Positions 1-64,000 of a DNA stretch of 64,000 nt are shown here, one piece after another. Source of the DNA: Rhizoclosmatium globosum. Lineage: Eukaryota > Chytridiomycota > Chytridiomycetes > Chytridiales > Chytriomycetaceae. The stretch's first letter is position 1. Every line of letters starts with the position of its first letter. The position numbers and the translations under genes were made by a program. Location: positions 186,001 to 250,000 of the forward strand of contig MCGO01000022.1 in NCBI GenBank assembly GCA_002104985.1. Reading direction: 5' to 3'. The notes beneath the pieces were generated by a model, which was not told the origin of the DNA, searched no databases, and saw only the letters and a program-made list of their open reading frames with translations.

Positions 1-144
1 AAAACTGCTGAAGTCCAAAGTGTACAAAAGTGGGCAGCCGAAAAAGGAGCCTTAGATGAACAGTTGAAGAGATTGAGTGCGCAGGCAGATGAGTTGCGAC
101 ACCGGAATGAGGCGCTTCGAAGAGAACTTGCAGAATATTCGTAG
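1..144 (+). CDS. 3' end of a coiled-coil protein gene (partial)
   Basis: The first 47 codons are open from the window edge to a TAG at 142-144. The peptide is rich in Glu, Lys, Leu, Gln and Arg with heptad-like leucine spacing, for example EQLKRLSAQADELRHRNEAL, so it is the C-terminal end of a coiled coil. The rest of the gene lies outside the window and no family can be named. A similar composition occurs in many cytoskeletal and tethering proteins. Confidence 0.6.
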   Translation, partial: KTAEVQSVQKWAAEKGALDEQLKRLSAQADELRHRNEALRRELAEYS

Positions 145-434
145 TTATAGAAGCAACTACTTGTAGATCCAAAATTCATTATTAAAAGATTGTATATTCG
201 TTTGTATTTCTATGGTATCTTCGTCTACATCTTGGCAGATCCTCCTTCTCCTTTATTACATCTAGTAGTCAGTAGCTGAAACAGATTGATCTACAATTAA
301 GCGTTAGAATGATTATCCGTAAATTAGAAAGTGGATCTCACCGTCTCCATCATTAGTCCAGCTCATAGCAGGAGTCATAGCCAGAGACTCGGCAAAGAAG
401 TCCTACAAAATCGATGCTTAAGAATCACTCAACT
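145..434. other. Intergenic, 3' ends of two convergent genes
   Basis: No convincing reading frame is present. The stretch separates the stop of the left-edge gene from the stop of the minus-strand PARP-like/B-box gene. It is AT-rich and probably holds both 3' untranslated regions. Confidence 0.4.
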
Positions 435-2640
435 TCACCCATATTGAAATATTACCGAAGTACGACGTTGTTGAATTCGTTTCTCTTGGGCCTTTCTTGG
501 CATCCCCATTCCAACCATGCCTGCGCTAACAGCACCACCAAGCATCTGCCCAGCCCCCACAACGGCTCCAACGACTTGCTTAGCTGTCATTTTTGCAGAG
601 CCTCCGTGACTTCCATTTCTATCACTCACAACAGCCCCAACCGCACCAACCGCACCATCAACACAAACGGAAATCCCTCCAACAACCTTAACGTCCAACT
701 CAACATCGATTGTGTTTTTAAAGAACTTAAAGTCATGCAGTTCGGAACGGTAGGCTGTGTGACGAGACCAGGAGAAGAGGAACTGGGTCGCGTCTCCTTG
801 TTGTTGGTACTTCAAGTAATCTTCGAGGTGATCGATTTCACCAAGCTGGCGCTTAAGTTCAAACTCATCACCTTGGAGCACATTCAACTATTTACACAAT
901 TCAGTTATTTCGCACGTAAAAGGATAGTGGTTCAAACCTTTTCACGAACGATTGAGTGAAGGTCGGCCATAGCACGCTTATAAGCTTCCTCAATTTGGGT
1001 TTCAATTTGTTCGCTCATTTTTTCCACAGCTTTGGCACGCTGATTCACGGCCCCAATTTGGTTCATAATTTCTTGGCGACGAGATTGGAGAACAGGGTCC
1101 AACTGGTACACAAATAAGCATATAAAAAAACCAAGGCGAAAGAAAGTAACTACTTACTGCACGCGCCTCCTGCAAAACAGTTTGATATGCCTCACTAACG
1201 CTCACAAGCTGATGGCGTGCAGCCTCTCCATTTGCATGGTTTCCCACCATTTTACAATACACACATACAGGGATATGGCACTGAGAACAGAAAAACTCAA
1301 TCTTCTTGTCAGAATGATGGCGACAGTGGCCAAATACGTCGGCGCCCTTTCCAATAGGGGTGCGAACGTGACGACTTGCAAATTTAGAGGTGTGAAGTTG
1401 AGCATCACATTTGTTGCAGAGGTTGGCGGCGTCACTGGAGCAATAGATTGTTGCTACTTCGGCTTCACAGTTGTCGCACTTGGCTTTCTAATTCTAAAAT
1501 GAGAAAATAGAAAAACGAAAGAATTCTATACCTCTCGAGATTGGAGCTCTCTAGTTGGGTCATACTCATAGTGTACAAGGTACATTGGAAGAATCTGTGA
1601 GAAGTCATTAACCAGATGCGGAGAGGCTACCAAAAATAGCATACCTGCGCAGTGCTTTTTATCACGTATTCATGATAGTATTCAGGCTTCTGTTTGGTCT
1701 GCTGCTGTCCGTCGCGACCAACAACATAAAAACTGTCATATCCCTCCGGGATCACTTGTCTTTCCGCGTTTATTTCATCAGCCACATAGGCGCGACCAAT
1801 TCCAACTTTACACAGCAGCATTTTCTTGAGATGTGTCGAGGACTCGTGAGGCTGCTGCTGATTCTGAGACGATGCTGTTTTGATAACATAAAACGCGTTA
1901 AGGTGTGAGCGGCCGTGCGGAGAGACCTACGCTTTAAAACGCCAACAGATAACTTAATTCCCTGAGATGGTGAAGCGAATTGAAAACCGCGGCGGATCAC
2001 TTCATCTTCAGTGTTTGCACCAATTAACTGAGATGGCTCAATCCAACTTGGTTGAACGAGTATATCCTAAATGAAATTCAATACATGTAATTCGCGTTGT
2101 GGTGTGTGAGAGTGAATATACTTTGCATCTCTTCTCAAACTGAACACTGAGGTGGGGGTTTGACACCACATATGCCGAAACAATTCGCGCCGTGGATGAG
2201 TTCAATGCAAGCTGCAGACCGTATTCGAGATGCGCAAAATCAGGTGTTGTAGGAGGCAGTGGAGCCTTCTTTATGTCTTTGGAGCTGGTTGACATGTTTT
2301 GTTTTCTGTTCAAAGAGACAAATCTTTTGAATGACGACCCCTTCAGCTCCTCCTTTAAACTCACAGTATCCCGAGCTTCCTCGCTCAGTCTATGAAAAAG
2401 AAATGAATCAAGGTTCTGCAGGTGCTATATTTCCTTTCTCAGTTGGTAACTATGAGAAGAACTTCATTCAGATCAAGGCCACGTAAACAAGCCCGCAGAT
2501 AGTTTCGATACTCTATCTCCTGCTTTTGAGGATTCTTATCCAGGTGAGCCTTTGTCTTAAATTGGTTATTACTGATTACATCACCAAGATAATTTCTTGA
2601 ACGCGCCTCTTCCGCGTCGCCGATCGAAGTCTGAAATCTA
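435..2640 (-). CDS. PARP-like ADP-ribosyltransferase domain plus double B-box zinc finger protein
   Basis: Several exons read leftwards. The N-terminal part carries stretches such as IRRGFQFASPSQGIKLSVG, KKMLLCKVGIGRAYVADE, IPEGYDSFYVVG and YYHEYVIKSTAQILPMYLV. This order matches the end of a PARP catalytic domain: central beta strand, P-x-GYDS, and the E-Y-[IV]-[IV] strand holding the catalytic Glu. I do not see the usual His-Gly-Thr motif, so activity is uncertain. It is followed directly (about 1500-1210) by two zinc-binding B-boxes with CDNCEAEVATIYC, CNKCDAQLH, HCRHHSDKKIEFFCSQC and CVYCKMVGNH. A helical region and a Gly/Val-rich tail ending at 435 complete the protein. The start is unresolved: an ATG lies at 2295, but coding-like sequence continues to about 2640. 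The order ART then B-box is unusual. Confidence 0.55.
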
Positions 2641-2670
2641 ACAACAAAAAAGAAAGGATGGGTTCCAGTT

Positions 2671-3608
2671 ATGCCGAAATGGTTTAAATTGAGTCGTTCT
2701 TCAACGCCCAAAGTACAGACTCGCTCAACCACTCCTACTCCACAAAAATGGAAGTCAAGATTCCACCAAAAAATCTGAAAATGATAAACAGAAGACCGCT
2801 AAGCCAGAAATGGTAGATCTAAGAACAGTCACGCCAGATCCTGTTGATATTCGCGTGAATGGAATGGTTTCAAATTGGGAATCCACACTATTTATTACAA
2901 ATCCCATACTTGAAGAACGGAAACGAGCTGCAAGCGCTAAATCGTTGGTCACTTCCTCAGAAAATGTGTCAGTGCAGCCTTCTACTCAATCCAAACCGTT
3001 TCTGAGTTATCCAGACCTCACTTTTCCCTCAAGGGATATTGAGACAGTTTCTGAATCAAAAATGCAATCTCTTGCCAATCAATTTGGTCAACAGAGAGTT
3101 GTCTCTGATAATGATCGTATGTTGGAAGTACTCAGTCTATGAACATGGATCTGGGTTTCAAGGACGCGCAGAGCCAATCTACCACATTCCGGGCCTACTA
3201 CATTTAACAGCTACGAAACGCTATATACAAATGTACAGTTCCTTCCCGACCCAACCAGATGTGAGCTGAAAGTGCAAGCAGAGCATCACTATACCCATCG
3301 CGAACAAGAAAAGAAAGGAGCAACAAACAGTACATTCAGCTCAGTCCGAATGAATGGCACACTGTTTCCATTACAATCAATCCAAATTCTCGCTGCTTGG
3401 AAGCAACAGTTTATAATACATGGTGATAGCAGAAGTACAACGCTGGTCGTTGAGTAGAGCCATCATTGAAACCAAGGGATTCAATGTCGGAGTTGGTAGA
3501 CCACATGTTCTGCGTTTGGGACTGATGAGTGGGAAAAATGTGATACTTTCTTTTTCAACCTGGGAAGTAAAAGACAGATGGTATCTTGCGCTTCAAAGAC
3601 AAGTTTAG
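2671..3608 (+). CDS. Hypothetical protein with PH-like C-terminal domain
   Basis: The reading starts at ATG 2671 with a Ser/Thr/Pro-rich, probably disordered segment (RSSTPKVQTRSTTPTP). It then needs a frame change at the A-run 2744-2748 to continue into VDLRTVTPDPVDIRVNG. Later exons include FNSYETLYTNVQFLPDPT and end at 3606-3608. The final stretch, NVILSFSTWEVKDRWYLALQ, has the alternating strand plus Trp-containing helix typical of the end of a pleckstrin-homology fold. No enzyme motif is visible. A role at a membrane or as an adaptor is only inference. It is divergent from the PARP-like gene with almost no space between them. Confidence 0.5.
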
Positions 3609-3624
3609 ATCAAGAATAAAAGTC

Positions 3625-5536
3625 TCATTTATTAAATCCCAACCAATTGAGAAATGAAGACTTTTGTCCAGAGATGCCAAAAGCATCTAGTCCGTAAAAC
3701 CCTTCACAATTGTCTTTTTTGTATGAGTAGTAAAGAGTGTTGTTTTCAGCAACCCAAGAGTCCTCAAATCCAGGAATCACATTCGGATAATTGAATACCT
3801 CTGCAAATCCTTTCCAAATCGTGTTATCGGATAATTCAAGGGATTGAGAATTGTTTCCGATTCGCCCATTTACATCTTCAATATATTGAGAGAGATACTT
3901 CGCCGCAGACTTTCTCAACAAGAAGAGCCAGTCTTGGTTCCTTTGCAGTCATTGAACACAATTAAAGGGCTTCGAAGGGATTTCAAGCGACCGAGTTGAC
4001 TTGCGAGAGGCTTAGTATTCTTTGAAAGGTTCACGCCAGGTAGTAAAAACCACATCCAGTCATACTTCTTGTCAAGTTGATCAACAGCAAACTCCAAAGC
4101 CTTCAACAAATTTCCTTTTTCTGAAAATCAATATGGTCGGCTTGTAAAAGACGTTTCGCAAATGTGTTCCTGTCTTGATGTCTTCTTGTATGACGTTATC
4201 CCCCAAAGAAAGCAAAAGCGTCTTATCAAACATAGATTCACTGTCTCTAACAGTTTTCCAGGCTTCGTAAGTTGGAGGGACTCCAGGTACAACGTATTTA
4301 GATGCTGGCGGTCCCATCGACTGCATCATTTGACGAAGTTCTAACATGGCTTCTCCCCACCACTTGAATCCTTCCTCAGACTTGAAATCGTTCCAGAATT
4401 TCTAAGGCAATGTTTGTTAAATCGCCTCAATAAATCACAACGAATTCCGAACCTGATGAAACCCAATGGTGTCGAGGGCAGGGAACTTTTCCAACCGCCC
4501 GTACGGCATAATGTTGTACTTGTCCGGCAAGTACTCTAATGTTCCGAATTTCTTGTAATAATAACTTATCAAAGATTGTTCCATGAAATCCTGGTATGGG
4601 GGCACATTGGCCAACTTGGACAGCTTTTCATAATGGAATAAGCTTGGTTTAAATACCATCATTCCCCCATTAAACATGTCAAGCCCACAGTCATACACAG
4701 CCCCAATGTATGATGTTGCATTTTCGGGTGCGCGAGCTGCTGCCTTATTCAAGAATCCAAACACTGGCTCGACAGGAGATTCCTTCAAGAAGAACAGATC
4801 TGAATCTTGATACAGAATTTCATCATAGACGCCTTCCAGCTTCCACATTTGCAGTTCGTGTGCTGAAACTGCAATCGACTTCCCTTCCCCGCAAACTGCC
4901 CCACAAGCGGCGTCTTTTCTGGGAGCCTTCAATTAAAATAGGCGGGACTACAAGTAATCGAATCCCGAATTGCAAAAAGAGCTTGCGGTAGTGAGGAGGA
5001 ATACTAGTTGTGATCATAGCCACAAACTCGGTATCATTAGATTTAATTCTTGTACTCTCTCGATGCAAGTGAGTAAATGCGTGAAATATGGTTCCCATAG
5101 TGTAGAAATCAATATCGTCTTCATTGCTGCGGCCATGGGTCAAAAGCGTCATAACGGCTCGCCGTTTCAAAGGCTTTCTTCAATAGAAGGAATAAAGCGG
5201 AACTCTTTTGGCTTGTGTGGTCAATTAGACAGGTGATTGGATGACATGATGATGAGACTCACAATACGGGCTTGAATAGAATCAGATTTGACAGGAAGCT
5301 GAATATGATTTCCAGAATTGGCAGGATCTTGAGGTTGGTTACGGTTGGGGTATCGGGAGCTTGGGGATGGTGTCAAGAGGCACAACTTGCTTGACAGGGA
5401 TCTGGTTCGGTACTTGTTCTCTAGAGCCAGCCTCTTCTTTGACATTCATAACTTGTAACCATGCTGGCATAATCAAGAACAAGGCAGTGAGTGTAAGGAC
5501 TGCCAAGAGTCGCTTTCGTCTTCCTCCACAAACCAT
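3625..5536 (-). CDS. Type II membrane glycosyltransferase, GT8-like with C-terminal extension
   Basis: ATG at 5536 is followed by basic residues and one membrane segment (LLAVLTLTALFLIMPAWLQV), typical of a Golgi type II anchor. A nucleotide-sugar transferase domain follows: AVMTLLTHGRSNEDD, FVAMITTSIPPHYRKL, then the metal-binding D-x-D motif in LYQDSDLFFLKE and the later MFNGGMMVFKPS and YNIMPYGRLEKFP blocks, all as in GT8 (glycogenin/galactinol synthase-like) enzymes. After about residue 330 come further conserved exons (LEFAVDQLDKKYDWMWFLLP, LIVFNDCKGTKTGS) that I do not recognise and that may be a second domain. Its acceptor cannot be told. The next gene is another glycosyltransferase on the same strand. 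Confidence 0.75.
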
Positions 5537-5710
5537 CTATGGACATATGAAATTGTTAGAAAACATATGACTGCAAATTGTATCCTAGTATTGATAGATC
5601 GTTCGTTATGATGTTGAGAAGAGGGAAAGTCACCTGCCAATAATCAATGTTATTTTTGGAAGTAAAAAATCAACTAATGCAAGAAGTAGAATTTCTTTTA
5701 CTCGATTTGG

Positions 5711-7178
5711 TCATAGTATCCATCCAGCTGTTCGTTCACACTTCTTTTCCAAGAACTGAAGAGCATTATCCAAATCCTTTTCAAAAAACTCCAAGTGAAC
5801 CCGATAATCAGAATTCTTCATTGCCTCCACTTCTTTCGTCGACATTGGACATGACTTGACGTCTCCCAAAGCCATCTTTGTAAAATTACACTCCCTTTGA
5901 ATCCTCGGATAAAACCCGCGATACCCATATCCAGGCTTATCCGGCTATGCCCAACGCTATTGATATAATGCGTCCTCGCCATTAACCCTAGATTCCGAAA
6001 CGCAGGCTTGTAAATAATCCCAACTTCCATCACAGCCGCGTTGTTATGGCAAACAAGAGGTTGGTGAGCTGTGAGCTATGCGACGATATAATCAATCCGT
6101 ATTGCGAAATCATTTGTGCCTGCTCCTTCAACGTCATGGTCCCATTCATATCCCTGACATCAATTTGAGTTAACCCTTTCGATCCATAAGTCTCAGAACG
6201 TGCCACTGATTCACCATCGTTCTCATACGATGTCCTGTAATTGTTCCATTACTTCGAACAAGCAAGAGGGTACGTGACGGTGGACACTGTTTCTTCGTAA
6301 TATCGATTCCCAAGACTTTCTCGGCACTCGTTTTGAAGACATCCAAGTCCGAAGGCGTCCGTGCATAAACCTCTGATTGCTTACTTGAGTAAATAGACTT
6401 ATAGCATTGGGGCTCTCCGTTAAGGGAACGCAGAACTGGATTTCTTGTAACGCGTTCATTTCCCACCGTATTTGATAATCTCCCACATGTCCTTTTCATA
6501 AGCTGTGAGACCGTCAGGTGGAATATCCTGAAACAGAACACGCTTAAATTTCGGAAGAGAGTAGAATGTTTCGTGTTGGAGGATTGAGTGGAAGTGGACT
6601 GTACTGAATGCAAAATGGGAGAGGTGATGATGTGGAAGCCAGTTGTATATCAAATAAGTTGGAGAGTCATCGAATGCTGTTAGATAAGCTGATGGGTCAT
6701 GGTGTTGGAGTGGTTGAAACCTGTATCCAACTTGAACAGAGAAGCATTCACAGAATTTCCGATCCAGCGCTGAAAGGGTTGTCCGTGCTTTTTTGAAGCA
6801 CTTTGAGTACTTTTTCTCCAGAAAATCAGCTGTCTCTGCCGTCCGGGTATAAATGACAGTTTGGTTTGGATAGACACAGACGTTTTCGTATAAACAGACA
6901 TTATAGCCCAAAACATCATCTTTTACGACGCGTATTTGGCTAATCACTGAGTCATCATGAAAGACAGGTATTCGTTTTGCTGCTTTCTCGGGTCGTTGAA
7001 GGAGCGATATTATGGATGACTTCGTTTGCTCATTCCGTTCAATTTTAGAATCAACCACTGCACAGCTAAACCAAGGCCTCCATGTCGAAGGAGACAATTT
7101 AGCGAGAACAAGATAAATACATAGTGCGGTTGACACCAAAGTCGCAATCTTTCGTAGCCGAGGCTTCAGTTTGGCCAT
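5711..7178 (-). CDS. Type II membrane glycosyltransferase, GT61 (EOGT/XYLT)-like
   Basis: The start ATG at 7178 gives a basic N-terminus and a signal anchor (IATLVSTALCIYLVLAKLS). A lumenal domain with several Cys follows (YNVCLYENVCVYPNQTVIY). The catalytic region shows the GT61 order: ILQHETFYSLPKFKRVLFQD, TLLLVRSNGTITGHRMR, EQAQMISQYGLIISSHSSQL, TNLLFA, AAVMEVGI and ARTHYINSVGH. GT61 enzymes add GlcNAc or xylose to glycoproteins or glycans in the ER/Golgi. The frame is interrupted three times by single-base breaks (6169-6184, 6037-6050, 5937-5949), each within conserved sequence, two of them in short homopolymers. They look like assembly errors. The tail ends at the stop 5711-5713. Confidence 0.75.
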
Positions 7179-7267
7179 TTGTTTGTTTAAATTTGACAAA
7201 TCAACAAACAACAAATGAAAGCAAATTAAAAAATCAGAGAAAAAACCCAACCACATTTACAGGCGGC

Positions 7268-9738
7268 TTACTCCTTTGCTGGAGACTCGTCCCTCCTTTT
7301 CTTCAAAGCAGGCTCTTCGCCTTCCTCCTGTTGTTGCGCCTCGACTTCCTCAGCTGTAGCTTCCAACATCTCATCAACAGCTGCAAAAACGTGCTCATCT
7401 GCTTCTGCACCAACACCCAAATCGACTTCTCCAAATTCTCCACCATTCTGTTCGCCTCACCATCATGTTTTGGGGCAGGTAAGTTCAAGCCAGGGCGAGG
7501 TGGTAGACTTCCAAGCCCTTTTGTGGAGGAAGCGGCAGAAGCTGGTTCTGTGGCTGGCGCAGGTGTCGCCTCGGGTGGTGGTGCAACGTATGTGGTGATT
7601 TCAAAGGACGAGTTGATACGGTTTTGAAGTCCAATGTTCTCACTAAATGCAACAGTTTGTGGGTTTTGAAGCGGAAGTGCTGAGAAGAATAACAGTTAAG
7701 GGAGCGCTTCACGCGTTTTAATAGCGGAAACTTACCAAGTTGCATCCAGTTCTGTGGGCGATGTGCAGGAAGGTGTGGTGGGGCGACATGACAAAGTTGT
7801 TGGGAACAAGGAGACCACCTTCCTTGTTGCTCACATTTTGCTTCACCCATTCAAGTTCCGCCTTCACTTCTCTATAAAGTTCGATTAGTTAGAAGTCGCA
7901 ACAAGGGTTTTAAGCACGTACTCTTGCGCAGCTTCATAGAGGGGATAATTGATTTTGGGATTCACGTCAAAACTCATGTACTTGTCTGTAGCACGTACAA
8001 TTGCAAGCCATTCTTCGTCATATGAAATGTCAATGACACGCGGAACAGGTTTTTCATCACTGTTAGTCTCAGCTGCGGCGTCAACTTCGGTGGATTGAAC
8101 TTCTGGCTCCGCACCATCCTTCTCATCATTTGATTTTCCTTCTTCCGCAAGTGGAGTAATATTGAGAATCTGCAAGAAATCGCGACGTGGCATACACTTG
8201 TCCAAAGCCAAGAACTTGTGTATCGCGTGGGAACTGCTGGAGCTGCCGGAGTTGACGTTGTAACAGCTGAAGACGTTGCAGGTTCACTTCCTGGATTACG
8301 GTCCTCAACGAAAACCACATCCTCCTCCATCGCCTCTGCCGAAACTTCCTCCTTTGCTTCCTCCTCCTCATCATCGTCCCCAACCTCAATCACATCCGGA
8401 TTCTTCACCTCCACTTTCGCAGCCTCGCCAGCAGCAGCAGCGACACCTTCAGCGGCAGCACCCTTCGCTCCGTGAGGCACAAGCGCCGCAAATTTGACAT
8501 GCAAGTGAGCACTAAACCAGAACCGAGGCTTCAACAAATGCAACAGCCGCTCCGAAACTTCACTCCCAAGCGTATTCGTCACAATTTCATGCTCAAAGAA
8601 CGACTTTTGTCGAAGAAGCGCGCGCGTGTCGCCGTAGTGGTAGATTCCACGTGGCCATCGTGTGATACAAAAATGTCTAGTGGACGCGTGATTTGAGAGA
8701 GACGGAATTCAGTGTATGCGCGAATGTGGTAGATGGAGCGTTGGTGGTCGCGACTGTATGGGAGAACTTCATGGAATCCTGTCGTATATGTTTAGTGATG
8801 GGTTCATGGAATAGGGTGTTGTCACTTCCGCGCTGTGCTCTCAGTTTCATGAGTTTTGCTTGACATTCAATTCTTTCGCTACATTTCGCTAAACTTCGTT
8901 CGCTTTCGCTCACGTATCCCTTAGTTCCTCCTGACGACACACCGAGCTCCGCTCGTGCACTCGCTACGCGAAATATCACAGTTCGTGAGTCAGCTCGAAG
9001 ATATTTTACCTTTCCGATAATCCCTTGCGTCAAAAATACCAGTCATGCCACCAATCCGGAGACCACCGACATTCAAAACACCCGCAAAGCCCATAAAATA
9101 AATATTGGGAGCAACCCAACCACCATGATACAATTCCCATAAGTAATTAGAGCCTTCATGGTTCCCACCAATAAAGATAGTCAAGATGGGAGCTGTCTTT
9201 TTCCCAGAATAGTATTCATGAAAGTTTCCTAGTTTTTTGTGTTTGTCGGGAACGGCCATTTGTTCGAGGTCTCCGTGGTTTCTGATACTCTGTTTGATTG
9301 ATGGAAAGAGTGAGCTTTGTGTTTGATGAAGTTTGGAAAGGAGGAGACAGAGCCAAGCTCTGACAGAAGCAAACGCATAATAAAAGAGAGTATTATTCCA
9401 TAATAAATCCATTCTGAAATCTTGAATGCCTGGGTGGAATGTGTTCAAGTTTGGTTCTCCAAAACCGTAGTTTGCTCAGTTCATCCGTTGGGATTCAAAG
9501 ATTGCATTCATTCCACCGAGATTTCCTGTTCAATCCGGGCTCAAGAAAAGCGAACGCACCTGAAAGTCACCGCAGATGATGAGCAGGTCGACCTTCCAGC
9601 CCTCCTTGTCCTCAACCTGTTTGATTGACTGGTAGATCTTATCGAGCTCGCCTAGGAGCAGGCCAGTTAGTTAATTCAGTTTATAGATAGAGAGAAGTAA
9701 CAAGTACCATGGCAGCATCCCTCGATGGCAACACGCAT
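7268..9738 (-). CDS. DBR1: Lariat RNA debranching enzyme
   Basis: A metallophosphoesterase that opens the 2'-5' bond of excised intron lariats in the nucleus. Visible in order: VAIEGCCHG at the start (ATG 9738), [99 protein letters not shown] (needs one missing base at about 8652), [32 protein letters not shown] and [13 protein letters not shown]. Metal ligands of the family (Cys/His, Asp, Asn-His, His-x-His) are present. An acidic insertion of about 70 residues sits between HVKFAA and KFLALDKC, and the C-terminal tail is Glu-rich, ending RRDESPAKE. Further frame breaks lie at about 8229 and 7450. Intron 8779-9009 holds a decayed copy of the dispersed repeat. Confidence 0.93.
8779..9009 (-). 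repeat. Decayed copy of the intronic GCGA-rich repeat (in DBR1)
   Basis: This 231-bp intron interrupts DYRK-G in DBR1, in phase 1 (AAAG|GA). Read on the gene's strand it contains GCGTAGCGAGTGCACGAGC (8972-8943 region) and runs of AGCGAA/GAACGA, the same words as the other repeat copies at 10551, 25069 and 56586. The rest has diverged. Orientation is sense to the host gene. Confidence 0.55.
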
Positions 9739-9944
9739 CCTGTTTTGAGAGAGTAGTTTTTTTGACAAAAAGCAGAGAAAAGAACAACACAACAAACCCA
9801 CCCACCAAATGAAGACACTCGTCCGTCTCCTTCTGTTCCCGCTCCTTCTTCTCGCACCGGTCGTTTCTCTTCTGCGACGCCTTCTTCGCCTTGTCGTTGC
9901 GCTTCTTCTGCGCAACAGCGACGCGGACACGGACTCGGACTCGC

Positions 9945-12704
9945 ATGGACTTCGACGACCGCGCCGCCGATCTCGCCTGGAATTCAACTTCAGCTTCGAC
10001 TTCGACTTCGGCGGCGGCAAAGCGCGAACGACTCGAAACGTTGAAAAATGCGGCAACGTGTTTTGCCCAGTTTGAAGTACCTTTGCTTTCGTTGTTGCGA
10101 AGAGTATGTATTCTAGAGCTAAGTAGCAACCACGATAGGAGGCTTCGCGGGCCCTCGATAGACTCGATGGCGCTCATCTGTGGCAGGAAGATCCGGTCCA
10201 TCCCAGCTACGACTACAAACTACTCCAGGAACGACTCAAACAACTCAAATGGCTGGCAAAAGACGCGAACCCGGACCCGCAAGCTCTCTCTTACCTTCTT
10301 CGTTCAACTCTTTCGCGAAACTTGGGTGACATGGGTTCGCCCTGTCTCTATTCTCATGCTCGTATTGGGACAAAACAGCTGGTTCATGAGTACATTGATC
10401 AAGTCTGCTCGCAGCTCGACTTTCTTGCCGATTCCGACTTTGGAGATGCTTTTACTATTCATGATAAAATGTCCTTCTTTCGGAATGTCCAGCGTTCATT
10501 TGGTTCCACGGCTCTTCTCTTGAGTGGCGGTGCTACTTTTGGTACGATACCTACGAGTGAGACTATGACTGAGTGACCTACGAGCGAGACCATGACTGAG
10601 CGAGGAACGAGCGAAGGAATGTCGAACGGGCGAATCGCGAACGAACGAAAAACCGACTGACGTCGAGGAACGAGACGGAAAGAGGTTTGAGTTCGCGTGG
10701 AAACAGGCGAGAAGGGGGGAATAGCGAGCGCAGCGAGCAAAGAATTCCGACAAAGTCGGTACGTACAAAAGCGAGCCGACTCGCCGCAGGCGAGACGAGC
10801 TTTTGAAACTGTGAGCGCCAGCGAACGACCTTGCGCGCTTCAAATTACGGTGAGAAGGGAGGAACACAAAGCGAGCCGACTCGCCGTAGGCGAGACGAGC
10901 TTTTGAAACTGTGAGCGCCAGCGAACGATTTTTCGCGAAGCGAATTGCGTAGCGAGGGCACGAGCAGAGCTTGATTCCATCAGGCAAAGCGGATGAAAGT
11001 GTGAGTGCAGCGAACGACCTTGTGTGCGTTGTAATACAGAGAATAGAAGCAAAGAGATTACAATCTCTACTTGCACACGCGTCAACGGTGAATATTTAAT
11101 CAATTGGAAACCGCAACAGGTATGATACACGTCGGTGTTCTCAAAGCCTTACACGAGGCGAATGCACTCCCGAAAGTAATCAGCGGCTCGTCTGCTGGAT
11201 CAATTGTCGCTGCTATTCTCTGTACCCAAGAGAGCGACAATTTTGAAGCTGCCATTGACCCACATATGACGAACCGAGAGTTTTATGAAGATAGTTCGGA
11301 AGTTGGGAATATTTTCCCAAAGCTGTATAGATTCATGAACCATGGTTTGTTGTATTTGTGATTTTCCTCATGTGGCCTCATTATTTTTTACCGCTAGGAT
11401 GCGTTTTCGATGTTGAGGCGTTCATCAAAGCTGCAAGAGCGAATCTGGGTGGTGACATCACTTTCCAAGAAGCCTACAACAAGTCACGAAGAATTTTGAA
11501 TATTGCTGTGAGTAGCTCGACGCGGTTTGAAATGCCACGATTGCTGAATTATCTTACGGCTCCGAATGTGGTGAGTCTCTCCCAATGACGGTTTTTGGCG
11601 AATGTTCTGACTAAAGAGCTTGAAATAGGTAGTATGGTCTGCAGTGTGAGCATTGATTATTACTCCATGGCTCCAAATCTTACTCAAAATAGTGCGGCAT
11701 CATGCGCTCTGCCATTGATTTATCGGTCCGCACCGTTGATGTACAAAAATAGCAAAGGAGTTCTGGAATCATGGAACCCATCAGGTTTAAACAGATATCC
11801 CCACAAATACAGACAACTAATGTTATATTAAAATGCAGGACACCGATGGATCGATGGAAGTGTGGAAGGGTAAAGGCCCTTTGTTTAACATCAAGTTTAT
11901 TGACGTAAACACAGAGATCTCCCCATGACACGTATCAGTGAATTGTTCGATGTGAATCACTTCATTGTTTGTCAAGTGAATCCGCATATTATGCCATTCC
12001 TCAGCAACAGTCTTAAAGAATCATGGCTTGTACGAGCAGCCAACAACCTTGCCTACTTGATTAAATCAGAAACACTGCACCGATTAAACCAGGTGAGAGA
12101 AATACCGAGGTTTAAAATCTTGTTTATTTAATTGCTTGACCCCAGTTGTACGAAATTGGAATAGTCAGCCGACAACTTCACCGTCTCAAATCAATTCTCG
12201 TTCAAAAATACAGTGGAGACATCACAATTGTTCCAAACATGGTTCCATCAGACTACTTACATATTATCACGAACCCAAGCAATGAGTTGACGGAGTATCT
12301 TACACTGAAAGGAGAACGTGCTACATGGCCCAGTTGAGTTTCATATCGCGTCTTTTGCAGACCCACTGACTGAAAACCCCACAGAAATACCCCTCATACA
12401 AAACCATGTGCGAATTGAAATGTGTATCGACCAAGCTTTACTTCGTCTCCGAGCTCGACATATTCAAAAGATACCTGCATCCAGTCTTTCGACAGCAATT
12501 AAGAGCGAGGAAGCGCTATCTACTGCTGACGAGGCCTCAGAAGATAGCGGTGATTGTGGTGCAGGTGGAGCAAGACGAAAAGGTTCCGGACCATTCTTTG
12601 GGAAAAAACATGGTAGTGTGGACGCATTGAGTGGATTAGGAATCAGTGTTGCGCAAGAAGAGAGGCGGAGGAGAAGTTTGTTGAGGACAGAAAGTCTTCT
12701 TTAG
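9945..12704 (+). CDS. Patatin-type triacylglycerol lipase (TGL3/4/5-like, DUF3336)
   Basis: A lipid-droplet acylhydrolase. The N-terminus from ATG 9945 is Ser/Thr/Ala-rich. An exon from 10139 carries the DUF3336 region (YDYKLLQERLKQLKWLA, LGDMGSPCLYSHARIGTKQL). The patatin domain begins at LLSGGATFG|MIHVGVLKAL and has the nucleophile elbow GSSAG (about 11184-11198) and the partner Asp in HRWIDGSVEGDLPM. The C-terminal half continues through FIVCQVNPHIMPF and IVPNMVPSDYLHII to an Arg/Ser-rich tail. The intron after ATFG is 578 bp (10542-11119) and is filled by the dispersed GCGA-rich repeat. Other introns are short, for example 10077-10138. No frame break is needed in the core. Confidence 0.88.
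10551..11030 (+). mobile_element. Introner-like GCGA-rich repeat, copy 1 (two internal units)
   Basis: It lies inside the 10542-11119 intron of the lipase gene. It starts CTACGAGTGAGACTATGACT and ends near GCAGCGAACGACCTTG. It contains two direct units, 10768-10828 and 10868-10928, nearly identical and 100 bp apart, each with the hairpin CTCGCC-GCA(or GTA)-GGCGAG. Large parts match copies at 25069 and 56586, for example the CGTCGAGGAACGAGAC and GTTTGAGTTCGCGTGG stretches. The intron's two exon-side junctions are G|GTACGATAC and CAG|GTATGATAC, resembling a target-site duplication. Confidence 0.75.
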
Positions 12705-12785
12705 CATTGGGTTATCACACAGCCCTAAACAAAAAACCAATAAACAATCAAAGATTCACTTTATTCAAAGAACTATGTTTGACAT

Positions 12786-13994
12786 TTAATCCTTGTTCTT
12801 TTTGGCAAACTTGCGTGGTTGCTTTTTTGGCTTCTCTGGAGCGTCTTCGCCATCTCCGCCCTCTTCACCATCATCGTCGTTTTTGCGTCCACGCTTCAAT
12901 CCCTTCATTTTACGTGTTTGCAGCTTGGAGAAGTCTTGGTTCTCCATGTGGACACGTCCAACCTTGTCTCCCATTTCGTCACGCTCAATGTTCTTGACCT
13001 TCTTTACCTGCAGTTAAGAAAATAAAGAATCAGAATCAAGACGTCTGTAGAGCGAACCAAACAACTCACAGTCAACTCCTTTGGCACTCTGTACGCCTGC
13101 TTGTAAACCGCATCATCCGCGAACCGTGTTCTCCCCACCTTGAACTCAAACGACGGCCCACACTCACTCAACTCCACCTTGGGCAACTTGGTTCCACTCT
13201 TTTTCAACACAATCATATAAGTTCTGAAATGAATCGTCTTGTCCACATCCACAGAAACACTAATCACATGATCCAACCCCTTCAAATTGACTTTATCCGC
13301 GTGCGTGCTTCCGTTCCCGTTTCCAAGGAGGTCTTGCAAGCTGTTTTTGATTTTGACAAATTCCTCGTCGGTTTCCCAGAGGTCGCCGTTGAAGACGAGG
13401 GTTGGGCGGTTTCCCATTGCTGGTTTGGGGCCTTCGAAGGCTTCCATGGGGAGACCGCGGCGGAGGGTGAGTTCTACGAGGTCGAGGATTTCGTGGTTGA
13501 ATGTTCGGATGAGGGTGAGGCAGTGGGGCGTTTTTTGGAGTGGGAGGCAAAGAGGATCAAGGGGGCGTTGTTTTTTGTGGAGAGGAATTCGATGGGACGT
13601 GGGTCGTCTGGAGGAAAGGGTTTAGTTTATGGTGTGTTTGGAACGGGAATCAAGGGGGGTTTCGTGAACGCACCGAATGGATGAAGTCGTTCTTTTTGCT
13701 GAATAATACACCATTTGGTCTACGAAGTGCGTACTGAAGATGGAAAGCGTGTCAATGTGTGTTGGGGAGAAAGCTCAATAATCGACGAACCAAATCCTTG
13801 AGAGCGTCCATTACAAGCTCAGAAGTGGTTGATCCCTTCACTACAAGGCTGATTTAACGTTCTCTTCGAGCTGTAACGTAGTGAGTTAGTAAGTGATGGA
13901 CTTGTTACACGCCAAAGGAACTGACCATTGGCTCCCTCTTTTTGAGCGCTCTTGCAGAAGCAGCATTTCTAGGCCTATAATATCGTTACATTGT
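12786..13994 (-). CDS. RPF2: Ribosome biogenesis protein RPF2 (Brix domain)
   Basis: Rpf2 binds 5S rRNP with Rrs1 during 60S subunit assembly in the nucleolus. Blocks from N to C: RALKKREP, LEENVKSALVVKGSTTSEL, DALKDL-YALRRPNGVLFSKKND, PIEFLSTKNNAPLILFASHS, FNHEILDLVELTLRRGLPM, MGNRPTLVFNGDLWET, GLDHVISVSVDVDKTIHFRT, LKKSGTKLPKVELSECGPSF, then VHMENQDFSKLQTRKMKGLK and a Lys-rich tail ending at 12786. Order and motifs fit the Brix family throughout. Frame breaks within conserved sequence at 13519-13530 (C-run) and 13837-13849 (GG) are probably assembly errors. The first exon lies at about 13940-13994 and the initiating ATG is not certain. Confidence 0.9.
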
Positions 13995-14103
13995 GTTTGA
14001 GCAGCAGGGAAACTGTTTAGTTTGCTCACTTGGATCGAAGCATTTTATCAGGACTTTGCAAAAAGAAAAAGAAAGAAACTGGAGAATCATTGCCTCAGAC
14101 AGA

Positions 14104-14831
14104 ATGGACACTTTCCACAGGCTCTCGAAAGAACTTGCTCTCATGGCTTAGACATTTGTGTTCCTTTCACTGCCGAATTCTACAACGATCACTTTGGCGA
14201 ACATCCCCCAATTCCAACTCTCAGTTCATCTGGTTGCACGTTATCCATCCTAGTTGCAAACAACAAGAATCTTTGGGATCATTTCAAACAGCATCTGATC
14301 CTGAACCCATCTGCAATTGACGTACGAAACCCACTTGATGATTACGTTGCTTCATGCATTCAAGCATCACTCATCAACGTGGTAGGACTATCGACCCGTA
14401 CTGACGTCAGATTTGCATTCGACAAGGGTGACAAGTTTGTTGCGTTCCAGAACTTGGGACAGATGATTGGCGAGGCATTCTACAACCGATCCGTCTTTCT
14501 GTGCTCGCATCCTGTATATGGTCCATGGCAAGCATTCCGTGCAGTCATTACAATTGGTGTCGATGCGTCTGATGTGAGCTGGATTTTGAGGAGTTGAATG
14601 ATCCTTACCCTGAAAGTTCAGAGAAGGTGTCGACCATATGCAGGACTATTTCAATGCCGTAAAAAGGAAGGAGGACCGCAAGAAAGTGGTCCAAACATGT
14701 GTATAATACTTGTCGCTGCACGAGATGCAGCAACGCGACCAGATCAACAAGCTTACAGGTATTCCGAGGAGCAAATCGAGTACCATTATACCAAGAGAAA
14801 GGATGTATTGCGCAGACTGATATCTAAATAA
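14104..14831 (+). CDS. MMACHC: MMACHC-like cobalamin processing protein (CblC)
   Basis: The family removes the upper ligand of vitamin B12 and passes cobalamin on to methionine synthase and methylmalonyl-CoA mutase. ATG 14104 gives FHRLSKELAL, then after a missing base at about 14147 LDICVPFTAEFYND, the family's N-terminal block. Next come TLSILVANNKNLWDHFKQHL, DVRNPLDDYVASCIQASL, FQNLGQMIGEAFYN and the conserved HPVYGPWQAFRAVI (equivalent to H-P-x-x-G-x-W-F-A-x-R). The C-terminus has RDAATRPDQQAYRYSEEQIE, matching the RDA-x-T-x-x-x-RYSEEQ block of animal MMACHC. Two frame irregularities at about 14630 and 14700 remain. Family recognition is strong; exon structure near 14590-14700 is not settled. 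Confidence 0.8.
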
Positions 14832-14876
14832 ATCATAATTTATAAGGAGGAAAGGAAAGAAAGAGACAACAAACAA

Positions 14877-16431
14877 ATGGGAGCTCTTGCCCGAACAGAC
14901 ATTTGCATCGTCGGAGGCGGGATCGTCGGCACGGCCCTCGCCGCCGCGCTCTGTAAGCCCACGTGATACTGATTACTCTGTGACTAAAAGCGGAGCAGCA
15001 ACGTCGGCGTTTGCCTCGCACCTCAAAGTGACTTTGATCGAAGGCGGCGACCTTTTTGCGCTGCCCGACGAACGCACAAACTACTTTTCAAATCGGGTTT
15101 CGTCCGTGACGCCCGAATCCGCGAAGCTCCTCAAACGTTAGTTGCCTTTTTCAGTTGGTTTTCCCCTTTTTGGGTGTCGATTCAACAGCCTCGCTCATCG
15201 GGACTGTTTAATTAGGAATTGGCGCTTGGGACCGCATACCTGAGGACAGAAAGAAGCCCTTTGCGCAGATGAAAGTGTGGGATGCGCTTGGGAACGGGAA
15301 GCTGGCTTTCAATGCTCCACAAACTCACGCTGCCTCTTGCATGGGCTGGATCGTGGAAAACTCGTGGCTCCGCAAGTCTCTTACTGAAAGTCTTGGCAGC
15401 TCAGTTTCAGTATTGAACAAGTCGTTTGTGGAGGATATTAGCAGTGGTGAAGGGTCTGGGCTTGAATGGCCAATCCTAACATTGAAGGACAAGTCGAAAA
15501 TTCAAGCACGTTTGTTGATTGGTGCGGATGGTGCGAATTCCTTAGTACGAAAGTACGCGAACATCAAGTCTTCTGGATGGGATTATCCTCAAAAAGCGAT
15601 TGTTGCTACGCTCAAGGTCGAAAATGTGGAGGGAAACAACAATGATGTCGCTTACCAGCGCTTCCTTCCTGGTGGACCGATCGCGTGCTTACCTGTGGGT
15701 TTTTTAGTTCAGATCATGTTGTTGAACTAAAAGAATCACTTTCAGCTTTCTGCCAACAGAAGTTCGTTAGTCTGGTCCACTCACCCTGCAACGGCTGCCA
15801 AACTGTCCAAGTTATCCACAAAAGATTTCGCTTCATTCGTGGACATTGCATTCCGCAACCCTGTCGAGGACTTGAAATACTTGACTGGATTGATCCAAGA
15901 AGACGGATCATTACCATCAACTGTAAATTTGGAGGAAGAAGCAGCTTGGGGTCGTCAAAGATTAGTTGAGGCGAACATGAACCAAATTGGAGCTCCTCCA
16001 GCGCACACTACCATGCCCAAGATTTCTGGAGTTATTGAAACCAGTCGTGCAGGATTCCCATTAAGATTTTACTTGAGTGAGCGATATGTCAGTGATAAGC
16101 GTGCCGCATTAATTGGAGACGCGGCACACACTATACATCCTCTGGCTGGCCAAGGTCTCAATTTGGGATTGTTGGACGTGGGAACTATTGCAAAAGTGAT
16201 TGAAGAAGGACTTCAATCTGGATCCGACATTGGAAACATCCACACTCTTCAGAACTATGCGTCAGAACGATTCGCTCCTAATTTGGGAATGATGCTGGCT
16301 GTTGATTCGATTGGAAAACTATTCCGTGCCGAGTCTGATCCTATTGTTTGGGCTCGGTCATTTGGACTCAACATGGGAATACCATTCCAGGATTCAAGAA
16401 CCTGGCCATGACTGCTGCTTCCACTCTTTAA
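14877..16431 (+). CDS. COQ6: Ubiquinone biosynthesis FAD monooxygenase COQ6
   Basis: A mitochondrial flavin hydroxylase of the coenzyme Q ring (C5). ATG 14877 starts MGALARTDICIVGGGIVGTA, the FAD-binding GxGxxG motif. Then NYFSNRVSSVTPESAKLLK, IGAWDRIPEDRKKPFAQMKV, the second motif LLIGADGANSLVRK, and the third FAD block RAALIGDAAHTIHPLAGQGL-NLGLLDVG near the C-terminus. Short introns occur after AALC, after KLLK and after ACLP. The frame at about 16379 (GGGAATACC) breaks; with one added A the protein ends IPGFKNLAMTAASTL at 16431, which fits the family better than the early stop at 16411. No long mitochondrial presequence precedes the FAD motif. Confidence 0.92.
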
Positions 16432-16505
16432 TAAATTTGAAGAATACCTGTTATCGTTGTGGAACGACAGAGAAAATAAACTCTTGGACAAAGAAAATCA
16501 AACAA

Positions 16506-17545
16506 ATGAGTGAAATCGAAAACGAGGGCCTATCTGAGTTAGCGACAGCTGCCATCATCTATGGATTCCAAAGTTTAACAATTGGATTCTCGTTTCCGGC
16601 ATCCCAAATCTTGTTGTTGAATGCGGTTGAATGCTTGGATGAGGAGTCCGCCACGAAGCAAGCATCGCATACAATGTCCCTCAAGGAAGACGGGCCTTTC
16701 TCGGCTGTTTCAAAGTTGGTTCGAATGCAAGGATTTGGAGGACTCTGGAAAGGTGCAGTACCAATGAATCCATTTTAATTAAGACTAACATACAACCAGG
16801 CTATGCATTCACATGTGCTTCTGACATATTCGCGAGGGATATTGTAAAGAGCTACATCTATGATTGTCTTTACTGGTTCAGTCGTCTCCCAGCTTCAGAC
16901 GACTCATACATCACTGCCCCAAATGCACTGGCACGTGCAACAGTCATCATGGCAAGTGATGTGATCACAGGTGTCCTCTTGAGTCCATTAGAACTGGTGA
17001 AAACTCGAATCATTGTACAAACACACAATTCAGCAAACCGCAAATACACAAACAGTTTCACAGCGCTTCCCCAAATACTCCGTGAAGAAGGTTTTGGTGC
17101 CGTCTACGCGAGAGGGAAACTCATTCCAAAGATTCTTTTGGAAACTATCTCAACTATTGACGTGCATCTTATCCCTCTGTTCTTGATTCGTGGATGTGGC
17201 TTGGACCCATCGTATCAGCCCATCACGTATCGTGCTGTCCGTTTCGGGTTCGGGCTAGTTTCAACTCTTTTAATGCTACCTCTTGAGACTGTGCTGCTCC
17301 GAATGGAATGCCAATGTATTCCCTTACCCGGTCAAAGAATCCAACGTTTCGACACAACTGTTCCAACGGATCAAGTTCCGTACACGGATATGAGGGATTG
17401 CATTAGACGAGTTGTTTCAGCCAAAAGAAAGTTTTTGGAGAAACGAGGGAAGAAGGGGTCGGGGATTTCGGGTTTGTTTCATGGTTGGCAGCTTCATGTG
17501 GTAACATCGTTCCTTGTTGCAATTGTGCAAGATTCATCATTTTAA
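16506..17545 (+). CDS. Ugo1/SLC25A46-like mitochondrial outer-membrane carrier, copy A
   Basis: Ugo1-type proteins are degenerate mitochondrial carriers that act in outer-membrane fusion and lipid transfer. ATG 16506. The N-terminal repeat has AAIIYGFQSLTIGFSFPASQ and LVRMQGFGGLWKG. After an intron at about 16754-16799, the middle shows LLSPLELVKTRIIVQT followed by YTNSFTALPQILREEGFGAV, and the last shows LMLPLETVLLRMECQ. These are carrier-like P-x-[DE]-x-x-[KR] signatures. The C-terminus has DCIRRVV and SGLFHGWQLHV. Two related genes lie at 24441 and 26610. Membership in Ugo1 rather than a substrate carrier is inferred from the degenerate signatures and shared layout. Confidence 0.7.
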
Positions 17546-17642
17546 AGTCGTTCGAATAAAGAGTCACAAGGTTTATTAAATACATAAATAGATAGCTACA
17601 GACAGAATACAGAGAAACGAGTTGGTTGATATTGGGAGTTGA

Positions 17643-17987
17643 TTATATCACAAAAACACCCAAATCGCTATCCCGCTCCGCAAGATATGCGCGGAATGCA
17701 CTGACAAAGGACGTGTCTTGTTTCTTGGGTATTGTGTTTGGCTTAGTGCTCCAGCTTGTTGTTGTGACCTTGGTTGTAGTTGTATGCGACAGCTTGGGGT
17801 CGTTAAGGATCATGTGTGGTGGGATGATTGCGATTGGCATTTTGTAATGAGAAGAACTGTGTGTTGATGAGTGTTTCTTTCCATCGAGGTGGTCCTTCCT
17901 TTTGAAGGATTTTTGATTGTTTGTTCGACCCAATTCGACCCGAAACCCTGATTTGGAACACCTCGAAGACACAAGTAACTTCTCCAT
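17643..17987 (-). CDS. Small hypothetical protein
   Basis: An uninterrupted 114-codon frame starts with ATG at 17987 and ends at 17643. The peptide is hydrophilic, with a His/Ser-rich segment and a Thr-rich segment (LSHTTTTKVTTTSWS), and no membrane segment or motif. It sits between the Ugo1-like A gene and NUBPL, where no other gene is visible. It may be real or a chance frame. Confidence 0.35.
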   Translation of the reverse strand: MEKLLVSSRCSKSGFRVELGRTNNQKSFKRKDHLDGKKHSSTHSSSHYKMPIAIIPPHMILNDPKLSHTTTTKVTTTSWSTKPNTIPKKQDTSFVSAFRAYLAERDSDLGVFVI

Positions 17988-18226
17988 GAATATTTATGAC
18001 AAGATTCTCATTAGGTGTACACAGTTGCTTTATATATGTGACTTTATTTTACATTATTAGCTCCAACTAATGAACCAAGAATTTCTTTTTCAATTATCCT
18101 TGAGCGAGGAAAAGAGTTTATGCAGCTGATGGCTTTGAAAATGGGTCTATAACTTCTGCTAATGAGATTGTAGTTCAGTTTCCTCTTCTTTCTTCTTTAT
18201 TATTTCGTTTGTTTTGAAATTTAAAA

Positions 18227-19530
18227 ATGACGAGTCTGCCAATCATCCGTTCATGTTCTTTCTTCAGCCGATCACCATTTGGCTCACAATTGAGTTTCCG
18301 GACCATTTCATCCTCTCGATTGAGCCTTCATGAGAACCCTTTGGTGCGTTTGTTGTGATTTGCCTCTTCTGAAATCCCTGCACGAGTTTCATACCTGAGC
18401 AATCACAATCTTGAAATCAATGATAACACTAACTGTTCCATTCTTACAACAGGGTCTTCCAACGAGGATCAAATCGTCAACAACCACACCAAACCCAAAC
18501 ATTGGCAAAGGCCTTCCACCAAAGAGACCCATCCCGAACGTCAAAAAAGTAATTGCAGTGTATTCAGCAAAAGGCGGAGTCGGCAAGAGCACCACATCAG
18601 GTTTGGTCTCTCTTCAAAGTTTGGCGTTCTTAACACTACCAACCAATCCAGTCAACCTCGCAACTACACTTGCTCAAAAAGGCATCCGTACAGGTCTCTT
18701 AGATGCAGATCTGTTTGGACCCTCTATCCCTCTGATGATGAATTTGGTTGGAAAGGAGGCTCTGTTGACACCCCAAAACAACTTGCAGCCGTTGGTGAAT
18801 TATGGTGTACAGACAATGTCGATGGGATTCTTGGTCGATGATGCACAGGCTGTTGTTTGGCGAGGAATGATGGTGATGATTCTGGGTTGCATTATGATTC
18901 ACTGACAGATGTTCAGGTCATGAAAGCTATCCAGCAACTGTTATGGCAGGTTCAGTGGGATGCATTGGATGTTCTGGTGATTGATATGCCACCTGGGACG
19001 GGAGACACGCAGATTTCTATTCTGCAACAAGTTGTGCTGGACGGTGAGAACCATCAAGACGTACTTCAGGCTCTAAACTTTGCTTATTAGGTGTCGTGAT
19101 AGTTTCAACGCCTCAAGATGTCGCTTTAGCGGATGCAAAGAAAGGAATCCAATTATTCTCCAAGATGAGTGTTCCTGTAAGTCTTTTGGTTTGCGTCTTA
19201 GCCCTTGCTAATTCACCGCGATACACTGTTTAGATTCTTGGACTGGTTGAAAACATGAGCTACTTCACATGTCCTAACTGCAACCACGAATCTCACATTT
19301 TCAATCCACCATCCAAAACTGGAAACAGAGTGGATATTCTGGCTGCAAAATTAGGCGCTGATGTCATTGCTCGAGTTCCACTGGACCCTGAAGTTTGTGA
19401 AGCTGCCGACGCAGGGAAACTTGTTAGTGTTGCAAGCAAAAAGACTGGGAAAGTGTATGGCGATCTTGCTACTACAGTTTGCAGTAAACTGGGACTTAAA
19501 AACATCGCAATAAAAGGCAGAATGTTTTGA
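18227..19530 (+). CDS. IND1: Mitochondrial complex I Fe-S assembly P-loop protein (NUBPL/Ind1)
   Basis: Delivers Fe-S clusters to NADH dehydrogenase in mitochondria. ATG 18227 begins a Ser/Arg-rich, presequence-like N-terminus with few acidic residues. The joined exons read HENPLGLPTRI, then the deviant Walker [101 protein letters not shown] and [19 protein letters not shown]. The C-terminal C-P-x-C pair is the cluster ligand of the Mrp/Nbp35 family. Introns are short. Presence implies a complex I-containing respiratory chain. The stop at 19528-19530 is only 3 bp from the stop of the convergent neighbour. Confidence 0.93.
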
Positions 19531-19533
19531 AGT

Positions 19534-20261
19534 TTATTCGTTCGTGACGACTGTGTGAATCAATGATGTTTTTGTGGCTTGGGCTAGGCCTTCAGGGTCA
19601 GCATCATCGTAAGCGAGTAATGCAAGGCGCATGACTTGAATTGATTCCTGCAACTTTGCTTGCAGCCGGATGTTCTCTTGCCGAAGTTCCTCGTTTGCTG
19701 CCTAAGAATATGAAGATTTAAGTTGTCCTCCTTGCTTAATAGTAAAGGGTGGTCATTACCTGTTCCGCCGCAAGTTTCCTGTCCGCTTCATCTGCATACT
19801 TTGCTTTTGCTTTTGAATTAGGTCCTGGATAGCGTGAGCATAAGTCCAAGCTGAGAGCCAACACCAACACCACCACGCACCGTCTGCAGCCTGAACTTTG
19901 TCATGATGACTTCGATTGTTGCTTCATATTGCTTTATGAGGTGGTTTAGGATTCTAGTTTCGCGCTGAAGTTCAATGACTCGAGTTGCGGCGTCTGTGGA
20001 GCACATGGCTCAGTGACAAGGCAGCAGGTTATCACATTCAAATACCAGATGAGCCATTTGCTTCTGCCTCGATATTGTGTTGTTTCGCAGTCTCCAGTTG
20101 TTGCTTAACGATGCATAAGTGAGCTGCTTAGATCATGATAACCATCGATAACTCACTTTGAGTCCGGCTGTAACTTCCTGAATTCCTGCAAGTTGTTGTT
20201 GATTGTTGAGCAGAAGTTGACTCAGGGTTGAAATGCGTTCGATCAATGCACTTTGGTCCAT
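19534..20261 (-). CDS. SIKE/FGFR1OP2-family coiled-coil protein
   Basis: In animals SIKE1 and FGFR1OP2 are STRIPAK-associated coiled-coil proteins. ATG 20261 starts MDQSALIERISTLSQLLLN and the exons read QLETAKQHNIEAEAN, RVIELQRETRILNHLIKQYE-ATIEVIMTKFRLQ, then ANEELRQENIRLQAKLQESI-QVMRLAL, ending at 19534. The block RELQxExxxLxxxxxxxxxALExIMxKYR and the later ENxxLRxxLQxxxES of the animal family are clearly echoed. Introns are small. It converges with NUBPL, the two stops 3 bp apart, so the 3' ends must overlap. Confidence 0.65.
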
Positions 20262-20332
20262 TTTGAAAAGACTTTCTTTCCCGCCCTGGGCAACCTGTCT
20301 TCTCCTTCAATAAGTTTATTAGTCAAAGTAGG

Positions 20333-21694
20333 ATGCCAGACTCAACATCCCCGTCGAAGCCCAAAATACGTATTCCCAACTACCGAATCGTATCACTCAC
20401 CCCGCATGTGCCGTCTCGTCTCATAATTCGTTCAACAGCGGGAATCCTATCTGCCCTCATCATTATCACTATCAGCGCGTTCTTCTTCTTCAAGCAAAAG
20501 AACTCGGCATTTAATTCCGTCCGTGCTATCTCCGACTCGCTTGTACTTCAAGCATCGCACAGCGAGAATATTGTCAGTAGGAGGTGTGACCCATATCAAC
20601 ATGCATCTGGCTACGTGTCTCCAAAAACAGGAGCTTGGATACAGAATAACTGGACATCAAACCCAATATGCATCACTGAAAACGAAGGCGATAACCTTTA
20701 CTTTCTCCAACTCTCAACAAACGCGAATCTGACTAAGCTCCCCTCATTCCTCGCAAACAAGCTTGTACTCCTGATAGGAGATTCATTCGAACGCCATTTA
20801 ATTGATACATTATGCCATGGCCGTGAGACTTTCAAAGTGACGTTGAACGGCACATTTATCACAGGAAAAGCATTACACGGAGACTCACGAATATGCGTCA
20901 TACGTGCGGGAAAAGACGTATTTGTCGCTATCAACGTGTTTCACTTTGGATTTGTGGCATCCCCAACACCCAGATTTCCTTTAGAAGGAAAACATTGGGA
21001 AGAAGGAATGACTCCGCTGGACATAATTGACCGAATACATTGGGTTCCTCATTTGCTGAGATCTGCAGCTGGACACGCGTTCCCAGAATGGTGTTTGGCG
21101 GCTGGACAAGAATGTCCACCAGCTGTTTGGATGGACAGACCCAGCCGCCAACGGAAAACAAAGAGTAGACTACTCACAGACTCAACACCTCCTCTCTTAG
21201 ATCCACTAGATCCGTTCTGGTATCCTGTTCCAGACTTGATTGTTGCCCAATCAAGCATCTGGGACTTGGCAAGATTTGGACACACTCAGGAATTGAGAGA
21301 AGGAGGCCCATGGTTCAACGCATTTGCACAAGAATGGATACAAAATTTTCCTGGGAATGTGATGAAACCTGTTGAAGACGTCTTTTGTGGTGGGGGAACC
21401 AAAAAGCCGTTTCTGTATCTGCGGACAATGCCACTTCCAAAACCTGGATCTCGTTTCACACATCCTCGATTTAGTATGATACATTCTATGAATCAAATGC
21501 TGAGAAAGGAGATATTTAGGGGAAGTGATGTTGTGGGGCGAAAATGGGGGTTGCTGGATTGGGATAATTTGGTGGAGGGCATTGAAAAACATGTGGACGA
21601 GAAGAAAAAAAGTGATGGAGAGCATCCTAACTCATTTGTGAATTCTATATTTTGGCAGCTTCTGCTATCTCGATTAGAGATTCTCAACATCTAA
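20333..21694 (+). CDS. Type II membrane SGNH/PC-esterase-like protein
   Basis: Single exon, 453 codons, ATG 20333. A cytoplasmic basic tail is followed by one membrane anchor (AGILSALIIITISAFFFF), then a lumenal domain. LVLLIGDSFERHLIDTL holds the GDS nucleophile motif of SGNH hydrolases, and LIVAQSSIWDLARFG is like the oxyanion/Asn-Gly block of PC-esterase (TBL/CASD1-type) domains. Several Cys could pair in the lumen (RRCDPY, PICIT, DTLCHG, EWCLAAGQECPP). PC-esterases acetylate or deacetylate glycans in the Golgi. The exact role is unknown. It neighbours a P450 but shares no obvious pathway. Confidence 0.6.
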   Translation: MPDSTSPSKPKIRIPNYRIVSLTPHVPSRLIIRSTAGILSALIIITISAFFFFKQKNSAFNSVRAISDSLVLQASHSENIVSRRCDPYQHASGYVSPKTGAWIQNNWTSNPICITENEGDNLYFLQLSTNANLTKLPSFLANKLVLLIGDSFERHLIDTLCHGRETFKVTLNGTFITGKALHGDSRICVIRAGKDVFVAINVFHFGFVASPTPRFPLEGKHWEEGMTPLDIIDRIHWVPHLLRSAAGHAFPEWCLAAGQECPPAVWMDRPSRQRKTKSRLLTDSTPPLLDPLDPFWYPVPDLIVAQSSIWDLARFGHTQELREGGPWFNAFAQEWIQNFPGNVMKPVEDVFCGGGTKKPFLYLRTMPLPKPGSRFTHPRFSMIHSMNQMLRKEIFRGSDVVGRKWGLLDWDNLVEGIEKHVDEKKKSDGEHPNSFVNSIFWQLLLSRLEILNI

Positions 21695-21761
21695 TGCTCA
21701 GCTATGGCAGAAAAATAAATAAACTCCTTTAAAAAGATGCGATTCTTCATTCATTACTGCG

Positions 21762-23135
21762 TCAACATTTAAATAAGTCGTTCTGAAAATTCAAGCCAAC
21801 AACCTTGCCATCCACCATTCCAGGTTTCACACTTGCAAACCCAATACTTTTACCAACAACACCCTCAACACCACCCGCATAAGTAACGTCAAACTTCCCC
21901 AAAATGCAACACAAAATCGCCTTTACCTGATTCACCGCCAAAAACCGTCCAGGACACGAACTAACGCCTCCACCCCAAACCAAATACTCACTCGAAGCAC
22001 CTGACGCATATTTCCCACTCTCAACCCACCGAAACGCGTCAAACTCTCCATCCCCACTCCCCATCCACTGCTGCCCATGCATACCAATCCCATTCAACAA
22101 AACAGTAGAATCCTTACGAATCATATACCCTCCAACCACGTATCCACCGACGCGCATCGAAGCGTACTTATCGGTTTCGCAGTCTGCCACATGACTTCAC
22201 GGACAAACGAGTCCAACACCGGCATATCCCGAAACCCCGCTTGCGACAGCGTTTCCCAGCCGTTGTTGCATCGATTTCCCCACGGAGCGCTGTTACCGCT
22301 GTGTGAGGGAGGTGCGGGATTTGGAAGAGGGCGTTGAGCAGGGTTGGGACTGTGTTTCCTGTTGCGGGGATTGTGAGGAGGATGATGTTTGACGCGACGG
22401 TGTTGTCGTCTTTGTATGTGGAGATGAGTTGGTGGAGGAGGTTTTTTGGGGATGGGGATTGGGATTCTAAGGTTGTACGAGTTGTGGAGATGATGGGGAG
22501 GAGGGCGGATTGGAGGTTTTTGACGGATTGGTGGAGGTTGGACATGAAGGGGAATATGAAGCGGAGTACCCAGTATGGGAATAGGTTGTGATGGGACGTG
22601 TTGTTTCTAGGTGGGTAAGGAATTCTTCTTGCAATTGGGTGAATTGGGGGCATTGATCTACAATGTCAGGCCAGAGTACTTGACTTGTTGTTTTTAAAAC
22701 TAGCTTGGTGACAAAACTGGTAGGATCACGGATGGTAGTACTGGAGGAATCCGTTGAGAGAGTATCAAGGTAACCAACAGTTTCACTAGAAATCGAATGG
22801 ATCTCTTGGTCCAAATTAGACTGCCACTTTGTCCGCAACAGCTTTGAATGCAGGTTTCTCATTGCGATTTCTTGGCCGTTGTAAAGAAACAGATCGAGGC
22901 CGATCATTTGGATGGTACCACGAGCAAACACCAAATCTTTGTTGTGGAAGTATTCATTTAGAAGTTCCTTGTTTTCACTAGCACTTAGAATGACAAATGT
23001 CTTTTGTAGTAGCCTGAAGCGGAAAATGGGCCCGAGGACGGCAGTAGTGCGTTGGAGAAAGTGAGCAGGGCCCCATCGAAGAATATCCAAGGCAGAGCCC
23101 AAGAGGGAGAAGGGTCTATGCATTGGAGGTTCCAT
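21762..23135 (-). CDS. Cytochrome P450
   Basis: ATG 23135 gives PPMHRPFSLLGSALDILRWG, the proline-rich hinge and first strands of a microsomal P450. The usual N-terminal membrane helix is missing or lies in an unseen upstream exon. Then FVILSASENKELLNEYF, an I-helix region LLTIPATGNTVPTLLNAL, an E-x-x-R-like stretch in VLDSFVREVM, and the haem loop YLVWGGGVSSCPGRFLAVNQ with the Cys ligand; the first Phe of the usual signature is Trp. The frame breaks near 22590 (C-run) and 22255 inside conserved sequence. The substrate cannot be inferred. Confidence 0.85.
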
Positions 23136-23552
23136 GGTTTTCGTGCAAATTTCTGGTCAATTTGAACCTGCTGTTTCAAGGACACCACCACTCAGCAATC
23201 CTCCAGTTTTAATCGTTACAGCAAAAATTAGTTTGTTTCAAAAACCCATCACTCCCGAAGTTTCAGAATCGTTAAAAGTTGTGGAAAGGTTCGACTGTGT
23301 TTCATGGCTTCTTTCCCCAGTATTTCTGCAAAGGTTTCAAACCAAGAAAATTGTGCATGTTTTGGACCGTGAAACAAGAACGGGAGGGAATAGTTTCAAA
23401 ATATCTGTCACTCAGCGCTCCTTCCATTGGTTGTGATGAACAAGAAAATTGCGGATGTCTCCGCCACCTCTCCGACAGTGAAACAGGGAAAAGGAGATTT
23501 TGATTTTTCGGGAATACAAGAAAACTCTCATTAGAATTGTAACAACTACACA
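23136..23552. other. Intergenic region between divergent P450 and GNAT-like genes
   Basis: No convincing independent gene. It should contain both promoters. It may hide the missing N-terminal membrane-anchor exon of the P450, since the minus strand has short open stretches, but no clean splice join was found. Confidence 0.35.
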
Positions 23553-24299
23553 ATGATCCAAGTGATCCTTCCCACTGCTGAAACCGTTTCTGAGCTGTAC
23601 TACGAGGGAATTGACTCAGTGTACCGAGCCGAAAACGGAAAACTTCGTGTAGTTTCTAAAAATGAGGCAACAAGTTGGGCTGATAAGAAGGAAATCCTGA
23701 TTGCATTCGATCAAGACAAGCAAGTTGTTGCTGGCGTAACGCATTGCTCCATCAAGGAACAAGAAAGCTTGGCAGGATTCCTTCAGTTTAGTCAGTTCTT
23801 CCAAAATCCGGTTACAGTCGGGGAGTTCTCCAAGAATCTGTTCAAGGCACAAGCGTCACTACCTTATTACGGTATCCAAGCAAGATCTCTTTGTGTTCCA
23901 GGAGTGGACAGCGTTTCCTATGTTGGTTCATTGGCGGTTTCAAAAGAGTATCGATCATCGGGAGTGTACCAAAGCATCCAATTGGGAGTAATTGAACAAA
24001 TCTGGAGACCCAAGGCAATGCAAATTCTGCGCAGTGTGGGTCGATTCAGCTTTGTGTTTGGTGTTGTTGACACAGTTGAAGGCAACAAGAAAGCACTTTC
24101 CCACATGAAGTTCTTGTTTAGTGTAGGTAAAAAGTTTGGACAAGAACTTGGATGGGGAAACCTTGACCGAGCACTTGTTGCCCACTGGAAGAAGGAATCT
24201 GAAGTAGCAGGGATTGACTATATTCAGTTTTACTTGGTTGTGATTGACAAGAGTCACTTTTCCAATTTCCAGACAGTTGAACAGACTGCCAAGCTATGA
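23553..24299 (+). CDS. GNAT-like N-acetyltransferase fold protein (hypothetical)
   Basis: Single-exon, 248 codons from ATG 23553. The centre YVGSLAVSKEYRSSGVYQSI resembles motif A of GNAT enzymes: a strand, then a basic/Gly-containing turn that binds acetyl-CoA, then a helix. It is preceded by LIAFDQDKQVVAGVTHC, like the strand that shows the substrate. There is no membrane segment. The substrate is unknown and the family assignment rests on this pattern alone. Confidence 0.45.
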   Translation: MIQVILPTAETVSELYYEGIDSVYRAENGKLRVVSKNEATSWADKKEILIAFDQDKQVVAGVTHCSIKEQESLAGFLQFSQFFQNPVTVGEFSKNLFKAQASLPYYGIQARSLCVPGVDSVSYVGSLAVSKEYRSSGVYQSIQLGVIEQIWRPKAMQILRSVGRFSFVFGVVDTVEGNKKALSHMKFLFSVGKKFGQELGWGNLDRALVAHWKKESEVAGIDYIQFYLVVIDKSHFSNFQTVEQTAKL

Positions 24300-24440
24300 A
24301 TCATTCTTTTATTTTAGTTCTTTCAATAAAGGCAAAGCGGACCACGTGTTTCCTTTTCACTTTTCCATCCAAAAAGCGAGAAGAAGAAAAGAACTTCAAC
24401 CAACCAACTCCAACCAACCAACCAACAAAGAAAGAAGCAA

Positions 24441-26512
24441 ATGGAAGCCGAAGAAGAGCGACTCTTTGGCGACTCCAACGCCGCATTTGCCGTTGCGCGA
24501 CTCGCGGCCTCGCTCGTTTCGACGCCGGTTGAACTCGTGGCCACGTTGCGAACCGTCGAATTCTGTCCAACAAAAGACTTTCTGTTTGCCGCGTCGTCGA
24601 TGGCGTCTTCTTCTTCGTCAAAAGAAACAGCAAATGACTCAGAGGAAGAAGAAGAAGGAGAGAAGAAGAGCAGGACGAACACGAACAAGACAACGATGAT
24701 GTGCGATCCCCGTCCTGTTTGCATCTGTCGATCAATGAACTAACTCAATCAATTCACTCCCTCAATCAGGACTTCTCAGACGGCGACACAGAAGTCGCTC
24801 CAGATGCATTCGACTTCCAATCAACAAATCAGAAGCCAAATGCTTTCACGGACTCGGACCTCGAATCCCTCAACGATGCCACTACTCTCTTGAAAAATAC
24901 CGACTCGATGGGCTACTTAATTCGCTCAGGATTGAATGATGACGATCAGGACCCTACTCGCCCTCCCTTTGAGATATCCGTCCAAGGCCTTTCTACTTTT
25001 CAGGCTATTTCAAAGGTTGTCAAGTGTGAATCGGAGGGTGTCTGGAGTCTTTGGAATGGTACGGTGGCCTACGAGTGAGACCATGACTGAGTGAGGAAGG
25101 AGACCTACGAGTGAGATCATGACTGAGCGAGGGACGAGCGAAGAAATGTCGAACGGGCGAATCGCGAACGAACGAAAAACCGACTGACGTCGAGGAACGA
25201 GACGGAAAGAGGTTTGAGTTCGCGTGGGAACAGGCGAGAAGCGGGAGAATAGTGAGCGCAGCGGGCAAAGAATTTCGACAATGTCGATACGTACAAAAGC
25301 GAGCCGAGTCGCCGCAGGCGAGACGAGCTTTTGGAACTGTGAGCGCCAGCGAACGACCTTGCTCGAAGCGAACTGCGTAGTGGGTGCACGAGCGTAGCTC
25401 TGTACCTTCAGGCAGAGCTGATGAAAGTGTGAGTGCAGCGAACAACTTTTCGAGTAGCGTTCCATAAGTGCCCGAGCGGAACTCGATATCATCAAGCAGA
25501 GACATTCACACATATTCTAACCCATCAAACATAAAAACAAACAGGACTCTTTATATCATGGTTTCATGAAATGACACATTTACTACTCATCCAACCATCC
25601 ATTGAACAATCCCTCAACGACGCATTTGATATTCGAGATGATACTATCCCCACATTGTATTTAGACAGCCCCATCCCAACTCTTGCAACTCTCATTGGAT
25701 CCCACGCTCTCTCCGGGATCCTCTTGTCTCCTATGGAGCTTGTACGAACTCGGTAAGTTTCTTGCCCGACCGCAATTTGTAATATCACCACTAAAGACCA
25801 AGAACAGTATCCTCGTCCAAACTTCATCTCCATACCACAGAAAATACACATCCTCATTAACAGCGCTCCCCCAAATCATCCGCGAAGAAGGCTTCGGATC
25901 CTTATACTGGTCCCGCCGCCTTCCCGCCACAATCCTCCTCAAAACTCTACAACCGCTCTTCAAATACGGTCCCCGCTCTTTATCCAGCGCATCGTCGGTG
26001 TTGACCCGGAGATGCAACCTGTCCTGTACCAAATGACTGAACTCGCCATGAACCTGATTGAGCTGTTTATCGTCATGCCTGTAGAGACTGTTGTCCGGCG
26101 GTTGGAGTGTCAAGTTGTTGGGCGGTTTGTTGCTGGTGACGTGAGTGAAGGAGAGGAGGATGGGGATGAGAGGAATAGGCTTAGTGTGAGAGGGAAAGGC
26201 GGGCCGTTCCAAGGAATGGTACGGGTGAATGCGATTCCGTATACCGGGTTCTGGAACTGTATTTCACGTGTGATTCGGGAGGAAGGGTATAACGGGATGG
26301 GTGTTGTTGCGAAAGAGGATGAGTCTGGTGGGAAAGGACGAAGAAGGAGGAGTGAAAGTAAGGGTGGCAAGAGCAGCAGTGGTGAAAAGAAAAAGAAGAG
26401 GAGCAAGGCTGGGGGTTGGTTTTCCCCATTAGGTGGATTATACCGTGGGTTGAAGTTGCGCATGTATGTGAATGTTACTGTTGCCGTGCTCAGGGCATTG
26501 TCATCGGATTAG
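24441..26512 (+). CDS. Ugo1/SLC25A46-like mitochondrial carrier, copy B
   Basis: ATG 24441. The N-terminal repeat has AVARLAASLVSTPVELVATL, followed by an acidic Glu/Asp-rich linker (frame break near 24664 in AAGAAGAG). Then AISKVVKCESEGVWSLWNG up to a 486-bp intron (25059-25544), and after it LFISWFHEMTHLLLIQP, GILLSPMELVRTR (intron) ILVQT, YTSSLTALPQIIREEGFGSL and FIVMPVETVVRRLECQ. The layout equals copy A: P-x-E-L-V-[KR]-T-R then LPQIxREEGFG. The last part is Lys/Arg/Ser-rich before GGLYRGLKLRM. The large intron contains repeat copy 2. Copy C follows in tandem about 100 bp downstream. Confidence 0.72.
25069..25502 (+). mobile_element. Introner-like GCGA-rich repeat, copy 2 (one internal unit)
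   Basis: It fills most of intron 25059-25544 of the Ugo1-like B gene, which splits a Gly codon in phase 1 (AATG|GA). It begins CTACGAGTGAGACCATGACT like copies 1 and 3 and shares long stretches with copy 1 (GTCGAACGGGCGAATCGCGA region, about 25147; ACGTCGAGGAACGAGACGGA, about 25187). It has only one of the two hairpin units present in copy 1, as if one was lost by recombination between direct repeats. Sense orientation to the gene. Confidence 0.75.
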
Positions 26513-26609
26513 TTGCTACGTCCAAATTTATCTTCTTATTTCCTGTACTAAAGCTTATCGTTTCCCGTTTTATTTGTTTTCTCAATTGAGTTGTGTCTGT
26601 GTCAAAAAG

Positions 26610-27638
26610 ATGCTTGGAACAGCCATAGCAGGACTGCCTTCTTTGGAGCATACAGCGCCATCGTTTCGCCATTTGACTTGATTAACACTGTCCGTGCATT
26701 GAATACTTGCCAAACGATGAGACTTGCAAGAAAGAGGACATTCAACCACTTGATCCGACTCAAGTCAGCCTCGAAAGTACTGGCACGATCGGAGCGATCA
26801 GACGCATTGGAAAAGTTCATGGATATAAGAGTCTTTGGAAAGGTAATGTGTTCAATTTAGCTGATGCAATCTATCCGCAATCTGTCGACACACCCACCAA
26901 CACACCAATGATCCATCAACCATCTAACGCTATTTCAACTCATTCAGGTTTCTACTTGTTATGGGCCAACTCTTTCCTCGAATCCATGCTCGACGACACT
27001 CTAGTCCCCGTAACGACAACCATCCTCCAAAACGTTGCTCCTACTTCAAACCACGCATTAGAAGCAACAGTCTTGACTTCCTTACTCACAAGAATCCTCC
27101 TCACCCCACTCTCAATTACACGAACAAGACTTCAACTAGACCCAACCCTTTCCACAAAACAAGCTCTCAAAGACCTTCAAACAACAACAACAAGTTCTTC
27201 TTGGTCGTCTGTATACAATCCACTCGTCCTTGTTCCCCACATTGCATCGGAAATCAGTGTCACCGCCATTCAACGTGTAACTCCATGGCTCCTCACCTCC
27301 GTTTGTGGAATCGACAGAGAAACGACACCTGTTTTATACAGAGTCTTGAAAGCGGGTGTATACGTCCTCTTCTCATTTGCCTTCGTGATGCCTCTGGAAA
27401 CTGTTTCAAGACGTATGGAGTGGCAAGTGAGTCAAAGTAGCAAGGAAGGAGTTCGTGCAATCGTACGCACGAATCGTAAAGAGTATACAGGATGCGTGAT
27501 TGTGTGGAACGGGTTGTCATTGAGGAAGGGGAGAAGGGGAAAGGAGTGTTTGGAGCTTGGAAGGGACTTTGGAGAGGGTGGAGAATTGAAGTGTTGGGAT
27601 GCATTTTGATGGCTTTGTTTGATAGTGTTGTTGTTTGA
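26610..27638 (+). CDS. Ugo1/SLC25A46-like mitochondrial carrier, copy C
   Basis: The most diverged of the three related genes. ATG 26610; after a frame break near 26630 it reads FFGAYSAIVSPFDLINTVRA, the first carrier signature P-x-D-x-x. After another break near 26713 it reads LESTGTIGAIRRIGKVHGYK-SLWKG, then ILLTPLSITRTRLQL and FAFVMPLETVSRRMEWQ, the third. The C-terminus after about 27497 also shifts frame and then reads FGAWKGLWRGWRI, ending at 27638. The three breaks could mean a decaying gene, but the same error type is common all over this window, so I keep it as a gene. Confidence 0.6.
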
Positions 27639-27956
27639 TTGAGGAAGCTTTGATTGGTAATAACATTGGGTGATGGGGAGTTATTTTCCAGATAATTTAC
27701 TGTTTGGTTTTCCATGAACTTCGCTCTTTCAACTTCAGACTTGGTATTACATTGATTATTTGATGATTGGAAGGAGGGGCGGTGGGGCAGAATAGGGTTC
27801 CAGGAGTTGAGGCTTAGTCAAATTTTTCCTCCGTTGAGATTTTGTGTGTTATCTCTGGCCGTGGGAGAGTTCTGGCCACCAGACATTTAAAGTCATACAA
27901 TTGTAGTGCAATCAGGACACAAGCGGTGATATAATTTTCCATTAGGGATTTCTTTA
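27639..27956. other. Intergenic, convergent 3' ends
   Basis: Nothing recognisable apart from short chance frames. It separates Ugo1-like C from the small minus-strand membrane protein gene. Confidence 0.35.
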
Positions 27957-28538
27957 CTAATCTACAGGTTGAAAAACGAGTGTAATGCAATAGAGAACAA
28001 AATAGGTATGTGGTGGCGGCAGCTTGGTATTTCGGTAACTGCTGTTCTGGCTGGGATATCTGAATAAAGTGAGAGTGTGGTTGAGGCGGCTGTTGAGGCA
28101 GTTGTTGTTGCGTAATGAAGATGGAGACAGGGCCAGACAGTTGAATTGGCTGCTGTGACAGACACAGGACTGTTGAATGTGCCGCCGACCATTTGAATCA
28201 ACAACAAGAAAGGTGCGATGGTCGTCTGAAAGGAGGGAGAGAGTGTCCTTTGGCTGTTGCTGGTCAGGGATAGTTGTCCGCAGTGATCGCTGGTCCGGAG
28301 CCACGGCAGTTGCGTCAGAGTTCTCCGAGGCATTTGGCGAGTGTTGGTGTGAGTGTGAGGGTGCGAGGGACGGGTCGAGTGGCGCCGGGCCCACGTTTGT
28401 TGCCTTGGATGTGTTCAAGTTGTTGCCCTGTCGCTCGAGCCGCCGTGCCCGCCAGTGTCCGTAGCAGCACGAGATACTTATCAGCGCAACTAGTGATAGG
28501 GGAAGCAGCAGTGATGGCAGTGGGTCGTTCCAGTTCAT
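27957..28538 (-). CDS. Small single-pass membrane protein, unknown
   Basis: Open frame of 193 codons from ATG 28538 to 27957. An N-terminal hydrophobic segment (LPSLLLPLSLVALISISCCY) may be a signal peptide or anchor. It is followed by a basic patch (GHWRARRLERQ) and a Ser/Pro/Thr/Asn-rich hydrophilic region, a typical pattern for a short type III membrane protein. A Cys pair (SCVCH) and a hydrophobic C-terminus are visible. An alternative frame overlaps the second half, so the C-terminus could differ. No family is recognised. Confidence 0.4.
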   Translation of the reverse strand: MNWNDPLPSLLLPLSLVALISISCCYGHWRARRLERQGNNLNTSKATNVGPAPLDPSLAPSHSHQHSPNASENSDATAVAPDQRSLRTTIPDQQQPKDTLSLLSDDHRTFLVVDSNGRRHIQQSCVCHSSQFNCLALSPSSLRNNNCLNSRLNHTLTLFRYPSQNSSYRNTKLPPPHTYFVLYCITLVFQPVD

Positions 28539-29151
28539 GGTTGGTGTGAGAGTCGGCGGAGGATGTTTTTGGTTGTGCCTTTTCGAACTTGGAACGAAGG
28601 CGGGAAAAATTGCATTACGAATTGGCCTTGCGACGCAATAATTTTTCGTGTTGAACTCTTTGGGAGAAGGTTCCTTTGGTCAGGCTTGAGATATTTACTT
28701 CTTGATCTATTGTTCAAAAGATCTGCATTCGTATGCTCTTCACTTGAGCGGAGTTGTCTGTCCTGCCTGCACCCACATGAATTTATTTTGGCAGTCAATG
28801 TACATTCAATATCGTCAGCTCATCCGTAGAAGACAAGCACAGCTCGATGTCCCTCCTGCTGTAGCAACTTTACTTGGGTTGGACCATGTCGGGTATACTA
28901 GGAGAAGAGAGTACTTGAGATTTTGTTTAAACTGTAATGGGTATATTGCAATCGTAATAATTGAATAGGCGAGAGATAAGAGAACCACAGAGATGAAGGT
29001 GTGAAATGATTGAAAGAAAAGGGATAAAAGGTGTGAAATGAGAACTCCCAATTGAAAGAAACGGTATAAATAACGACATGTATCACCCATCCTTTTCTCT
29101 ATTCCTTAATTCGTCTGAGTTAACTTTTTTTACATTATTTCTACACTAAAA
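28539..29151. other. Intergenic, with a weak 88-codon frame at 28702-28968
   Basis: No supported gene. A plus-strand frame holds VVCPACTHMN and later CLNCNG, two Cys-x-x-Cys pairs that would suit a small zinc-binding peptide, but it lacks an ATG and a recognisable family. A TATAAATA at about 29065 lies upstream of SYS1 and could be promoter sequence. Confidence 0.3.
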
Positions 29152-29820
29152 ATGTCCAATTCATTTCGCATCCATGTTTTCGACCCTCTATACACCATTC
29201 TACAAATCCTGAGCTACCAATCAGCAGGATATCTCACACTCAGCATATCAATAGTGCTAGTTGAAACACTGGCAGGATCCCCAGTCACGTTGGACCACAT
29301 CTTCAACTGGTTCGTTCGCTTGATACCCTCCGAATCGCCACTGTACTTACCATACAACAAATATAGGCACTGGATGCGGTTAGATGCTGTCCTGGGCTGG
29401 TTCATAGCGTTCGCCTTCCTCTTCAATGCCTGTGTTTGGTGAGGACAATCCCCCTCAAAACACGATCATCCCATCCCCCCAATCACAACTTTATCTGACA
29501 CTTGATTTTAGTGCGTTCCACCTGCTTCATATAGTGCAAAGGACTCGACAGTGTGCCGACTTTGCTCTCACCTTCTATTTTTCCATATCCTCCTCACATG
29601 GATATACAGTGGATCGTTTCCGTGGGCGTTAGGGTGGTGGATTGTCGTTGGGTCTGCTGCGACTTTGTCGGCGTTTGGTGGAGAGCATCTGTGCTTCAGG
29701 CAGGAACTGCAACCTATTGTTGTTGGAGGGAACGTGACGGCGGCAGGCTTAAGGAGGAAAGCAAGCGCGCGAGTACCTGCGGATGAAATTGAGTTACAAA
29801 GACTTCATGTTTCGGATTGA
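29152..29820 (+). CDS. SYS1: Golgi trafficking protein SYS1
   Basis: A small four-helix membrane protein that brings Arl3/ARFRP1 to the trans-Golgi. ATG 29152. The first exon covers FDPLYTILQILSYQSAGYLT, VETLAGSPVTLDHIF and RLDAVLGWFIAFAFLFNACV. An intron (about 29442-29511) follows, then AFHLLHIVQRTRQCADFALT, FHILLTWIYSGSFPWALGWW and FGGEHLCFRQELQPI. The second half matches SYS1 closely, including the HLL-x-x-V-x-R-x-x-QCxDF block and the E-x-LC-x-x-x-ELQ-x-I end. A T-run at 29576-29583 is one base short, breaking the frame. The tail of about 30 residues is hydrophilic. Confidence 0.88.
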
Positions 29821-29921
29821 ATGAGATGGGATCTGATGAATGGCTATGAATGGCGGTGGGACATGGGTCAAATCTGACACTTGAAAGGACCTGATTAATA
29901 CAGTTCATGTCTACACTTTAT

Positions 29922-32900
29922 TCAGCTTCTGAGCATCATCGCAATACCATGGAGCCTCTCCATGACTTGCGGGAACACAGCTCCTATACTCTCGTTTATC
30001 AATCCCTGGAAATACTGAATCGCTTCCTCCTCATTCAAGTCCAATCGGAATTTCTCTTGGACCTAAACCACGATAGCAAATAGTTCATCGCATCCCATCC
30101 AAAAAATGGCACACCTTCAGGACAGCTTTGTCCGGCTCAACTCTAATATCAGGAATATTAGCATTCACCATCAGCGCGAAAAGGTTGAGAATCAGATTGC
30201 ATTCTTTCGCAAGCTGTTAAACGCAACAAAGCAGTATGATTTGAACTGTTGAAAGTGCGGCGATGCAGTACCACCCATAACATCCACCATTTCCTTCGAA
30301 AGCTTCATGGGTGGTGGAACGGTTTTGGGTCGCGACCGAGGATGTAACCAAAGTCAATGTGAAGAGGTTTCCTGTAAAATCAGGATTTAGATAGCCACAG
30401 AACAAATGAATTGAGGACTAACCAGCGGCTGTTAACAACAAGTTATCCAAGTGACGATCTCCATTCCAAGTAAGTACGTGATGACACAGTATCCAGCTGG
30501 ATTGTAAAATATCCGTTATGTGCTCCAATAATGTTTACACCCTTACCACAACTCTTGACGTAAGTATCCATTACACTGGCAGGAATTGTGCCATTTTCTT
30601 CACCATTGAAATGTTTAAGATATGCGGTCAAACTTCCTCCATACTCTGAAAGAATCGTGGCCAAAGGAACGGATGGGATAAATTGGACCATTCCTATATT
30701 ATAAGCGAATCAGAATACGAAAAACCAGTAATAACTCTGATTGTATACCGTGATCAACACCCGTTGCCAAACTTTGAACCGAGTCAATCGAAGATCCAAG
30801 TTCTCCTTCTGTAATAGCCGATCCATCAACATAAATAGCTGCACAACTAACTGGTCTTGTCTCATATCATCTCCCATCTTGAAAATCAATTCGTATTCTG
30901 ACACTCCGTCTGCACAAAGGAACGTAAGGCGCAATGGGAGGAGTGCGGATTTAAAGATTGTGCATTTCTCTGGAATAAGCCTGTCACGATAATTTGGGCG
31001 TCAAGAGGGAGAGGCATGGGAGCTGAGAAGGTAAGGAGGTTGTTTTTCGGGTCTGAAATGATAGATCGAAGGGTTTCAATCTTTGGTCGAGGATTTAGTA
31101 TAATGATCATGACAAAGGCATCTCACCTTCTTTGGCCTTGTATCTTTGACAATCTCATATCTTTCGAAATCTTGGCTAAAGCTTTGACCAACTCACTTGT
31201 CGCTTTACCACTCCACGTCGCTCAGATCCACCAGTCACCAATCCCGCCACAAACGCATCCCGTATCTTTGCAAACATTTGACCTGACACCGTATCTTCAC
31301 ATTCAACAGTCAAATACCAAAACAACTGATTCCCAACCCGGTATGCTCCAACGCCCTTTCCACCAAAAACAGCGCCAATTCAGATTCAGATCCTTCGCTT
31401 TCAAACCGAAGCGCTTGCACGAGCTGCAACAAATAGAGTCCAAGTTCATCGTCATCCGCTTTGCGTAACTGCGTGACTGCAAACGTTCGTACAGCACGGT
31501 TCTCAAAACCTTGCCCCAAGAGCTCGAGAGCATCTTCTGTCGCTATGTCACCCATCCGTTCATTAGATCTACGGCTTGCCGAGCTTCTACAGCGTCAGAC
31601 CAGGACACGCATTTCAAGAATTTCGTCAGTGCCTTCTTGTCTCGCGTCAAGTAGAATCGAAACTTCCAAAGGAGGTTGGAGGAATCTGGTGTGAGTGCTT
31701 GAGTTGGTGGGTATTGCAAGATTTTCTGATAAAAAGAGAGTGAATAGACGAAGTAGATAGTAGTGCTTGGTTTACATTCAATTCGTCTCGAATCTTTGCG
31801 TTTGGCTTCAAATCGCGGTCGAGAGGCCCGTTTCTGTGTGACCGCGCCAATTTACGGTGTTTTGCTTCGACGGGGTTGTCGCCACGAGATATTTCTGGGT
31901 CGTAGATGCGGCGGTATTGATGAATTGTGTTTGGCAACAGTGGAGTAATTGATGGCGGGAGTACGTATTCCTTCACAAAAGTCAGAACTGAGAATGTTAC
32001 CCTCAAAAATATCTTACCTTTTCGTGATGAACCAGTGGAAAGTCAAACTTTGGTAGGTCTATGTACAAAAACGTGCTAGTCTGTTGGGTTCTCTCATCCT
32101 TTTTATCTGTGTGTTTAAAAATCGTTGTTGATAGACCCGAGACTGACGTACGTTGAAAATAGAGTCGATTTCTCGAAAAACAAGCTTATCCATCCAGTCA
32201 ATGTGAGGAATGTCGCCGAGTTCGTGTTTTCGTAAAAGCTAGTGTAGAATGTTCAATTCTACTCCTTCAACTGAATCTTTATACCCTTTCTAATCGATCC
32301 ATTTCATTCATATCGGAAAATGAGCTTGGAGTGAACGATGACATTGAAGAATCGCCCTCCAGCCCAGACCAGACAAACAGCTTCTGTTTCCCCTTTTTCA
32401 TCGAGCTGGCTGGAGTTAGTTGCAATAAACAGAAGAGTTACTATCTACCAATTGTCGTCAAAGAGGGCAAAAGTAGTTCCACCAATAGGGACAGCTTTTC
32501 TTGGCCCATACACGTCCCATATTGTGAATGTAAGGAGAGTAGACTCGGGAAGATCCTTATATTTAATAGGAAACGTGATCCATTCGTTCCAACTGAAAGG
32601 ATTGAGTATGTAGTTCTTAACAGGAATAGCCACTCACGTCCACGAATGCGTTTCAAAGCATTTCCGCTGAGTACGCATCGGACTGCACAACTGAATGTGA
32701 TCTGCCGTAAGAGACACTTCGATGAAAGGCTCTGCCGATGGCCTGTTAACAGTCAGTCTCCAATGCAGTCAACCACTGTTCAACGCACCTTTTCTGCAGT
32801 GCGGCAAACAGCGCCAAGTCATCCACGTCCGCGCCAGACTTTGAAAAGAGCGGCGATGGAGATGGCGGCGAGGCGGTCGCTGTCGAAACGGACGCGCTGA

Positions 32901-33009
32901 GTTTGGCAATGTTAATCGCTTCGTTCGTTCAACCACCGATTCGCCCTCACATTCGAATCCGAAGAAGTTGCTGCACATCAGATGTGATGGAAAACGAGAA
33001 GTCGGTCAT
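29922..33009 (-). CDS. VPS34: Class III phosphatidylinositol 3-kinase VPS34
   Basis: Makes PtdIns3P for endosome sorting and autophagy. ATG 33009 starts [19 protein letters not shown]. The C2 domain includes [20 protein letters not shown] and [20 protein letters not shown]. The helical (PIK) domain has [40 protein letters not shown]. The kinase domain has [20 protein letters not shown], the catalytic loop [15 protein letters not shown] (about 30424-30475), [30 protein letters not shown], and the final [20 protein letters not shown]. All are diagnostic of Vps34 rather than class I enzymes. The frame needs one base near 30306-30322 between DPKP and PPMK. The 5' end is divergent from the BT1-type transporter gene. 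Confidence 0.93.
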
Positions 33010-33174
33010 GGCGGCAGCTTGTGACTGTACAGTTGACCCTGAAGTTGCTGCTGCCATCAATGAATTCTGTATGCTTTCTTTTCTCCTTATTCTTCCTCTA
33101 AGATATTGAATCCCATTAAGCACATATTAAGTGGAGAAGAATAATGTTCTAAATTTATATTCAAATTGTGGACA

Positions 33175-34796
33175 ATGCTCGTCTCACTTCTCACAACTCC
33201 TTTCAAGGACCTCTCCGACTTTCTGGACCACTCCATAAAGCAGTTCTCCCTCCCGTTCATGTTGATTATCGGGGTCACCTACTTTTTCCAAGGCTTCAGA
33301 AGTTATGCGTTTGGGGACGGAATCATATGGTTCTTTTCCGACGTATTTGAATTGGATCCTGGCCCTGTACAACTCTACATGTCAACGATATTCATCACTT
33401 GGAACATCAAAATGTGTTATGGACTTCTATTCGACAACTTTCCCTTATTTGGGCGGAAAGATATCCCTTACATGGTTTTATCAGGTGCCATTTCATTCAT
33501 TGGGTTTATGGCGTTGGGAATTCCGGCTCTAACGCCAAATCCCGACGCAACAACGTTTTGGTTCTTTCTTGCGCTGATGGGTCTCGCTATGTCAGATGTT
33601 ATCGCAGATTCGATGGTTGTGGTTCAAGCAAGACGTGCAGGAGAAAATGGCGGTGCAAACTTACAAGCTTTTTGCTGGGTTTGCTCCTCGATCGGTGGGT
33701 TGATTGGCCGTCCAATAGCGGGATGGATTAATGGAAAAGACGGTGAAGGGTCGAGAATACTTCTTGGCATTGTTTACAGCATCTCCAGTCTCGTTGGCTG
33801 TATCATCACGTTGATGCACAAGGAGCAAAAGTGCGAGAATCCAAATTGGAGTTTTGAGAGATTTAGAAGGCAGGTTGCTCGATTGGTTATTGCCGTGTTC
33901 GGCAATAGACTGGTTTGGCTTCCAATGTCATGGATTATTTTGAATCAGGCCATTGTGCCAGATGTGAGCGCAGCTATGAACTTTTGGAAACAGACCAAGA
34001 TTGATATTGGAGCTGACAAGAAAGCGTACATCGATACTGTGGGAGATATCTTTGCCATTTCAGGACTTGTCCTCTATACAAAGTATTTCAAACAATCTCG
34101 CTTTAGCCTAGTTTTCTTTTGGACTCAGATAGCAATATCTCTTTTTGCACTATCGGATATTGTTTTAGTGGAACGATGGAATGTCGAAGCTGGAATCTCT
34201 GATGAGTTGAGTCGCAAAAGCGATTTTGTCGTAAATACTCATAACTGTAAATTAGGTTCTTTTTGATTGGATCACAAACCATCATCAACACCTTGTACAA
34301 CTTCCAAGCAATGCCATTTTTTGTTCTTGCAGCCCAACTTTGCCCCACCGACATTGAAGCAACATTTTATGCAGCGATGATGAGTATCGGAAACATAGGG
34401 GGTAATATTGGAACTCTATACGGAGGGTATCTCCTTGAATGGCTTCACATTGTGAAAACTTCGAACAGTATTCATGCATCAAACACCACTTTACCTGATG
34501 GGACGATTGTAACAACATCCGCTCAGCCTGAACAATACGACTTCACGAACCTTACTTTATTCCTGTGGATTCGTGTTGCATCTATGGCTGCAAGTGCCTT
34601 ATTTGTTTTCGTTATGGTTCCGAACAAACCAGAGCCAGAAAAGAGGGATGAAGAAGGGGGTGCACTTGCAGACTTGGATGGAGAGGAAACGAAGTTGGTC
34701 CAAAACGATACCGAAACAGCAAGGTCGTCCTTTTCGAGTTCGCATAGCCGGTCTCCATCAAAAAGAACAAGGCTTGGATCTCGAGACATTGAATAA
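33175..34796 (+). CDS. Folate-biopterin transporter family (BT1/FBT) membrane protein
   Basis: A polytopic MFS-related transporter. ATG 33175. Near the N-terminus FFQGFRSYAFGDGIIWFFSD and ELDPGPVQLYMSTIFITWNI-KMCYGLLFDNFPLFGRKDIP match the BT1 family's signature (QG-x-R-x-x, K-x-x-YG-x-x-x-D, G-RR-K-PY). It has about 11-12 hydrophobic helices with short loops, for example ADSMVVVQARRAGENGG in the middle. One intron interrupts it at about 34215-34255, after which QTIINTLYNFQAMPFFVLAA and PTDIEATFYAAMMSIGNIGG follow. The tail is acidic then Ser/Arg-rich. BT1 transporters carry folates or pterins in kinetoplastids, plants and cyanobacteria; the substrate here is not known. Confidence 0.85.
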
Positions 34797-34851
34797 ATTT
34801 GTTTTCATTTCTTCTACTTTCGGACTCAGCCGCCAAACCAATCAAATTAGA

Positions 34852-35183
34852 ATGTCAGCCGCCAAACCTTGCCGCTGAAGGGGGCCCTTGAGAATATCAT
34901 CGCAATTGGTAAATCCATGCAAGAAAATTCAACATGGTTGATTCTTGGTCTCGGAACGATTGCTTTCATTTTCGTCCTCATTCTCGTTGGATACAGAGTC
35001 TGGACAAGAATGTACCGAACTTCATTTATGCCCGGAATGAATCCATTAGACTCGTTACTTGATGATACGTCACATTATCGTACAGCTACATTGGAAGAAG
35101 CAAGTTCCCATCGAAACTCCAATTTGCATTCAGCAGCTGCAACATTTGATGCTGCACCGTCTATGTCTCATTCTGCATTCTAA
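34852..35183 (+). CDS. Small single-pass membrane protein, unknown
   Basis: ATG 34852 reads MSAAKP and then, after one base seems missing in AAACCTTGCC, LPLKGALENIIAIGKSMQEN, a membrane helix (WLILGLGTIAFIFVLILVGY) and a Ser/Ala/His-rich hydrophilic tail ending at 35183. About 108 residues in all. No family is recognised. It follows the BT1-family gene on the same strand. Confidence 0.45.
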
Positions 35184-35337
35184 TTTAGTTAGTTCTTTAT
35201 TCAATACTTCATTTATTTATCATAAATGTTAGCTTTAAACCCCATGATTGAATGACTTCACCACAACAAATTCACATGATTTTCAAAACAATCACCTTCA
35301 TATAAGGCAACACTGGAAAGGCAACAATCAAAACAAA

Positions 35338-35916
35338 ATGACTTCAGAATTCACATTGTCGGAGTTCCTGCCATCGGACGCTGCCGACCTTACAGCCATT
35401 CTGCAAGACCAAACGATTCATCAAAACACTCTTTCTATCCCCAACCCTTACACAGAGGCTGATGCAAACCGCTTCATTAATTATTGCATCAACAATCACA
35501 AGAAATGGAAAGAAGACGGCAAACCACCTCTCCAGAACTGTATACGAAACAGTGACGGAAAAGTAATTGGAAGTATTGGAGTGGACATTGCCGAGCCAGT
35601 ACGATTCCGCCCAACAAGAGGAATCATTGGTTATTACTTACACAAGGACTATAAAGGGCGCGGAATCATTCCAAAAGCACTTGAAGTCTTTATTGCAAGA
35701 GCTTTCAGTCCAGACTGGAACGTTGAGCGACTTGAAGGCGATACTTTTTCATTCAACGCAAGCTCTGGTCGCGTCTTCGAAAAGTGCGGATTTCAATATG
35801 AGGGTTGTATGCGAGGTTACTACAAAAAACCTGGTGTAGAGGATCTCATCGATGGTAACAGCTATGCTCTATTGAGGAAAGATTGGGAAAAGAAGATAAA
35901 AGAAGATATTATCTAA
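35338..35916 (+). CDS. GNAT acetyltransferase (RimJ/RimL type)
   Basis: ATG 35338, single exon, 192 codons. The order is right for the RimJ/RimL group: FLPSDAADLTAILQD, NRFINYCINNHKKWKED, IRNSDGKVIGSIGVDI, then motif A GIIGYYLHKDYKGRGIIPKA (acetyl-CoA pyrophosphate loop at KGRG), then FSFNASSGRVFEKCGFQYEG and the final YALLRKDWEKK. These enzymes acetylate N-termini, polyamines or small amines; the substrate cannot be told. The gene is cytosolic by sequence (no signal). Confidence 0.8.
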   Translation: MTSEFTLSEFLPSDAADLTAILQDQTIHQNTLSIPNPYTEADANRFINYCINNHKKWKEDGKPPLQNCIRNSDGKVIGSIGVDIAEPVRFRPTRGIIGYYLHKDYKGRGIIPKALEVFIARAFSPDWNVERLEGDTFSFNASSGRVFEKCGFQYEGCMRGYYKKPGVEDLIDGNSYALLRKDWEKKIKEDII

Positions 35917-36019
35917 CGTATAAATAAAGAAGAATTCATATTCCATGGTCCTGTTGTCGATAAGAGATTTGCTGTTGATCTCTCACAATTGAATTATTTT
36001 CCTGGAAAGAAGAGAACCA

Positions 36020-37387
36020 ATGCAGCTATTTCTTCTACTTGCCTCTATTCTTTACTATAGCAGTATCTCTGCGGCATCAATTTCGGACTCGAGATATCGA
36101 GGGGATCAGCTTGTTCGTTTTCACATATCCAACATTGGCGAATTAGAACTTTTGAAAGCTCAACCTGATTTTCAAATTTGGTCACATCATGACATAGTAT
36201 CGGGGTCCGTGGATGTAAGGTATGCATCGTACTTCTACCAAACTTCAGACAATGTATTCACTAGTAATGAGCACAGAATTCCTAGCCAGAGAGTGCCTCT
36301 TCTTGCCAATTTCAACTTGTCCCACACAGTCCTTGTCAAAGATTTACAGACCGTCATCGATGCAGAACAAAGCCATATGCAACTCAATTCACATATATTG
36401 CATCAGGCAATTGTTGATGGCTCTATTGAAGCGAGTTCTCTGTCGTCAGACTCAATTTTCAATGACTGGCAGAGTTATGAAACGTTGAGCGCGTTTCTTA
36501 CATCGCTCCCATATATCAAGAAACTCCAAAGTGCAGGCAAGACCTACCAAGGCCGTGATGTAAACGTTTTTTCTGTCGGAACCGGTCCATATGGAGTATT
36601 GTTGCATGGAGGGATTCACGCACGGGAATGGGTTTCTCCATCTACCGTTACTTACATTGCAAGCCAGTTGGTCAACTACCCTGGATTGCTGTCAAACTTT
36701 ACGTTCTACATAATGCCAGTGGTGAATCCTGATGGCTACGCTTACACAAGAGATCCAAATGGGGATCGATATCATCGTAAAAATATGCAACCTAATAATG
36801 GAACAAACTGCATTGGAACTGATGTGAACCGAAACTTTGGATTTCATTGGGGTGAGGCAGGAGCGTCAAATGATCCGTGTTCCGAGCAATACTTTGGAAC
36901 TTCAGGCTTTTCGAGTCCAGAGTCAAAAATCATTGCAGATTTTGTAAAAAGTAAACCAAACATGGTAGGATATATTGACTTTCATTCATACTCCGAGCTG
37001 TTCATGTTTGCCAATGGATATTCTTGTACCAACAAAGCAAAAGACTATGCAGTTCTTTTGAAAGGCTCTCAGTTGGCCGTGGATGCAATCAAGGCAGTTC
37101 ATGGAGAAGAATTCGAGAATGGTGATATTTGTAATGTTATTTACCAAGCTAGCGGAAACACTGTTGATTACATGTACAATGTATTGAATGTGACTTATTC
37201 TTATGCTGTTGAGCTTCGTCCAAACTCTGGAGGTGCCGGGTATGGTTTTAACCTTCCTGTGTCTCAAATTATTCCTGCTGGCGAAGAGACTTTGGCTGGA
37301 ATGGTGGCTTTGTGGACATTTGTGGCTCAACAGATTCCAGCCCAGCCGAAGTCTTCAGCTGAATTCCATCGCCGAGAGCAACGTTAA
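36020..37387 (+). CDS. Secreted zinc carboxypeptidase, M14A
   Basis: ATG 36020 begins with a signal peptide (LFLLLASILYYSSISAAS). A pro-region of about 125 residues follows, containing PDFQIWSHHDIVSGSVDVR. The mature domain has YIKKLQSAGKTYQGRDVNVF and the zinc motif GGIHAREWVSPST (His and Glu ligands), then IMPVVNPDGYAYTRDPNGDR, CIGTDVNRNFGFHW (substrate-anchoring Asn-Arg), IDFHSYSELFMF (third ligand His), and the catalytic Glu in YSYAVELRP. Length 455 and order fit pancreatic-type carboxypeptidase A/B. It is uninterrupted by introns or frame breaks. Likely digests external peptides. Confidence 0.93.
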   Translation: MQLFLLLASILYYSSISAASISDSRYRGDQLVRFHISNIGELELLKAQPDFQIWSHHDIVSGSVDVRYASYFYQTSDNVFTSNEHRIPSQRVPLLANFNLSHTVLVKDLQTVIDAEQSHMQLNSHILHQAIVDGSIEASSLSSDSIFNDWQSYETLSAFLTSLPYIKKLQSAGKTYQGRDVNVFSVGTGPYGVLLHGGIHAREWVSPSTVTYIASQLVNYPGLLSNFTFYIMPVVNPDGYAYTRDPNGDRYHRKNMQPNNGTNCIGTDVNRNFGFHWGEAGASNDPCSEQYFGTSGFSSPESKIIADFVKSKPNMVGYIDFHSYSELFMFANGYSCTNKAKDYAVLLKGSQLAVDAIKAVHGEEFENGDICNVIYQASGNTVDYMYNVLNVTYSYAVELRPNSGGAGYGFNLPVSQIIPAGEETLAGMVALWTFVAQQIPAQPKSSAEFHRREQR

Positions 37388-37419
37388 ATTATTTTTTAAC
37401 ATAAACGACATAGATTGAA

Positions 37420-37692
37420 TTATGTATCATGCAATAAAAGACCTTTCAAAAGAAAAACAAACATATATACCTGTAAAAAATAATTAGAATTACCAAAACT
37501 AGTTGTTGTTTTTGCGGTAAGAAAAGGCCCAGCAATAGAGATAGAAGTGCTGGATAAACCCAAGATAACTTTTGAAGACATTGTAGTAAATACCAAAGTA
37601 GCAGAAGTAAAAATAAAAGAAAGTAGCAGTTTCAATAGTAGTGCCAAGGTATTGGAACGTTCATCGCCTTCAGCACGACGACGACCCAACAT
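37420..37692 (-). CDS. Small membrane protein, unknown
   Basis: From ATG 37692: MLGRRRAEGDERSNTLALLL leads into two hydrophobic stretches (LLLKLLLSFIFTSATLVFT and ISIAGPFLT) and ends after a third (VYMFVFLLKGLLL). The final residues after FLQ may be intronic, since GTATATATG follows. It resembles small ER or mitochondrial membrane subunits in size, but I cannot name it. Confidence 0.35.
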   Translation of the reverse strand: MLGRRRAEGDERSNTLALLLKLLLSFIFTSATLVFTTMSSKVILGLSSTSISIAGPFLTAKTTTSFGNSNYFLQVYMFVFLLKGLLLHDT

Positions 37693-37829
37693 GGTCTTTC
37701 AAACTGTTATGTTGAAGAGTCCCTCCGAAATACCCACATATCCAATCACAACAGTTCCGAAGTAGTGCTTGAACGAGTTGATCAGATGGACTACATGTGT
37801 CGCTGCACTTAGTAAAAAGGAGTGGGTCT

Positions 37830-38535
37830 TCAAGAAAAAAAGTGAATTCCTAGATCCAAAGTTTCAAACCGAGAGCTAGACGGTCCACACACCGCGTCGT
37901 TCAAGTTTGTAAACGTGGTTGTTCTATTTGTCTGTAACACCGTCAAAATACAACCATCTTCGATACGAGCACTGGGCAACATCTGTGACCCAAGAGAATA
38001 CCCAACTTAAGTAAACTGATGGAGAACAACATCACGTTGACGAGTAACATATTCGCAGACACAAGAATAGTCGGCAGAGGGAGAACCGGGGTTGGTGGTG
38101 ATGGAGATGGCAAACTTGAGGAATGAGAGCATCTTTAAGGGCACGGCATATTCATCGACTCCATAAACTGCGGCGAACAATGTCGTGTAGAGTCTGCCAT
38201 CACCGAGATAAAGCTAACGGTCACCGCAGCAATTGAAAATATTCCGCGGGTACGATCCGAAGGCACGATCATTGTTAGTAAAAGTCATATAATTAATTGG
38301 TGAGGGGGCCAGTGAGAGAAGTTTCCGAGTCTGGAGACGTGAACTGGGCTGGAAATGAAATCTGCAAGCAGCTCAATAGGGCGGGGCTATGTTGAATTAC
38401 ACTTTTGTTTGGGCCGTGCCAGTCGCCTTGGATTCTTACAAAGCGATCAAATTGACCATCAACCAGGTTGTATGATCGTGGCATGCTGTTTCTGGACTGA
38501 AAGTAACCGAAGGTCAACAAGCAAAGATCTCTCAA
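37830..38535 (-). pseudogene. Decayed protein-coding gene with in-frame stops
   Basis: Read leftwards from ATG 38535 the sequence is clearly coding in character: FGYFQSRNSMPRSYNLVDGQ and DWHGPNKSVIQHSPALLSCL. After a TAA/frame break at about 38293 it reads MTFTNNDRAFGSYPRNIFNC-CGDR, a TAG, LYLGDGRLYTTLFAAVYGVD and CVCEYVTRQRDVVLHQFT, a TAA, then LPSARIEDGCILTVLQTNRT and LNDAVCGPSSSRFETLDLG to 37830. The TAG and the last TAA interrupt an otherwise continuous frame, and both could be former CAG/CAA codons. No short intron with GT-AG ends removes them. The family is not recognised; the Cys content suggests an extracellular protein. Confidence 0.45.
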
Positions 38536-38662
38536 TGCACTTTTAAATTGGATTCAGATGCACTCAAAAATGATAATTCTCGTAAATAGGCTTTCACCAA
38601 GAAATAATAATATACATTCTGCTGTACTATGCGTTCAAAGTAGATACTATCAAAATGCCCGT

Positions 38663-40509
38663 TTATTGATTCCTTCGGTTCAGTTTCTCTTCATCCAACT
38701 CCCAACCCAAAACACCAGCAACTAAACGAACCCTCTCCACCGTACTAGAGTCCAAAGAAACAACCACAAGTGCATCAAAAACTTTGGAATCTGTCGATCC
38801 AACTCTTCGATCTACAGGCATGAACTCCTTAAAGAATCCACCCGACACACGCGCATAGTCCGGTACTTTCTTAGGCGTCAACGTCTGATGAGACTCACCA
38901 CGCTCCTCAATCCGCTGCACACTCATCCCGACAGCTGTATTCCGCAACGGCCCTTTCACATCCCACTCAACCCCAACAATCTTTCCATCTGGGTACTCTG
39001 CGCGGAACATTTTACAAAGCTCTGTTCTGTGGATGTCGAGGTGATTGTTGCGGTCTGCATAGACAGCCTGTTTCTTTTCGAATTGGAGCATGACGCCTTT
39101 CAGGAAGCCGGTCTTCTTTTTGTGGGCGTCAGATTGGGTGTGTCCGAAGCGGTTATAGAATTGGGACATGAGGGAGGATCCAAGGGTTGTTTTGCCGAGT
39201 GCGGGAATGGCCATAGGTATAATCAGGACTTTTGTTGTTGTGTCTTCAATGGAGAGGGAAAGTGTTGTGGGGAATGTTACGAGGGGTGCATCATCGAGAG
39301 ATTTGTTGGTTGAGGGGGTTGGAGTGGATATTGTGTTGGAGGACTCGGCGAGAATATGACTGAATTGTTGGATATCGTGTTCCAAAAGAAACAAATTGCG
39401 CACGGCAATAATTCCCTTGTTGTGCTTGAACTGATCAAATAGATCTGGATGTGTAATGAGTTTCTTTTCGCACCATGACGTGTAAGTCTCTGAGAGCCTG
39501 TAACGTGGGGTCATTGAACGCCCATTTAGCAAAGCGTTTGTTATTTCGCGCCATTCGCGGAACATGAGGTACGGCTCATCGTATTTGATTTTGAACATAT
39601 GTGTAACGCCTGTGTCAGTTGATGTACATCGCACAACAAAGCCCTCTACTGGTTTGTTTTTGTAAGATCCTGTCTGTCTGCATTCATTTGCGAGTGTCAT
39701 GACATCTTGAAATTGGTACGATTAGTTTCGTTGAAAGATTCAAGTGAATGAACTGGTACCTTCAAAAGTATTTTTGACTTCATACTCGACTGTTAGAAAT
39801 CCAAATTGAGATGCGACTTCAGCAACACGTACAGAATCCCATGTCTCCAAAGGAACACACTGGTTCTTGTTGATCCCATGAAGGTAAAGTCCGCGCTTGC
39901 CAGGAGGATACTCCAAAATATGCTCTTCGAAATCATCGTCCGCCAGTTCAAAAACGGCAGTAACATTGTTGGACTCCAAAAAGTCCGCCAAGTCCGCCCG
40001 AGTGTTTTTTGTGGACGCCAAATGAACATCGACCCATTCTTCACCCTTTTGAGCATGGGATACTTTTCCTTCAACGCCAGGATCAGGGACTAGGCCCGTA
40101 GATGCTAAAGGGGCATTGAGAGAGTGTTTCGATGACACGACCAGCGCGCCCTTGAATCCAGTGATAAAGATGATGCATCCATTCTCTTTGACAGACATTT
40201 CGTATGGACCACGAGTGTGGTCCTGCAGGTATTGTGGGGAAGTTGTCTCAGTTTCGTTCAAGTTGAAGAACTTGTCGTAGCCTCGCAGGAGGATCAGCCT
40301 GTCACCGACGGGATCATTCAGGGCAAAGAGACCACGGGCCATTGTTGGCAGAGCAGCCTTTCTGTACATTGAGTCAGGGCAGTTGAAGGATGTTACAGTG
40401 CAGCCATTGAGGAGGTAGTCTGTTGAGCGAACACGATGGTATTTGAGGCGGGAAGGGCCCCCGCGGCAAGGTCTCTCAGAGCAGCGACAATGCTTTCATC
40501 TGAAGTCAT
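38663..40509 (-). CDS. TRL1: Fungal-type tRNA ligase, ligase plus kinase domains
   Basis: Trl1 seals tRNA (and HAC1-type) exons after endonuclease cleavage. ATG 40509; exon 1 ends SSMAAL, then after a short intron LPTMARGLFALNDPVGDRLI and LLRGYDKFFNLNE. The nucleotidyl-transferase motif I is YEMSVKENGCIIF (Lys nucleophile at about residue 96). Further blocks are VFELADDDFEEHIL, PVEGFVVRCTS and MFKIKYDEPYLMFREWRE. The polynucleotide kinase part has the P-loop IPALGKTTLGSS and the lid-like ERGESHQTLTP. The protein ends at DEEKLNRRNQ soon after, so the C-terminal cyclic phosphodiesterase domain of yeast Trl1 (about 250 residues with two H-x-T motifs) is not present here. Confidence 0.85.
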
Positions 40510-40576
40510 TTCTCTTGTTCGTTGTTGTTGAAGAGTTCTTTCTTTCTTTCTTTCTTCTTCTTTTAAACCTTCAAAA

Positions 40577-41812
40577 ATGAATCGAGTCAGAACAGCCTTC
40601 ACCACGTCCACGCCCACGCCGTTCTCCTTCGCACTTTCTCTGTCGCGGCTGAGCAACTGCGCCACCAATTCAACTTTAATTCGCCCGTTCGGCGCCGTGT
40701 CCGCGTCGCTTTCTCGGCGGTCGCTTCACTCGACGGCCTCGCTCAAATCGGTTGGTTCCTTGTTCGCCCGCCCTTTCTCTCTCGCTTATCGCTTATCCCA
40801 CACATAAACTCAATTCAATCTAGAACTTGGACATGCTCACAAATCCATTCGGCTCAATCAAACTCAAAATGAACAAGATTGACCATGCAAGATATGCATA
40901 CGAATCGTGCTCCCTGCAGTTTTACGAAAACAACCAATTCATGGAAAGTGCGTATCGAAGACCTCCTCTCAAGACTGAATTATGGAATTGGGTTGGAAAT
41001 GGATCGAGGCTGGGTGTTTGTCAAGGACAATGCCGATGGAAAGAAGGCTATAGATCGGATATGCATCAAGCGAATATTGGGACCTTGTTTTCAGGAATAT
41101 ATTGGAGGAAATGGTTCAGTAATGGTTCAGTAAGGAAGATCAAGTTGGCAGTGGAAGGAAAACTGGGACAACAGATTGTTTGCGACGCCAAACTTCTCTG
41201 ACGCAAACGTCAATATCCTTTCATATATTCTTGCATCGGATATCAATTGTTTTCACTCTCCTTTTGGATCTTTATAACCCATTAACCCCTTACTGCATTC
41301 ACAGAATTCAACCTTCCTGACAACCTCCAATCTTGGTTCAATGTGACTGTCCTGCACGTTTGGATGTACTCTGCTCAACTCAAAACTCTTGGACCTGAAG
41401 GAAAGGAAATGTGCCAGGAACTCTTTGCCACCCTTTTACTTGATATTGAAATCCGCTTGAGTAAGGCTGGGGTACGTGCATTTATGTCGTTATTTCGATG
41501 ATTCGTTTGTAACTACTTTTAACCACTTGCGTATCAATTCAGGTCAGGACAAACCTCGACCGTATCACATCAGATCTTATCAGTACATATTATGGCCAAA
41601 TCTTGGCTTATGATGAAGGACTTGCTTTGGGTGGTGACGCTATTCTTGCAAGTGCTCTTTGGAGGAATGTGTTTCAGGCAGCAGATGATGTGTCAGCACA
41701 GGATTTGAAGAAAATGGTCGAATATGTACGCATTCAATTACAGCATTTGGATGGAAAGCAACTAGTTGAGTTGGGCAAAACTATCAAGTTCCTCGATTTG
41801 CCAGATCTTTAA
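40577..41812 (+). CDS. CBP3: Ubiquinol-cytochrome c reductase assembly chaperone CBP3 (UQCC1)
   Basis: Cbp3 with Cbp6 binds newly made cytochrome b at the mitochondrial ribosome exit. ATG 40577 starts a long Ser/Arg/Thr-rich N-terminus without acidic residues (mitochondrial presequence). Later exons have NFHLPDN-like FNLPDNLQSWFNVTVLHVW, MYSAQLKTLGPEGKEMCQEL, FATLLLDIEIRLSKAGV, then after an intron at 41473-41543 NLDRITSDLISTYYGQILAY-DEGLALGGDAILASALWRN-VF and the end FLDLPDL. The ubiquinol-cytochrome c chaperone domain is unmistakable. The early exons after the presequence are harder to place and a frame change near 40990 remains. Confidence 0.85.
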
Positions 41813-42287
41813 AGTTGGTTCTGGTATGGAGTTAAATAGGGGAATAAAGTCAGCCAACTGCTGCTCTCTTGGGAGTAATTTACTTTCTACTCCATTTTTG
41901 TCTCATCATAAGATGCATTTAGTTTGTGCGTGCGTGTTTGTACTAGTAATTTGCCACAGCCACAAAAAATTAGGGTTATATTTTGCGAATGTTGCGCCAT
42001 CAGATCAGTGTGTCAAAAACGAGGGTATCTTCAGGGTCTCTCACTTGTTCTCTTGACTTCGTTGCAATGTTCTTCTTCTTGCCATCTTAAGATGCTTCGG
42101 TTCTTCACAACAGACACTGCCTGGGGCAACCCCGTGACAATGTGTCAAGAAACAGGATTCGAAAACACACGTGCAACCCCTTCTTTTCCAATGATTCGAC
42201 ATTTTTTCTCAGGGGTCTTTTGGTCCCGATCCGTCCCGGCAATGCACAACAAACTGCAATTTTCCTTCCCAAAACAACACTGTGACC
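41813..42287. other. Intergenic between CBP3 and MFS transporter A
   Basis: No supported gene. An AATAAA at about 41844 probably serves CBP3. Chance frames across 41924-42319 have no protein-like features. Confidence 0.4.
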
Positions 42288-43809
42288 ATGTACAAGACAT
42301 CAAAAGAGGACGACATTGAGACATACATTGCGGAACGACGATCACTGTCTCTACATGAGGTACACCACTTAAACTACCGTTGCTCTTGTCATCACAAGCT
42401 CAACCGCTTCCTTTCCCCGCATTTTCTAGGACGACTTCCTCCAAGCCACATCTAGTGCTTCCTTTACAAAGATTGATGACCTAGCAGCTGCTGGTATCAA
42501 CATCGATGAAGAGTCCCTCGATGAACAAGAGTATCCAGATGGAGGCATGAAAGCATGGCTTGTTGTACTGGGATCATTCGTTGCACACTTCTTGGTATAC
42601 GGAATGGTTTATTCATTTGGTGTTTACAATTCATACTACCGAGACCTTGGGGTACGTTTTATGCTCCCTTTACAAACATACAAACCCAAAACCCTCGATC
42701 CAAAAATCTCATTCATCTTTGACTCCTTTACTAAATATTTAAACTTAGGTGGGATCTGGTTATCAAGTAGCCATGATTGGATCTGTTGGTATTGCTTCAA
42801 TTGACTTCTTGGGGTTGATCAGTTCATCTGTGGCTGAGCGATTTGGATTCCGTCCAGTGATCTTTGTTGGAACTATTGTCATGGCTTTGGGTTTACTACT
42901 TTCTTCATTCACTACTTCGCTGCCGCTCTTGATCCTGACACAGGGTATTGTGTTTGGTATTGGTGCAAGTTTTGTCTACCTTCCGGCTGTGTCGTTACCA
43001 TCGCAATGGTTCCTGAAACGACGAGGATTGGCTACTGGTATCGCAGTATCTGGCAGTGGCTTTGGAGGTCTTGTCTTTTCCCTCTTGACCGGTAGACTTT
43101 TGGAAAGTGTTGGTCTCGCCTGGACCTCCGAATTACGGCCATCATTTGCGTCGTTGGAATGCTTCCATTCGTACCTTTCATGAAGACCCGTATCCCTCCA
43201 CGAAAAGGAAAAACAAGTTACGAATTTTTGAAAAAGGCTGGATTCTACTGTTTGTTCTTTGCTTGCTTCTGGGCTAGTTTCTGCGAATTCGTGTCTGTGG
43301 ACTTTTTGACTGTGTTTGCGTCTCAGCGTGTTGGCTTGACACTGTCGGATGGAGCTACAATCATGTCTGTGTACAATGGATTCAATATCGTTGGACGACT
43401 GGCAATGGGATTTTTCTCCGACCACTACCTGGGTCCCTTGAACACAATGATGCTCTGTTTGTGGCTTACCGTTGTGTCCGTTTTTGCATGGTTGGCTGGA
43501 ACAAGCTTTGTGTCACTTGCAGGAGTGGCAGCCGCCATTGGTTTCTTCGATGGTGGATTCTGGGCTCTCTTCCCTGTTGCGACCATGGAAATGTTCGGAA
43601 CTGAGGGTTCTCTCGTGACAATGCTTGCAACTATGTATACATTCGTGACATTTGCCAACTTTGGCTCTCCACCGTTGTCTGGTTTTATTGAAGAGCGGTA
43701 CGGATGGGATTGGATGATTGTGTATGGTGGTTGTTTGGCTGTGTTGGCTGCAGTGGCTGGTTCAGCAGCACGTTTCGTGCACTCGAAAGTGCTTTTTACC
43801 AAGGTGTAA
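42288..43809 (+). CDS. Monocarboxylate transporter-like MFS protein A
   Basis: ATG 42288. A hydrophilic N-terminus leads to YPDGGMKAWLVVLGSFVAHF, the [DE]-G-[GS]-x-[GA]-W signature before helix 1 of the MCT/SLC16 family. Then YGMVYSFGVYNSYYRDLG, SVAERFGFRPVIFVGTIVMA, FVYLPAVSLPSQWFLKRRGL-ATGIAVSGSGFGGLVFS and YNGFNIVGRLAMGFFSDHYL (the helix 8 R-x-x-x-G-x-x-S-D block), with 12 hydrophobic segments in all. Introns are short (at 42359-42429 and 42652-42748). A frame break near 43116-43125 (LAWTLRITAIIC) is probably an assembly error. Related to the next gene by tandem duplication. Confidence 0.85.
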
Positions 43810-44066
43810 AACCTGTTCCATATTTCATTTAGTTTATTTGATCCTAGAGTTCGATCATTCTTCACCCAGTGTTAATAAACCAAACGTTGGATATATACAC
43901 TGTTCATTGTTTAAGTAAATAGCCTGAGTACGAACCCTTTCCGGCACATGCAACCAATTTGGAGATTACCAATCCCCACTTCTCACCAACCCTCCTTTTT
44001 CGGATTCGCCATCGCACGGAATCGACTCAAACCCCCAAAAAAGTTCTCGCTTCTCTCCAGCCCACA

Positions 44067-45560
44067 ATGTCTCAGTCACATCCACAATCCGTAGTGCAGT
44101 CGCATTCTGCCCTAGAGTTCATTACAGTAGACAATTCACAACCGAAACTATCCGTTCTGAAACAACCCTCGACGACGCATTCATCACAGCCATGGACGGA
44201 AAGAAAGACCACGACCTGTTGCCAACTGAGCTACTGCATGACTTGGCACAGGAAGACAACCTGGCTGAAATGGAGTTCCCTGATGGTGGTTTACAAGCCT
44301 GGTTAGTTATCGCCGGAGCCTTCTTTGCCAACTTTGTTATCTACGGAGTTGTGTACAGTTTTGGTATCTATAACTCTTTCTACTTGAATCTTGGGGTGAG
44401 TTCATTTTAGTGGCCGTTGGTACGGAGGTACATTGGTTCTGATAGGGTTTTCTCACCAGATTGGATCGGCTGCTGCTGTGGCTATGTTGGGATCTCTTGG
44501 TATCTCAGTCATGGACATAGTGTCTGTACCTGCCAGTTTGTTGGCAGAGCGTTTTGGCTACCGACCGGTTATCTTTGTTGGGACTATTATCCTCACCTCA
44601 GGCATTTTCTTCTCCTCTTTTACAACGTCACTTCCGCTCTTGATTTTCACTCAAGGGGTTATGTTTGGTTTGGGGGCTTCTTGCATTTATTTCCCTATTG
44701 TTTCCTTGCCTTCGCAATACTTTTCAAAGCGGAGGGGGCTAGCCACTGGTATTGCTTTGAGTGGTGGTGGAACTGGAGGATTAGTGTTCTCTCAGCTATC
44801 TGCAAGATTCTGGACTCAATCGGGTTGGCCTGGACCCTAAGAATCACAGCCATCATTTGTTTTGGTGAGTGGGCTGAACACTGAGCGTTTACGTAATCAT
44901 ACCTCTAAACTAAATTTAGTCGTCTTGATGGCTTTTGTTCCGTTCCTCAAGTCCCGTATTCCAGAGAGAAAGGGCAAGGTCTCCTTCAGCTTCTTGAAAC
45001 GGAGTCACTTCTACCTCCTTTTTGTCGTTTGCTTTTTCAACACAGCTTGCGAGTTTATTCCCTTGGTTTTCTTCCCAACATACGGCCAACAATTGCTTGA
45101 TATTTCGTTGGCTGACGGAGCAACAATCTTGAGTTTTTACAATGGATTCAACATTCTGGGAAGAATTGCCATGGGATTCATTGGAGATTATATGGGAACA
45201 TTGAACGCACTTATTTTGTGTTGTTGGTTGATTGTGATCAGCTTGTTCTCTTGGCTGGCTGCATCCAGCCTCGCAGCATTGTGTGTTGTAGGCGCAGCGG
45301 TTGGATTCTCTTTTGGTGGCCTTTGGGGTCTATTCCCATCAGTTCTTTCAGAGATTTTTGCATTGGATGGCAGTTTGATCACTTTGATTGCTGTGATGTA
45401 TACGCTTGTTGGTGTTGGAGGTTTTGCTTGTCCAAGTGTCACTGGCTTGATACAAGAACAGTTTGGATTGAAGGCCATAGTCATTTTTGCTGGTATCTTG
45501 GCAATCTTGGCTGCATTGCCATCGACCATTGTGAAGTTCATTCCTTCATCACGTTCATAA
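44067..45560 (+). CDS. Monocarboxylate transporter-like MFS protein B
   Basis: Paralog of the preceding gene. It has LDDAFITAMDGKKDHDLLPT, then FPDGGLQAWLVIAGAFFANF, YSFGIYNSFYLNLG, an intron (about 44396-44447), SLLAERFGYRPVIFVGTIIL, FSKRRGLATGIALSGGGTGG, LAWTLRITAIICF, another intron (about 44863-44920), then YNGFNILGRIAMGFIGDYMG to 45560. The intron at the end of helix 1 (after L-G) is at the same place as in A, which supports tandem duplication. The start may be ATG 44067 or ATG 44192; the sequence between needs an intron or a frame fix. The substrate is unknown. Confidence 0.83.
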
Positions 45561-45619
45561 TAATACATAGTAATTCCGAGCAGTAGCGAAAGACTCAGAT
45601 AGAAAGAAATCAAACTTCT

Positions 45620-46140
45620 TTACTTCTTCTTTTTATTGAGATACTTGTCCAAAGCGCTCCCACCACCCAGCTTCCGTTTAATTCCACTGGAAGTAGATGC
45701 AGTTGAGACAGGCTTTGGTCCATTTGGTAAAGCTTCCTTCTCTCCCACAGCCTTCACCGTCTTTGTTCGACTATCTTCAGCATCTTCTTTTGCAACGATT
45801 GCAGCCATTCGCTCTGCAGCAGCTTCTTGTTTCTTTGCAAGAATCTTTGACTCAAGCTTCTTTTTCTTTGCAGATGCCTCGCCAGGATAAACATTGTATA
45901 ATCTGGAGATAAGAAGAGGTCAGCTTAGTCTAGAGCAACTGCATTGAGCCAAGCGATAAAGCAACGTAACTGTGGAACTTGAGATTGTTTTGGCTTCCCT
46001 TCAGTACTTCGAATGCTCTTTGACTCTGGCTTTTCGGGCTCTTTCGGCAGCCAATCATCAATCATTTGACGAACGGCATTGACTGAAACTTCTGTCTTAA
46101 GGCGGAAGGTCTCAAGGGCGTTGCGATCATTTGCAGCCAT
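45620..46140 (-). CDS. Lysine-rich conserved protein, unknown
   Basis: ATG 46140 reads MAANDRNALETFRLKTEVSV and NAVRQMIDDWLPKEPEKPES, then after an intron at about 45908-45960 RLYNVYPGEASAKKKKLESK-ILAKKQEAAAERMAAI and a tail GGGSALDKYLNKKKK ending at 45620. Basic, helical, no membrane segment: likely nuclear or nucleolar. The layout (W-x-P block, then a basic coiled segment and a GSALDKYL-type end) recalls small fungal proteins of unknown function, possibly DUF3245, but I am not sure. Confidence 0.55.
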
Positions 46141-46176
46141 CTTCCAAAAACAGAACAAAGAAAGAACAAAAGAAGT

Positions 46177-46988
46177 CTATTGATTTTGTTTCCATCCATC
46201 AAGGAGGCCAACTCTTCACGCATCAGAGACACGCTGGCATTTTCGAGGTCCTTGTACACATTGGAAATGATTTTCTGTGAACCAAAGGGAACTTCAATAT
46301 GAGATTCCAAAGAAACGATTAATACACACCTTCACAAGGCCATCGAATCGCTTTGCTGCATTCAAATAGCCCTCACTACAGACTTCTTCAGTTCCATCAA
46401 TCAATTTGTTGTAGGCAGCGACCAGCGCATCACACAACGACATGAACACCTGACAATAGTCCAGCTCGAAGGGAATGTCTGGCGTCTCCAGGTATTCGTA
46501 CACACCGGTTTCCAAGAAGGTTGTGGATACGTTCGAAAGGTCCTGTGAGTGAATCTTCTTCCTACGGAACAAGTTCTGTGACTGAATAAAGAGTGAGGAC
46601 CAGTCTGCCGCAAAGTTTGATTGAATTGATGCTTACGACATTGACTTGTTTAGCCTCTGTTTCGTTCTCGTATTCAAGGAGGAGAACGTTCAGGGCCTTC
46701 ACGAATTCAAAGGGCGAGATGATGACCAGCAGACCACCCACACTCAATCCAAGGTATTTGTATTGCCAACAGCGCTTGGCTGAAATCGGATTGTCGTAGG
46801 TTTGGGCCTGTCAAGGACAGTGTTGCCCAATTAGAGACACCTTTCTGAGCCAGTGAGCCTCACCAACACATCGCTCGTCATTCGCACAGTGTCAAAGTAG
46901 AAGGCATTTCCTGTATGCATATTCTGCAGATGTGCAGCGACTGGATCCGAGTGCGCACAAGCTCATCCAACTCTGCAAAATGCGACAT
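46177..46988 (-). CDS. Conserved helical protein, unknown
   Basis: ATG 46988 reads MSHFAELDELVRTRIQS, then HTGNAFYFDTVRMTSDVL, intron, AQTYDNPISAKRCWQYKYLG-LSVGGLLVIISPFEFVKALN-VLLLEYENE, intron, LSNVSTTFLETGVYEYLETP, FELDYCQVFMSLCDALVAAY-NKL, LNAAKRFDGLVK, intron, KIISNVYKDLENASVSLMRE. It is all-helical and about 240 residues long, with four exons whose frames all behave as coding. I feel it is a conserved eukaryotic family but cannot name it. The end is probably the TAG at 46177-46179, reached after one base is added near 46200; otherwise the frame runs into the next gene. Confidence 0.55.
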
Positions 46989-47164
46989 TCTTCTTCACTT
47001 TTTAGTTAATTAAATAGGGAAAGGTGAAAGAGTATATACTTACTTACCAAGCGAACAAGGGGAAAATCAGTATCATTGTCTCCCTTTATACCTCCGCTCT
47101 CTTATTCTTCGTTCAACCAACAAGGATACAGCTCTAATCCTCCTCTCTCTAAACCAACCACGAG

Positions 47165-50100
47165 ATGAGCGTACCTTCATCTGCTTTGATGCAAGATGGC
47201 GCAAAGGCGTATTTCGAGCGAAAAGATATCAGTTTGATTATGGAGGTATAACGAAATAGTTCGGCGAACCTGTCTAACAAATCAAAGAGTATTATGACTG
47301 GACTGGTTTATGAACAACCAGATGATCCACTCAGTTATATTGAAGATTGTGTCAAGCGGCTCAAAACGTCGGCTACACCATCAACCAACAAACCAAAACG
47401 AGTCCATTGGGACACATTTATCCCGAAAGAGGACCAAGAGAATAACGAAAAACGTAAGCAACGCGCCCTGAGGCTTGCAACAAACGCGAAGATTGTCGAT
47501 GCCCCAAAACCATCTAGTGGGAAAGTTATGCTCCCTCCGGTTAGCCGGACACCTGTCATTGGCCATCCCAACATCATCTTCGTTCTAGGGTGATTTATTT
47601 TCAAATAAGTTTAAACGTCCTGACACGCTTTGCAGGGGGCCAGGTTCGGGGAAAGGAACACAATGTGAACGCCTGGCGAAGGAATTTAACCTCACGCATT
47701 TGTCGACCGGGGATCTGCTCAGAGCCGAGCTAGAGAAAGGCTCTGATATTGGAAAGAAATGCGGTGACTTGATGAAGGAGGGAAAGATTGTACCGATGGT
47801 AAGAACCTGTTATATTACTTTTGAGTTTATAATTCTGAAACCAGGCAATTATTCTTGGTTTACTCAAAGCTGCTATTAATCAAAACTTTGACACTCCTGG
47901 ATTCCTGATTGGTTCGTTGCTTTCATACGCATGATTCTTGGTCAGTATGTTATAAGTGATGGATATTAGATGGATTTCCTCGAGCAATGGACCAGGCCCA
48001 AGAATTTGAAGCAACTATCGGGAAATGCAAGACTGTTCTTTGCTTCACGTGTCCTCTCAAAGTTCTTGAAGCCCGTCTCCTTGAACGCGGAAAAACGTCT
48101 GGTCGTGCTGACGATAACATCGACACCATTAAGAAGAGATTTAAAACATTTGAAGAACAAAGTATGCCCGTCATTGAGTTTTACCGCAAAGACGGTCGCG
48201 CGATCTTGGTTGACAGCACAGCTCCTATTGACAAGGTGTATCAAACAACTCGTCAGTATATCGTTGATATGAACTTGGGTAAAGCTGGAGCATTGCCACC
48301 AATTTCAAAGTCGAGACCAGTGTCTAACGCTGGATCTACCCCAGCTACAAGTTCTGCTGTCAGAGGAAAGGCGTGGAATAACATCGTCTTTGTCTTAGGG
48401 TAAATAGTTTGGCTCTTTTTTGAAATCGAAGGCTAAAATTAAATTCAGTGGCCCTGGATGTGGAAAGGTACTCAGTGTGAGCGCATTGCAAAGGAATTCA
48501 AATACAATCATCTGTCTGCTGGCGATCTGCTTCGTGCTGAGGTGGCGACAGGATCAGCCAGAGCCAAAGAGCTGGATTCCATTATGAAAGAGGGGAAAAT
48601 TGTTCCTATGGAAGTTACCTTGGTTTACTGAAGGAAGCCATGGAAAAATGTGGTGACGCTGCTGGCTTCCTGATTGATGGGTTTCCTCGCGCATTAGATC
48701 AAGCCCTCGCTTTGAGGATACCATTGCCAAGTGTAAATTTGTTTTGATGTTCGACGCTCCAGAGTCTGTCTTGGAGCAACGACTTCTGAAACGGGGAGAA
48801 ACAGTGGAAGGCCGACGACAACATTGAAACCATCAAGAACGGTTCAAGACATTCATCGAGACTAGTATGCCTGTTATCAACCACTTTGATAAACTTGGAA
48901 AATGTGTCAAGATTTCATCCATTGTCCATCCTGATGAAGTGTAAAGAATACAAGAGCTCACTTCATCGAGAAAACCCCTAACATAATTATGGTGTTAGGA
49001 GGACCTGGTTCCGGGAAAAGGAACTCAATGTGTGAGGTTGGCGAAAGAATTCAACTTGACACATTTGTCCACTGGTGACTTGCTTCGAAATGAAGTGGAG
49101 AAAGGGACACAGATAGGAAAAGACTGCGCAGAATTAATGAAGGAAGGCAAAATCGTACCAATGGTAATTGATTCTTTTCGTTTTTACGATACTAATTATT
49201 GTTCAGGCCATAATCTTGGGACTTCTCAAAGCAGCTATCGATAACAACTCAAACTCTCCAGGATTCTTGATAGATGGTTTTCCACGCGCGATGGATCAAG
49301 CCATTGAGTTTGAGAAGACCATTTGTCCAGCTTCAAAAGTGTTGTTTTTTAACTGTCCTCTTGATATCCTTGAAGCGCGTTTGCTAGAACGAGGAAAACG
49401 TCTGGTCGAGCGGACGACAACATTGATACCATTAGAAAACGATTCAAAACTTTCCAAGAGGAGAGCATGCCTGTAGTGGGGCACTTTGGTGACAAGGTCT
49501 TGCGGATTGAAAGCACAGGTCCAATCGATCAAGTTTATGACAAAGTGCGCAATTCGTTGGTTTCAGAAGGTATTTTGAAACCAGTTCCCAACATTATCTT
49601 CGTGCTGGGCGGTCCTGGATCAGGAAAGGGAACTCAATGTGTCCGGCTTGCGGAAGAGTTCAAACTTACACACTTGTCGACGGGAGATCTTCTCCGCGCA
49701 GAGCTTGAAAAAGGTTCAGAGATTGGAAAGAAGTGTGGAGACCTAATGAAGGAGGGTAAAATTGTGCCCATGGAAATTATTCTTGGACTTTTGAAAACGG
49801 TCATTTCGGACCACATGGAAACGCCTGGGTTCCTTATTGACGGCTTTCCCCGCGCCATGGATCAAGCGATCGAATTCGAGAAAACAATCTTTCCAGCCAA
49901 GAAAGTGCTATTCTTTACTTGCCCCCTTGAAACGCTCGAAAAAAGGTTAATTGAACGTGGCAAAACATCTGGTCGCGCGGATGACAATATTGACACAATT
50001 CGTAAACGGTTTAAAACCTTCCAGGAGGAGAGTTTACCAGTGGTTGGGCACTTTGGTTCTCGAGTTTTACAAATTGAAAGTACTGGAACCGTCGATCAAG

Positions 50101-53100
50101 TGTATGCTGATGTGAAGAGTAGATTAATTTCGGAAAAGATCGTTAAGCCCATTCCGAATATTATTTTTGTACTTGGTGGACCGGGTTCAGGCAAAGGAAC
50201 TCAATGTGTTCGGCTTGCAAAGGAATTCAGACTCACTCATTTGTCCACTGGAGATTTGCTGAGAGCGGAACTTGAGAAGGGTTCTGACATCGGAAAGAAA
50301 TGCGGCGACCTAATGAAGGAAGGAAAGATCGTTCCGATGAGCATCATTCTTGGACTCTTGAAAGCCGCGATAAACAACAGCCCAGAAAACACTCCAGGTT
50401 TCTTGATTGATGGTTTCCCGCGTGCTATGGATCAAGCAATCGAGTTCGAAAAAACTATTTTCCCTGCCAAGAAAGTCCTTTTCTTCAACTGCCCCCTTGA
50501 TACTTTAGAAGCCAGACTCCTTGAGCGAGGGAAAACGTCGGGACGTGCTGATGATAACATCGACACAATTAGAAAGCGATTCAAGACGTTTCAAGAGGAA
50601 AGTTTGCCTGTAGTAGGGCATTTTGGCTCTCGTGTGCTTAAAATTGAGAGTACAGGGACTGTGGATGAGGTGTATACAACTTTAAAAAATGGTCTCTTAT
50701 CTGAAGAAATCGTTAAACCGGTACCAAACATTATTTTCGTACTCGGTGGGCCTGGTTCTGGTAAAGGAACTCAGTGCGTCAGATTAGCCAAAGAATACCA
50801 GCTGACACATTTGTCAACTGGAGATCTACTGCGTGCTGAGTTAGAGAAAGGTTCCGAAATCGGAAAGAAATGCGGGGACTTAATGAAGGAGGGAAAGATC
50901 GTGCCTATGAGTATTATCTTGGGGTTGTTGAAGGCTGCTATTGACAACAGTCCTACAAGTACGCCAGGGTTTTTGATTGATGGATTCCCGCGAGCGATGG
51001 ACCAGGCTGTCGAATTTGAAAACACTATCTGTCCTGCTAAGAAAGTTCTTTTCTTCAACTGTCCTCTTGAAACCCTGGAAGCCAGACTGCTTGAACGTGG
51101 GAAGACATCGGGACGTGCCGACGATAATATCGATACGATCCGTAAACGATTTAAAACGTTTCAGGAAGAAAGTTTACCAGTGGTTGGACACTTTGGCTCT
51201 CGGGTTCTTAAAATCGAAAGTACTGGAACTGTGGATCAAGTATACGCTGATTTGAAGAGAGGCTTGCTTGCAGAAGACATTATCAAACCTGTTCCAAATA
51301 TTATTTTCGTCCTTGGTGGACCGGGTTCAGGCAAAGGAACTCAATGTGTTCGACTTGCAAAGGAATTCAGACTCACTCATTTGTCCACTGGAGACTTGCT
51401 GAGAGCTGAACTTGAGAAGGGTTCTGACATCGGAAAGAAATGCGGCGACCTAATGAAGGAAGGAAAGATCGTTCCAATGAGTATCATTCTTGGACTCTTG
51501 AAAGCTGCTATAAGCAACAGCCCCGAAAACACTCCCGGTTTTTTAATCGACGGATTTCCTCGTGCCATGGATCAGGCAATTGAGTTCGAAAAAACTATTT
51601 TCCCTGCCAAGAAGGTGCTGTTCTTCAACTGCCCTCTCGACACTTTGGAAGCTAGACTTCTGGAACGTGGAAAAACGTCAGGTCGAGCTGATGATAACAT
51701 CGACACAATTAGAAAGCGATTCAAGACGTTTCAAGAAGAGAGTCTGCCTGTAGTCGGACACTTTGGCTCGCGAGTGTTGAAAATTGAGAGTACAGGAACA
51801 GTTGATCAGGTGTACGCAGACTTGAAGCAAGGCTTGCTCACCGAAAATGTCATCAGACCAGATCCTAACATTATTTTCGTACTTGGCGGACCAGGTTCTG
51901 GTAAAGGAACTCAATGTGTACGATTGGCGAAAGAATTCAGACTTACGCATTTATCAACTGGTGATCTTCTCCGTGCAGAGCTTGAGAAAGGCTCAGAAAT
52001 TGGCAAAAAATGTGGAGATTTGATGAAGGAAGGTAAAATAGTGCCAATGGAAATCATTTTAGGGCTTCTCAAGGCTTCTATTCTGAGTAACTTGGACACG
52101 CCTGGATTCCTTATCGATGGGTTCCCTCGTGCAATGAACCAAGCTATTGAATTCGAAAAATCAATTTTTCCAGCCAAGAAAGTCTTGTTCTTCAACTGTC
52201 CCTTAGATACTCTCGAAGCAAGACTTCTGGAACGGGGAAAGACTTCCGGACGTGCCGATGACAATATTGACACAATCAGAAAGAGATTCAAAACGTTTCA
52301 AGAAGAGAGTTTACCAGTTGTTGGGCATTTTGGCTCCAGGGTGTTGAAAATCGAGAGCACTGGAACAGTGGACGAAGTTTATGCAGAGACTAAACGATAT
52401 TTAATCAGTGATGGAACTCTTCGTCCAGATCCAAACCTGATTTTTGTGCTCGGTGGGCCTGGGTCAGGCAAAGGCACGCAATGTGTCCGACTTGCCAAAG
52501 AATTCCACTTGACTCATCTTTCAACGGGCGATCTTCTTCGAGCCGAGTTGGAGAAGGGTTCTGAAATCGGAAAGAAATGTGGAGACTTGATGAAAGAAGG
52601 CAAATTGTTCCAATGAGCATTATCTTGGGGCTATTGAAAACAGCAATTTATCACAACCTCAGCACACCTGGATTTTTGATTGATGGATTCCCACGAGCTC
52701 GTGATCAAGCGCTGGAGTTTGAGAAAACGATTTGCCCAGCAAAGAAGGTTCTCTTTTTCAATTGTCCTTTGCCAGTTCTGGAGGCTAGATTGTTGGAACG
52801 TGGCAAGACGTCAGGTCGTGCTGATGATAACATTGACACTATTCGCAAGCGATTTAAAACCTTTGAAGAAGAAAGTATGCCTGTTGTTAGTCTGTTCGAA
52901 GACCGAGTGATGAGAATTGAAAGTACTGGAACTGTGGATGAAGTGTACGAAACTGTGAAGAATGGATTGTTGGCTGAGAATATCATCAAAACTCTACCTT
53001 TTGAAGGTTCAAATATTGTCTTTGTTCTTGGAGGACCAGGAAGTGGAAAGGGTGAGTGGCATAATTTTCAACTCTCCTTCATTATTAAACTCTAATCCTG

Positions 53101-53692
53101 TAAATGCTATCATCAAAGGTACACAATGCGACAAACTCGTAGAAAACCTCAAATACGCCCATTTGTCAACAGGAGACTTGTTGAGAGACGAGGTCAAACG
53201 CGGAACAGAACTTGGAACCCAATTGGAGGAGATAATGCGTGAAGGAAAAATGGTTCCCCTTGAAATCACTCTAAGGCTCCTGGTTGAAGCTATGCAAACA
53301 GCTAAAGAAACAGCGCCAGGATACTTGATTGATGGATTCCCTAGAACGATGGAGCAGGCTATTGAGGTAACCTTGAACTCTGAGTTTGGGAATATCGCAC
53401 TCTAAACACATTATCGCAGTTTGAAAACACAATCGGACACTGCAAATTTGTCTTGTTCTTTGACGCTCCAAATGAGGTTCTTACCCAACGATTGCTCAAG
53501 CGAGGTGAAACAAGTGGCCGCGCCGATGATAACCTCGAAAGTATCAAGAAACGATTGGATACATTTGCGAATGCGTCGATGCCTGTTGTCAATTACTTTG
53601 AATTGAGCGGTCGTGTTAAACGAGTGTTGGCTGATGGCGCACTTGACGACATTTTCGCCACCACCTTGAAGTGCTTCGAGGAGTTGCAGTGA
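47165..53692 (+). CDS. Giant multi-domain adenylate kinase, about ten AK domains, AK5-like N-terminus
   Basis: Adenylate kinase interconverts ATP + AMP and 2 ADP. ATG 47165 starts a segment with KAYFERKDISLIME-SIMTGLVYEQPDDPLSYIED and later RVHWDTF, like the N-terminus of animal AK5 (RIIa/Dpy-30-like docking helix pair and VKWDTF). Ten AK domains follow, starting near 47566, 48379, 48977, 49590, 50157, 50727, 51297, 51867, 52434 and 53012. Each has GGPGSGKGTQC (P-loop), LSTGDLLRAE, KEGKIVPM, GFLIDGFPRAMDQA and LLERGKTSGRADDN (lid Arg, Asp). Domains 4-9 are nearly identical and intronless; 1, 2, 3 and 10 carry introns and differ more. Total about 2,000 residues. Frame breaks cluster at 48460-49400 and 52605. 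Confidence 0.88.
49590..53011 (+). repeat. Tandem array of six near-identical adenylate kinase units
   Basis: The Asn codon that opens each unit (N-I-I-F-V-L) lies at 49590, 50157, 50727, 51297, 51867 and 52434: spacing 567, 570, 570, 570, 567 bp (189-190 codons), the last unit ending at 53011. Protein sequence is almost constant while many codons differ at third positions. Units 5 (50157) and 7 (51297) share a nearly identical first half (about 300 bp), more alike than either is to its neighbour unit 6. Confidence 0.88.
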
Positions 53693-53855
53693 TCATTATT
53701 TAACTAGTTTTACTTTCACTTTGTTATAAAGATCTCATATCTTTCAATCTCTTTTCCTGCTGACGTAATGGTATTAGACACGCGTGCAATGGCGTCATGA
53801 ATCTGCAATCATCTTTCCAACCATCGCATGTCTCCCTTCAGAAACAACCCCCAAA

Positions 53856-55530
<1,675 letters not shown>

Positions 55531-55630
55531 TTGTTAATAAAGCTGTGTAAAATACATTCAATAAACCCAGTAGATTGTTGTATTTCTCTTTGATCGTCGA
55601 TTCAGTTTCCACAAGGAAAGTTCAAGCAAA

Positions 55631-58600
55631 ATGCATCGATATCATCAGGCCAACATGGAGACATCGTCGTCCACGCCATCCTCTGAATTCGAGATTGAAG
55701 AGTATGGCGGCGAACAAGAAGAGGAAGAAGAGGAAGAAGAAGAGGAGGAGGAAGCGAGCAGCAGCGACGGATCCAATTCAAGTTCAGACCGTGACACCGA
55801 CACCAACTTGAACGCAGCAAATGAAGCCCGCCACTTCTCGCGCAAACGACGGCGCAGCGTCCAACCACCACCACGAACTACTTTGAGTGGGTACATTCGG
55901 CGGCAGATTGGCGATGTTTCCGTGGCGTCAACTAAACAAACAACAACGTCGTGGCCTGGGCTCGAGGCCGCCGACTTTGCTTCGTCGTCGCTTTCTTTCT
56001 CAACGGCGGCGTCAACGGCGACTGCGAAGCCCGCATCGCTCTCGCTCGAACACGTGCCGACAACCCGCATCTCGCGTGCCCCTGCTTCAACTTCGATTCC
56101 ACTCAATCTCAACGTTGTCTCCTCAGACTGGAGCATCAATTCAGAGAAGTCTTTTGCCGGTCTAGGAACTCGTCAAACTCGTGGATTCGTGAAACTGTGC
56201 CTTCTGTGCCAAATCATCGCCACACTTCAACTTCCACAACCTCAATCGCAAATGAGGCTGCTCTCCTTGACCGCATCGCAAAACTCATTCCTTCGCACTT
56301 CACTCTCGATCTCTACTCTCGCAAAGACAACCATGACATGTTGGCCCTCTCTGATTCCGCCACCCGTGCCACCTATATTGGACCTGGTCACTCTGATAGA
56401 GACTCTGCCTCTGTTCGTTCAAATCTACCCATCCCACGTACTCTCTCTGATGGTGTCTACCTGAAAATATTTTATTTTGAAGTCCTTGTCGTTTCTGAGG
56501 GTAAAGATGGTTGGATGGGTATTGGTTGTTGTACAAAGGATGTGAATCTTGATCGACTGCCTGGTAATGAATTATTTCTAGTCATCTACGAGTGAGGCCA
56601 TGACTGAGTGACCACGAGGAACCATGGCTGAGCGAAACGAGCGAAGGAGTCGAACGTGCGAACGAAAACTGACTGATGTCGAGGAACGAGACTGGAAGGA
56701 GTTTGAGTTCGCGTGGAAACAGGCTGGAGAAGTGGGGGAACCGTGAGGCAGCGAGCAAAGATTTCCGACACAAGTGGTACGTACAAAAGCGAGCCGACTC
56801 GCCGCAGGAGAGACCAGCTTTTCAAATTATAAACACCACCGAACTATGTTTCGCGCTTCAAATTACGGTGAAAGGAGGTGGAATAAAAAGTGAGCCGAAC
56901 GATCGTTTGGAACTGTGAGCGCCAGCGAAAAATCTTCGCAAAGCGAATTGCGTAGCGAGTGCACGAACATAGCATTGTACCTTCAGGCAAAACTGATGAA
57001 AGTTCAAGCGCAGCAAGCAACCTTGTGTGCGTGTGTATGTAGCGTAAAATGAACGCAGCAAGTTGGTTTTGCGAGAGAACGAGTGAAACTCAGTCTCGTA
57101 AGGATGGAACTTCGGCGAATGGAGAAGAGAACGTTGCGCGATATATTATACACCTATCATATGAAACTAACATAACTTCAACAGGTTGGGATCCTGGATC
57201 GTATGGATACCATGGTGACGATGGATTCTTGTTTGAGTCAACTGGAAAAGGAAAACCTTACGGCCCCACCTACACCAAAGGAGACACAATCGGCTGCATT
57301 GTGAATTTTATGGACAATACAATGTCATTTACGAAGAATGGGATACTGATTGGTGTCGCGTTTCGGGATCTGAAGCCTGACGTGCCGTTATACCCAACAG
57401 TTGGGTTCAGGACACATGGAGAGTCGATGCAAATCAACTTTGGAGAAACTCTTTTCAAGTTTGATATTGAGGGATATATATTGGTAGGGCTGTTTTCTAA
57501 CCTTCCACCAATTAAACATTGAACTTGCAGGAACAACAGTCCAAAATATGGAAAACCGTTTCCACAACGACCATACCCCTCCCTCCTTCCTCTTTATCTT
57601 CGTCAATCCCTGCAAATACCCCTGACGCATTCATTCAAGCATCACATAAACTTCGCCAAGATCGATTCTCTGAATGTCCTTCGCTTTTACTTCATTCACT
57701 TGTTTTGGATCACTCGAGCATATTGGATATCATGAAACTGCTGCCGCTTTTCGAGCAAATGCTGTTGGTTTTGATATCGAAGATGGCGTTAAATTGGAGT
57801 CAACACAACTGCGTAATGGTATACATTCACAAAATTCAATATCAGATCCTATGGATGTGGACAACGAGGATGGCTCTCTGAGAATTCGAAAGAGTGAGTA
57901 ACCGTGACTGACAGCGATTGCCTTTTTTGACAGAATTTAACAGAATTACGGTCCAAAATTATGATGGGTGACGTTGAGTCCGCCATATCCGATTTAAAAT
58001 CACACTTCCCAGTTTTTTTACAACGAACCGCCACGTTTATTTTGCGCTGCTCTGTAGGCAATTTGTGGAAGCACTGTTGTTGAGCCTGAAGGGTATCCAG
58101 CCACCTGAAGGTGGATCTGGGAAGACTGTTTGATTCTGCACGGTCGTCGGCTTTCGACTGAGTTTGCAACAGAGGCAGAAAGAAACAGTTCCATCAATGC
58201 GACATTACTGGAAACGTTTAGTCTCGCGGCATATCCTGCGGATGTTTTAATTGCCGCGCTGCAGCAGCAACAGCACCAATCAACCAAAAAAGTGGGACGT
58301 GCATCATCTCCGCGAAAGGCATCCATGGGTTCCTCGCATAGTCTCGGTAGTCGGGGTTCAGTTGACAGTTTCAAGTCCGCTGGAAGTGGAGGGCTAGTGC
58401 AAGAGAAAAAGCTGTAATTCCATACTCTGTTTTGAGACTATTGGATACTTCTGCTCGGGATCGCGTCGCTGCGTTGGTCGATAGTGTGTTCTATTAGAGT
58501 TGGGCAAGTTAACCGAGTCTGTACTGGAGAGAGAACTGAAACAATGTGTGCTACAAAGTAAGATGCTAGGAGAGTATGGCGGGCGTGTGCTGGGTATTGA

Positions 58601-58634
58601 TGTGATGAAAAATGTGTGGATGGATAGCGAGTGA
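55631..58634 (+). CDS. RanBP9/10-like SPRY-LisH-CTLH-CRA protein (Gid1 homolog)
   Basis: Scaffold subunit of the GID/CTLH ubiquitin ligase. ATG 55631. The N-terminus is disordered with an acidic Glu-run at about residue 30-45 and RKRRRS. A SPRY domain follows: SDGVYLKIFYFEVLVVSEGK-DGWMGIGCCTKDVNLDRLPG, then across a 621-bp intron (56564-57184) WDPGSYGYHGDDGFLFESTG, KGDTIGCIVNFMDNTMSFTK and LYPTVGFRTHGESMQINFGE. Later exons carry a LisH-like SLEHIGYHETAAAFRANAVG, a CTLH-like MMGDVESAISDLKSHFPVFL and CRQFVEALLL, and a CRA-like STEFATEAERN, LETFSLAAYP, LLDTSARDRVAALVDSVFY-ELGKLTESVLERELKQC. The end is at 58634. Several frame breaks lie after 57600. Confidence 0.82.
56586..57030 (+). mobile_element. 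Introner-like GCGA-rich repeat, copy 3 (two internal units, diverged)
   Basis: It lies in intron 56564-57184 of the SPRY gene, phase 1, splitting Gly (CCTG|GT). It begins CTACGAGTGAGGCCATGACT and contains GTACGTACAAAAGCGAGCCG (about 56777) and GGAACTGTGAGCGCCAGCGA (about 56911), as in copies 1 and 2. It has both internal units of copy 1, but the second has lost part of the hairpin. Sense orientation to the host gene. Confidence 0.72.
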
Positions 58635-58850
58635 ATATGTCAATAGTAAAGCATGTATATTTTCAAAACACAATAGCCATTTATGGAACATATCAACATC
58701 ACCATCATCATCAAAGTTTTGCTGCAGTAGAATTGGCTGGAGGTCCGCCCAGTCCCCAACTCTCCGGTACATCAATCTTCATTTGCAACAGCATCTGTCC
58801 ATAGGTTTTTCCTTGTCTATCTATCCGTAGTGAAGACAGACCACCACCTC

Positions 58851-60895
58851 CTAACGCTTTGGTACAAACAAAGTTGAGACCATAAGATCCGGCAGTTCAT
58901 AGCGTTCCACACTCCAAGAACCAAATGACGCATATGGGCTTTTACTTTTTCGGAAGTCACTGTTTGCACCAAATGCGCATAATACTTTGGCTCTCGCGCG
59001 ACAAGTCCTGGTAATGTTTGAGTAAATTGTTGGACACAAAGGGGTTCGTGGGGAAAAGAGGAGAAAAAAATTTAGGCACAAAGACTCACCAATGTTTGCA
59101 GAGTCGCCCTTGTCTCCGCTGCGACCATAGCATACTTCAATTAGGCGCACTTTGACCATTTTTTTCGAAGATGGTGCGGAAGAGGCAACGAAGGGTTGAG
59201 GCTTCGTCGGCTTAGGTAGTTTGAAGTCAGCAGTGGAAACGACTCTGGAGCGATTTGTGCAGGAGCATTAAGATCAACTGCAAATAAGTTGGGGAAGAGG
59301 GATTTTGGGACGAGAACGGAAAAGTGGCGAAGATTTGGGGATGGCGATGGGCGACCAGAGCCAAATCCTGTAATCCCCGGAGACATGCAGGTCGCAGATG
59401 CGGGCACTTCACGGGCAAAGAGCATGAGTCCGATCGTTTCTTGGTGACAGACAGTTATACGAAGAACTGTTTCCCTTGTTCGAGTTGCTTTTGCGTGGGC
59501 CTGTCAAACATATCAGCTTTCTTTTAGGAGGGGGGAAAATCATACCCATATGTGTGCTCAGATCCAAGGCATTCAATATTGTAATCCGTGAAGTCTTCTT
59601 TACCCATACGCTTCAAGACACCACTGATACGCTTCACATAGCTTCTCCAACATGACGAGCCTTTTCAACGCTTTCTGCACCACCAATTACTAGTTCTCCG
59701 GACATTTTGTAACCATCCACGTAGACTCCTGATGTCTTGAGGAATGGAGTTGGTGGTCGACCCTTTGCACCAGTCACCAACACTCGGTCTGCCCCGACTT
59801 GGGATATAGTCACTTGTGTCATATCAAGAATACATCTGGCAGGTAGTATGACGCAGGATCCAGGACTTCATATATCATTTGCTCTGAAACAGTCCCGATG
59901 GAAACAAGACCACCTGTCTTTGGAGGTTTCGTAACAACAAAAGACCCATCCTTTTCCACCTCCACGATTGGGTATCCCATATTTGACCAGCCGCCATACG
60001 GACTGTTGGCGCTCAAACGCCAGTCTGTGAAGTTTCCACCGTTGCATGACATCCACACTCGATAATATGACCTGCAAGGGAACCAGCTGCAAGAAGATCG
60101 TATGAATTTGGAGACCAATTAAATTCGTGCATTAGCGGGGCCAATACAAGAGCTGAGTCCACAACACGACCGGTGACAATAATAGTAGCGTTCGACTTTA
60201 GAGCCTGTAGAATACCAGCCACTCCCATGTACACATTGACACTGAGAATAGACTTTTCCTTTCCTTTGGGCCATTCCTCTCGGGAAGCATCTGTTGATCC
60301 TAAGTGGCCAAATGGCAGAGCTTCACCTGACGCAACTGCCTTTTGGAGGAGCTCTCTACGCGGTTTATCGACCCATACATCATCTCCGAATACTGCGGCT
60401 ACAATCGGGATCTGGGATGGGTCTTTGGCAAAGATCTTTGCTGCTGCGGATTCGATGGCTGCTTTGCACGAAAGGGGATCCTGTCAATTAAAGTCTTTGC
60501 GGTTGGTATGGGCAATGGAAAAAAGGTATAAAGTAGTTACCAAACCGCCTGCATTTGTGATGATTTTGATTCCTCGTTTTGCGATCGTTGTGGCGTTCTT
60601 GACGTAAACTTGGTCGACAAACTCGGAAACAAAGCCGCCTTTGGAGCCTTTGCTTTGTCGTGCAAGAATTCCCATTGTGACTTCAGCAAGATAGTCGGCA
60701 ACGATATAGTCTGGCGGGTTTTCCTGATTGGTATATCAGTCTCACATACATCCCTGGAAAGAATCACCATGGATATGAGCTGGCCGGCAGCTAACGCGCT
60801 GTCTCCCCAAAATGCTGTCATCTGTTAGTAAGACTTTAGAACAAGGTGAGAGCGGTGGGACCTGAGTAGCACCCAACGCGTATGGGTGGAGTCAT
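58851..60895 (-). CDS. AtuA-family protein (DUF1446 plus AtuA-like C-terminal domain)
   Basis: ATG 60895 gives [11 protein letters not shown]; after an intron [19 protein letters not shown] (family G-x-x-x-G-FWGDs start). Then [102 protein letters not shown] and [18 protein letters not shown]. The end is a small domain, [20 protein letters not shown] then [20 protein letters not shown]. This is the order of AtuA (acyclic terpene utilisation) proteins with the fused AtuA-like domain found in some bacteria and fungi. The biochemical role is not established; a role in terpene or acyl-CoA catabolism is inference. Confidence 0.8.
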
Positions 60896-60933
60896 TTTCG
60901 ACGGTTATTTCTGAAGCTCATGGGTGTATTACT

Positions 60934-62303
60934 TTATTTGCAATCTGCCTCATATGCCTCTGGAATTATGTTTCCAATCGCGTTCATGAATATATCCAAC
61001 CGGCAGAGCGTTGGATCGCCCCTATAATTAGCGGGAGTTGACTTCTTCCAAAACGACTGTTTTTGGCACTGCGGCAATATCAGTTTTTCGCCATTGTACT
61101 TCATTCTAACGTAATGATTGTCATAGCTAGGACTGCTTTGAACGCCGTTTCCTTGTATACCTCGATCGTTACGTTACTTCCAAATCCAGGCCACTTCGTC
61201 AACTCGCCGTTAAATAACCCTAAAGATGATAGTAGAGGGGCAATTGTCGTGTCATGACCTGAAAATACAGCCAATTTGACCTTTTCCTGCTTCGTAGGAT
61301 CAAATCGAGTGTCAATTACTTCGCCAATTTCGCGCCAGAGCCGCCCAATTCCAAGGGAATACACAGTTGGATTTTTTAGTCCAGCATCACGGAAAGAACC
61401 GAAGAGTAAATCATTTGCAACATTAGTTAAGACATTCAGCACTTGCTCAACATCCTGTCGATGGTTTGAATCAGGTGGGAGAGAGAATGCACCAGTACCA
61501 ACACCACGCCAACACGAGAAAGCATCAAAGTACTTGTTCAATACCCCAAACTCCCCCCGATCCAAAATTGTAGCATGAGGGTGATTGTTCTCTCGATGCT
61601 CCACACCAGGATATAATTCATCAACTTTGGCAGATATTTCGCGAAGAGTTTGCTTGTGCTTGAGTAAAGCAATCTCTTGGAACGGCTCGACAAGATCTTT
61701 CAGAGAACGGCAGTGTGAGACATCTGGAAACAATGTTTCGTGTGATTTAACATTCACAAGGATTTCCTTTTGGTTAGGAAGCAAGCCGCTGATTAGGTAC
61801 TGCAGCGATTCAATAGTTCGAATGTACGGGGATGATCGGAAGAAGGATGATTTGGAATCCACCAAACCAATAAACGTCCCGTAATCCGTTCTAAGCGAAA
61901 GTCCCAGATCTCTCAATGTTTGTTTGCCTTTATCCGTAAGCTGCCCTGGATGGCTGGTAAAAGGGAATCGTCAAGAATCAATGAGATTGAGCCACATTAA
62001 ACGAAACTCACCAAACGCCGCCACCAACTGGACCGTCTACTTGTCGCAGTGCTTCGTCTGAGAAAACTTTCCGTAATCACTGCTTGATCCATCTGCAACT
62101 CGTAACGCGATTCTTGGCACATCCGAACTTGCGAACCAAGATGGGTTGAACCAGACACCAGATTTCTGCAGTGCCGAAAGAGACACGGGAAGGTTGCAGA
62201 GACGCTGTGGGCTGCCCTTTGATTCGATTTCATCCAGCTGTGGAAGGTAGGACGTGCGCTGTCCATGCCGGTGAAGCACGATCAACTGCACCAAATCGAG
62301 CAT
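60934..62303 (-). CDS. Histidine acid phosphatase
   Basis: ATG 62303 reads MLDLVQLIVLHRHGQRTSYL with the RHGxR phospho-histidine motif. Later LTDKGKQTLRDLGLSLRTDY, FFRSSPYIRTIESLQYLISG (R-x-R-x-x-x-S type block), CWRGVGTGAFSL, and LAVFSGHDTTIAPLLSSLGL with the catalytic His-Asp pair. The C-terminus from about 61100 is KYNGEKLILPQCQKQSFWK and LDIFMNAIGNIIPEAY. It resembles lysosomal/testicular acid phosphatases. Upstream, to 62560, an open stretch includes a membrane segment (LIAYLSVIEVAVGCLAVSVA) that joins in frame if one base is added in the A-run near 62310, so the true protein may be membrane-anchored and begin earlier. No ATG was found there. Confidence 0.82.
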
Positions 62304-62679
62304 TTTCACCAAAGTTTTTCAACTTGGGAATGGACATTCCTTATCAAATCCCAAACATAAGAAACTAATGCAGATGGGTTTTCTATATGTGCTTTCTGTT
62401 GGTTACTTGTGCTTTTCAATCTCTGTCTTCCATCCACTTTTGGATGAGCACTTTTTCTTCCACCCAACCGCGTCGAAACACAGGCTCCCCACGCAACACT
62501 CACTGCTAAGCACCCAACTGCAACCTCTATAACACTTAGGTACGCAATCAAACCAATCAATCTCTCAGTTGCAGCCCTTGTTTGCTGAGCAGAAAGTCAA
62601 GGCGGTGTGATTCCAAAAATAACCCTTTTCTCTTTTAGACTGACTTTATTGACCTTTGCGTGACTCTCTCAGTGAAACT
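62304..62679. other. Region between acid phosphatase and PP2A B55 (divergent promoters, possible anchor exon)
   Basis: The left two-thirds (62306-62560) is open on the minus strand and could be the membrane-anchor part of the acid phosphatase. The rest is promoter-like and AT-rich, with no other gene. Confidence 0.35.
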
Positions 62680-64000
62680 ATGGCCAGTAACGTGGATGAA
62701 AACAATAACTGGCAGGTGCGTTGGATGTTTTGGGGAGGAGGCAGTTGATTGACAGGGGGCTTCCTTGAGTGGGAGCGCGATTGACTCAGTATTTACATTT
62801 TGTACTCGCAACAGTTCCGCCAATGCTTTGGAGACAAGGGAGACGTAGAAGAAGTCGCTGAGGGTGCGTAACGGCGTTTTTGTCAAATTGCGTCTTACCT
62901 CACTTTCCTTGCTGCAATCTCTCCAGCCGATATCATCTCGGCCGTTGAGTTTGACCATACCGGTGATTATTTAGCGACCGGTGACAAGGGAGGACGTGTT
63001 GTGTTGTTTGAGCGAAACCACTCGGTGGGTCATTAGCGTTTCCTCCACCCTAACAACACTGACTGTCGACACATGGCCTTAGAAAAAAGCATGCGAGTAC
63101 AAGTTTTTCACTGAATTTCAATCGCACGAACCGGAATTCGACTATCTCAAGAGTTTGGAAATCGAAGAGAAGATCAACAAAATCAGATGGTGCAAAAGAC
63201 AAAACGCCGCTCACTTCCTGTTGTCAACTAATGGTGAGTCTCATAAGCATTGTTTGTGTTGTATATGGCATTCTCACGGTTTTCGGACACATTCAGATAA
63301 GACCATCAAGCTCTGGAAAGTGTTTGAGAAGCAAATCAAAATGGTGTCGGAGAGCAACGTTCCCGAGGGTGCTGCACGCGTCCCCATCTCGTCTGCCAAC
63401 AAACTTAAACTCCCAAAAATGATTCATCATGATACCATGGTTGCGGCTGTACCTCGAAAGGTCTATCAGAACGCACACACATACCACATCAACTCAATCT
63501 CGGTCAACTCTGATGGAGAAACGTATTTATCTGCGGACGATTTGAGAGTCAATCTTTGGAGTCTGAACCAAGCGGATCAAAGTTTCAGTGAGTCTTCGGC
63601 TCAATGTATTGTTCCCTTACTTACTTCATACCAAAAGATATTGTTGATATCAAACCGGTGAACATGGAAGAATTGACAGAAGTCATTACGGCTTGCGAAT
63701 TTCACCCAATTCATTGTAACCTGTTTGCTTTCAGTAGCAGTAAAGGTGTTATCAAATTGAATGACATGCGGTCTGCTGCATTGTGTGACAACCATGCTAA
63801 GGTTAGTTCAATTGCATTCAAAGTTTGTACTGAAGCAATATTTTAGCTTTCGAAGTCGAGGAGGATCCCCAAAACAAATCATTCTTCTCTGAAATCATTT
63901 CATCAATCTCTGATATCCGCTTCAGCAGGGATGGGCGCTATATTTTAGCTCGTGACTATTTGACTCTCAAAGTCTGGGATATCAATATGGATTCCAAGCC
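62680..64000 (+). CDS. CDC55: PP2A regulatory subunit B55 (CDC55), partial at window edge
   Basis: A WD40 subunit that targets PP2A in mitotic exit and other pathways. ATG 62680 gives [12 protein letters not shown], then after short introns [177 protein letters not shown] and [20 protein letters not shown]. This follows B55 almost residue by residue. The gene runs off the right edge. At least six introns of 45-75 bp are visible, an intron-rich contrast to the single-exon neighbours upstream. Confidence 0.95.

Follow-up and report, generated by a model that had tools for sequence, protein, structure and literature searches.

Surveys of introners infer the birth of introns from sequence that introns have in common. 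In the parts of the surveys drawn on here, introners and introner-like elements appear as dispersed similar introns in unrelated genes, and the ascomycete families among them carry neither target-site duplications (TSDs) nor terminal inverted repeats (TIRs) (PMC9860276, PMC4457414). Many introner families, though not every one, do have TSDs or TIRs. The published screen, as the corresponding sections set it out, requires similarity near both splice sites, by which most secondary insertions and microsatellites are to be excluded, and low-complexity families are dropped by hand; the main text of this survey gives pezizomycotina (ascomycetes) as the fungal group and does not contain the word "chytrid" (PMC9860276). 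Secondary transposon insertion or microsatellite growth, the cases that the screen is meant to leave out, enlarges an existing intron that keeps the splice sites of its host and may grow in tandem. A further related system are the [D1,2] stwintrons of Hypoxylaceae, many similar copies of which are reported to have entered fungal spliceosomal introns directly at the donor or close to it; the inserted sequence is a complete intron that splits the donor.

Here we describe a GCGA-rich repeat family in the introns of Rhizoclosmatium globosum, a chytrid fungus of the order Chytridiales that stands outside the fungal group named in the main text of the introner survey (PMC9860276). A literature search, which extended mostly to titles and the openings of abstracts and to parts of PMC9860276, PMC4457414 and PMC8476143, returned no description of this family or of introners in Rhizoclosmatium. 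Introners are the closest known kind, and the chytrid family resembles them in its genic location and sense bias, and the ascomycete families also in the lack of TSDs and TIRs. It differs from the introners described there in that the similarity between copies ends before the 3' splice site, that length and module number vary widely, and that some of the host introns seem to predate the repeat. Because the similarity near the 3' splice site that the screen demands is missing, we do not class the family as introners. Unlike the stwintron insert, the chytrid insert begins after the donor; from secondary insertion, which it would otherwise resemble in the traits named above, the family is set apart by a so far exceptionless sense bias, by its absence from the intergenic DNA read and by its anchoring behind the donor, none of which would be expected from random insertion.

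Four copies lie in the window, by which we mean the whole 64-kb stretch of DNA that was analysed, out of an assembly of 56.9 Mb in 420 contigs. The features are as follows:

8779..9009, minus strand: W4, 231-nt intron, phase 1, in a gene that we take to be DBR1; placed by the joined reading frame
8839..9003, minus strand: repeat copy of W4, diverged, in sense to DBR1
10542..11119, plus strand: W1, phase-1 intron of 578 nt, host a patatin-like phospholipase gene; exact GT..AG borders by splice model
10551..11048, plus strand: repeat of W1, beginning with CTACGAGTGAG at a distance of 9 nt from the 5' splice site; composed of A, B and a tandem C module with a 100-bp unit
11049..11119, plus strand: 3' tail of W1, unshared with other copies; includes the 3' splice site and a motif resembling a branch point
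25059..25544, plus strand: W2, 486-nt intron, phase 1, in a presumably mitochondrial-carrier-like gene
25069..25501, plus strand: repeat of W2, with 92% identity to W1 across 298 nt; followed by an unshared tail at 25502-25544
56564..57184, plus strand: W3, phase-1 intron of 621 nt in a gene with a SPRY domain; borders by splice model, SPRY match across the junction
56586..57091, plus strand: repeat of W3, beginning 22 nt behind the donor; followed by an unshared tail at 57092-57184

A splice-chain model that employs local codon use and no intron-length penalty returned W1, W2 and W3 exactly and unprompted, with the borders that a preliminary description of the window had assigned to them. The same description had these three introns filled by one GCGA-rich repeat with long common blocks, and this is what we find: W1 and W2 share a block that is 96% identical over 144 nt, and all three are mutually 90-98% identical over 60 nt. 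The DBR1 intron is absent from the output of this model, and two length-penalised splice models returned none of the four window introns, which is expected since such models favour short introns. The DBR1 intron is similar to eight other family introns, in agreement with the decayed fourth copy that had been suspected there. The joined protein of W1 matches Patatin (PF01734) across the junction; Pfam gave nothing in the 99-aa DBR1 segment, and we assign this host on the naming in the preliminary description together with a protein motif. It is probably the lariat-debranching enzyme DBR1, itself part of intron turnover. A scan for further copies in the 64-kb window found none, as had been described, and all four copies are in sense orientation, in phase 1 and within a split Gly codon. 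As a rule for the family, however, the phase and the Gly split had to be abandoned: the phases 0/1/2 are distributed 11/10/3 over 24 loci, and the exon junction reads G|G in 9 of the 24.

DNA and pattern searches of the genome located the family at no fewer than, that is at least, 94 separate places. The core pattern gave 63 forward and 34 reverse matches versus 3 and 0 for a reversed control, an excess that shows the repeat not to be a product of chance; a 20-base exact repeat pattern was absent from the viral and prokaryote contigs of collections that hold no fungi. We judged 35 of the 94 places plus the DBR1 copy, the loci being chosen by similarity rank or 5' motif with five lower-ranked ones added (L058-L062), so that weaker family members are under-sampled. 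Both haplotypes seem to be partly present in the assembly: nine locus groups agree at 92-98% identity in roughly 4 kb of flanking sequence, and each such allele set was counted once. Merging the sampled copies by allele and adding one further copy beside L046 yields 26 independent loci. In 25 of them the repeat lies inside an intron and in sense to the gene, for which random orientation would give a chance of 2^-25 (3e-8); in the remaining locus, L062, the scored 78 nt upstream could be read through on either strand, and a second exon was not seen. Antisense or intergenic placement was shown in none of the 26, and a scan of 244,520 bases, comprising the window and the fetched loci with their alleles, detected no repeat copy that lies outside an intron; the fetched stretches had been selected for holding a copy. 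Every above-threshold match in these bases belongs to a modelled intron, to its alleles, or to the second L046 copy with its alleles, and the placement reported for the window in the preliminary description recurs in the genome-wide sample.

GT..AG borders were set and the joined protein was read for 24 loci; for the second copy at L046, the verdict rests on the reading frames on its two sides. Coding scores favour the strand of the model in 23 of the 24; the exception, L051, is explained by a short second exon and by the next intron, which spoils the score. The least certain models are L038, L041b, L051 and L061. For the nitrilase host (C146), the NCBI gene model of R. globosum joins exactly at the modelled junction with 100% identity over 178 residues, and nine out of ten joined segments found a Pfam match, most of them across the junction, the DBR1 segment being the one without. 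The hosts further include MCM, an SNU114-like GTPase, a DEAD-box helicase, cytochrome c1, a Cdc20-type WD40 protein, a PP2A-type phosphatase, a P4-type ATPase, an aminotransferase, and C2H2 and MPN-domain proteins, where the finer names are presumptive. The 24 modelled introns with the repeat are similar introns in unrelated genes, which is a sign by which introners are recognised.

By eye, the family is built of modules in the order A, B and C, with module A missing from some copies. Module A consists of repeats of a 36-bp unit (CTACGAGTGAG...), B measures about 100 nt, and C, which is also repeated, measures about 100-118 nt. The start of the element, set by motif, lies 6-46 nt after the donor (median 10) in the 17 loci where it is recognisable, and in 15 of these it lies within 6-16 nt. 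Random placement in the residual intron would bring 4.7 starts within 16 nt versus the 15 observed, a value reached in 0 of 200,000 simulations. In the remaining 7 of the 24 models, which allow no start to be set, the first similarity to another intron appears 4-82 nt after the donor. Towards the acceptor, a tail of 20-149 nt (median 57.5) separates the end of the repeat from the 3' splice site, and this 3' tail has no significant match to other introns in 24 of 24 cases: tail similarity amounts to 7.48 versus 6.94 in shuffled tails, and positions 21-65 score 12.09. Even in copies that are 92-97% alike, both the first ~9 nt and the 3' tail are unshared. Since the repeat ends before an unshared tail, the copies have neither splice site in common; similarity close to the 5' splice site is present in 15 of the 17 loci with a recognisable start, and close to the 3' splice site it is lacking. 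As separate observations, the C389 copies (the tail of L037 and the introns of L041, L041b and L043) have in common an extra 3' module with ATTGTGTCATGCAA, which in L037 faces TGACACAAT as a 9-bp inverted repeat, and L058 (C389:179200-180700) is a gene that we assume to be of SEL1 type, the 923-nt intron of which is a regular array of ~118-bp units.

What is left of the intron at both ends of the repeat has a median length of 74 nt (17 loci). Introns predicted in this DNA by length-penalised runs have a mode of 50-60 nt and medians of 61 and 71 nt; the same gene model without the length penalty gives a median of 347 nt, for which reason our notion of a normal intron length rests on the penalised runs and on the gaps in paralogs. 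Intron length varies between alleles, with 1222 versus 522 nt for L037/L040, 401 versus 532 nt for L034/L017 and 557 versus 627 nt for L041/L042. All nine allelic groups as well as the SNU114 pair carry the repeat, the alleles having been fetched for the repeat in a way that repeat-free ones would escape. For the second haplotype of the W1 gene, the search gave no second match and hence no allelic empty site.

Whether the host introns are older than the repeat can be approached through paralogs in the same genome, whose introns we judged from exon-by-exon match coordinates, computing the lengths from them; a site is good to about 3 residues, and the arithmetic returns the known 335 nt for L060. 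At the site of the 672-nt intron of L047, the aminotransferase paralogs C122 and C401 (possibly alleles), which are 78-80% identical after the junction, imply an intron of 55 nt. At the site of the 335-nt intron of L060, the PP2A-type paralogs C211, C107, C42 and C1, which are 45-53% identical and some of which are possibly alleles, imply 53-58 nt, whereas the closest paralogs C181 and C346 (69-70% identical) are unbroken through the site. A Cdc20-type paralog implies 47-50 nt in the interval that holds the site of L030. From these coordinates, the introns of L047 and L060 look older than the repeat, and the gap in the L030 paralog is compatible with an older intron at the site. No break at the site of the repeat-bearing intron is seen in the patatin paralogs of W1 (six matches, one with an internal stop), in the P4-ATPase paralogs, in the EF2-type paralogs of SNU114 or in the closest DEAD-box paralogs, beside which a weak pair on C37 implies ~54 nt with one half at E 3.7. 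The host introns of these four families could therefore be young, and the four sites appear either not decisive or leaning against older introns. Ordinary introns at the same sites in orthologs of relatives, the outcome that the preliminary description had named as refuting its reading, were looked for in the paralogs, with a mixed result: among seven host families an intron is implied in two (for PP2A in the more distant paralogs only), compatible in one and missing in four.

When 27 introns (24 loci and three alleles) were compared all against all, non-allelic introns matched each other 2389 times on the plus strand and 0 times on the minus strand, and this lack of minus-strand similarity between the 27 introns leaves no sign of terminal inverted repeats. 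A target-site duplication is hinted at by W1, where the first 9 bases of the intron (GTACGATAC, 10542-10550) and those of the next exon (GTATGATAC, 11120-11128) agree in 8 of 9 positions; over 24 loci, the donor side gives no excess of such agreement (permutation p 0.67-0.85), and the candidate was dropped. Copies on the same contig are more alike than others (permutation p 5e-5), with a mean best score of 177 for 17 same-contig pairs versus 73 for all pairs. Each of the seven best pairs lies within a single contig, C135 or C389, its members ~2 to 72 kb apart. This higher similarity suggests local copying of DNA.

The explanation we prefer, and which we consider somewhat more probable than not, is that a non-autonomous modular repeat is a sense-locked passenger that is written into existing introns behind the donor and spreads locally, with selection adding to the bias. 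The family, with its ordered modules A-B-C and tandem growth of A and C, would live inside spliceosomal introns, and each new copy would enter an intron that is already there, a short way downstream of its donor. As the similarity by contig suggests, copying may be local and at the DNA level, from a nearby repeat-bearing intron via template switching or ectopic conversion; the enlarged intron would then be removed by the spliceosome. Selection would reinforce the sense bias, the reverse strand being rich in 3'-splice-site-like sequence. One may ask whether selection alone would suffice, if an ordinary non-autonomous transposon or minisatellite were scattered randomly and only its sense intronic copies survived, since a copy in antisense would introduce cryptic 3' splice sites and one in an exon would break the gene. 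The strand asymmetry of splice-like motifs is indeed strong: 3'-splice-like sites number 8.45 per kb in antisense versus 1.61 in sense, and GTRAG 0.38 versus 9.97. With such a richness in acceptor-like sequence, reversed copies would probably disturb splicing, and the differing array length between alleles is what unstable tandem repeats would show. A disturbance of splicing can explain the absent antisense copies but not the absent intergenic ones, which should be tolerable and yet do not occur among the 26 loci or in the 244,520 bases (stretches chosen for holding a copy); survival alone also leaves the clustering 6-16 nt after the donor unexplained, and neither minus-strand matches nor target duplications were found. 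We thus regard random scatter as quite unlikely and, as selection accounts for neither the missing intergenic copies nor the proximity to the donor, prefer copying close to the donor, followed by selection as an additional filter.

The introner reading of the preliminary description, by which the element creates the intron when it inserts, survives insofar as one dispersed family occupies sense introns in 25 of 26 loci. In the form weighed here, the element entered exons and brought or recruited both splice sites, its 3' tails having drifted later and its arrays having been homogenised by conversion. The distribution in sense introns argues for it, as do the introns missing in the paralogs of four out of seven hosts and in the closest PP2A paralogs, and the W1 match of 8 of 9 bases is what a target duplication would leave. 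The part in which the insertion itself creates the intron is not supported: the splice sites and the 3' part are unshared even among copies 92-97% alike, the duplication signal is missing over 24 loci, the paralogs of two hosts imply short introns at the matching position, and the relevant section of the published screen demands similarity close to both splice sites (PMC9860276). On balance, we judge intron creation by the element unlikely, though at some sites it may have happened. We consider it very improbable that the repeat acts as a functional RNA within the intron, for instance by a fold that draws the donor near the branch point or by regulating splicing. The exclusive sense orientation and the repeated donor-like GTGAG units near the real donor would suit such a role, but the RNA fold gives no signal (mean z -0.40 in sense and +0.45 in antisense) and the donor-to-branch path shows no compaction (22 versus 21 for shuffled sequences, with a shorter path in 13 of 24), introns above 520 nt having been cut to 500 in both calculations; moreover, Rfam returned nothing at the gathering score for the window, L037, L038 and L058, and array lengths vary between alleles. 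Returning to the preferred sense-locked passenger, a further proposal, possible though doubtful, is that the mobile repeat uses the 5' splice site as a landing pad and is copied, at the DNA or RNA level, into introns already present, directly after the donor and in the transcribed direction only, introns being its habitat and not its product.

The chytrid family displays the introner sign together with a sense bias, yet for at least some of its introns the repeat appears to be the younger part, which makes it a warning case for surveys; sense-locked intron families may also arise by such a second route. The anchoring of the repeat behind the donor raises the question of whether splice-site recognition or the transcription of the intron guides where the repeat lands; if the donor is the guide, this mobile sequence would follow a new principle of targeting.

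The window also holds, on the plus strand at 47637-53365, up to 10 units of a domain that we take to be adenylate/UMP-CMP-kinase-like, spaced ~570 bp apart in the regular part, and this repeat region contains one open reading frame of 1049 aa at 49467-52616.
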